Shown here: positions 1 through 35,796 of the stretch, piece by piece
Position numbering within the stretch: the stretch's first letter is position 1
Layout of the letters: each line of letters begins with the position of its first letter
Notes under the pieces: generated by a model
The model's input: only the letters and a program-made list of their open reading frames with translations
The model's database searches: none
What the model was told of the DNA's origin: nothing
IMG/VR virus record: IMGVR_UViG_3300034103_001647
Span: 1 to 35,796 of that record
Length of the DNA stretch: 35,796 bases
Direction: 5' to 3' (one strand)
From: a virus
Position numbers and translations under genes: made by a program

Positions 1-134
1 AACGCGACGCCGGATCGGTCCCATGATTTACCCATGAAGCCCAATTCGTATGGCGGGTCGGTGACGATAGCGTCGACGCTACCAGCCTCCATCGTCGCCA
101 TCACGTCGCGGCAGTCGCCGACCAGCACTGTCAT
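1..134 (-). CDS. DNA methyltransferase, N-terminal part (5' end of the gene at 34654..35782)
   Basis: This is the true 5' end of the methyltransferase gene that is cut by the contig ends. An ATG at 134 overlaps the stop of the upstream gene by 4 bases (ATGA, 131..134) and reads MTVLVGDCRDVMATMEAG, then DPPY (motif IV, residues 26-29). Bases 1..126 are identical to 35657..35782, so the frame continues in the other copy down to 34654. Joined, the gene encodes 378 residues. The copy at the right end lacks the first codons because the sequence diverges after 35782. The reconstruction follows directly from the repeat. Confidence 0.9.
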   Translation of the reverse strand, partial: MTVLVGDCRDVMATMEAGSVDAIVTDPPYELGFMGKSWDRSGVA

Positions 135-403
135 CCGGCATCGTCCCTGCTACCGTCACGCATCAGCAGTTCAATCAGCTGCGAACGCGTAACCTCCAGT
201 TCGGCGCGCATGCGCGACTGCTCGTCACGCATCTGCGATTCCAGCGTAGCGTACCGCGCCTGCAGCGTTTCCAACGATGACTGTAGCAGTTCGACCTCGC
301 GCCTGGTCGCAAGCCATCCGCGATGGATGGCGTACAGCACGACCAGAGGCGCGCCAAACAGTTGGATGACGTTCAACAGATCGCGTGCAGATTCAGCCGT
401 CAT
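131..403 (-). CDS. Small membrane-anchored coiled-coil protein
   Basis: A 90-residue protein with one hydrophobic segment at about residues 10-32, followed by a charged heptad-like stretch (about 36-75) rich in E, L, Q and R that should form a coiled coil. A single membrane anchor followed by a coiled coil is seen in phage spanin-like and lysis-accessory proteins, but there is no lipobox or other diagnostic motif, so the function is open. It lies between the collagen-like fibre gene and the methyltransferase, in the leftward operon that ends with endolysin and holin, which fits an accessory lysis or membrane role. The start ATG at 403 is preceded by an AGGGTG-type ribosome site. Its stop overlaps the methyltransferase start. 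Confidence 0.7.
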   Translation of the reverse strand: MTAESARDLLNVIQLFGAPLVVLYAIHRGWLATRREVELLQSSLETLQARYATLESQMRDEQSRMRAELEVTRSQLIELLMRDGSRDDAG

Positions 404-429
404 GGCGCACCCTATGCTGACAAAGGCAA

Positions 430-445
430 GATGCGCCCCCGCATC
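430..445 (-). terminator. Short hairpin after the collagen-like fibre gene
   Basis: GATGCG-CCCC-CGCATC forms a perfect 6-bp stem with a 4-base loop, 22 bases past the fibre stop codon. On the minus strand it is followed by TTGCCTTTG. It could be a weak or leaky terminator. No long T run is present and the downstream operon continues. Confidence 0.35.
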
Positions 446-466
446 ACAAATAGTATAGACTACGTA

Positions 467-1957
467 CTATGCCAGTACATGTTCAATATATCCGCCATAA
501 ACGGTAGCGTTTCCTGTCGTGCCAGACCACTGCAGCGACACGTTCCACGTTGCGCTAGCCGAGGATATGGTTGTGCTATTGTCGATTTTCAGACGATGGA
601 TAGACACGTTCGGCGACGTGTTGCCGTCGTGCACAGCGCGGATGGCGCCGATGCCTGCCGCACTGGTCGTGCTGATGATTGTTACCGTGGCTTCGAACCA
701 AAAAAAATTGTTAGCCAGCACCTGCGACGCCGTGGTCGCGACTGGCACGTCGACCACGCTGGTCGTTCCCTGGCGCAAACGAATCGTCAGCGACGGAATG
801 GCGCTCGTGGTCACGCCGTAATTGCCGAACACTGTGGCTCGGATGACGTCGCCAGCAACTGCGGTGATTGCCGAGGATGTCATAACCGACGTTTGCGTCG
901 TGGTCAGGTTGACCGACACCGACGTCGTGAACACGCCGATATGATCGCCGGCAGCCGCGCCTGTGGCGCCTGTCGGTCCGGTGGCGCCAGTTGGTCCCGT
1001 CGGTCCAGTGGCGCCAGTTGGTCCCGTTGGTCCAGTGGCGCCAGTTGGTCCCGTTGGTCCAGTGGCGCCAGTTGCGCCTGCCGCTCCTGCTGGTCCCGTC
1101 GGTCCAGTTGCGCCAGTTGCGCCGGCTGCGCCTGCCGCGCCTGTCGGTCCGGTTGGTCCCGTCGGTCCAGCGCCTGCTGGCGCGTTTACCCACAGCGACT
1201 GTGCACCATCCCACGACACCACGTCGCCGCTCGTCAGTGTGCCGAATTTGACGTTCTGGTCCGTGCCGCCGAGCACACTGCCGAGATGCGTGCGCACCAT
1301 GATGCGGCCAGTGTTGACTTGCTGGCGCGTGACGAACGCCACAGTGGTCCGGATGTTTGGCGCCACAGGTTTCGTGCTGGTCAAGCCGCCAGGCGTCGTT
1401 GGATTGGGATACAGGATGGTGCCGACGGTATACGCCGAGGTGTCCATCTGGCGTACCTCGCCCTGCGTGACAATCTTGCCGTCGGTCTCGCCGGCCAGGA
1501 TGTCGTGCGCAGCCACACCAATCATGTAGTCTGGCAGCACGCTGCCGTCCGTTACCGCCTTGGCAATGGTGATGCGGTCGCCGGTAACGCCAGTAGCCAT
1601 CACAAACGCGCCACGCGGGATCGTAACGCCGCTGGCGTTCTTCGTCGGTGGCATGTAAATCGACATGCCCAGGTGCATGTCGACGTCATCGTTCAGCCGC
1701 ACACTCAGGATGTCCCAATCCGCATCCCAGTATAGGTGGCCTTCCACCCATCCTGCCGACGGTTCGGACGTTTCTTTGGTAAACCGGATATACGATGGAT
1801 CGGTAATGCCGCTAATGCCTTCGATCAGGCCAGACGGTACCGTCAGGTCTGATCGTTCCACGCGGTCGACACGGCTGTTCACCTGGCCAGGCGAGCGCAC
1901 GCCGTTGCGCCGACCGCGTGCACGCTCCAGTGTGGTTTTGGGATCAATTGGCGCCAT
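467..1957 (-). CDS. Tail fibre/appendage protein with collagen-like GXY stalk
   Basis: A 496-residue protein. The N-terminal part (about 1-255) resembles the capsid- or tail-attached portion of phage fibre proteins. Residues about 256-334 are an uninterrupted Gly-X-Y run (GPT, GAT, GAA triplets), expected to form a trimeric collagen-like stalk. The last 160 residues look like a compact beta-rich tip (many T, S and V), a likely receptor-binding or adhesion head. The start was set at [10 protein letters not shown] because GAGGGTAC lies just upstream of it and directly after the preceding gene's stop; longer in-frame starts lie inside the upstream gene. It is the last large tail gene, the usual place for a fibre. 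Receptor specificity cannot be read from the sequence. Confidence 0.85.
981..1073. repeat. 27-bp tandem repeats coding the collagen-like stalk
   Basis: A 27-bp unit beginning GTGGCGCCAGTTGGTCCC on the plus strand occurs three times in a row (981, 1008 and 1035) with one base change, then a partial fourth copy. Each unit encodes three Gly-X-Y triplets on the minus strand. Related degenerate triplets extend from about 955 to 1190. Such arrays can change length by slippage or recombination, which would alter stalk length. Confidence 0.9.
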
Positions 1958-1970
1958 GGTGTACCCTCGC

Positions 1971-3044
1971 CTAGATGCCTTGCGTGGTCGCCGAACCTGG
2001 ACCGCCAACATAGATACTATCACTGCCGTACTGCGCTTCTACCTCGCACAGCAGCGTCATCGTGCCGGCTAGCACTTCCAACGACCTGCCCAGCACGCGC
2101 GCGCGGTAGGCAGCGTTGACGGATGGTAGACCAATCAGCACGCGCGCGCCCTCGCGCACGACGTCCAGCCGCGTGTCCATATGGCTGACGGAGATCGTAA
2201 CCAACTGCGTCGGCAGCGTCGACGTGCGCAGGTCGCGCGTACCTGCAGAAATCAGCGACGATTCCGTCACGATGCCGAGGTATCGCCGCGTGGTCTGGCG
2301 CCGGCCATAGGCCAGGATGGATGGCCGGTCGGTCACCACGCTGCGCGTCGACAACGCGTAGGAATCATCCTCGGCAACTGCCAGGATGTCGTTGGTCAGT
2401 TGCGCGATGGATGATTCCACGTACCCGCCGAGCACGCCGAGGCCTTCGTAAAACTGCGCGACAATCTTTTCACTGCCGACCCGCACGCGCCACTGCAGCG
2501 ACTGCCGGCCAGCATCGTCGCTGGTCGCCAGCCATTCCTCGCCTGTTTCTTGGACGAATCGGTCCATAACTTCCAGGATGGCGTCGCCGTTCTGTTCGTA
2601 ACTGAACACGACGTCGGATTCGTCGATTTTGACCTCGGCTAGCCACACCGAATCATCCTGCGCCGAATCTTCGATCGCGCGCAGGACCAGACCGCCAGCC
2701 GTCGTCATCTGTGGCGCAAACCCGATGCCGGTCCGGCGATACTGCAGCAGGTTGACCAGGCTAACGCAGGAGAGTTCTACCGCGCCGGATTCCAAATCGG
2801 TCTGCGCGTCTTCGATGTATCCGGACCAGACGCCCGCGGTAGGATGTTCGTAAATCAGCCATCTGCCGAGGATGCTCGGAGCGCTGTTTCGCGCGGTGTC
2901 GGCATCGTCCGTGGTCGCCGTGGCTGACAGCCTGCCAACCTCGGAGATAGCCCACGATGCCTGCAGGTCGGCGACGTTCAGCACGCGCGGCGCCACGAAG
3001 CCTGGATCGTAGATTGTGACGCGCTCCAGTGAAAGCCTATCCAT
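1971..3044 (-). CDS. Putative tail hub/baseplate protein (Gp37-like)
   Basis: A 357-residue protein directly after the distal-tail gene. The opening [16 protein letters not shown] and the spacing of beta-rich segments resemble the siphovirus Gp37-like or hub proteins that follow Dit in many siphophages; this assignment is by position and general appearance rather than by a catalytic motif. Cysteines are few and no membrane segment is visible. The start ATG at 3044 overlaps the end of the upstream gene by 8 bases (ATGGATAG), which suggests translational coupling; a longer in-frame start would run further into the upstream gene. It probably sits at the tail tip with Dit and the fibre. Confidence 0.6.
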
Positions 3045-5346
3045 AGTAGCGGTTATCCCAGATGGCGCCGACGGTACCATGCACTGGCAGATCGCTTAGC
3101 AACATGCTGGTACCACTGCCAGGCGGCAAGATGGCCCATATACTGGTTAGCCTGCCATCGGCTTCTACCTTGACCGCCCACGGCACGGACGTGCTGCCAA
3201 GCGTAACGTTGCCAGTTTCGCTGTCGATGCTCAGCAACGTGCTGTTGTCATCCAGCATGAACAATTCGCGGTCGCTGCCGGCGCTGCTGCCGATGTACAT
3301 CACGCGTAGTGTTGCGCCGTATCCAGCAGGCAAAACAATTTCGCCACGCGCGCGCAGTCGCGACGATTTGGCGCCGACGGTGATGGTGATTGCCGAGGCG
3401 TTCTGGTACAGCCGCAACGTCTGGTACCACTGCACAGCCACCTGATCTGTCGTGGCCTGCGTGGTCGGGATTTCTGCGCCATCTTTGCCAACGATGCCCA
3501 TGTAAATCTGCGTCGGGTTGCCATAGTCAGTGAACGACTGGTATTGCACAGCCACTGCCGTCAGCGTTGCGCGACTAGTGGAATCGGTGACGACGTCGCT
3601 CCAGTCTTCAGAACCTGCCTCGCGCACGGACAGCAGGAACGACCCAACCGCGTTGATGTTTTGGTGACGGTAGTCAAACCGGATGCCCTGGTACGCCAGT
3701 GCCGAGGTAATGGCCACGCCATCGCCGGTACCCTCCTCGCGCAGTCGCGAATCCTGACCGCGTCGACGCGTCGCGTTCAGCAGGCCGGAGTAGCGCGTGG
3801 CGCCGCCAGACACGTACGATGTCCAGCGGATCTGGTTGTAATCGTCGCGATTGTCTGCGTACGTGATGCGTCGCCATCCGGCCACACAGTCGCCGCCGAA
3901 CGCAAGGCGCGACGGAGGCGTCGCGCGCGATGACAGTTGCCATCCGCCATGCCGGTGAGTTGACGTGTATCCTGCGCCAGTCGAGGTGGTATCGGTCTGA
4001 TCTACGTTGTATTGGTGATAGCCATGTTTGCGAATGACGTAGACCGACGTGGTGTTGATTGCCGGCGAAAACGACGCACTAACCTGCGTTGCAGTGTTGG
4101 CTGTGATGGTGCGCGTTTGGCCACTGCCTGTACCGCTGATGATGGTGACAGTACCGCCGACCAGCGTGCCGGCATCCCATGTTTGCGAGGAATCTATCAG
4201 CGACGATGCACCACCACCAGACGCCTGGCCGCCGTCGACCAGCCATCCCGAGGTGTGGATACAGTAGACCGACGTGTTATCGGGATTGGTCGTCCATGCT
4301 CGCGCCACGGTGATTTGCGTCGCCGTGTTGCTGCTGATGCGGCGACACTGGCCGGCGCCGGTACCGCTGACGATTTCCACAAATCCGCCAGCCCACCCGC
4401 CAACGGTACGCCACGACGCACCACTGTCCGTCAGCGTGGTGCTGGCGCCTGCCGTCGCCGTTCCGGTGGCGCCGTCAACGTACACTGGCGTGTAGAATCC
4501 GTTAAATTGCGAATTGCTCTGCATGCGGTAAATATTTTCGATTCGGTCTGCGTCGCTGTCCGTCTTATTGATGACGACTTCGTACGTGCGAGTATCCCCT
4601 GCGGCGATAGTCGCGGGAATCGAAATGTACGTCCGCAGCGTGCCATAGTTCACTACTGTGCGCGACTGCTGCACGCCTTCCAGGTACACGTTGCAGTACG
4701 CTGGATTTGGCGCGAAACCTGACGCCGAGGTTGTATCGCCGATGTTGATAAACACCAATTCGCGATACCAGTTCAGATCCGTATTGTTTTTGATGTCTAC
4801 GTTGAAATGATTAAAGTTTGAAGAGAATGGCGATTTATTTTCGTATTTAAATGTAATTGTTGCCGGCGCGTACGCTCGACCAGTGTTGTTTGGCGCAAAC
4901 GTCGCTGTCGACGTATTACCCCAGGATTGGCTGGCCGTCTTATTCGTTGGATCGGTCCAGAGCGGGTCCGTGGTGACAAACACCACCCGCATCATGTTTA
5001 CGTCATCTTCGAACGTCGTGCCGCCAGGCGTGGTGACGATGGCCTCGCACTGCACGGTTGTGCCGTCGTTCATCTGCGCGACCAGCGTGCGAGGGTACGG
5101 GTTCAGCGGATTCAACTGGCCGAGCAGATCCAGGAACGCGTTTTCATACGTGCTGGCACCGGTGTACCCGAACGTGACGGGTATCACGCGTTCGCTGACC
5201 TGCACGCCAGTCAGGCTGCCGGCTGCGTTGTGCCGAGCGCGAATCTGCGGCAGGATAGACCACTGGCCGCGCGACGTGCCTGCTTCGATGGCGCCGTAAT
5301 AACTGTACGTACTGAATACGTAGCCGTTGTACGAAATGATCTTCAT
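3037..5346 (-). CDS. Distal tail (Dit-like) protein with extra beta-repeat modules
   Basis: A 769-residue protein placed right after the tape measure, where Dit proteins normally lie. The first 130 residues (MKIISYNGYVF..., then VTFGYTG, Tyr/Asn/Pro-rich segments and FVTTDPLW) fit the siphovirus tail-family Dit fold that forms the ring at the tail tip. The remaining 640 residues are far longer than a minimal Dit and look like added beta-sandwich domains. They include two diverged copies of a module at about residues 285-440 (SGTGAGQCRRISSNTATQ and SGTGSGQTRTITANTATQ, each followed by TSVY). This makes it an evolved Dit probably carrying carbohydrate-binding or decoration domains. The ATG start follows GAGGGTAC. 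Confidence 0.75.
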   Translation of the reverse strand: MKIISYNGYVFSTYSYYGAIEAGTSRGQWSILPQIRARHNAAGSLTGVQVSERVIPVTFGYTGASTYENAFLDLLGQLNPLNPYPRTLVAQMNDGTTVQCEAIVTTPGGTTFEDDVNMMRVVFVTTDPLWTDPTNKTASQSWGNTSTATFAPNNTGRAYAPATITFKYENKSPFSSNFNHFNVDIKNNTDLNWYRELVFINIGDTTSASGFAPNPAYCNVYLEGVQQSRTVVNYGTLRTYISIPATIAAGDTRTYEVVINKTDSDADRIENIYRMQSNSQFNGFYTPVYVDGATGTATAGASTTLTDSGASWRTVGGWAGGFVEIVSGTGAGQCRRISSNTATQITVARAWTTNPDNTSVYCIHTSGWLVDGGQASGGGASSLIDSSQTWDAGTLVGGTVTIISGTGSGQTRTITANTATQVSASFSPAINTTSVYVIRKHGYHQYNVDQTDTTSTGAGYTSTHRHGGWQLSSRATPPSRLAFGGDCVAGWRRITYADNRDDYNQIRWTSYVSGGATRYSGLLNATRRRGQDSRLREEGTGDGVAITSALAYQGIRFDYRHQNINAVGSFLLSVREAGSEDWSDVVTDSTSRATLTAVAVQYQSFTDYGNPTQIYMGIVGKDGAEIPTTQATTDQVAVQWYQTLRLYQNASAITITVGAKSSRLRARGEIVLPAGYGATLRVMYIGSSAGSDRELFMLDDNSTLLSIDSETGNVTLGSTSVPWAVKVEADGRLTSIWAILPPGSGTSMLLSDLPVHGTVGAIWDNRYYG

Positions 5347-5349
5347 GCG

Positions 5350-8300
5350 CTAGTACCCTCGCGATCCAGACAGCGCCTCGCGCCGGATGGCCATTTCCAC
5401 GTCCGTCGACGATGGCTGCAGCGTCACAGGTCCGTAGAAATAGACGCCACCACCACTGCCAGCCGTTCGCCGCGACATCCTGTCAGCCGTCGCCGGCGCG
5501 CTGGTCACCTGCGATCCGAGTGGCAGGCTGACCAACTCCGGCCCTGCCTCGCCGACCAGCGTGGTGCGCCCTGTCGCCGCCGTCGCGTACATTGGCGTTG
5601 CCGAGGCCACGCGATGCGTCACGGTACCGCCGGTGGCAAACTGCGTAAATCCGATGTCGCCAGGCAGTGCAGGCCGACCGTTGACATTGTACCTGACGTT
5701 GACGACTGTTTCAGTATTTGCAGGAATACCGCCGAGCGCGACCACAAGCGCGTCAATACTTTCAATCAATCTTTGGAGATCGTCGTTTAGGGATTCTGCT
5801 TTGTCAAAATTGATTTTAATTTCGCCTTCGGTTTCGGTAATAAGGCCAAGGTCAATTAGCATCGCCTTTAGTACAGGATCTGCCTGCGCGGCAGCAGTAA
5901 TAATGCTAGTCGCCATTTCCACGCCGAGCGCGCCGTATTGGCCAGCCGCTGCGGCGCCTGCGAGCATCACCAAGTTCTGCGTTTGCTGCGCCTTCGTCGC
6001 GTCCATGTAGCCAAGCGCGACCATTTGGTTCACGGGGTCCAGGTCTGCCAAGCCGTCAATGTACTTGGCTTGCGATTCGATCAGGTCCGCCATAATCGGC
6101 AACTGCTTCGCCTGGATACGCGCGACGTCGTTTTGAATGTCAACGTTCGCGTCCATGATGCGGCCCTGCGCCTCCAGGCCGCGGTTATACGTGATCGTTT
6201 CGATCTGGCCGCGTCCCCACAGATCCGACAGGCTGTTGACGCCCTCGGCGCCCATGATCATGCCTGTGGCCCAATCCGCGACCTCCTGCGCCTGACGTCC
6301 CCACGCAATCGGGTTTTCTACCAGCACGCGGAATCCGTCGTTTAGCGCGTTGACGGAGTTCAACGCGTCATTGGCAACGTCGATGATGTGCACGCGGAAA
6401 CCGCGACCAATCCCCTCCGTGCCAGTGCCGGCGCCGATGGCGACCAGCTGCTCCAACGCGGTGTCCAGCGCGCCGACGCTAGTGGCCGCAGCGTAGGCTT
6501 TGGCGGACAGTTCGGCGCTCGCCTGCTCGGCTGCGCCAACCTCGCGCGAATATTCGGCGGCAGCCTCGCCAGACGTTTCAAACTGCGCCTGCTGTCTGGC
6601 GATGGCATCGTCGGTGTTGGCGACTGCCTCTGCTACTTCCATCTGCGCGGCAACCACTGGACCATAGGCTGCCGCTGCCTCGCCACTGCGCTGCATCTGC
6701 GATTGCTGGTCTTCAATCAGGCCGTTCGTTTTGGCGATTGCGCGTTGCGTTTGTGCCTCGTCAACGCGGCGATCAGCCGCCATTTGCGTTGACGTATGCG
6801 CGTTCAGACCCATGATGCGGTTCTGCTCGGCAAACGCCGCGTTCTGCATTTCGACGCCGGTGGTGACCGTTTCTAACGCCGTGCCGGTTTCCCTTACGCG
6901 CTGCCCAAAATTGCGCCACGCCTGTTCTTGCGCTGCAGCATTCTCGCCGGCGCGTTCCAGTTCAAAATTGAGGATTTCCAACGCACTGGCGGTCGCGTAA
7001 AACTGTTCGGTCGCGCCCTGGATGATGGCGCCGTTTCCGCCGGCCACGCCGACGGTGCGGTTGTAATCCTCCAACGCGCCGGTGGTGCCGTTGATAGCGC
7101 GCTGCGCCTCTTCTGCGTATGGCGATGTCGACGAAAAGATGTCAATGAGCATGTCATTGACGCCGGCCATCGGGTCCATGACAGACCACCAAGCATCGTA
7201 CATGACCTTGCCGAGGTCAATAACTGCCTGCGACGTCTTTGCTTGCGTGGTTCCAATTTTGTCAAGACCAGAATCAATGGCGGTCAAGTCTTCAATAAGC
7301 GCGTTATAATCACCTGATCTGGCAAACTCTTCAAAAGCCAATGCAAGCAAACGCATTGTTTCTGCGGTGTTGACACCAGTATCGTCTGCGCGGTCAATGA
7401 TGCCTGTTGCCATTTGAATAACGGTTGCAGCGTCTCCTGCCTGGTCGCCGAGAACGGAGTAACTGCCTTCTAGTTCTGTAAGCACAGTATCTAATTCTGT
7501 TCCCGAAATAGATCCGTCTTCAATGGCAGTAGACCACGCCGCGGTTGATGTAATCACCTCGCGCTGCGTATCAGTAAGACCGGCCAAAACGCTGTCCACG
7601 TCGGTGACAGCATCGCCCTGCAATCCGAGAACAACCTGCAAATCTCGCAATACTAACGTGGCTTCCAACGCTGCATTGCTAGTGTCTTCTAAGTTTCCGC
7701 CAATTGCCTCTAATGCAACGGAAACTGTTTCGGCGTCGCTTTCCAATTGCGATCCAGCCACAGACGACATCGCCAATGCGTCTAAACGCTCCATTAGCGT
7801 TTGCGTCTGTTCCTCGGCTTCTCTGGCCTCTTTTGAGTAATCGCTGGTTGACCTGGCAAGCGCCACCAACCCCACAACCGCGGCGCCTGCCGCCAGTGCC
7901 AAACCAACCGGACCCATCGCAGTCGACAGCAGACCGGTGGCGCGGGACATCAGGCCGACGGCTTTGGTCGTGATGCCGAGCGCGTCGCCGGCAGACCTAG
8001 CCACGCCGCCGAGGCTAGCAAAACCGGCAGCGGCCAAACCCAATTCCATGCTCGCGTTTGACAGCCCTGCGACCGCGCCGCCGAGCGGTCCGGTAAAGTC
8101 GACCACGCTGCGGCCAGCATCCTGCAGCGTGTTGGTCAACTGCTCCATGCGGCCAGCCGCAGTGTCTGCCTGCTCGGCAGCGGCGCCTGTGGCGAAACCT
8201 GCCTGGCCTAGCAGCGCGTTGTATCGATACGCTGCCTTTTCTGCCTCCGTCATGCCGGCAGACATGCCGGCCAGACCGATGGCGGTTTCGTTCATCGTCA

Positions 8301-8823
8301 GGCCGAGCGCCTCGGCAGATTCGGCCTCGCCACGGATGGCAGCCTGCACGCGTTCGGCAGCATCGGCCAGGGTGATACCGTTGACCGCCGCCAGGTCGGC
8401 AGACACGGTAATCAAGTTCTGGATCTGCTCGGCAGTCAACCCATAGTTGCGCGACAGCGTGCCGAATGTGTTGGCTGCTTCGATGGCCTGTTCGCTGCTA
8501 AACGCGGTCGTGCGCTGCAGTTCATCGCCAAACTCGCGCAGGCTGTCGGCGGTTTCGCCGTACGTCCGTTCCAACGTCATCAGTTCGCGTTCGGCGTCAC
8601 GTGCCGAGCGCGCAAACAGGGTGAACGCCCCGCCGAGCAGACCAACGCCGAGGCCAGCCTGTCGCGCCACGGTTTGCAGTCGCTGCATCGTGCTGGCGGA
8701 TGACTGGCCAGTGCGGTCGATCTGCTGGCCCATGGCCTGCGCAGATTGTCCGATTTTGCGAAACTCCGGCGACGCGCCGTCCTGCACGTTGATCTTGACT
8801 AGCAGTTCCGTTTGCTGCGACAC
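5350..8823 (-). CDS. Tape measure protein
   Basis: The longest gene (1157 residues), in the canonical place after the tail chaperones. It is alanine-rich with long helical, heptad-like stretches, and has hydrophobic Gly/Ala segments at about residues 250-320 (LLSTAMGPVGLALAAGAAVV) that may insert in the host membrane during DNA delivery. It sets tail length and occupies the tail lumen. By the usual rule of about 1.5 angstrom per residue, the tail would be near 170 nm. The start is a GTG (MSQQTELLVKI) preceded by AAGGGGTAGGGG and lying 5 bases after the frameshifted chaperone stop. No lytic transglycosylase or peptidase motif is evident. Confidence 0.93.
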   Translation of the reverse strand: MSQQTELLVKINVQDGASPEFRKIGQSAQAMGQQIDRTGQSSASTMQRLQTVARQAGLGVGLLGGAFTLFARSARDAERELMTLERTYGETADSLREFGDELQRTTAFSSEQAIEAANTFGTLSRNYGLTAEQIQNLITVSADLAAVNGITLADAAERVQAAIRGEAESAEALGLTMNETAIGLAGMSAGMTEAEKAAYRYNALLGQAGFATGAAAEQADTAAGRMEQLTNTLQDAGRSVVDFTGPLGGAVAGLSNASMELGLAAAGFASLGGVARSAGDALGITTKAVGLMSRATGLLSTAMGPVGLALAAGAAVVGLVALARSTSDYSKEAREAEEQTQTLMERLDALAMSSVAGSQLESDAETVSVALEAIGGNLEDTSNAALEATLVLRDLQVVLGLQGDAVTDVDSVLAGLTDTQREVITSTAAWSTAIEDGSISGTELDTVLTELEGSYSVLGDQAGDAATVIQMATGIIDRADDTGVNTAETMRLLALAFEEFARSGDYNALIEDLTAIDSGLDKIGTTQAKTSQAVIDLGKVMYDAWWSVMDPMAGVNDMLIDIFSSTSPYAEEAQRAINGTTGALEDYNRTVGVAGGNGAIIQGATEQFYATASALEILNFELERAGENAAAQEQAWRNFGQRVRETGTALETVTTGVEMQNAAFAEQNRIMGLNAHTSTQMAADRRVDEAQTQRAIAKTNGLIEDQQSQMQRSGEAAAAYGPVVAAQMEVAEAVANTDDAIARQQAQFETSGEAAAEYSREVGAAEQASAELSAKAYAAATSVGALDTALEQLVAIGAGTGTEGIGRGFRVHIIDVANDALNSVNALNDGFRVLVENPIAWGRQAQEVADWATGMIMGAEGVNSLSDLWGRGQIETITYNRGLEAQGRIMDANVDIQNDVARIQAKQLPIMADLIESQAKYIDGLADLDPVNQMVALGYMDATKAQQTQNLVMLAGAAAAGQYGALGVEMATSIITAAAQADPVLKAMLIDLGLITETEGEIKINFDKAESLNDDLQRLIESIDALVVALGGIPANTETVVNVRYNVNGRPALPGDIGFTQFATGGTVTHRVASATPMYATAATGRTTLVGEAGPELVSLPLGSQVTSAPATADRMSRRTAGSGGGVYFYGPVTLQPSSTDVEMAIRREALSGSRGY

Positions 8824-8828
8824 AGCCC

Positions 8829-9122
8829 CTACCCCTTCTGCGCTGCCGCGCGCTGCTGCGCTGCGTCAGCGGCCATCTTGCGCGCGTCGGCCATCGCCTC
8901 GCGCCAGATGTTCTGTATGGTCAGTATCCGGTAGTAGTCGTGGGAATCCATCGCATCCCACTCCCATGGCCGCAGGTCGCGCACGTTAACCGCTAACGCC
9001 CATTCTACTTCTGACGGGACCGACGGGTATTGGGCAGTTCGATCACCTGCGGCCCGTCTTGCGTCTGCGCGCCCCCATGCTCCGGCTGCTCGCCGGATGT
9101 CATCACAGAGGCGGTCAAACCT
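8829..9122 (-). CDS. Tail assembly chaperone, -1 frameshift extension (GpT-like)
   Basis: This is not an independent gene. The upstream chaperone reads CGC-GGG-GGA-AAA-GGT, which contains a classical slippery heptamer G-GGA-AAA (9122..9128). Slipping back one base there opens a 97-residue extension that starts RFDRLCDDIRRAAGAW, passes VEWALAVNVRDLRPWEWD and ends at a TAG at 8829..8831, just before the tape measure. The product would be about 261 residues, matching the G/GT chaperone pairs of lambda-like siphophages. The GT form recruits the tape measure for tail tube polymerisation. The coordinates give the -1 frame portion only. Confidence 0.85.
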   Translation of the reverse strand, partial: RFDRLCDDIRRAAGAWGRADARRAAGDRTAQYPSVPSEVEWALAVNVRDLRPWEWDAMDSHDYYRILTIQNIWREAMADARKMAADAAQQRAAAQKG

Positions 9123-9613
9123 TTTCCCCCGCGGTACGCCATCAGCAGTTCACGGATCAGCCACGCGATCAGTGGCCGGTCCAGCTGGTCGAACACTTCG
9201 TCGCCGGCTACGGATGGCGGTGGCACTGGCACGGGTTCGCCATCGTCGGCGACTGCGTACAGGTTCCACGCTCGCACGTGCGGCGCGATCAGCCGATGCT
9301 GCGCTTGCAGTTCGCGTTCCACGTCCAGGTTGAATTGCGACAGCAGGCGCCGCTGCTCGGCACGCAACGCCATCTGCTGCGTCGCCGTCAAGTCATCCTG
9401 CGCGACGCGCGCGTCAATGTCCTGCGCGCGTTCCATGGCTTGCAACTGCACAGATTCAACGATGTCTTCAATGGCCGCCAGAGCCTCGCGCAACGCGTTG
9501 CGTTCGCCTTGGCGCAGGTTCTGCCGAACCTCGGCGCGGAATCCTTCGTACCCTGCAATGTCGCATTCTACCCATACGAACCGCTGGCCGGCGATGTACT
9601 GCGGTTGGTCCAT
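9005..9613 (-). CDS. Tail assembly chaperone (GpG-like)
   Basis: A 202-residue, mostly helical, charged protein between the tail tube and tape measure genes, the invariable place of the siphophage tail chaperone. It starts at an ATG (MDQPQYIAGQRF) with GGAGG 5 bases upstream. The internal slippery heptamer at 9122..9128 creates the longer GT form, so the last 38 residues of this frame are unique to the short form. No enzymatic motif is visible. It is assigned by position, length and the frameshift signal rather than by sequence family. Confidence 0.85.
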   Translation of the reverse strand: MDQPQYIAGQRFVWVECDIAGYEGFRAEVRQNLRQGERNALREALAAIEDIVESVQLQAMERAQDIDARVAQDDLTATQQMALRAEQRRLLSQFNLDVERELQAQHRLIAPHVRAWNLYAVADDGEPVPVPPPSVAGDEVFDQLDRPLIAWLIRELLMAYRGGKGLTASVMTSGEQPEHGGAQTQDGPQVIELPNTRRSRQK

Positions 9614-9633
9614 GCTTGCCTCCGACTATGCAA

Positions 9634-9662
9634 ACGCCGACGGCTAATTGTGCCGTCGGCGT
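9634..9662 (-). terminator. Hairpin terminator after the tail tube gene
   Basis: ACGCCGACGGC, a 7-base loop and GCCGTCGGCGT make a perfect 11-bp stem. On the minus strand it is followed by TTTGCAT. It lies 27 bases past the major tail protein stop. It probably attenuates transcription so that tube protein mRNA outnumbers the chaperone and tape-measure mRNA, a common arrangement in siphophages. Confidence 0.65.
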
Positions 9663-9688
9663 ATAGCGTACCCTATTTGCGCATACGA

Positions 9689-10690
9689 TTACGGCAGCGT
9701 AGAAAGGCTGTTGATGACCTCCACACGAATCATGGTGGCAGCCGTCGAATCGTAGAAACCGGCGAAACCGAACGTTGCCGTCATGTTGCCTTCGCGGTCG
9801 CCGAACGAAATGCTAGACCAGTAGCCGTACAGGTCAACGATGGCAGTCTTGACTGCCGTGCCACCCGCGATGGCGGTACCCTCGCGCTTTAGGCGAATAA
9901 GTCGCTGCGCCGGCGCGGCAGCACGGTACTTGGCAAACTGCGTGTCGCTGTCGAATTCCAGCGTAAACTGGCCGTTCACCCGCATGGCGCCACGACCAAC
10001 CTTATTGGCGGCCATGTTGGATTCATCCTCCATGAACGCCTTGAAATGCAGGCCGAGATCGCACGTGACGCTGAAATCTACCAACTGGCCGCTGATCTGC
10101 GTGGTGCCGATGGTGCCGCCGGCATCGTCAATGTACAGCTTCGTACCGCGCGCCAGGATGACTTCAGTGCTGCGGTCGGCAATGCTGCCTGTGTAGGATG
10201 ACGTCGCGCGGTCGCGACCCATCAGCGACATGTCCAGCATCCAGCCCGGTTCGTTGTCGTTGTCGCTGTCGCCGCGCAGCGTCCATGACGACGCCATGAC
10301 CTGACCGGATTCGTACACGTTGCCAGGTTCGCCGTACTCCAACGTCATGGACTTCAGATCGTCGCTGGCAGCCGTCGGCGTAAACTCATACTTGTACCCG
10401 GTGGTGCCGGTGACCGCGCCAGTGACGCCGCCCTTCAGGCCAAACTGCATCCACCAGCCGAGGTCCTCATACGTGCCGATGTCGACCGCGTTGAACGACA
10501 CGCGCTCGCGCCCGTAGGCGACGCGGCGCCGGTCAAAGTACGTACCCGTCTGGTCGCTAAAATCCATCAGCGGACGTTCGTACGTCGGCGTGATTTGCGC
10601 GTACAGCTTGCGCGTCGCCGCGACGTTGGTGCCGCGCGTCGATTCAATGCCCGCTTGCGATTTCTGCAAGACGACTTCGTTAGTTCCCAT
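9689..10690 (-). CDS. Major tail (tube) protein
   Basis: A 333-residue protein rich in T, G, S and aromatic residues with alternating beta-strand character, no membrane segment and few cysteines. The opening (MGTNEVVLQKSQAGIES, then RKLYAQITPTYERP) and the aromatic, glycine-rich middle fit the Hcp-like tail-tube proteins of siphophages that use a two-domain tube subunit. Its place (after the tail completion genes, before the chaperone pair) and the strong hairpin behind it support a high-copy structural protein. The start has GGAGG 6 bases upstream. The start overlaps the previous gene by 11 bases. Confidence 0.85.
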   Translation of the reverse strand: MGTNEVVLQKSQAGIESTRGTNVAATRKLYAQITPTYERPLMDFSDQTGTYFDRRRVAYGRERVSFNAVDIGTYEDLGWWMQFGLKGGVTGAVTGTTGYKYEFTPTAASDDLKSMTLEYGEPGNVYESGQVMASSWTLRGDSDNDNEPGWMLDMSLMGRDRATSSYTGSIADRSTEVILARGTKLYIDDAGGTIGTTQISGQLVDFSVTCDLGLHFKAFMEDESNMAANKVGRGAMRVNGQFTLEFDSDTQFAKYRAAAPAQRLIRLKREGTAIAGGTAVKTAIVDLYGYWSSISFGDREGNMTATFGFAGFYDSTAATMIRVEVINSLSTLP

Positions 10691-10901
10691 TCGTCACCTC
10701 CGTGGCGACCGGCCTGGCTGCCTTTGGCGACTGCGCAGATGCGTACAGCGCCGAGGCGGCCACGACCGCGTATTGCTCTTCAGACAGGTTCGCGACGTCG
10801 TCAGCGGTCAGGTCCCGCGCAGGAATACCAGCAAACCACTCGGCAGGCTGTCCCTGTGCGTCACGCGCGCCGACGAAGCGCCATGGCGATGTACGCATCA
10901 T
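10680..10901 (-). CDS. Small hypothetical protein before the tail tube gene
   Basis: A 73-residue protein (MMRTSPWRFVGARDAQG...) without a recognisable motif. It has a short DLTADDVANLSEEQYAVV helix, then an Ala/Ser/Pro tail. GGGG lies upstream of two adjacent ATG codons (10901 and 10898), so the first residue is uncertain. It overlaps the tail tube start, so the two are probably translated together. Small genes of unknown role are frequent here. It may be a tail-assembly accessory protein. Confidence 0.65.
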   Translation of the reverse strand: MMRTSPWRFVGARDAQGQPAEWFAGIPARDLTADDVANLSEEQYAVVAASALYASAQSPKAARPVATEVTNGN

Positions 10902-10909
10902 TGTTTCCC

Positions 10910-11338
10910 CTACGATACCGTGACGCCGGTCTTGACCTTGCACGCCACGGTGAAACGGACTGCCAGAAACGATTGCTGCCAGTGCTGCACCTGCACCACT
11001 TCGTACGCCTCTGGCCGCGCGTCAAACACGCCTGCGAGGCCCAGCGTGGTGTTGGCTTCGTACGCGGCGACAATCGGTTCCACGAACGCCACAGCAGCCG
11101 CCAGATCGCCCTGCATGTCCCCTGCGCGGTCGACCAGCACGTCAAGGCGCCAGCGATGCACCAGCTGCCGCAGCGATGGCGTGTACGATAGATCGCCCCG
11201 CAATGGCAGCTGCACAGCCGCCGGCAGCCGCACGTCGGTCGGCGCATTCTCTGGCAGCAGACGGTACGCAGCGACGATGCCGCTGACGTTCTTTAGGATC
11301 GTCTGTGACGCCGTCAGGCACTCCAAAAGCGTCGTCAT
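10910..11338 (-). CDS. Tail terminator/completion-like protein
   Basis: A 142-residue alpha/beta protein located between the HK97 gp10-like gene and the tail tube, the usual site of the tail terminator (lambda GpU-type) in this gene order. The sequence begins MTTLLECLTASQTILKNV and has a central hydrophobic strand-helix pattern (LDVLVDRAG, AAAVAFVEPIVAAYEAN). No specific signature is recognised. It starts at an ATG sharing ATGA with the stop of the preceding gene, so translation is coupled. The assignment rests on synteny. Confidence 0.6.
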   Translation of the reverse strand: MTTLLECLTASQTILKNVSGIVAAYRLLPENAPTDVRLPAAVQLPLRGDLSYTPSLRQLVHRWRLDVLVDRAGDMQGDLAAAVAFVEPIVAAYEANTTLGLAGVFDARPEAYEVVQVQHWQQSFLAVRFTVACKVKTGVTVS

Positions 11339-11724
11339 GACGTGCCACCCATCCGACGCATCAGACGGTCGCCCATGTCGCGGAACACAGTTTCAATGTC
11401 TGGCAGTCGGTCCTGCAGCGCGCGGCCCATGTAGAATCGCCCGCGCATGTACCGCGTACCCTTTTCAACGTAAATGCCGTACTCGGCGCCCACTGGCACA
11501 ATCGCCGTGACGTCGGTGGCGCCACCACTGACCGCGACCGGTCCGATGCTGGATTTCAGTGTGCCAGTGTCGACCGGCACGTAGTCAAGGGATTTCTGGT
11601 AGACCATGACGCCGGCGCGGTACGCCGTTTCTTGCAGTTCGGTGGCGAGCATGTCGGCAGCGACGTTGGCATCGGCGGCGAAACGCAGCACGTCGCTGAT
11701 GTCAATGCTGATTGCGTTGGCCAT
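11335..11724 (-). CDS. HK97 gp10-like head-tail/tail protein
   Basis: A 129-residue protein with the recognisable gp10-family pattern: a helical N-terminal half (residues 8-45), then DYVPVDTGTLKSSI and a Gly/Tyr-rich strand region (GAEYGIYVEKGTRYM) followed by the C-terminal helix. Family members sit at the neck or tail tip end and are called minor capsid or tail-component proteins. It starts at an ATG whose A is the last base of the upstream TGA, with GGAGG upstream. It overlaps the next gene by 4 bases. Confidence 0.8.
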   Translation of the reverse strand: MANAISIDISDVLRFAADANVAADMLATELQETAYRAGVMVYQKSLDYVPVDTGTLKSSIGPVAVSGGATDVTAIVPVGAEYGIYVEKGTRYMRGRFYMGRALQDRLPDIETVFRDMGDRLMRRMGGTS

Positions 11725-12092
11725 CAGTCGACCTCCGTGCAGTACGCCGTGGTCTGAATACCGTAGCCGCCTGGCGCGTCGACGCTCACAACCTCCAACG
11801 TCCTGCCTGACCACGTGATGCGGTCGGCAGGTTTGACGCTGCGGTCGTGCGCTAGTGCAACAATCCACGAACGCGCCTCGGCGCCGTAGGCGATCACACC
11901 ACCCGTGCGAGGCGACGTGCTGCTGCTGGTTGTCACTGCGCAGGCCACGCTGGCCGTGGTTGTCCATGCCTGCGTCCAGCCGCCATTGTTGTCCGTGACC
12001 TCCGTCTGCGTTCGCAGCGTGCAGGTCTCGCGCAGCGACTCCAGTCGCTGGCGACGCATCTGCACCAGGCTGTTACCCTGCAAGAACGTCAT
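11724..12092 (-). CDS. Head-tail joining (head closure) protein
   Basis: A 122-residue beta-rich protein whose C-terminal part reads PADRITWSGRTLEVVSVDAPGG, the typical pattern of the phage head-tail adaptor family (a D.I...G..Y.V..V segment). It lies between the gp6-like connector and the gp10-like protein, the conserved order for a head closure protein that caps the portal-connector channel after packaging. Start ATG at 12092 shares ATGA with the connector stop. Confidence 0.75.
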   Translation of the reverse strand: MTFLQGNSLVQMRRQRLESLRETCTLRTQTEVTDNNGGWTQAWTTTASVACAVTTSSSTSPRTGGVIAYGAEARSWIVALAHDRSVKPADRITWSGRTLEVVSVDAPGGYGIQTTAYCTEVD

Positions 12093-12709
12093 CGGTTGAC
12101 AATCCAGCCTTCATACAGGAAATCCGCCGGCAGGATGTCGTCGCCGGTTTCCGGATCGTAGTGGCCCTGGTACACGCGGCCCTGCATAGGCGCCACGCCG
12201 ATGTACTTGCGCCGGTAGGTCTTGGCCATTTCCAACATGCCATCGCGCCGGATATGCGCCTGCACGGTTGCGCCGTCGGTCGTAAACGTTTCGTTGTCGG
12301 TCAGGCGCCCGGCTTTAATGCGCCAGCCCTCGGCAGCAGACAGATTCAGCGCCATGCGATCATAGGCCGGTGTCCACATCGCCGCTTCGTAACACGTCCA
12401 GACGACGGTGCCATCGGCCACGGTAGCGGCGATGGTGGTAGGCCAGGTTGGTTCGTTGGCGCCGCTGGTACCCGCCGTGGTCGCTTTGTACGCGTACCCG
12501 TTGCGGATGCTCGGCACCACCAGACGGTTGATGGCCTGCGCTGCCTGCGCGGTCCAGATCGCATACGTATCCGGCAGATTGCCGTCAGCGTCTGCGACCT
12601 GCGCGTACCGCAGCAGGCGGCGCAGTTCAGCCGTCGACAACGCCGGATCGGTCGACGCCGCGACCATGTCGGTCAGTTCTGCGAGCGCGTCCGTATAATC
12701 CAACGCCAT
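12089..12709 (-). CDS. Head-tail connector (gp6-like) with inserted domain
   Basis: A 206-residue protein. The helical ends (residues 1-60, with ALAELTDMVAAST and AELRRLLRYAQV; and 110-175) fit the gp6-like connector that binds under the portal. Residues about 63-108 look like a separate insertion (NGYAYKATTAGTSGANEP, TWP, ATVADGTVVWTC) of a small beta module often seen in phage fibre and decoration proteins. Start ATG has GGAGG upstream. It follows the capsid and decoration genes and overlaps the head closure gene by 4 bases. Confidence 0.7.
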   Translation of the reverse strand: MALDYTDALAELTDMVAASTDPALSTAELRRLLRYAQVADADGNLPDTYAIWTAQAAQAINRLVVPSIRNGYAYKATTAGTSGANEPTWPTTIAATVADGTVVWTCYEAAMWTPAYDRMALNLSAAEGWRIKAGRLTDNETFTTDGATVQAHIRRDGMLEMAKTYRRKYIGVAPMQGRVYQGHYDPETGDDILPADFLYEGWIVNR

Positions 12710-12722
12710 CGGTCGGCCTCCG

Positions 12723-13151
12723 TTAGGCGATCACGTATTCGATGTACACGCTGCCGGCCAGACCAGCCGCGGCGCCAGAGGCCTTGGAGATGGTCAGGAA
12801 TTGCGACGCACCCCACGACTGGCGGGACTTGCCGTTGGTCCCCTTTTCGGTGATGTTGTCAAACGTGCCCGCGGCAGTGTTGACGTCAAGGCCGTCAATG
12901 AGGATGTCGGACAGCGTGGTGCCGTTGGCGGCGATGCCAGCGTCGACAGTGCAGGCAGCGGTCGCCGCCGTGGTCACGTCGATGACGACGCGCGTCACCA
13001 AAACTTCCACGCCCTCGGGATTCGCGATGCTCGCCACACCACCAGCGGTGTCCAGCGCGGCCAGTGCAACCTTGTACATTCGGACCTCCTGTCGCGCGTT
13101 GCGGATGCTCGCGCGCTGCTGCTTCTTGTATTGATGCGGGAAAATGCCCAT
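12723..13151 (-). CDS. Putative capsid decoration/head protein
   Basis: A 142-residue beta-rich, low-charge protein between the major capsid and connector genes, where decoration or head-fibre proteins usually lie. Two in-frame starts both have good ribosome sites: MGIFPHQYKKQQ at 13151 (GGAGG, 8-base spacing) and MYKVALAALDTAGG at 13079 (AGGAGGT, 5-base spacing). The 24 extra residues of the long form are basic and glutamine/arginine-rich, unlike the rest. The short form has the look of a small beta-sandwich (many V, T, A and I). Either one form or both may be made. No homologue is identified. Confidence 0.65.
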   Translation of the reverse strand: MGIFPHQYKKQQRASIRNARQEVRMYKVALAALDTAGGVASIANPEGVEVLVTRVVIDVTTAATAACTVDAGIAANGTTLSDILIDGLDVNTAAGTFDNITEKGTNGKSRQSWGASQFLTISKASGAAAGLAGSVYIEYVIA

Positions 13152-13169
13152 TGCGTGCGCCTCCGAATC

Positions 13170-14114
13170 TTAAGTCGTCAGCACGCCAATCGGGTAGCGG
13201 TTGGCAGCGGTCGCCTGCAGGCGGTTGACGGGATTCGGCACAGCCACAGCCACGCGCATGACAGCACGAAGCGCGACCATGTCCTGCTGGAACAGGTTGT
13301 ACACCACGTTGCCAGCGTTGTCGGTGATGACGCCCTGGTCGGCGATGGTGTACGTGATGTCCTGGCGAATGCTGTAGACAATCTGCGACCAGTCGCCAGA
13401 GAATGCCCACGTCGCCGAGGCGTCGAATCCGCCGTTGCGCGGAAAGAAACACGGACTGCCGAGGATGCTGTAGGCGCCCACGTTGTCGCGCATGTTGTTG
13501 ATGAAGAGCGGGGTACCGTCGGCATCACGCAGCGCGCGCAGCTTCCCCATGAAACCGGTGGCGGCGATGGTGCCATTGACCATGTAGCCGTCGGCTTCCA
13601 CCAGGGACCAGACGCCGGCATCGCCGAGCAAATCATCGTAGACATCCGCGCCAGTGCCGAGCGCAACGCTGTTGCCAGCGGCGATGGCGGCAGCACGGAT
13701 GGCCGCCGGCCACGTGGTCGGCTTGTTGGTGCCAAACAGGATGGCCGCGTCGATCGCCTTGCCAAACGCTTCCACGAGATGCGGACGCATTTCGTCGGCG
13801 ATGTTGTAATCGGCATCGTCCAGCAGCGCGGTCGGCATCGGGACAATGACCGCCAGTTCCTCGGCGTTCAGATAGACGTTATCCCACGCCATGTCCGTGG
13901 TCTGCTTCAGACCAGTGTCCCCGGTGACAAAATAGGCGGTCGGCTGCGTGGACACGACCGGCACGCGCAGCTGCTTGCGCGACATGTTCGGCAGGCGCCG
14001 CGCCACGGACATGACCGCCGAGGCCTCCGTGGTCGCCTGGATGATTTCGCGCGCTGCCTCCTCAGGAATCAGCGCGGCGCCGTCGACGCGGTCGACGATG
14101 CTGTTCGTCGGCAT
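13170..14114 (-). CDS. Major capsid protein, HK97 fold
   Basis: A 314-residue protein with the features of the phage capsid family: an N-terminal arm (residues 1-35), the segment RLPNMSRKQLRVPVV, the E-loop region near TAYFVTGDTGLKQT, a spine helix region around ALLDDADYNIADEMRPHLVEAFGKAIDAAILFG, and C-terminal P-domain strands (QDMVALRAVMRVAVAV). It is short for the family because the scaffold is a separate gene upstream. Start ATG at 14114 is preceded by GAGGGTAGGAA. It assembles the icosahedral head. Confidence 0.93.
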   Translation of the reverse strand: MPTNSIVDRVDGAALIPEEAAREIIQATTEASAVMSVARRLPNMSRKQLRVPVVSTQPTAYFVTGDTGLKQTTDMAWDNVYLNAEELAVIVPMPTALLDDADYNIADEMRPHLVEAFGKAIDAAILFGTNKPTTWPAAIRAAAIAAGNSVALGTGADVYDDLLGDAGVWSLVEADGYMVNGTIAATGFMGKLRALRDADGTPLFINNMRDNVGAYSILGSPCFFPRNGGFDASATWAFSGDWSQIVYSIRQDITYTIADQGVITDNAGNVVYNLFQQDMVALRAVMRVAVAVPNPVNRLQATAANRYPIGVLTT

Positions 14115-14120
14115 TTGTTC

Positions 14121-14666
14121 CTACCCTCTGCGACCGTTCAGGCCGCGTTTGATCCAATCGCCGTTGGCGGTCGCCTGTGTGGCGCCAGTGGTGGCGTCGG
14201 CCTTGCCAACGACTTGCCGGAACATGGCCGGCACTTCCTTCTTCAAACTTGCGATCAGTGACGGGATGTTGGTTGGTTCGCCATCGTCGTCAAACGTGAT
14301 GTCGTTCAGGATCGCGCGATACACCACGCCGGCATTGACTGCGCCGGCATCCGTCGCCACGCCGAGCACGCTCGCCTTGGCGCGCGCCTGGCGTTCACGA
14401 CCGCGCACGCTGTCCAGTTCGGCCTTCAGTGCATCCCGCTCGGCAGCGATGCGTTCGGCCTCTGGCTTGCCTGCGGATTCGATGTCCGCCATCTTAACCA
14501 GCAACGCCTTGCGTTCTTTGTCTAGCGCGCGTCGCTGCTCGCGTTCCTTGCGCAACGCTGACTGCAGCGCGCTGACATCGTCGCTGGCCTGCTGGTCCGT
14601 CTGTGCCGCAACGTCCTGCGCCTCGCGCGCGTCGTCATCGGCGACCATGGTTTCGTCCGGCATCAC
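14121..14666 (-). CDS. Scaffolding protein
   Basis: A 181-residue, highly charged protein immediately before the capsid gene. Residues about 30-100 are a long coiled coil (ALRKEREQRRALDKERKALL and so on) preceded by an acidic, Gln-rich head. The C-terminal 60 residues carry a helix (IPSLIASLKKEVPAMFRQV) likely to bind the capsid shell. Length, composition and position are those of phage scaffolds that template procapsid assembly and then leave. Start: GTG-ATG with GGGAGG upstream; either codon is possible. Confidence 0.9.
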   Translation of the reverse strand: MMPDETMVADDDAREAQDVAAQTDQQASDDVSALQSALRKEREQRRALDKERKALLVKMADIESAGKPEAERIAAERDALKAELDSVRGRERQARAKASVLGVATDAGAVNAGVVYRAILNDITFDDDGEPTNIPSLIASLKKEVPAMFRQVVGKADATTGATQATANGDWIKRGLNGRRG

Positions 14667-14705
14667 GCCGTTGCCTCCCTTGCGACATCACGTCGCAATT
14701 GCTAA

Positions 14706-14728
14706 TGGCGCAGGAATAACCTGCGCCA
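14706..14728 (-). terminator. Hairpin between small ORF and scaffold gene
   Basis: TGGCGCAGG, a 5-base loop and CCTGCGCCA form a perfect 9-bp stem in the 100-base gap before the scaffold gene. On the minus strand it is followed by TTAGCAATTG. It may be a terminator for upstream packaging-gene transcripts, or a leader hairpin for transcripts starting at the adjacent promoter candidate. Confidence 0.45.
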
Positions 14729-14743
14729 ATAGTGTACCACGGA

Positions 14744-14770
14744 ATTATCATAGGCTGTGACGGATGTCAA
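14744..14770 (-). promoter_or_regulatory. Promoter candidate for scaffold-capsid genes
   Basis: On the minus strand, TTGACA (14765..14770) is followed after 15 bases by GATAAT (14744..14749), with a TG one base before the TAAT. The -35 is perfect and the -10 matches 5 of 6. The spacing is short by 1 to 2 bases. It is placed to raise expression of scaffold and capsid over terminase and portal. Confidence 0.5.
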
Positions 14771-15066
14771 CAGACTGCGCCATCGGGACATGGCGGCGGC
14801 GCCATCGTTTCGTCGGCGACGATGTCGAGTGTGTCGTTTTCAAATATTTCCAACAGCAGAATACCGTAGGCCACTGGATCTGCCAGCCAATCCTGTACGC
14901 GCCCATGCCACATAATCATGTCGCCGGCATGGATGGCGGCACGCATTTCTAACAGCGTGGTGGCTAGCAGGTCGCCGATCAGCACGCCATCTCGCCAGGT
15001 CACCTCGGAGGTGACCTGGCGCCCATCGGCAGCGTTAGTTTTTAGAACACCTCGCGCGGTAATCAT
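14767..15066 (-). CDS. Small hypothetical protein after the MuF fusion gene
   Basis: A 99-residue protein (MITARGVLKTNAADGRQVTS...) with an acidic C-terminal half (EIFENDTLDIVADE). No family is recognised. The start overlaps the stop of the MuF-zincin gene by one base (TGATG), so the two are coupled. In phage MuF toxin loci the gene immediately after the toxin can be its immunity protein, so this is a candidate, but a small head-assembly gene is equally possible. The coding sequence contains a 29-base palindrome at 14993..15021. Confidence 0.7.
   Translation of the reverse strand: MITARGVLKTNAADGRQVTSEVTWRDGVLIGDLLATTLLEMRAAIHAGDMIMWHGRVQDWLADPVAYGILLLEIFENDTLDIVADETMAPPPCPDGAVC
14993..15021. 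repeat. 29-base perfect inverted repeat inside a coding region
   Basis: Two 14-bp arms (CGCCAGGTCACCTC and its complement) flank a single central G. It would form a DNA cruciform or a very stable RNA hairpin in the transcript of the small gene at 14767..15066. It has no T tail. It may be a protein-binding site or an mRNA processing or attenuation element upstream of the capsid genes. Confidence 0.8.
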
Positions 15067-17288
15067 CAGAGCGATAATAGCAGACGTAGCATGAAGTTGA
15101 CGTAGTCGCGGTCATTCCAAAAACCAATGCTATTTCTTCCCTCTGAAATACCACCAATTCTAAAAATTTGCTGAATGGCCATCGTCCCTATCTCGTTTGA
15201 CGGCAGCTTATCTAATCCAGATTCTGGCCAAATATCTGGATACCTTTTTTCAAACTCGTATCGCAAAATATCAATATCTAAATCTCCGTAAATTTTTCCG
15301 GCATAATGACTGTAAAAGTCATCCCTAATACCAAATTCTCCCGAGTTTGCATATATTTCGGATGCGATTTCACCACCTTTGATTCTGCTTGTCAAAAATC
15401 GCCATTCTTTTTCTCGTACCCTCGGATAAAGACGTTCCGCAAAATGCCACAGTTCATGCATAGAAACTCGAAACAGTTCGTTTGAATCAAGATTTGATAG
15501 TGCAATTATTGATCCGTCTAGCGTGGCAAATCCACGTCTAACAACTGCCGTTTTTGTGTTATTTGATATTGTATATTCAACAAGTTTGTCCCATACTTCT
15601 TTTGGAAAATATTGCCTGGTTGATTGAAGTGCACTAATGGCGGGATCAATTGCTGTGGCGCCAATGATATTCCAGTCACCAGTCAACGACAACGCGCGCG
15701 TTGACTGGCCATAGTCCGGCCGGACATCGCGAATGGTGGCCAGCATCACGTCAGCCGTCGGCGGTTCTTGACTAAGCACCAGCGAATTGTATTCATCAAT
15801 AAGCGCATCTTGGCGAGCGCGCTTTTTGTCTTTTAATCTAAAAAATTTATCGCCAGCTTTCATTTGCGCTTCCATATTGCACTTTTTTAGTGATTTATTT
15901 TTTTTGCAAAATTCATCATAATTATTCCATTCCTTAAGTGCATCTGTAATATCTTCTTCTATTTGCTGTATTTCTTTTTCTAATTCATTTTTTCGACGCG
16001 CTGGCACGTCGTCAAATCCCGAACGACGATACGCCTCGGCGCGAACGACGTCGGTAAACTGCGCGGGATCCTCGCCGGCTGCGATGCGGTACCTGGCGTC
16101 CAGCATCTCTGGCGTCAGGTCAGCATCAGGCGTCGGATATTCGTACTGGCCGACCCAATCCGGCGATGATGCCGAGCGCTGGACAGCAGAGGACTGCAGC
16201 CGAGGCGTAGGCGCCACGCTGGCCGGCGCAGGTGTCGGTGTTGGCACTGGCGTACCTGCCACGCCACCTGCGCGACGCACGGCAGCGTTAGCCTGCGACG
16301 TGGCCAGCGACGCCTCTTGGTAGGATGTTCCCCACTGGTCGCTGTACCGCGGCGCCACCATGTCATCCAGTTCCAACTCGCCAGACTTCCACGCATCGTA
16401 CTTGCCATTGCCGAGCAGGCGCCGCTGGTCGGCCTCTGGCAGCGACTCCAGATAGTCGCGGCCAGTCTGTCCCTTCGGCTGCGGGTAGTCGCGCAGGATA
16501 GGCTTGCCGACGCATCGGCACTGCGGATGGCCGGGAAAGAACGTGACGCTAGTGGGAAACTCCGTGCCGTCCATGATCAGGCATGCCGAGCACGTGCGCG
16601 GTCCCTTGAATGCGTGCCACTCCCATCCGCTGATCAGGTTGGCGTTGGCGGCGAACGACGCCAGGTTGGCCTGCTTGCCAGCGCGCAGGATCTCCGTACG
16701 CGCAATGACCTGCGCACGCTGCCGGCTGACGCCGACGGCACGCTGGATGGCGTCGCCGACCACGCGCGCGTTGCGGCCCTGGCCGATGCCATCCAGCAGC
16801 GTCTGGCGCAGCACTGCGCTGCCGGTGGCGCCGAACGTGTCCAGCAGGTCGCGCAGTGGTCCCGTCGACGTCGCGGCAATGATCTCGCGCAGTGCAGGCG
16901 CCGACAGCGTGCGGAACGATGACGCGACCACAGCCTGGCCGGCGACAGCCTGCACGCTGGCAGACGCTGCTGCGGCGCCGGCTGCAGCTGCATTGGTCTG
17001 TGCGACCGGCAGCAGGCTGTTCAGCGTCTGGCCGTAGTCATCCAGCTCGCGCAGCGCCTGCTCTTCTAGCGCGCGCAGGCGGTCGAGCCGTTCAATCTGC
17101 CACGGCTGCACGTCCGGCCCTAGCGCGTCGATATCTGCTTGCAGCGCGTCGCCGATGTCCCGCAGGCTGACTAGCACGTCTTCAATGCCGCTGGCGAGGA
17201 TGCGCTGCGCTGCCGCGTCCTGCGTCAGCAACGCCACGCGGAACGCGTTCAGGACAGCGTCAAGGCGACTACCGCGCGGCACAGACAC
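15066..17288 (-). CDS. MuF-type head morphogenesis protein fused to HExxH zincin domain
   Basis: A 740-residue protein. Residues about 130-265 carry the MuF/SPP1 gp7 head-morphogenesis domain (RAQVIARTEILRAGKQANL, GWEWHAF, CSACLIMDG and FPGHPQCRC). A Pro/Thr/Ala linker (about 340-370) leads to a C-terminal region. Residues 430-500 are a Lys/Glu-rich coiled coil with cysteines. Residues about 540-740 form a putative metallopeptidase with HELWH at 611-615 (15444..15458) and downstream Glu candidates for the third zinc ligand (ASEIYANSGEF, and NEIGTMAIQQ). The C-terminal half is visibly A/T-rich against high-GC neighbours, so it was probably acquired. MuF proteins can carry effector domains into the virion. 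A GTG start overlaps the portal stop (TAGTG). Confidence 0.85.
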   Translation of the reverse strand: MSVPRGSRLDAVLNAFRVALLTQDAAAQRILASGIEDVLVSLRDIGDALQADIDALGPDVQPWQIERLDRLRALEEQALRELDDYGQTLNSLLPVAQTNAAAAGAAAASASVQAVAGQAVVASSFRTLSAPALREIIAATSTGPLRDLLDTFGATGSAVLRQTLLDGIGQGRNARVVGDAIQRAVGVSRQRAQVIARTEILRAGKQANLASFAANANLISGWEWHAFKGPRTCSACLIMDGTEFPTSVTFFPGHPQCRCVGKPILRDYPQPKGQTGRDYLESLPEADQRRLLGNGKYDAWKSGELELDDMVAPRYSDQWGTSYQEASLATSQANAAVRRAGGVAGTPVPTPTPAPASVAPTPRLQSSAVQRSASSPDWVGQYEYPTPDADLTPEMLDARYRIAAGEDPAQFTDVVRAEAYRRSGFDDVPARRKNELEKEIQQIEEDITDALKEWNNYDEFCKKNKSLKKCNMEAQMKAGDKFFRLKDKKRARQDALIDEYNSLVLSQEPPTADVMLATIRDVRPDYGQSTRALSLTGDWNIIGATAIDPAISALQSTRQYFPKEVWDKLVEYTISNNTKTAVVRRGFATLDGSIIALSNLDSNELFRVSMHELWHFAERLYPRVREKEWRFLTSRIKGGEIASEIYANSGEFGIRDDFYSHYAGKIYGDLDIDILRYEFEKRYPDIWPESGLDKLPSNEIGTMAIQQIFRIGGISEGRNSIGFWNDRDYVNFMLRLLLSL

Positions 17289-18661
17289 TAGACCACCACG
17301 CCCCGGTCAAACGCGGCGCCGAACGCCTGCGCCTGCGCCAGCTGCGCGTCGGCAGCCTGCTGTTCAAACTCGTCAATCTGGCCAGGCGTGTACCCTGCCT
17401 CGCGCCAGATCTGCTGCTGCGGTACGCCGGCCCGCGCCTTCAGTTCTGCCGTGCGCCAGAAGTCGGATTCGCTGCGGGTTTCGGCGTTCGCCCATACCGG
17501 CGCAATCGTCGACGCATCGGCGACGCCGTAGCCGCCCATCTGCAGTGCAAGCGCCATGGCGTCGGACCAGACGCTGCCGAAATCGGCCTGGCGGTCCTGC
17601 ATCTTACTGACGAATGGCGCTTCGCTAACCTTCAGCGCCTCGCCAGACGGGATGCTGCCGGTCATGCCAAGCCAATGGACCGGCACGCGACTGACACGGC
17701 TAATCTTGGCGTCCCATTCCTGCTGCACGCCAATGAATTGCGTCATATCGCCCTGCGCAAACTCTCCCATCTGCGCGCCCTCGTCACCAACGATCCAGAC
17801 GCGGTCGACGCCAGGTTTGAACGGCTTCATCGGCCTGCCGGTTTCGGGGTCAATTGGCACTTCCACACCCGTCACCCACCGCTGCGGATAGGCGACGTAC
17901 TCCATGGCGACCAGCATGTCGGCGATGGATTTGTTGACACCATCCTGCAGCGGGATCAGGTCGCGCAGTTCGCTGACGCCTCGCAGGTCCATGCCGCTAG
18001 CGTTGTGCAGCCCGAACACTGGCGTAACACCCCACGGGTTCGGCGTTTCGGCGGCAGCCTCATCTTCGTACGGGACCAGCGTGCCGCTGTTGCTCGGCAG
18101 ATCGTCGACGCTGCCGGTGGTAATCCATCGGCGGATGACGTCCGGCGCGTACGTGGTGATGCGCCATCTGCCGGCCAAAGGACCGCGCGTGATGCGCCAC
18201 GCCTTGACTGCCAGCACGATGCGGTCCGGCGCCTCGTCATCACGCACGACCGCGATTTGGTGCGCCTGCTGCACTGCGATCTGCGGTTCGCCGGTTTCCA
18301 TGTTCGGCCAGACGATTAGGTACGCATCGCCGCAGGTCATGGCTTCGTTGTGCGCGTCCAGGTGGCGCAGGTCAAGGCGCGACGCGATCCAGATGTCTAG
18401 CGCAGCCTGCTCCAATGGCGACGTCGCATCCTCGGCGCCGCTGGCATCCTGCCATCCGGTGATGCGCAGGCGGTCGACCATGGAGTCGACCACGGCAGCG
18501 CAGCGGTTGTACACGACCTCGCGCACTTGGCCGGCGAACGCCTGCCGGAACGAATCCGACGCAAACGCCATGCGCTGCCGTCCGTTGTAATAGTCGCGGT
18601 AGACTTTGTAGTTCTGCTGCGCCTCGCGCAACTGGCGCAGTGCCAGCGTGACGTCGTCCAT
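17288..18661 (-). CDS. Portal protein
   Basis: A 457-residue protein between the large terminase and MuF genes, the standard portal position. It has the features of SPP1/GTA-like portals: an N-terminal helical region (QNYKVYRDYYNGRQR), the stem/clip regions with ADMLVAMEYVAYPQRWVTG, PSGEALKVSEAPFVSKM near the C-terminal third, and a Gln/Ala-rich C-terminal tail. It forms the dodecameric ring at one capsid vertex through which DNA is pumped. The start ATG shares TAATG with the terminase stop; an upstream in-frame start would lie inside the terminase gene. Confidence 0.92.
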   Translation of the reverse strand: MDDVTLALRQLREAQQNYKVYRDYYNGRQRMAFASDSFRQAFAGQVREVVYNRCAAVVDSMVDRLRITGWQDASGAEDATSPLEQAALDIWIASRLDLRHLDAHNEAMTCGDAYLIVWPNMETGEPQIAVQQAHQIAVVRDDEAPDRIVLAVKAWRITRGPLAGRWRITTYAPDVIRRWITTGSVDDLPSNSGTLVPYEDEAAAETPNPWGVTPVFGLHNASGMDLRGVSELRDLIPLQDGVNKSIADMLVAMEYVAYPQRWVTGVEVPIDPETGRPMKPFKPGVDRVWIVGDEGAQMGEFAQGDMTQFIGVQQEWDAKISRVSRVPVHWLGMTGSIPSGEALKVSEAPFVSKMQDRQADFGSVWSDAMALALQMGGYGVADASTIAPVWANAETRSESDFWRTAELKARAGVPQQQIWREAGYTPGQIDEFEQQAADAQLAQAQAFGAAFDRGVVV

Positions 18662-19929
18662 TAGCTGAATCCCCACAGCGTGCGGTCGCGACCGCCAGTC
18701 AAACCGGTAACCGCCCACACCAGCGCGTCAACCATGTCGTCATGGTCCGTCGCCACGGGAAACGACGTCATCTGCTGTTCCAGATCTGGCAGGTAACCAA
18801 CGTGGTGCACGCGTCGCTGTTCGTACCGTGCGGCGACCGGTTCGGCGCGCGTCGTCTTGCCTCGCGTCGCCGTCACGTGCTGCATCGGTCCGTCACGCCG
18901 CAGCGTGCGCAGAACGTGTTCCACCATCTCGCCGCCCTGGTTGCGTTCGTAAATCACGCGGTCGGCTTTGTACGTGTCGAACACATCCCACGCGCGGCCA
19001 GCCCATCCTGCCGGCGACAGCCTGACCTGCTCGGCATGCAGAATGTACACGTCGCCGTCACGCGCGATGCCAGCGGCGACGATGCCGGTAAAGTCTGCCG
19101 CATCGCCGTGCGTGGCCGCAGGGTCGACAGCGACGATGACGCGCACCAGGTCAGGCGCCGTGCGCACGCGCGACGCGTCCAGCATGGCGTTAGACCACAG
19201 CGCGCCTTCCACGTCTTCTAGCAGTTCGCCGGCGATCTCCTGCCTGCCGAGGCGCGTGCCATCGTATCGGTCGCGCAGCGCGTCTAGGAACGATTCGGCA
19301 AGATTCGGCGCGTTGTCAAACGTGCTGCCGCGCGTGACCACGACATCGCCGGTGCCGTCGCCGGACTGCTTCAGCAGATCGCGCACCAACTTGACAGGCT
19401 TCGGCGTGGTGGTGGCGACGATGCGCGGATGCTCGCCGAGGCGCAGGCCGAACGCCAGCTGATCCCACGTGTCGGGGTACCGCCATGCGGCGACTTCGTC
19501 AGCCCACGCGAATTGGTGCTGCGGTCCACGCAGGCGGTCCGGTTCCTCGGCAGAATACAGAAACGCTCTGGCGCCGTTGGCAAACTCCAGCCGGCGCAGT
19601 GACGGTTTGTAGACCACGTGCACGCCGTAGCGCCGACAGACCGCGATGATACCGGATTCGCCCTGCACCATGACGTCGCGTGCGTCGGCTGCCGTAGGCG
19701 CCACCAGCGCAATGCGGCAGCCTTTGTGGCGCAGCACCATCTCGCGTACCCATTCGGCGCCGGCCCGCGTCTTGCCTGCGCCACGACCGGCCATAAACAG
19801 CCACGTGCGCCAGTCGCCGTCCGGTGGCCGCTGATTGTCGCGCGACCACTGCGTACGCCACGGGTCCTGCTGGCGCCTCTGCAGCAGCGCGGCAGCGGCC
19901 ACGGCAACCAACGGCTGCGCGGCGACCAC
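18661..19929 (-). CDS. terL: Terminase large subunit
   Basis: A 422-residue packaging motor. Walker A GRGAGKT is at residues 48-54, and Walker B with catalytic Glu in FAWADE is at 140-145. ATTTPKP at 172-178 fits the coupling motif. The RNase H-like nuclease part begins with VIVAVDPAATHGDAADFTG (metal-binding Asp at 269 and following) and ends with DHDDMVDALVWAV. The length and arrangement resemble GTA/Rhodobacter-type large terminases. A GTG start overlaps the small subunit stop (TAGTG). It cuts concatemeric or circular DNA and drives it into the procapsid through the portal. Confidence 0.96.
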   Translation of the reverse strand: MVAAQPLVAVAAAALLQRRQQDPWRTQWSRDNQRPPDGDWRTWLFMAGRGAGKTRAGAEWVREMVLRHKGCRIALVAPTAADARDVMVQGESGIIAVCRRYGVHVVYKPSLRRLEFANGARAFLYSAEEPDRLRGPQHQFAWADEVAAWRYPDTWDQLAFGLRLGEHPRIVATTTPKPVKLVRDLLKQSGDGTGDVVVTRGSTFDNAPNLAESFLDALRDRYDGTRLGRQEIAGELLEDVEGALWSNAMLDASRVRTAPDLVRVIVAVDPAATHGDAADFTGIVAAGIARDGDVYILHAEQVRLSPAGWAGRAWDVFDTYKADRVIYERNQGGEMVEHVLRTLRRDGPMQHVTATRGKTTRAEPVAARYEQRRVHHVGYLPDLEQQMTSFPVATDHDDMVDALVWAVTGLTGGRDRTLWGFS

Positions 19930-20405
19930 TACGCCGTCACCTGTTGCTGAGATGCTTCGATGATGCGGTTGGCTTCGGCCAGCACGTCGCCAACGTCAAG
20001 GCCTAACTGGTCGGCGATCTGCTGCGCGGCGATTTTGATGCTGATGGTGTGGTCGACCTTTTCACTGGCATCGTAGCCAATGACCTTGGCCTCGCGCGCC
20101 ATCAGTTCAATGATTTTGCCGACAGCGCCGAGGTCGCCGGCCATGGCCTTTGGCCACAGCGCGGCGATTAGTGCCTGGATACGCAGGATGGCACGCGCAT
20201 GGAATACGCCCTGGTCGTGCGCGATCTGCGCCTTCCACTGTTCTTTGACAGCCTTGACGTCGCGGTGAACGGTGGCATCACAGACGCCGAGCGTCTTGGC
20301 AATCTGCGATTGCACCACCATGCCGCCGAGCATCAGTTCGCTGACGCGCTTGCGCCTTGCCTCAGTTGCATTCAGTTCTTTGGTTTTTCTAGAGTTGATG
20401 GCCAT
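19929..20405 (-). CDS. terS: Terminase small subunit
   Basis: A 158-residue protein with an N-terminal helix-turn-helix (about residues 18-55: VSELMLGGMVVQSQIAKTLG, then CDATVHRDVKAVKEQW), a central helical oligomerisation segment (ARAILRIQALIAALWPKAM) and a C-terminal helix, as in small terminases that recognise the packaging site. It is the first gene of the late operon, directly upstream of the large subunit. The start ATG at 20405 is preceded by AAAGG. The long periodic non-coding region lies just upstream and could contain its recognition site. Confidence 0.88.
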   Translation of the reverse strand: MAINSRKTKELNATEARRKRVSELMLGGMVVQSQIAKTLGVCDATVHRDVKAVKEQWKAQIAHDQGVFHARAILRIQALIAALWPKAMAGDLGAVGKIIELMAREAKVIGYDASEKVDHTISIKIAAQQIADQLGLDVGDVLAEANRIIEASQQQVTA

Positions 20406-20440
20406 TTTTAGCCTTTGCGTTTTCCGGATATGGCAACGCT

Positions 20441-20469
20441 AGCGTAGTGAACCACTACACTTACTTCAA
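20441..20469 (-). promoter_or_regulatory. Weak promoter with palindromic site before terS
   Basis: On the minus strand, TTGAAG (20464..20469), 17 bases, then TACGCT (20441..20446) could be a weak sigma-70 promoter. A perfect inverted repeat GTAGTG-AAC-CACTAC (20444..20458) covers the -10 and spacer and could be an operator. It is the only promoter-like site seen between the periodic region and terS. Confidence 0.35.
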
Positions 20470-21794
20470 TCGTACCACACAATCTGAAGTCTGGTCGCGG
20501 GTGTCGACGCCGGCGCGCAATGTCGCGGCCCGGTTCGGCGTGGTTAGTCGCGTGGTATGCCGTGATTCGTGCTGGCGAGGCTAGTCGCGTGTCTGGCGTT
20601 GACTCGTCATGGTTAGTCGTCAGGCATGGATTGGCACGACCAGGATTGACTAGTCGCATGGCTTTGCTGTGACGCGCTATGTCCCGTCGGGTGTGCTGCT
20701 GTGGCGAGGCTTGGATGGTCGTGCGTGCTGGCTGGACACGGCAAGTGTTGGTTAGTCGGTACGCGTGGCCGCGGGTAGGCATGGCGCGGGTAGGATAGTC
20801 GCTCGCGCAGGCATGCGTCGGCATGGCGTGTCAAGTCGTCTGCTGTGTGCTGCGATGGCCAGGCGTGTCAAGTCGCTGCGTTAGGCAACGCTGTGGCAAG
20901 TCGCGTGGTGTGTGGCGCAGCGTGCCGGCCAGTGAAGATTGGTCGCGTGGCGAGGCTCGGCGTGGCGCGTTCGGTCAAGGCACGGGATGGCATGTCGGTT
21001 GCGTGGTAGCGCGGTGACTTGGCTTGCGATGTCGTCTGGCGCGGTTCGGCAGGACATGGGAAGGCCTGACTTGGCACGGGTCGTCGGCGGTGGTGGCAGG
21101 GGTCCAGGCGCGGCGCTGGTCGCCCGCATGACTGCGGCCATGGCCTGCATCGGCTGCGCCCGGAAAACGCGCCGTGCCAGCGGAGTGAAGACTGGCGAGG
21201 CCTTGACGCCCCGCCTGGACCGCTACCACCACACAAAAGCGTAGCATGGCGCCGTCGGCTGGCGAGTTCTGGCTAGGCACGGTTTGTCGCGCTGGCGAGG
21301 CGAGTTCTGAACCGGTACGGTTAGTCGAACGCTATGCCGCGGTTGGCCTTGACGCGATTGGTCACGGATGGTCATGTCGTGCGGTGCGGTGGGATCAGTG
21401 GCGCACAGCGTGGTCATGGCTAGTCGAACGAATCGGTGTGCGTGGAATAGATCAGCGCAGTGCAGTGAAGTCGTTTGGCGCGATACGTTTCGTGTTGCAG
21501 GGACTAGTCGCTTGCTATGGCGAGGCGAGGCTGGACACGCAGGGGTTAGTCGCCAGCAGTGCGCAGGGTGGTGGTGGGATGTGTAGTCGCGCGGGAAGGC
21601 GTGGTAAGCGCCGGTTGTCGCCGAGTTGTGCAGTCGTGATTCGTACCGCGGCGATATGGCCTGTCGTGCTGTGGTCGTGCTGTGCTGTTTCGGCCTGAAG
21701 CGTTCTGTCGCTCGCGCTGTCTTGACAAAAGACGCGATGTGCGGTCGGTCTGTGGTGCTGCGCCGTGGCCAGTGGCGCCAATGGTTTGTGGCCG
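20470..21794. repeat. Non-coding region with degenerate 37-bp periodic hexamers
   Basis: No credible gene is found in this 1.3-kb stretch. The plus strand is G/T-rich and the leftward strand is C/A-rich. TAGTCG occurs at 20545, 20582, 20614, 20651, 20753, 20796, 21322, 21421, 21505, 21547 and 21584, and AAGTCG at 20833, 20870, 20898 and 21468. Related GTCG hexamers occur at 20716, 20940, 20992 and 21029. Exact 37-bp steps occur between 20545-20582, 20614-20651, 20716-20753, 20796-20833, 20833-20870, 20992-21029, 21468-21505 and 21547-21584. Sequence between hexamers is poorly conserved. Open frames exist but 37 is not a multiple of three. It could be a Rho-dependent termination zone, a pac/partition site or a non-coding RNA. 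Confidence 0.7.
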
Positions 21795-21823
21795 GTGGCC
21801 GGCAGCGTCATGCTGCCGGCCAC
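21795..21823 (-). terminator. Hairpin at the end of the early operon
   Basis: GTGGCCGGCAGC, a 5-base loop (GTCAT) and GCTGCCGGCCAC form a perfect 12-bp, very GC-rich stem starting 11 bases past the last early gene. On the minus strand it is followed by CGGCCACAAACC, without a T run, so it may need Rho or may protect the mRNA 3' end rather than act as a simple intrinsic terminator. Confidence 0.6.
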
Positions 21824-21834
21824 AGATGTCTGTG

Positions 21835-22587
21835 CTATTCCTGGTCGAATGCCACGACCTTGAATTGTCCGTGCGACTGCGACCGGAGCGCGCCGAGGCC
21901 CAGCGACTGCAGGTGCACCAGAATCTTGCGCCACTGGTCGCCGGTGATGCGTTCCTTGCCATCGGCGGGGTCAATCAGGGATTTGATCACAAACTCCATG
22001 CGCGGTCGCTCGCAGTAATCGTACTGCGTCAGCGTGCTGCGACTGCCAGACGGACCGCTGACGACGCCGTGCTGCGTCCAGGTGCCATCCGGTTCGGTCC
22101 TGCCGAGGTAGCAACGCTGGCCGTCAACGAACACCCATTCGGCCATGGCGTTCTTTGGGGATTTCTTTGTCTTTCCCCATCGCTCGGATGCGAACAGGAT
22201 GTTGACGGCTTCCTTCAGCCCGGACTTGACCTGGCGCGTTTCGATGTACAGGCCGTTGGCGTCGCGCTTGAACGTGTTGCCGTGACGTTCGGCGCCAACC
22301 TTTTCGGACGCCTTGACAATTTCGTCTAGCGTCGCGTTCTCTGGCGTTTCGACGCCGAGGTCCAGCAGCGTCTGGCGCACGATGGCAGCCAATTCCGCGT
22401 CGCTGTCGGGTCCCAAACCCATCTTCGTCCGCACCCATCCTGCGATCAGGTCAGGCTTCTGCGGAATGCCGCCCATAATCTTGTCGACAAACTGCACGCC
22501 GACGCGATAGCGGACGTACATGCCTGCCTCGGCATCGTCAAAGATGCCAACGACGTCTGTGGTTTCCGGGTTGATGACGGCTACCAT
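21835..22587 (-). CDS. Hypothetical early protein, 250 residues
   Basis: I do not recognise this protein with confidence. It is basic/acidic mixed and soluble, with an alpha/beta pattern. The central part is VKSGLKEAVNILFASERW, then a Lys-rich loop, then strands (AEWVFVDGQRCYLGR, ...). It has VSGPSGSRSTLTQYDYCERP, and the C-terminal segment ITGDQWRKILVHLQSLGLGA, then LRSQSHGQFKVVAF. That last glycine-rich loop resembles those of RAMP/ferredoxin-like proteins, but this is only a visual similarity. It is the last gene of the early leftward operon. The start ATG has CGGAG upstream. It may belong with the preceding resolvase and 200-residue gene. Confidence 0.75.
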   Translation of the reverse strand: MVAVINPETTDVVGIFDDAEAGMYVRYRVGVQFVDKIMGGIPQKPDLIAGWVRTKMGLGPDSDAELAAIVRQTLLDLGVETPENATLDEIVKASEKVGAERHGNTFKRDANGLYIETRQVKSGLKEAVNILFASERWGKTKKSPKNAMAEWVFVDGQRCYLGRTEPDGTWTQHGVVSGPSGSRSTLTQYDYCERPRMEFVIKSLIDPADGKERITGDQWRKILVHLQSLGLGALRSQSHGQFKVVAFDQE

Positions 22588-22601
22588 GGTTCACTCCGGT
22601 G

Positions 22602-23204
22602 TTAGGCGATTGCCAGAATGGTCGGCTGTTCCTGCGATAGCAAACGATCTTCGATCTGCTGTACCTCCGTTTCGGTGATGACGGTTCCTGCAACCTGCCC
22701 AGGCTGCAACTGGTTGGCGATTTCACGGTACATGACCGCGCGGCGCCGAGCCTCGCGCGATTCGTCGTCACGTACCTCTGCGGCGACCAGCAGTTCCTCG
22801 CGCGTCATGCTTAGAATCGGCACGACCATGCGCTGCGTCGGATGGCGTTCAAAGAATCGGCTGACGGGATTGTCTGCAGTGCTGTTCATGACCTGGTCCA
22901 TGATGCGCTGCCGGCGCGCTTTGGACATCCTCGGCAGTGCGTCGCTGGCGTCGCTGCCATCGGCCAGTGGCGCGGCGCCAATGGCCTCGTGCACGACGCC
23001 TGGCCGCTTGCCTGTGCTGATTTCGATAGCAAAGAACGTCAGCGCCTCGCGCACGAACGCTTCCAGCATGACCGGCGATTGCGCGTAGCGTTCCATGGCC
23101 TCGCGCACCAGCTGGTCAGCCGTGCGCTGGCCTGTGCTGTACTGCGTTTTGGCCCACCTGACGAACGCGTCGACGGCAGGGAAATCTGCGCTGTACGTGC
23201 TCAC
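22602..23204 (-). CDS. Hypothetical early protein, 200 residues
   Basis: An unrecognised, mainly helical protein (MSTYSADFPAVDAFVRWAKT...). It has a central basic segment (MSKARRQRIMDQVMNST), a FFERHPTQRMVVPILSMTRE segment and a C-terminal helix rich in Arg and Glu. Start is GTG sharing GTGA with the stop of the RusA-like gene, with GGAGGCGACC upstream, so the two are translationally coupled. Coupling and neighbours suggest a role in DNA metabolism. No catalytic motif is visible. Confidence 0.75.
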   Translation of the reverse strand: MSTYSADFPAVDAFVRWAKTQYSTGQRTADQLVREAMERYAQSPVMLEAFVREALTFFAIEISTGKRPGVVHEAIGAAPLADGSDASDALPRMSKARRQRIMDQVMNSTADNPVSRFFERHPTQRMVVPILSMTREELLVAAEVRDDESREARRRAVMYREIANQLQPGQVAGTVITETEVQQIEDRLLSQEQPTILAIA

Positions 23205-23611
23205 TGGTCGCCTCCGTCATCCAACAGCGTGACAATCGTCACGCCACGTCGCGTCTGTTTGTTGCCCACGATGCCACGGACATGCAGCCTGCTGTCGTCA
23301 ATGCCGAGGCTATCGGCGATGCCATCCAGAATTGCCTTGCACGACGATAGCGCGTTGTCTTCATCGCGGACGCCGCGCCGGCCGGGTTCCCAATGGATTT
23401 CGATGCGGTACCCAATGTGCGGGACATCGGCGATAGCCTTGCGCGCGTCGCGGTCCAACGTTTCCGTGGTCGCCATCGCTGCTGCCGTGCGGCACAGGCC
23501 TGCCTGCTTGGCGCGTTTAGCCCAATGGACACGAGCGTTCGGCGACAGCACTGGCGATGGCGTCAGTGGCACCACGATGGTCGCCAGGACGTCAGCGGCC
23601 ATGCTGGCCAT
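23201..23611 (-). CDS. RusA-like Holliday junction resolvase
   Basis: A protein of about 136 residues with the RusA pattern: an N-terminal strand and PLTPSPVLSPNARVHWAKRAK, then WEPGRRGVRDEDNALSSCK, AILDGIADSLGIDDSRLH. The conserved acidic residues are at about 83, 85 and 96, with a further Asp pair at 105-106, and Lys 92 lies in the family position. RusA resolves four-way junctions in replicating or recombining DNA, which helps before packaging. Start is set at 23611 (alternative 23602); a longer open frame upstream would lie over the neighbouring gene. It overlaps the 78-residue gene by about 20 bases. Confidence 0.88.
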   Translation of the reverse strand: MASMAADVLATIVVPLTPSPVLSPNARVHWAKRAKQAGLCRTAAAMATTETLDRDARKAIADVPHIGYRIEIHWEPGRRGVRDEDNALSSCKAILDGIADSLGIDDSRLHVRGIVGNKQTRRGVTIVTLLDDGGDQ

Positions 23612-23828
23612 CGTAGTGCGCTTTGGCGTCCATAACCGCTGCAAACCACGATTCGCCGCGGTCGGCATCGGCCAGCGTTGCCGCAGCGTCGCCAACCACG
23701 CTAAACAGTTCGGTCGCCAGGTCGCGCGCCTCGGAGTTTTTGGCATGCTCGCCACGGGACAGCAGCATGCCGGCTAGTCGCGCCAGTTCGTCCAGCGTGT
23801 CGCTGACGACGTCGGCATCGTCGAACAT
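23592..23828 (-). CDS. Small helical early protein, 78 residues
   Basis: A 78-residue acidic helical protein starting MFDDADVVSDTLDELARLAG and ending AHYDGQHGR. It has GGAG 9 bases upstream of the ATG. No family is recognised. It is sandwiched between the deaminase and resolvase genes and overlaps the latter. The longer open frame upstream of 23828 is out of frame with the deaminase and has poor composition, so I use the short form. Confidence 0.7.
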   Translation of the reverse strand: MFDDADVVSDTLDELARLAGMLLSRGEHAKNSEARDLATELFSVVGDAAATLADADRGESWFAAVMDAKAHYDGQHGR

Positions 23829-23833
23829 GCGTG

Positions 23834-24301
23834 CTACTCCAGTATCACAACCTGGACACCACCCTGATGCAGCGTCCGCAGGATGGCATCCCACCCGTCC
23901 GGAATAGTATGCGCTCGCACAATGCAACGTGCAAGCCCTGCCGCAATGATGAACAACGCGCACGACGGACATGGCGCCTTCGTGACGACGATGTCGGCGC
24001 CGAGGATGCGGCGCCCGTGCATCGCGGCAGTGCAGATGGCTGCCGTTTCCGCGTGCAGGTGGCGCGCATGGTCGCGACCAGTGCCGGCAGTGCCAGCCGA
24101 GATCCATTCGCATCCATCGTCGACGCAGCCCACAACGCCATGTGGCGCGCCATTGACGCCGACCACGATGGCGTAGCCGTCGACCACGATGGCGGCGCCT
24201 ACAGCAGCAGCAGGACATCGCTGGTTCTGCATCGCATGGATTTCCAACGCGTGCATGATGCCGCGGTAGGCTTCGTGCGACGCCTGGCTAGTCGCCGTCA
24301 T
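23834..24301 (-). CDS. dCMP deaminase
   Basis: A zinc-dependent deoxycytidylate deaminase of 155 residues. HAE (83-85) supplies the zinc ligand and catalytic Glu, and PCPSC (110-114) gives the two cysteine ligands. The N-terminal part fits the family: ALEIHAMQNQRCPAAAVGAA, then IVVDGYAIVVGVNGAPHG, with the typical Asn-Gly and a C...D.C.W zinc-structural segment before the HAE. It converts dCMP to dUMP, the substrate of the phage's own ThyX. The start at 24301 overlaps the previous gene by 14 bases. An internal Met (residue 16) is a possible alternative start. Confidence 0.92.
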   Translation of the reverse strand: MTATSQASHEAYRGIMHALEIHAMQNQRCPAAAVGAAIVVDGYAIVVGVNGAPHGVVGCVDDGCEWISAGTAGTGRDHARHLHAETAAICTAAMHGRRILGADIVVTKAPCPSCALFIIAAGLARCIVRAHTIPDGWDAILRTLHQGGVQVVILE

Positions 24302-24518
24302 CGCCGCCACCGATCTGGACCAACTCTGCAGCAGTGAACCATCGCCGTTCGCCGGCGCATGGTCCTTCGTCCAGTCGCACCAACAGGTTGCGCTCGCCAC
24401 CGATAGGCGACACGATTTCCACGTAGCCGAGATGGCCGCCGTACAGTTCGATCTCCGATACCGTCCAGCCTTTGGCGCGGTCCACGATACGCACGGTACC
24501 GCGTGGCGTTTCTGACAT
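24288..24518 (-). CDS. Small hypothetical early protein, 76 residues
   Basis: A 76-residue acidic protein (MSETPRGTVRIVDRAKGW...) with a beta-rich pattern: VRIVDR, TVSEIELYGGHLGYVEIVSP, and NLLVRLDEG, followed by a short FTAAELVQI helix. It could be a small SH3- or OB-like domain, but no family is certain. The ATG at 24518 is preceded by GAGGGGG. An upstream in-frame ATG exists but lacks a comparable ribosome site. Confidence 0.7.
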   Translation of the reverse strand: MSETPRGTVRIVDRAKGWTVSEIELYGGHLGYVEIVSPIGGERNLLVRLDEGPCAGERRWFTAAELVQIGGGDDGD

Positions 24519-24532
24519 AGAATCCCCCTCCC

Positions 24533-24871
24533 CTAGAATGGGCACGGTTCATGGTTCAGTGTCAGCAGGCTAGACCACTGCTCGCGCAGGTCGCCTGGCC
24601 TATCGCCGACAGTGTGCGCGTAGTCTAGGCCAAATGCAACCAACTGCCGCCTGGCGTCATCGCCGATGCGGATGGCGTGCAGTCGCGCAGCCCTCGCCAC
24701 CCGCTGCCAGTCATCCGTGATGGCCTCCAGTCTGGCCTGATGGCCATCGTAGATTGCGCGTTTGGCGTCGTGGTCTGGCGCCCCGGCATTGGCGTCCAGC
24801 CATGCGAGGCGCTGCGCCTGGCGATGCTCCAGTACCACCATCTGCCGTACCAGATCCTCGGAGGCAACCAC
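24533..24871 (-). CDS. Hypothetical helical early protein
   Basis: About 112 residues if started at the GTG that overlaps the upstream TAG (TAGTG at 24869..24873); the open frame extends further upstream but lies inside the preceding gene. The protein is helical and Arg/Ala/Gln-rich (EHRQAQRLAWLDANAG, then RAIYDGHQARLEAITDDWQR), ending in LNHEPCPF. No motif is recognised. The start is uncertain because the ribosome site is weak and an internal ATG is also possible. Confidence 0.55.
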   Translation of the reverse strand: MVASEDLVRQMVVLEHRQAQRLAWLDANAGAPDHDAKRAIYDGHQARLEAITDDWQRVARAARLHAIRIGDDARRQLVAFGLDYAHTVGDRPGDLREQWSSLLTLNHEPCPF

Positions 24872-25236
24872 TAGTCGCCGGACCGCGTCGACGCGGTCGG
24901 ATTCCCACTGGTCAGAAACGCCGTGGTGCCTTCTGCGGCCCGTAGCGCGCCCGCTACGGCTTCGTATCGTTCCAACAGGGTCAACCATGCCTGCTCCCTC
25001 TGGTCGTGCGCTGTGGCGCCTTTGTGGCCGTCGTTGCGGTCCATCCAGTCGGCGCCTGCGTGCAGCTGCGGCAGCATGCCGTCATGCTCACGCTGCAGCG
25101 CAATGCCGATGACGTGCGCGCGACTGCGTGCCGCTGCTCGGCGCCTGTCGAATGCCATCCCGGCCACGCGGTCGCACAACGCAACGAACGCCGCGGTATC
25201 GTCGAATCGCTGCGCATGCTCGCGCCAGATGTCCAT
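24871..25236 (-). CDS. Hypothetical helical early protein, first gene after the origin
   Basis: A 121-residue helical protein starting MDIWREHAQRFDDTAAFVAL, with a basic middle (FDRRRAAARSRAHVIGIALQ) and a His/Asp-rich stretch. GGAGG lies 7 bases upstream of the ATG at 25236. The gene is the first leftward gene after the DnaA-box/palindrome origin. No family is recognised. Because it is next to the origin it could be a replication accessory protein; that is inference from position only. Confidence 0.65.
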   Translation of the reverse strand: MDIWREHAQRFDDTAAFVALCDRVAGMAFDRRRAAARSRAHVIGIALQREHDGMLPQLHAGADWMDRNDGHKGATAHDQREQAWLTLLERYEAVAGALRAAEGTTAFLTSGNPTASTRSGD

Positions 25237-25303
25237 GCCGCTGCCTCCGATCCGTGCCAACGCGTCACGGTTTACTATGCAACTGCATACCAGTTGCCAG
25301 CAC

Positions 25304-25369
25304 TGTGGACAAAGTTATCCACAGAGTTATCCACAGCCCATAAAAAAGTTATCCACAGAGTTATCCACA
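25304..25369. other. Replication origin, DnaA-box cluster
   Basis: Four perfect DnaA boxes TTATCCACA lie at 25315, 25327, 25349 and 25361, all on the plus strand. They are two tandem pairs of the 12-mer AGTTATCCACAG (the last copy ends in T), separated by 10 bases containing AAAAA. A fifth, reversed near-match (TGTGGACAA at 25304..25312) faces them. This density of exact host-initiator sites in a 66-bp span is strong evidence for a DnaA-dependent origin. It lies next to the phage primase-helicase gene. Confidence 0.88.
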
Positions 25370-25430
25370 TTCTTTGCCACAGTGAATTGACACGGACCGA
25401 CTAAAGAACCATGCCGAAAAAACGTTGATG

Positions 25431-25633
25431 GTGTCGGTCACTGTCGGTTTTTGTTGTCCGACACATTTGTTCGGAGATCTCCGCAGTTTTTGGCAGTGTC
25501 GGTCTGTCGGACACAAATTTCCCCCGCGCAAGGTGGAAAACACTGTCCGACAGACCGACACTGCCAGTTTGTTCGGAGATCTCCGAACAAAACTGTCAGC
25601 AGCAAAAAACCGACAAATGACCGACAGCCGACA
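25431..25633. repeat. Origin iteron region: 200-bp imperfect palindrome with ten TGTCGG hexamers
   Basis: A 23-bp perfect inverted repeat (25491..25513 and 25544..25566) flanks a 30-base centre. Outward, both arms continue as imperfect copies, including GGAGATCTCC-centred palindromes (25472..25483 and the 24-bp perfect palindrome 25568..25591) and TGTCGG tracts. TGTCGG occurs at 25432, 25442, 25497 and 25505, and its complement CCGACA at 25458, 25547, 25555, 25610, 25621 and 25628. The arrangement resembles iterons for a replication initiator and could extrude a large cruciform. Open frames across it are ignored because they follow the repeat symmetry. Confidence 0.85.
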
Positions 25634-25673
25634 ATTTTGGCGCCGTTCGGCGGCAGACACGACAACATCGCCG

Positions 25674-27956
25674 CTAGTCTTCATCGGGTAAACCGATCAT
25701 GCCGAGCAGTGGTGTATAGACCACGGTTTCGTTGTCCAGCATGGCCTTCAGCGTCTTGGCGAAATCCTGGCCGCTCCATTTTCGGCTGCTGCAGGCACGC
25801 TGCAATTGCCGCCTTGTCATCGGTCCGTGTTTGCGCAGAGATTGCAGGACACGGTTTTCAATGACCACGTCGCGACCGACAGCCCATTCAGCCATCATCA
25901 CGCGCACGTTTCGCCAAGTCCATTCCACCAGCGCAATCGCCGGCTGCACGTGCTGCGTGTCGATGACTGCCGCGCCATCGCTGGCCGCGTAGACCAGCGC
26001 GACCTTGACCGCCATCGTTTGGTGCCGCTGGCGCATGGTCGACTCGTCTTCATCGTGTTCCACGCTATCCAACAGCGCGTTGTACCAGGTCCCCATCATC
26101 GCCTTGGCTGCGTCCGTCATCCGCAGCACAGTGCCAGGCGGATAGTCCAGCATCGTTCTGGCGAGGCGGTCATACAGGCGCCATCCTGCGTGCGGGTCAA
26201 GTTCGCCCGGCACGTCCATGCGTCCCTTGCCAACGCCGGGAATGATCAGCCAGCGGTTTAGGAAACCGCTGGCGATGTCATCGTCGGTGACCTCGTTTGC
26301 AAACCGCGATGGCTGCGTCGCGGCGATGATAGACAGGTACGGATTCTCGGCACGCGACGGGTTGTACTTGTTTAGATTTTCCAACACGTGCGGACTGTCC
26401 CATGCTTCGATCAGCCGCGCCAGAATCGTGCTGGTCCCCTTGCGCCGCGCATTCGACAGCAGCATGGACAGTTCCGTCAGGTACAGCAGGGTATTCGGTT
26501 CGGCCTTGAGCATCTGCACGACGCCCTCGGATGACGACACGTCGCGGGACAGCGCGTAGGCCGGCGCGCGCAACGATCCGTCGGCGCCGACCAGCTGCGG
26601 CAGGGATGTCGCCCACCCGATGGCGGTATCTTTTTTGCTACTGCCAGATGGCCCAATAAGAACCGTGTACAGGTTGGCGAACAGGTCCGGACCGAACCGC
26701 GTGCGCACGCGTCTGCCGAGCAGCGCCGCGGCGACCGTCAGCGACGCGCCTAGGTGGAATTGGTCTGGCGATACCGTCAGGTCGCCGACCAAGTTGCGGT
26801 AATCGCCGAACCACCCGAACCACACATCGTCCGGCAGCGGGTCGACCACGAACGGGTTGACGCGCTGCGCGGTCGTGCTGCTCGCCTTGGCAGCCGTGCG
26901 GTCCGTGCCGTGCATGATGATGCCGTTGGCGCCTGTCTCCGTGCGCAGCGTCGCCAGTTCGCGGTCAATGAAGTCGACCACGCTGGCCGGCAACTGCTGG
27001 CGCAGGATTTGAAAGCCTGACGTGACCGCGCCAGCCTTCAGTCGCTGGTACGTCGACCGGACCGCCTTGGCGCGGTCCCATGGTTCGTCATCGTCGGCGC
27101 TTGCGTCAGCCATCATCGCGGCAGCCTGATCCTCTGGCACGCCAGATTTGGCCAGGTACCCTGCAAACCCGAGCGCAAGCGTATGGCGCCCGCCTTTGGT
27201 CCAGTATGGCCTGACAGCCTCTACAATCGCTTCAGCGCGTTGATTCTCCAGTTTGCGTGCGTGCATCGGCAGCGCCATCCGGACCGTGCCAGGCGCCAAC
27301 GTAGTGGCGATGTGCTGCAGGTCTGCCACCGACAGCGCGCCATCGCGCGTCTGCAGCGTCGCCACGGTACGCGGGATGCCTTTGCCGTTGATGCTGCCGG
27401 CCAGGCGATACACGCGCGTGCCGCTGTCGCTGGCGGCAGGGTCGATCACTCGCCAGCCGGCGCGTTTGTTGATGCCGGCAATGATGGCTTTGTGCGCCTC
27501 GCGTATGGCTTCGATGTCGCGGCCATCGGTGACACGAACCAACGCCAGCAGGCCATGGCCGGTGTACGTCAGCGCGTGCACAGGCAGGTTGGCCGCAGCG
27601 AAATGCTCGGCAACCTCCTCGGCAAACAGCGCAATCATCGCGTCTATTTCATCCTGCGGCAGGTCGTGCAGCGACGTGCCGCTGTCCACGACATCCCAGT
27701 CGGCCAGATCGCAGTCGAACGGCAGCGTGTGCACGCGTACCAGGTTCTTTTGTTCGCGACCATGCCGAGCATGAATCGTGCCTGGCGCAAATGCGCCGCT
27801 GGCAAAATAGATATCTGTGGCCGCGACATCGCGGTCGGCGACATCCGACAGCAGGCGGTTCTGCACCACGCCATCACGGATCCGGACGATAACCAATTCC
27901 TCGCCAGGGTATGCGGTCACGCCGAGCGCGGCCACTGCCTCGCCGATGGTCGCCAT
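25674..27956 (-). CDS. Primase-helicase (AEP-like primase plus DUF3987-type ATPase)
   Basis: A 760-residue replication protein. The N-terminal 200 residues fit an archaeo-eukaryotic-type primase: a DxD in LPFDCDLADWD (Asp 81 and 83), a TYTGHGLLALVRV strand motif, and a DSGTRVYRLAGSINGKG segment with conserved Arg and Asn. The C-terminal half is a helicase-like ATPase with a P-loop variant at 435-442 (GPSGSSKK) and LYLTELSMLLSNARRKG in the Walker B region. The P-loop has Lys-Lys instead of the usual Lys-Ser/Thr. It would prime and unwind DNA at the adjacent origin, and no DNA polymerase is encoded, so the host enzyme must extend. The ATG has AGGAG upstream. Confidence 0.85.
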   Translation of the reverse strand: MATIGEAVAALGVTAYPGEELVIVRIRDGVVQNRLLSDVADRDVAATDIYFASGAFAPGTIHARHGREQKNLVRVHTLPFDCDLADWDVVDSGTSLHDLPQDEIDAMIALFAEEVAEHFAAANLPVHALTYTGHGLLALVRVTDGRDIEAIREAHKAIIAGINKRAGWRVIDPAASDSGTRVYRLAGSINGKGIPRTVATLQTRDGALSVADLQHIATTLAPGTVRMALPMHARKLENQRAEAIVEAVRPYWTKGGRHTLALGFAGYLAKSGVPEDQAAAMMADASADDDEPWDRAKAVRSTYQRLKAGAVTSGFQILRQQLPASVVDFIDRELATLRTETGANGIIMHGTDRTAAKASSTTAQRVNPFVVDPLPDDVWFGWFGDYRNLVGDLTVSPDQFHLGASLTVAAALLGRRVRTRFGPDLFANLYTVLIGPSGSSKKDTAIGWATSLPQLVGADGSLRAPAYALSRDVSSSEGVVQMLKAEPNTLLYLTELSMLLSNARRKGTSTILARLIEAWDSPHVLENLNKYNPSRAENPYLSIIAATQPSRFANEVTDDDIASGFLNRWLIIPGVGKGRMDVPGELDPHAGWRLYDRLARTMLDYPPGTVLRMTDAAKAMMGTWYNALLDSVEHDEDESTMRQRHQTMAVKVALVYAASDGAAVIDTQHVQPAIALVEWTWRNVRVMMAEWAVGRDVVIENRVLQSLRKHGPMTRRQLQRACSSRKWSGQDFAKTLKAMLDNETVVYTPLLGMIGLPDED

Positions 27957-27987
27957 AGTTTTCTCCTACTGTCTGCTGACGCCTGTG

Positions 27988-28016
27988 GCGCGCCCTGGCG
28001 ATGTGCCAAGGCGCGC
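27988..28016 (-). terminator. Hairpin between SSB-like and primase genes
   Basis: GCGCGCCCTGGC, a 5-base loop and GCCAAGGCGCGC pair over 12 bp with one mismatch or wobble. No T run follows. It may reduce transcription into the primase gene or stabilise the mRNA of the preceding SSB-like gene, which would be needed in larger amounts. Confidence 0.45.
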
Positions 28017-28032
28017 GGCAGGAATCACCAGT

Positions 28033-28551
28033 CTACGGCAAATCGTCGCCCCAAAGATCGTCCGGCGCCGGCGCGGCAGCAGCCTTGGCCGCAGGCTTCT
28101 TGGCTGGCCGCGACATCACGTGCCGCACCACGCCATAGCCTTTGGCGTTGACCTCGGACTTCGTGCCAACGATCAGCCGCGCGTTCAGGATCTCGTCAAA
28201 GTCGACACCCTCGGCAGGCTTCAGGTCGCGCGCCAGAATCGCCGTCACAACCTCGCGCAGTTTGGCCTTGGCGCCTAGCGACATGCCGTACAGGCAGCTG
28301 AACCGCTCGCCACGCTGGTCGCCGTCAACCACGGTGTACAGCAGCCGAACCATCGTGCGCGTGCCGTACTGTTCGCTGGTCAGTTCGAAGGGATCGCTGT
28401 AGCCCGTCAACGCAACGATTTTTTCGCCATCGTCGATGGTGTCGTTGATGTCATCGCGATCGTATTCCACCAGGCTGACCTGGCCGGCCTTGTCCTTGAC
28501 GTAGTACTGCGCCGAACCGGCGCCGCTGCTCGCAGAAATCGTCAATGCCAT
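28033..28551 (-). CDS. Putative single-stranded DNA-binding protein
   Basis: A 172-residue protein with a beta-rich N-terminal domain (about 1-145) and an Ala/Pro/Lys linker leading to the acidic tip DDLWGDDLP, the architecture typical of phage and bacterial ssDNA-binding proteins whose acidic tail binds partners. No definite OB-fold motif is visible by eye, so it is called by architecture and by position next to the primase-helicase. The start ATG at 28551 has GGGAG upstream. The tail differs from the bacterial DDDIPF-type end, but it could still recruit host or phage replication proteins. Confidence 0.65.
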   Translation of the reverse strand: MALTISASSGAGSAQYYVKDKAGQVSLVEYDRDDINDTIDDGEKIVALTGYSDPFELTSEQYGTRTMVRLLYTVVDGDQRGERFSCLYGMSLGAKAKLREVVTAILARDLKPAEGVDFDEILNARLIVGTKSEVNAKGYGVVRHVMSRPAKKPAAKAAAAPAPDDLWGDDLP

Positions 28552-28580
28552 CGTCGCGTTCTCCCTTTGTCGTTTCCGGT

Positions 28581-29216
28581 TTACCCGTTGTAGATCGCCA
28601 GCAGGCGCTCGGCGATTGCCAGTGGCTGCGTGTCAGGCCAGCCGTACCTGTGCGCGGTGTTGTCGCGCTCGCGCATGATACTCGCAACCGCGCGGCCCAT
28701 GCGCAGCGGGTTGCAGTCCGGCCAGATGCTGGCGATGGCCGTCGACAGCCCGCCGAGCAGGTACCCGTCCGGTACCACCTCGCCATGGATCGCCGTGCCG
28801 AACGCGGCCAGTTCCAGCGTTTCGCGCGTGATGTCCTCGCCATGGTCTGCCAGGATCTGGCGCAGTTTGTGGTACGCGCGAAACCCGTTATGGTCGTGAG
28901 TTTCGGTCCGCGGGATGCGCGCGTGCTCCAGCATGTCATGCAGAAGGACTGCGTCCTGCTGTCCGGCGCGATAGTCGGACCAAAATTGCGCAACCGCACG
29001 ACCGTGCCGGCGCTGCTGGGTGGCTTCATCCTGCGCCGGCGACTGCGCCTCGGCAACCGGCGCCGGTTCCGGCAACATCTGCTGCATCACGTCCGGCAGT
29101 TCGTACACCACGACCACCGACATCAGGCCGTCGCGCATAATCGTCGGCAGAACGTTGCGCACATCGTCGAACGCGCGACTGCCTGCCACCAACACCTCGG
29201 ATGCCATACCCGTCAT
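28581..29216 (-). CDS. Hypothetical early protein, 211 residues
   Basis: An unrecognised soluble protein. The N-terminal part is a strand-helix pattern (EVLVAGSRAFDDVRNVLPTI, then MSVVVVYELPD) with a short Pro/Ala/Gln linker at about 52-68. The C-terminal part is helical with a His-rich centre (LLHDMLEHARIP, ETHDHNGFRAYHKLRQILAD). The histidine and aspartate pairs could bind metal, but no HD-domain order is clear. The ATG at 29216 has GGAG 7 bases upstream. It is upstream of the SSB-like and primase genes and may act in replication. Confidence 0.7.
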   Translation of the reverse strand: MTGMASEVLVAGSRAFDDVRNVLPTIMRDGLMSVVVVYELPDVMQQMLPEPAPVAEAQSPAQDEATQQRRHGRAVAQFWSDYRAGQQDAVLLHDMLEHARIPRTETHDHNGFRAYHKLRQILADHGEDITRETLELAAFGTAIHGEVVPDGYLLGGLSTAIASIWPDCNPLRMGRAVASIMRERDNTAHRYGWPDTQPLAIAERLLAIYNG

Positions 29217-29231
29217 TCCGTCACTCCATCA

Positions 29232-29387
29232 TCAGCTTGCCAACGTCCAGTGGTGCGTCGCTGTCGGTCTACCTCCAATCCCACCGCGGCAGCCATCGTG
29301 CCAGGTCGTGCCATCGCAGTCGCCGAGGCGTTCGGCGCGCGTACAGGTACGTGGCGTCGGCTGTCGCACGCAGCCGACCACCACCAT
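29232..29387 (-). CDS. Possible 51-residue cysteine-containing protein
   Basis: A small open frame filling the gap in an otherwise tightly packed operon (MVVVGCVRQPTPRTCTRAER, ... ending ATHHWTLAS). It has four cysteines in 51 residues and starts 3 bases after the previous stop, with AAGGA 10 bases upstream. Composition is Arg/Thr/Gly-rich. Another short frame overlaps it. It may be real or a chance frame; the operon context is the only support. Confidence 0.35.
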   Translation of the reverse strand: MVVVGCVRQPTPRTCTRAERLGDCDGTTWHDGCRGGIGGRPTATHHWTLAS

Positions 29388-29389
29388 TG

Positions 29390-29710
29390 CTACTGATCCT
29401 TGATGCCACAGCGCAGGATGCTGCTGACGCGCACGAAGCGCACGACGTCCGTGGCGAGGTTGTGCAGTTCGATCCAATCGTCGACGTCGTGGTACGCGTG
29501 GTGGAACACAACGACGTCGGCATGGTCTTCCAGCACCAGCCACTTGGCAACGGCTTCATCGCTGTTGGCGTCCGTCAGCGCCAGGCGCAGCGGGTACGGG
29601 TACAACGCAGCATGTTCGCTGCAGAGCATGTACCGCGTCTGCTCGTCAATTGCCAGATCGCCCGGTGCCTCGCAGCATGGACAAACGTTCATCGGGATGC
29701 TAGCGGCCAT
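29390..29710 (-). CDS. Small zinc-ribbon-like early protein
   Basis: A 106-residue protein with CPCC near the N-terminus (residues 10-13) and CSEH further on, giving a C..C...C..H-like set that could bind a zinc ion. The rest is acidic and aromatic (DHADVVVFHHAYHDVDDWIE), with a C-terminal VRFVRVSSILRCGIKDQ. No family is recognised. The start at 29710 overlaps the previous gene; a second Met (MNVCPCC) at 29692 is also possible. Confidence 0.6.
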   Translation of the reverse strand: MAASIPMNVCPCCEAPGDLAIDEQTRYMLCSEHAALYPYPLRLALTDANSDEAVAKWLVLEDHADVVVFHHAYHDVDDWIELHNLATDVVRFVRVSSILRCGIKDQ

Positions 29711-29978
29711 TGTCCGTCACCTCGTCGATGCGATAGTCGGCAGTGCCAGGGTCCAGGATGTCGTCAATTTCGCTGCGCAAGCGCAGTACCTCGCGCGTCA
29801 GCCGTTGCGATTCCTCGCGCCACGCGTCGACAGCCGAGCGCAGGCGCCGCAGGTCGCGAATGGCGTCCGTCCAGACGATGTCGACGTCGACGCGTTTGAC
29901 GCCGAACCAAAGGCCCGTCGGCATGTAGATTGGATCTTCGTCCGCCGGCAACTGCGCCAAATCGTCCAGCCGAATCAT
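29700..29978 (-). CDS. Small coiled-coil early protein, 92 residues
   Basis: A 92-residue protein with a compact N-terminal part (MIRLDDLAQLPADEDPIYMP, then TGLWFGVKRVDVDIVW) followed by a long Arg/Leu/Glu-rich coiled coil. The start ATG shares ATGA (29975..29978) with the previous stop. The longer open frame upstream lies over that gene. No function is recognised; the coiled coil suggests oligomerisation or partner binding. Confidence 0.65.
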   Translation of the reverse strand: MIRLDDLAQLPADEDPIYMPTGLWFGVKRVDVDIVWTDAIRDLRRLRSAVDAWREESQRLTREVLRLRSEIDDILDPGTADYRIDEVTDNGR

Positions 29979-30238
29979 CCGCGACCGCCATCCAAGATGC
30001 TGACATCGTACGCGGCGATGGCTTCGATGTAGGCCAGTTTGGCCGCACGCGCCTGCAGGTCTGCCTGTTCCCACGCCAGCCGCGCAGCCTTGACGCGCGC
30101 CAACTGGCGGTCGGCGCGCTCGCGTTCGTGCTGCCGCGTCGCCGTGGTGATGTAGTCGATGTCGACCGCCTGGCGCCGCTGCGTCAGGTCCGTGCTGCCA
30201 CTGAAGATGCGGATAAACTGTGTCCCGAAATCGTTCAT
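29975..30238 (-). CDS. Small helical early protein, 87 residues
   Basis: An 87-residue, mainly helical, Arg/Ala/Gln-rich protein (MNDFGTQFIRIFSGSTDLTQ...). A long helix spans about residues 35-70 (ERERADRQLARVKAARLAWE). GGAG lies 8 bases before the ATG. It is the second gene of the early leftward operon, after the ribbon-helix-helix regulator. No function is recognised. Confidence 0.65.
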   Translation of the reverse strand: MNDFGTQFIRIFSGSTDLTQRRQAVDIDYITTATRQHERERADRQLARVKAARLAWEQADLQARAAKLAYIEAIAAYDVSILDGGRG

Positions 30239-30260
30239 GCTTGCCACTCCGTTTGCCGTG

Positions 30261-30449
30261 CTAGTTCGCAGTGTCGCCAGTGTCCAGGGTTCGTGTATCG
30301 TTCATCGCTGCGTCCAGCAGGTCACGCAAGATCGCCGACACCGAACGACCAGAAACGCCAGCCATTGTGCGTAGCCACACCAGGTGCCGGACGTCGATAG
30401 AAAAACTGGCCGTCGGTCGCGTCTGTCGCGTAATCCGCTCGCCAACCAC
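30261..30449 (-). CDS. Ribbon-helix-helix transcription regulator
   Basis: A protein of about 62 residues matching the Arc/MetJ pattern: a short strand (TASFSID), helix A (VRHLVWLRTMAGV), a turn and helix B (SVSAILRDLLDAAM). RHH dimers bind DNA with the paired strands. It is the first gene of the leftward early operon and lies beside the divergent control region, so it probably represses one or both early promoters. The shared CTATTGACA box is a candidate operator. Start was chosen at the GTG at 30449, because GGAGG lies 8 bases upstream. An earlier in-frame GTG is also possible. Confidence 0.7.
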   Translation of the reverse strand: MVGERITRQTRPTASFSIDVRHLVWLRTMAGVSGRSVSAILRDLLDAAMNDTRTLDTGDTAN

Positions 30450-30467
30450 CTGCGTCACCTCCGTTCA

Positions 30468-30484
30468 GGCCGAACCATTCGGCC
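30468..30484 (-). promoter_or_regulatory. 5' leader hairpin of the early leftward transcript
   Basis: GGCCGAA-CCA-TTCGGCC forms a perfect 7-bp stem with a 3-base loop. It lies just after the predicted start of the leftward transcript and before the GGAGG of the RHH gene. It parallels the hairpins at the other early promoters. Confidence 0.55.
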
Positions 30485-30493
30485 ACGACCAGA

Positions 30494-30522
30494 CAGTAGC
30501 ACTCATCCTCGGCTGCTGTCAA
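30494..30522 (-). promoter_or_regulatory. Early leftward promoter
   Basis: On the minus strand a perfect TTGACA (30517..30522), within CTATTGACA, is followed after 17 bases by CTACTG (30494..30499). The -10 is weak. It precedes the RHH gene and the whole leftward early operon. The CTATTGACA box is also present at the rightward promoters. Confidence 0.6.
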
Positions 30523-30568
30523 TAGTCCGGCGCCGAACGCTAACGCCAGTCGCGTCCGGACAATTTAC

Positions 30569-30611
30569 GAACGCGCGTTCTATTGACACGCATCGTTTCG
30601 CACTATAGGAT
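30569..30611 (+). promoter_or_regulatory. Early rightward promoter with upstream palindrome
   Basis: TTGACA (30583..30588) is followed by 17 bases and TAGGAT (30606..30611), or by 15 bases and TATAGG. A perfect 12-bp palindrome GAACGCGCGTTC (30569..30580) lies directly before the -35 and could be an operator. It drives the small genes at 30669 and 30976. Confidence 0.75.
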
Positions 30612-30617
30612 AGGTCG

Positions 30618-30643
30618 TGTCGCCGGCAACTGGTCCGGCGACA
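30618..30643 (+). promoter_or_regulatory. 5'-end hairpin of the rightward transcript
   Basis: TGTCGCCGG, an 8-base loop and CCGGCGACA form a perfect 9-bp stem. It begins 6 to 7 bases past the -10 box, so it would sit at the very 5' end of the mRNA. It is followed by GACGGAGCGAACGACG before the ATG. Confidence 0.6.
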
Positions 30644-30668
30644 GGCGACGATGACGGAGCGAACGACG

Positions 30669-30974
30669 ATGGCAGTTGATACGCAGGCGATGACGCGGCA
30701 GGCCGCGCAGCACATCTGGTTCGAAGTGGTGGGCAGCGTCGACGCTGCCGAGGCGTGGTCGGATTGCGATGGCAACCGGTTCGGCGCCAAGAACCTGGCC
30801 ACGTGGATCATCCGTGACTACACGACCGCTGCCGACAAAGGCGACGTTGCGCCGCTGGCCGACGTCATGGCCGACTATGGCGACGCAGACATCGTCGACG
30901 TGCGCGCGGTCATGATTGGTTGGTTGGATGCCCGCGAACAGCCGACGGACGATTTCATGGCGGAATACCGCTAG
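30669..30974 (+). CDS. Small acidic early protein, 101 residues
   Basis: A 101-residue, strongly acidic protein (MAVDTQAMTRQAAQHIWFEV...; about 22 Asp/Glu against about 9 Lys/Arg), starting at 30669 with GGAGCGA upstream; an in-frame ATG 18 bases earlier overlaps that ribosome site. No domain is recognised. It is the first gene of the rightward early transcript, a place where phages often keep genes against host defences or for host takeover. Its upstream leader (hairpin, then GGAGCGAACGACGATGGC) matches that of the gene at 32118. Confidence 0.75.
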   Translation: MAVDTQAMTRQAAQHIWFEVVGSVDAAEAWSDCDGNRFGAKNLATWIIRDYTTAADKGDVAPLADVMADYGDADIVDVRAVMIGWLDAREQPTDDFMAEYR

Positions 30975-30975
30975 C

Positions 30976-31209
30976 ATGGGACAGCAGCTGTACCTGATTG
31001 AACGACAGGCGACCGAACAGGCGCCGTGGGAGTGGTCGACGCTGACGGACCAGCCGTTGGAGCATGCCGCGTACGCTGGTTGGCTGCAGGCGTGGAACGT
31101 GCTGGACATGCTGATTGGCACCAGCGACCAGTGGTCTAGTGGCCACTACCGCGTAGCCGCCATCGTGCTGGATGCCGAGGCGCCAGGCGGATTCCGGTAC
31201 GCGTACTGA
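30976..31209 (+). CDS. Small hypothetical early protein, 77 residues
   Basis: A 77-residue protein (MGQQLYLIERQATEQAPWEW...), Trp-rich and acidic, starting one base after the stop of the preceding gene, so probably coupled. No recognised domain. A strong hairpin terminator follows at 31223. The longer open frame upstream lies over the preceding gene. Confidence 0.7.
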   Translation: MGQQLYLIERQATEQAPWEWSTLTDQPLEHAAYAGWLQAWNVLDMLIGTSDQWSSGHYRVAAIVLDAEAPGGFRYAY

Positions 31210-31222
31210 TCGGTGGTGCATA

Positions 31223-31252
31223 CTGCCGGCGACGCCTCGGCGTCGCCGGCAG
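31223..31252 (+). terminator. Hairpin terminator before thyX
   Basis: CTGCCGGCGACGCC, two bases and GGCGTCGCCGGCAG form a perfect 14-bp stem, followed by TCGCGTTT. It probably ends much of the transcript from the 30569 promoter. The thyX ribosome site lies 8 bases further on, so read-through would be needed for thyX. Confidence 0.75.
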
Positions 31253-31270
31253 TCGCGTTTGGAGGCAGGC

Positions 31271-32026
31271 ATGGACACGGTATTTCGTTCGGACATCGCC
31301 GTCAGGTACGTGGCGCATATGGGTGATGACCTCGCGATCATTGAAGATGCCAGGACGTCGCTGCGCCGTCCTGGCAAGTCGACGATGCCGAGTGGCGACC
31401 GCAGCCTGTCGGATGGCCAGCGCGCGCGCCTGGTCGATTTCCTGACGCTGCGGCACGCCAGCACGCTGCGCGGTTGCGTGTTGAAAGTGGAAGTAGAATG
31501 CCCGATCTTCATCCAGCGGCAGCTGCGCACGCATTGGGTAGGGATGGCGCAAGGTTGGTCGGAAAACGATTGGCTGGGATTCAACGACCAGTCTGGCCGC
31601 TACTCGCGCCAGGCGCCGCAGTTTTGGGTACCCTCTGACGTGCGATTGGAGCGCGACGGATTCGACCCGATGGCGCCATCGTTCGGCGAGGCAGTGCCAG
31701 CGTTCGCTGACAGCATCAGGCAGGATATGGCCGGCGCCTACCAGCACGCGTTTGCCGCCTATCGCCGGCTGATTGACGCAGGCGTCGCCAGAGAACAGGC
31801 GCGCGCATTGCTGCCCGAAGGCCTGTACGTGGCTGGTCGCATCACTGGCAATTTGAACGCGTGGCTAGGCCTGCTGTCGCTGCGCGTCAATCATCCGCAG
31901 AACGCGACGCCGACGCATCCGCAGGCCGAAATCCATGCGCTTGCGACGCAGGTGGAAACGCTGGTCGCCGAGCATTGGCCGGAAACGCACGCCGCTTGGC
32001 AGGCGTCGGGACGCAGTCGACCGTAG
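31271..32026 (+). CDS. thyX: Flavin-dependent thymidylate synthase, divergent
   Basis: A 251-residue protein with ThyX features: TLRHASTLRGCVLKVEVECP, FIQRQLRTHW, GFNDQSGRYS (the NE.SGRY signature) and a C-terminal ARALLPEGLY followed by the Asn/Arg-rich active-site helix (LNAWLGLLSLR), and HPQAEIHALA. The enzyme makes dTMP from dUMP with methylene-folate and FAD. The usual RHR-x7-S is altered: RTHW is followed by an extra stretch (VGMAQGWSENDWL) before FNDQSGRY. It would use dUMP made by the dCMP deaminase. GGAGG lies 5 bases before the ATG. Confidence 0.85.
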   Translation: MDTVFRSDIAVRYVAHMGDDLAIIEDARTSLRRPGKSTMPSGDRSLSDGQRARLVDFLTLRHASTLRGCVLKVEVECPIFIQRQLRTHWVGMAQGWSENDWLGFNDQSGRYSRQAPQFWVPSDVRLERDGFDPMAPSFGEAVPAFADSIRQDMAGAYQHAFAAYRRLIDAGVAREQARALLPEGLYVAGRITGNLNAWLGLLSLRVNHPQNATPTHPQAEIHALATQVETLVAEHWPETHAAWQASGRSRP

Positions 32027-32111
32027 GCTATTGACAATAGTCTGTGGCCATGGCATACTCAGTTTGTCGGTAGCGAATGGCCTACCGACCGCGCAAACGA
32101 TGATGGAGCGA
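32027..32111 (+). promoter_or_regulatory. Promoter-leader repeat, copy 1
   Basis: An 85-bp segment, identical at 82 of 85 bases to 32497..32581. It has the palindrome CTATTGACAATAG (32028..32040), with TTGACA at 32031, 17 bases, CATACT (32054..32059), and a hairpin GTCGGTAG-8-CTACCGAC (32066..32089) that begins where the transcript should start. It ends with GGAGCGA, the ribosome site of the next gene. Confidence 0.85.
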
Positions 32112-32117
32112 ACGACG

Positions 32118-32432
32118 ATGGCAAACACGACTGGCGACATGACGATGGCCTACATCGCCCGCGGTGGCGAGCAGATGCAGACGACGGCTGCTGCGGTTCT
32201 GGCGCGTGGCGAGTTTGACTACGATGACGTCGCCAGCCTGGCGGTCGCCATCATCGCCGACTTCAATGGCGGCAATTCCGGCAACTCTCTGGCCATCGAC
32301 CAGGGTCGCCAGATCGTTCGCCTGTCGCTGTATTTGATGGACTACTACGATTTGTTGTCAACGGTGGAAGTAATGGCCTACGGCACTGCCGAAAATGCCG
32401 CCAAGACGTACGGATTCTACGTCGGCGCCTAA
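32118..32432 (+). CDS. Small hypothetical protein in promoter-gene-terminator cassette, 104 residues
   Basis: A 104-residue helical, Ala-rich, acidic protein (MANTTGDMTMAYIARGGEQM...), with DYDDVASLAVAIIADF and a Tyr-rich stretch (LYLMDYYDLLSTVEVMAYGT). No family is recognised. It is a single-gene unit with its own promoter and terminator; the promoter is the first copy of the 85-bp repeat. It is a candidate accessory or anti-defence gene by context only. Confidence 0.75.
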   Translation: MANTTGDMTMAYIARGGEQMQTTAAAVLARGEFDYDDVASLAVAIIADFNGGNSGNSLAIDQGRQIVRLSLYLMDYYDLLSTVEVMAYGTAENAAKTYGFYVGA

Positions 32433-32449
32433 CGGCAACCACCAACAAA

Positions 32450-32478
32450 CAGGCCAGCGACCACCAGTCGCTGGCCTG
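32450..32478 (+). terminator. Terminator after the 104-residue gene
   Basis: CAGGCCAGCGAC, a 5-base loop and GTCGCTGGCCTG form a perfect 12-bp stem, preceded by AACAAA and followed by TCTGTTTGT. It shares AACAAACAGGCCAGCG with the next terminator at 32853, so the two cassettes also have related ends. Confidence 0.88.
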
Positions 32479-32496
32479 TCTGTTTGTCCGTGGCGT

Positions 32497-32581
32497 GCTA
32501 TTGACAATAGTCTGTGGCCGTGGCATACTCAGTCTGTCGGTAGCGAATGGCCTACCGACCGCGCAAACGATGATGAAGCGA
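32497..32581 (+). promoter_or_regulatory. Promoter-leader repeat, copy 2
   Basis: A second copy of the 85-bp promoter-leader (3 differences from copy 1): TTGACA at 32501, CATACT at 32524..32529, the CTATTGACAATAG palindrome at 32498..32510 and the same 5' hairpin. The ribosome site differs (GAAGCGA instead of GGAGCGA), so translation may be weaker. Confidence 0.85.
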
Positions 32582-32587
32582 GTGATC

Positions 32588-32839
32588 ATGGCGACGATGA
32601 CCTACGTGATCGAGACGCGCGACAACCAGGGCTGGTCCTACGACGGGATCTGCACCACCAGCCTCAGCGACTGCACCTGGGAGACTGCCGAGGAAGCCGA
32701 GTTCGTGGTCCACGACCTGCGCTCGCAGGATGGCGATTGGGCGGACGCGGATTACCGCATCGTTGAAGTCGCGCTGGGTGGTGATCTCTGGCCGGGATAC
32801 ACTGTGGCGCGGATCGTTGAGACGTTTGAGCGCGACTGA
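32588..32839 (+). CDS. Small acidic protein in second cassette, 83 residues
   Basis: An 83-residue, very acidic and Trp-rich protein (MATMTYVIETRDNQGWSYDG...; about 19 Asp/Glu against 5 Lys/Arg) with a beta-alpha-beta-like pattern (YRIVEVALGGDLW). The acidic surface recalls small DNA-mimic or anti-restriction proteins, but no motif proves it. Another in-frame ATG lies 15 bases upstream. It has its own promoter and is followed by a strong terminator. Confidence 0.72.
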   Translation: MATMTYVIETRDNQGWSYDGICTTSLSDCTWETAEEAEFVVHDLRSQDGDWADADYRIVEVALGGDLWPGYTVARIVETFERD

Positions 32840-32852
32840 GATCGGTGCCCAT

Positions 32853-32891
32853 AACAAACAGGCCAGCGGCATTGCCGCTGGCCTGTTTGTT
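32853..32891. terminator. Bidirectional terminator between convergent operons
   Basis: AACAAACAGGCCAGCGGC, a 3-base loop and its complement form a perfect 18-bp stem with A-rich and T-rich flanks on both sides. It ends the rightward cassette and would also stop leftward transcripts that leave the holin gene at 32959. Confidence 0.92.
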
Positions 32892-32958
32892 TGTGCCTTG
32901 CAGCACGTGCGCGGTGTCGTTCAAACGCCATTGTCCCCAGGCGCCGAACGCCGCTAGT

Positions 32959-33213
32959 CTACTTCAATGCCGAGCGTCCCGTCGCCGTTTCCAACGCGTT
33001 CTGTGTGAACGACACGACCGCGACCACGCCGGCCCACGCTGCCGACCACAGCGCGCGCTTCAGCAGGTCGACGTCCGGAATGGTGTCGATGTTCATGGCG
33101 CCGCTGGTCGTGATCGCGATGAAGACGCCGAAAAATGCCTGCACAAACGTTCGCAGGCCTCGCACTACAGGGTCACGCCATTGCATTCGTTGTAGGCCTT
33201 CCTGGCGCGTCAC
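32959..33213 (-). CDS. Holin (r1t-like)
   Basis: An 84-residue protein with two hydrophobic segments (about 20-40, LRTFVQAFFGVFIAITTSGA; and 52-72, LKRALWSAAWAGVVAVVSFT), separated by a short polar loop with DTIPDVD. This layout is that of r1t-type holins, which open the cytoplasmic membrane for endolysin release. A GTG start shares GTGA with the endolysin stop, so holin is made from the same mRNA. The short C-terminal tail is polar, as expected. Confidence 0.82.
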   Translation of the reverse strand: MTRQEGLQRMQWRDPVVRGLRTFVQAFFGVFIAITTSGAMNIDTIPDVDLLKRALWSAAWAGVVAVVSFTQNALETATGRSALK

Positions 33214-34661
33214 AGCGCCCTAGTAAACGCGACACGGACATCGCAGTCAGCGCAGCGAATGCGACTGCCGCGCTCCGTTACCCACCACCACGCGCCGTCC
33301 GTCCCCTGCACAGCCCACTGCGCGCGGAATCCCTCGCCACCAGGCTTCGCCGGCGCACGCGTTTCGCCGGACGTCACGTCAGCGTACTGGCGCCAGCGCG
33401 CGCCTTCGTTGGCACGAACATCGCGCACGCAGGTCCAGAAAGTGACGCCGCCGATGTTGCTATCGTGGCCCATGGTCGACGGCATCGGTCCAGGTTCGAT
33501 GTACACCGGCGCCGGTGGCACCACTGGCGTGCTGTACATCTCGCGCACAGCACGCAGCGCAGCCGAGGCGCATTTATCGTAGAAACCTGGCGTGTCGATA
33601 ATCCGCAGGTCTGCGCTGCTAGACAGGTTGCCATGCTCCACGACCAGCCTCGGCGACCGCTTCCTGTTCGCTGCCGTGTACGCAAGCATGCCGAGGCGAT
33701 AGCCCTGCGATCCAACGCCAGTGGCGCGTTCGGACATGACGCCAGGTTCCGTCGTCTGCCGCAGCGGCAGGCCAGTGGCCGCGGCGATGTACTGCGACAC
33801 CAGCCGCGCCAGGCCGATGTCATCTTTGTTCTGCGCCCACGTGTCGTCCGCCGGCGCGCCATTGGCGACCGCCGTGCGCAGGCCAGTGACGTCCGGCACG
33901 ATGGCAAACACACCACGCGCAGCCGCGCCTTCGAAATGCAGGTCAAACAAAACCGACGGACCGGCGATGCTCGCCATCAGCCGACCGACGCCGCGACCGA
34001 CGCCATCCAGCCCGCCTGGCGACTGGTCTGGCCTACCGTCGCCGTCCATGGATTGCCAGTAGTAAACCGTGAACCCGGCGCCTTCGAACGCGCGTTTGTA
34101 GGCTTGCGCCAGCAGAGGCGTGCGCGCCTTCTCTGCCGGATTGCCAGTGTCGTTGTCGCTGCGATGGCCAGCCGTCAGCACGATGGCCGGCCACGTGTCG
34201 TTGACAATCTTTGGCCACTGTTCCATGGACGATTCCTCCAACTGCCAGCCGTCCAGCATCGCCTGGACCGTCTGGACGTAGGCGGCGACGTTGTTGCCAT
34301 CCGACGATGGCGCAAACACGCCAAGCAGGTCCTGCAGCGTCGTGGTGCGAGCATACGCGTACGTCGGATCGGTGACACGCTGCCGCCATTCGTCGACGCC
34401 ATCGGCCCACGTGGCAAACGTTTGGAATCCGCCGGCGCCGCGTGGCCGCAGGTTGTGCACGTTGCGGTTGGTCGCGACGTTGCGCGCGTACACGGTACCG
34501 TATTTGGATTCATGGAACGCCATCGCCAACGCCAGCGCGCTGTGCGGTCGCGCAGCATCGTACGTCGCGCGCGCCTCGGCGACCAGCGGCGACCGCAGGC
34601 GCATCAGTTCGCCTTGCCATCTGGCAAACGTCACGTCGCCGATGTCGCGCCAGTTAGTCAC
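33210..34661 (-). CDS. Endolysin, two-domain (glycosidase-like plus amidase_3) with SH3-like tail
   Basis: A 483-residue lysin. Residues 30-140 resemble a glucosaminidase/muramidase-type domain (ALALAMAFHESKYGT with Glu 51, and NLRPRGAGGFQTFATWADGV). Residues 155-375 form a zinc N-acetylmuramoyl-L-alanine amidase (amidase_3): LTAGHR with His 166, LFDLHFEGAA with His 242, and VVEHGNLS with catalytic Glu 342. Residues 400-480 form an SH3-like wall-binding region with CVRDVRANEG and WAVQGTDGAWWWVTERG. It overlaps the methyltransferase by 8 bases and the holin by 4. Such architecture is common in phages of Gram-positive hosts. Confidence 0.9.
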   Translation of the reverse strand: MTNWRDIGDVTFARWQGELMRLRSPLVAEARATYDAARPHSALALAMAFHESKYGTVYARNVATNRNVHNLRPRGAGGFQTFATWADGVDEWRQRVTDPTYAYARTTTLQDLLGVFAPSSDGNNVAAYVQTVQAMLDGWQLEESSMEQWPKIVNDTWPAIVLTAGHRSDNDTGNPAEKARTPLLAQAYKRAFEGAGFTVYYWQSMDGDGRPDQSPGGLDGVGRGVGRLMASIAGPSVLFDLHFEGAAARGVFAIVPDVTGLRTAVANGAPADDTWAQNKDDIGLARLVSQYIAAATGLPLRQTTEPGVMSERATGVGSQGYRLGMLAYTAANRKRSPRLVVEHGNLSSSADLRIIDTPGFYDKCASAALRAVREMYSTPVVPPAPVYIEPGPMPSTMGHDSNIGGVTFWTCVRDVRANEGARWRQYADVTSGETRAPAKPGGEGFRAQWAVQGTDGAWWWVTERGSRIRCADCDVRVAFTRAL

Positions 34662-35782
34662 CAGCAGCCTCCAGAGGCAACGGCTGCTGTCGCCCCCAGT
34701 GCGCGATACGCGCCTCGGCGATCGCCGCGTACTCCGGCGACTGTTCGCAGCCGACGAACGTGAACCCCTCTAACGCAGCCGCGCAGCCCGTCGTGCCGCT
34801 GCCGGTGAACGGATCTAGCACGACGCCGCCCGGTGGCGTCACGAGGCGCACGAGGTGGCGCATGAGGGAGATCGGCTTGACGGTGGGGTGATGGTTCTGT
34901 TCGACTACGCCGACGGCTGGTGTCTGCTGCGGTAGCGGTCCCTGTCCCTTTTCGCCGTAACGGTGAGCGCGACGCTCCGGCATCCCGTCTAGCCCCGCGT
35001 TGCGTTCGCGAGTCGACGCCTTCGCGACGTAGAAGAACCGCGACGCGCCGCCTCGGTCGCCGTAGCCGATGTCATCAGCTTTTCGCGATGTCATCCTGAT
35101 AGATGACCTTCCGGTTAGATATCCGTCCTCAGGAAGATTGCGTTTTATTGCTACGCCTGACGGACGGTCCCCGCTCTGCTCGTCAAGCATCGCCGCCGCG
35201 TCGTCGTCGAGCATCACGTTCGCTGGCCAGCGGCCGCCGGTTAGACGATCGACACCGCCTCGGCGAACGCCATATGCAAGCGGTGTCGCAATCGCTCCCG
35301 CTGCTCCGCCGGAGCAGCGGTCATCGCCGTCACCGATCCGACACCCGTCAATGTTCAACGCACCCGTGCCGTGCGCGATCACGTTCGCGGCGACCGTCCC
35401 GGCGAACGGCTTGCGCGCGACGATGACCGGTTCCCACCCCGGCTTCAGCGCGGTGCCCCAGCCTTGCCAGTCGCGGGCGAGGTTGTGCGACTTCGGGAAC
35501 CCGCTACCGTACAGCCACGAGATCGTGTCGCGGATCTCGAACCCGGCATCTTCAATGGCAACCGCGATCCGGTGAAACGTGCGCGACCCGCCAAACGCTA
35601 GCAAATGCCCGCCCGGCTTCAGTACGCGCAAGCACGCTGCCCACGTCGCCGCGTCGAACGCGACGCCGGATCGGTCCCATGATTTACCCATGAAGCCCAA
35701 TTCGTATGGCGGGTCGGTGACGATAGCGTCGACGCTACCAGCCTCCATCGTCGCCATCACGTCGCGGCAGTCGCCGACCAGC
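34654..35782 (-). CDS. DNA methyltransferase (N4/N6-type), 5' end completed at 1..134
   Basis: The main part of a 378-residue amino-methyltransferase. DPPY at 26-29 (motif IV, catalytic) lies near the N-terminus and DPFTGSGTT (326-334, SAM-binding motif I) near the C-terminus, the order of beta-class enzymes. The segment LGFMGKSWDR is typical of phage-borne members. The middle holds the target recognition region (about 110-290). The frame runs off the left part of the contig copy; the start codon lies at 134 in the first copy of the terminal repeat. It may protect phage DNA from host restriction. It lies between the small membrane protein and the endolysin. Confidence 0.92.
35657..35782. repeat. 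126-bp direct terminal repeat (identical to 1..126)
   Basis: These 126 bases are identical to positions 1..126. The two copies complete one methyltransferase frame, so they are one locus seen twice at the ends of a circular or circularly permuted molecule rather than two sites. A true terminal redundancy of this length cannot be excluded. Confidence 0.95.
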
Positions 35783-35796
35783 CATACGAATTGGGC
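35781..35796. other. Inverted 16-base copy at the contig end (likely fold-back artefact)
   Basis: The last 16 bases are the reverse complement of 39..54 (and of 35695..35710), joined with a 2-base overlap to the direct repeat. The sequence does not continue the methyltransferase frame found at 127..134. It is best explained as a chimeric fold-back read or amplification artefact. Confidence 0.7.

Follow-up and report, generated by a model that had tools for sequence, protein, structure and literature searches.

A candidate phage replication origin composed of a repeat-built palindrome and an adjoining array of DnaA boxes

For tailed phages whose replication relies on primase-helicases, origins have been mapped only poorly, and a DnaA-box array in such a genome raises the question of whether the host initiator is used in addition to that of the phage. 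We considered this question for a stretch of 35,796 nucleotides (positions 1 to 35,796 of the IMG/VR record IMGVR_UViG_3300034103_001647; hereafter, the window), for which the initial annotation had proposed an origin dependent on host DnaA. An exact repeat of 126 bp is present at both ends of the record (1-126 and 35657-35782). The genome is therefore probably complete, and either was assembled as a circle or is terminally redundant; after this repeat, the record closes with 14 bases (35783-35796) that run on as a near-reverse complement of sequence close by (25/27 bases) and are probably an assembly foldback. Most genes are carried by the minus strand, so that cumulative GC skew, which tracks the gene strand, was discarded as uninformative for locating an origin. 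The locus of interest is a 437-bp gap (25237-25673) between the replication gene and a small gene of the same strand, which contains, in the order from the small gene to the replication gene, the DnaA array (25304-25381) and a long palindrome (Table 1).

Table 1. Positions of the features of the candidate origin and its flanking genes in the window
Feature	Position	Strand	Remark
Early gene next downstream of the gap, 121 aa	24871-25236	-	no family; GGAGG before ATG
Reversed DnaA-like box TTGTCCACA	25304-25312	-	fits TTRTNCACA
Perfect DnaA boxes TTATCCACA	25315-25323, 25327-25335, 25349-25357, 25361-25369	all +
First tandem pair of perfect boxes, TTATCCACAGAGTTATCCACA	25315-25335	+
A-rich spacer GCCCATAAAAAAG between the pairs	25336-25348		candidate melting site
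Second tandem pair of perfect boxes	25349-25369	+	identical to the first
Weak sixth box TTTGCCACA	25373-25381	+	2 mismatches; 12-bp phase kept
Imperfect palindrome of TGTCGG / CCGACA repeats, 196 bp	25432-25627		candidate origin core; DNA fold z -15.3
Perfect 24-bp palindrome TTTGTTCGGAGATCTCCGAACAAA within the larger one	25568-25591		partial second copy at 25466-25483
Replication protein, 760 aa	25674-27956	-	AEP-like primase motifs, DUF3987 ATPase/helicase, apparent C-terminal winged helix
Possible single-strand-binding or replication accessory protein	28033-28551	-	acidic C-terminus; sub-threshold match to the NGO0469 phage replication initiation family

The four perfect boxes of one orientation and the reversed near-match were confirmed at the positions given by the initial annotation, which had overlooked the weak sixth box and the neighbouring palindrome. 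The perfect boxes start 12, 22 and 12 bp apart and all fall within 55 bp; no further perfect copy was found in the rest of the 35,796 bases, and the number expected per genome on both strands together is approximately 0.045 (second-order Markov model). When up to one mismatch was allowed, we counted 10 boxes compared to 3.0 in shuffled sequences, with none of the 100 shuffles reaching 10. Such a cluster is of the high-affinity kind that characterizes DnaA-dependent (oriC-like) origins. In stability, the 30-bp segment from 25339 ranks in the lowest 0.5% of the genome, and the least stable spot of the gap falls within the array, although less stable places exist elsewhere in the genome; no clear DnaA-trio was seen. 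The assignment to DnaA comes from the box sequence, and the TTATCCACA motif may differ from the site that is preferred by the DnaA of this host. Separately, in the segment 15001-16000 the GC content drops to about 0.41 within a head-morphogenesis gene (15066-17288), vs. about 0.62 in the rest of the genome, possibly marking a recent insertion or a foreign segment; the genome reaches its lowest stability in this segment as well.

These features allow a reading as a host-type origin, in which DnaA would be the initiator, binding the tandem boxes, melting the adjacent AT-rich DNA and loading the host helicase, with the palindrome being secondary. The helical order of the four perfect and two weaker boxes and the unstable spacer between the pairs argue for this reading, as does the finding that 64 stretches from contigs of bacterial genomes (e.g., Rubrobacter, Thermus and Competibacter) have the same double-pair layout. 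It is nevertheless unlikely, given that the phage encodes its own primase-helicase, that DnaA arrays are also present in phages with full replisomes, and that a phage with the same replication gene showed no DnaA-type boxes in the 40,000 bases read (see below).

DnaA is also known to regulate transcription through such boxes (PMC8203912), and the array lies upstream of a gene of the same strand, so that DnaA might regulate or block transcription towards 24871-25236; alternatively, the phage copies might soak up DnaA and stop host initiation. Transcription through the array is plausible because the two flanking genes share one reading direction. By eye, a weak promoter-like stretch (TTGTCC, 17 bp, TATGCA) can be recognized that overlaps the reversed box, but no promoter scored above threshold in 24800-26000; the Rfam and tRNA scans gave no matches. 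Four sites per genome would amount to weak titration early in infection, and neither the regulatory nor the titration version accounts for the close association of the boxes with the replication gene and the palindrome. We consider this explanation improbable, and clearly more so than the host-type origin.

The 196-bp palindrome starts 46 bp past the stop codon of the replication gene. We counted ten copies of TGTCGG / CCGACA in 293 bp, where the frequency in the remainder of the genome predicts 0.44 for the class TGTYGG. The palindrome also folds strongly as RNA, and the number of terminator-like matches inside it is near the shuffled expectation. A foldback assembly artefact was rejected as its cause because the arms differ at about one quarter of positions and because another phage has a diverged counterpart. 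Searches with the palindrome core in viral contigs and with the palindrome region in phage records yielded no match. Two of the four AGATCT copies in the window are located in the palindrome arms (25475-25480 and 25577-25582), possibly by chance; this hexamer has been described as the ATP-DnaA box of Escherichia coli (PMC8203912).

The 760-aa product of the replication gene matches DUF3987 (E = 2e-19), with Walker-type motifs (at most a candidate SF3 helicase), and also matches PHROG primase/helicase families. The AEP-like motifs (D-C/F-D, TGHGL and D..SD.GTR) were identified by eye and are conserved in the relative described below; in the profile search there was no Pfam AEP match and PriCT_1 appeared only at E = 0.06. 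Likewise, the C-terminal segment appears winged-helix-like by eye and is conserved in the same relative, with no profile match. The search of solved structures returned no match, and the structure model of the N-terminal 385 aa (pLDDT 43) was left unused. The next gene (28033-28551) may encode a putative single-strand-binding protein. Nucleotide-metabolism genes flank this replication module, namely, a dCMP deaminase gene in the early region (23834-24400, minus strand) and a Thy1-type thymidylate synthase gene (31172-32026, plus strand) on the strand opposite to most genes. The initial annotation had stated that the genome has neither a polymerase nor an integrase, and this holds among the approximately 40 gene candidates compared with PHROGs, many of which have no annotation; the primase-polymerase-like domain of the replication protein might itself polymerise. 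The plasmid-like state that had also been considered finds no support, with no partition or plasmid Rep genes among the same candidates (a subset of which was also compared with Pfam and NCBIfam).

An alignment search identified only one full-length relative of the replication gene (39% identity), in a phage contig of 40,054 bp (L347), and a single-protein search of viral contigs yielded no close relatives. In this phage, the stop codon of the replication gene is directly followed by a 266-bp palindrome (L347:6247-6512; DNA z -17.4) that consists of 12 copies of TGTTGGACA, a unit that is otherwise absent from the 40,000 bases read. Comparison of the two palindrome regions shows nothing alignable beyond shared 8-mers, and the commonest hexamer is TGTCGG in the window vs. 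TGTTGG in the relative. No box fitting TTRTNCACA was found in the 40,000 bases read, and no DnaA-box pair in the whole L347 record. Thus, the gene and the palindrome are common to both phages, whereas the DnaA array is present in the window phage only and is not kept in the one relative with the same replication gene; two genomes fit either gain of the array in one lineage or its loss in the other. A changed repeat combined with kept symmetry is the outcome that could be expected under selection on the palindrome, as far as two genomes can indicate its conservation.

We further compared the structure of this position with that of other loci encoding DUF3987. In a scan of 250-nt segments across 80 such loci and the window region, the window (z -9.6) and L347 (z -8.6) were the outliers, with the next-best locus at z -5.3, and in both the best-structured segment lies no more than 24 bp from the stop codon; no comparable structure was found at that position in the 79 more distant loci. 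A search based on the terminase identified relatives at 69 loci, most with 44-56% identity, and neither the replication gene nor a DnaA pair was present in any of the 44 searched records with related terminases.

The site is most likely a replication origin, and a somewhat better than even probability can be assigned to the specific reading in which the gap 25237-25673 is the origin, with the palindrome as the core recognised by the phage protein and the DnaA array as an accessory. We infer that the 760-aa protein, encoded just upstream, would recognise the palindrome in cis by binding its repeated TGTCGG sites, assemble on it, open it and prime, and that host enzymes would extend the primers; DnaA on the array would help duplex opening or bring in DnaB together with the host replisome, as happens in iteron plasmids such as P1, F and RK2. 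The initial proposal of an origin at this place is well supported, mainly by the palindrome after the replication gene and its match in a diverged relative, whereas its proposal of DnaA as the initiator is not, given the relative that has no DnaA-type box in the 40,000 bases read and the replisome-encoding phages that carry arrays too. The better-supported core is the palindrome that follows the replication gene, and DnaA may be a helper. Under a variant of this reading, the origin would have two initiators, the phage primase-helicase on the repeat-built palindrome and host DnaA on the adjacent array, providing two selectable replication modes, for example, DnaA-driven replication early or at low copy number and lytic amplification driven by the phage protein. 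We regard this variant as doubtful, slightly more so than the host-type origin.

Located behind a gene, a palindrome of this length might also function at the RNA level. If it were a terminator, an RNase III site or a stabiliser, the boxes would be incidental and the origin would lie elsewhere, for example, in 20406-21834, a noncoding stretch of 1.4 kb that is rich in repeats of one orientation. The element would be transcribed and its RNA fold is strong, as this explanation demands, but terminators are far shorter, the terminator-like matches are near chance level, and two palindromes of short repeats whose unit has changed are better explained by a protein that binds DNA; a role in RNA with the origin elsewhere is thus slightly less probable than the regulatory or titration role of the boxes. 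The stretch 20406-21834 itself (1.43 kb without coding potential; G 38.5%, A 14%) is bordered by the TerS-like gene on one side and the early genes on the other, and contains the degenerate words GGTTAGTCG (5 occurrences of this type), TAGTCG (11 occurrences) and GGCGAGGC (7 occurrences), all in one orientation with no reverse complements; it is a possible candidate for a packaging site, a regulatory RNA or a second origin.

Arrays of this kind were then surveyed among viral contigs. The pair TTATCCACA-N3-TTATCCACA was found in at least 120 viral-contig stretches, compared to 6 for the reversed pattern, and double pairs were found in 76 stretches compared to 0. Phased DnaA arrays are thus rare among the 2.9 million contigs, yet recurrent, so that the statement of the initial annotation that they are unusual in siphophages was too strong. 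Most of the arrays are intergenic, and the frequency of pairs outside open reading frames is approximately double that of randomly chosen positions. The proteins flanking them belong to phage families (VapE, methylases, portal, terminase), with DnaA and DnaN absent from the 25 commonest flanking families listed, although some phage-labelled records represent host oriC (e.g., an Acinetobacter record with dnaA and dnaN). Three separate phage contigs (L177, L187 and L192) carry near-identical 54-bp double-pair arrays, TTATCCACATAGTTATCCACAGGTGTTGATAAGTTATCCACATAGTTATCCACA, L192 being a two-base variant, which points to a recurrent DnaA-box module.

Among 50 phage records with DnaA pairs, DUF3987 was found in none and VapE in 11. 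The array starts within 100 bp after the VapE primase-helicase gene in 4 of the 10 independent phage loci, with P of approximately 2e-5 under uniform placement and 0.004 if arrays are five-fold concentrated in gaps, values that are indicative only, the 100-bp limit having been chosen after the distances were seen. In another phage (L200), the array lies within an open reading frame that by eye resembles a phage replication-initiation protein. A large palindrome near a DnaA array was rejected as a general phage rule, being not general in the other phages checked.

DnaA boxes alone do not prove an origin, because arrays are also present in the early region of the T7-like phage P483 and in the injection-stop region of T5, which combines repeats, inverted repeats, palindromes and DnaA boxes (PMC13250531); phased arrays recur in phage genomes, and further evidence is needed before they are called origins. 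By the same two examples, the element might be a DNA-entry or packaging signal, but it sits inside a run of early genes of the same strand, several kb from the terminase genes, and the palindrome of the relative follows the replication gene without any DnaA boxes, so that we consider such a function very improbable.

Of the known systems, those with DnaA arrays include the VapE-type phages (e.g., L089, L130, L182 and L187), which resemble the window in having phased TTATCCACA pairs within 100 bp behind a primase-helicase gene but differ in the family of that primase-helicase and in having no comparable palindrome near the array; in these phages, the orientation of the boxes relative to the gene varies. 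The origins of the iteron plasmids P1, F, RK2 and pSC101 include DnaA boxes (PMC4980987) and, like the candidate origin, place repeats for their own protein beside boxes for host DnaA and combine tandem box arrays with an AT-rich stretch; unlike in these plasmids, the repeats in the window form a palindrome rather than a direct array, and no winged-helix Rep of the RepA/RepE/TrfA type and no partition genes were found in the window.

The remaining comparisons concern replication proteins that combine several activities. For the origin of phage P4, we know of no DnaA array, and the P4 primase is of the Toprim type, unlike that of the window phage. The feature that the two would share is a single protein with primase, helicase and winged-helix parts that acts on repeats in cis, as in P4 alpha (P4 as described in PMC4234260). 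The plasmid pRN1 requires a stem-loop of 100 bp, beginning 54 bp past orf904, a gene for an AEP-helicase-winged-helix protein, and the authors of that study suggested an equivalent stem-loop arrangement for the Bordetella phages BIP-1 and BPP-1 (PMC4234260); BPP-1 has a region of moderate structure downstream of its primase, and we saw no DnaA-type box in the 6 kb that were examined. The window differs from pRN1 in that its stem is approximately twice as long and is built from short repeats that pRN1 lacks, in that it has DUF3987 where pRN1 has a proven SF3 helicase, and in the adjoining DnaA array. As in pRN1, with its ORF904 primase-polymerase/helicase, an AEP-like primase, an ATPase/helicase and an apparent winged helix are joined in one protein, a large stem-loop, which is the most structured segment of the locus, immediately follows the replication gene in noncoding DNA, and the structure is kept while the sequence diverges, as seen in the window and its relative. 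If this comparison, in which the domains were assigned by eye or as DUF3987, is right, the element in the window would work like an origin of the pRN1 kind.
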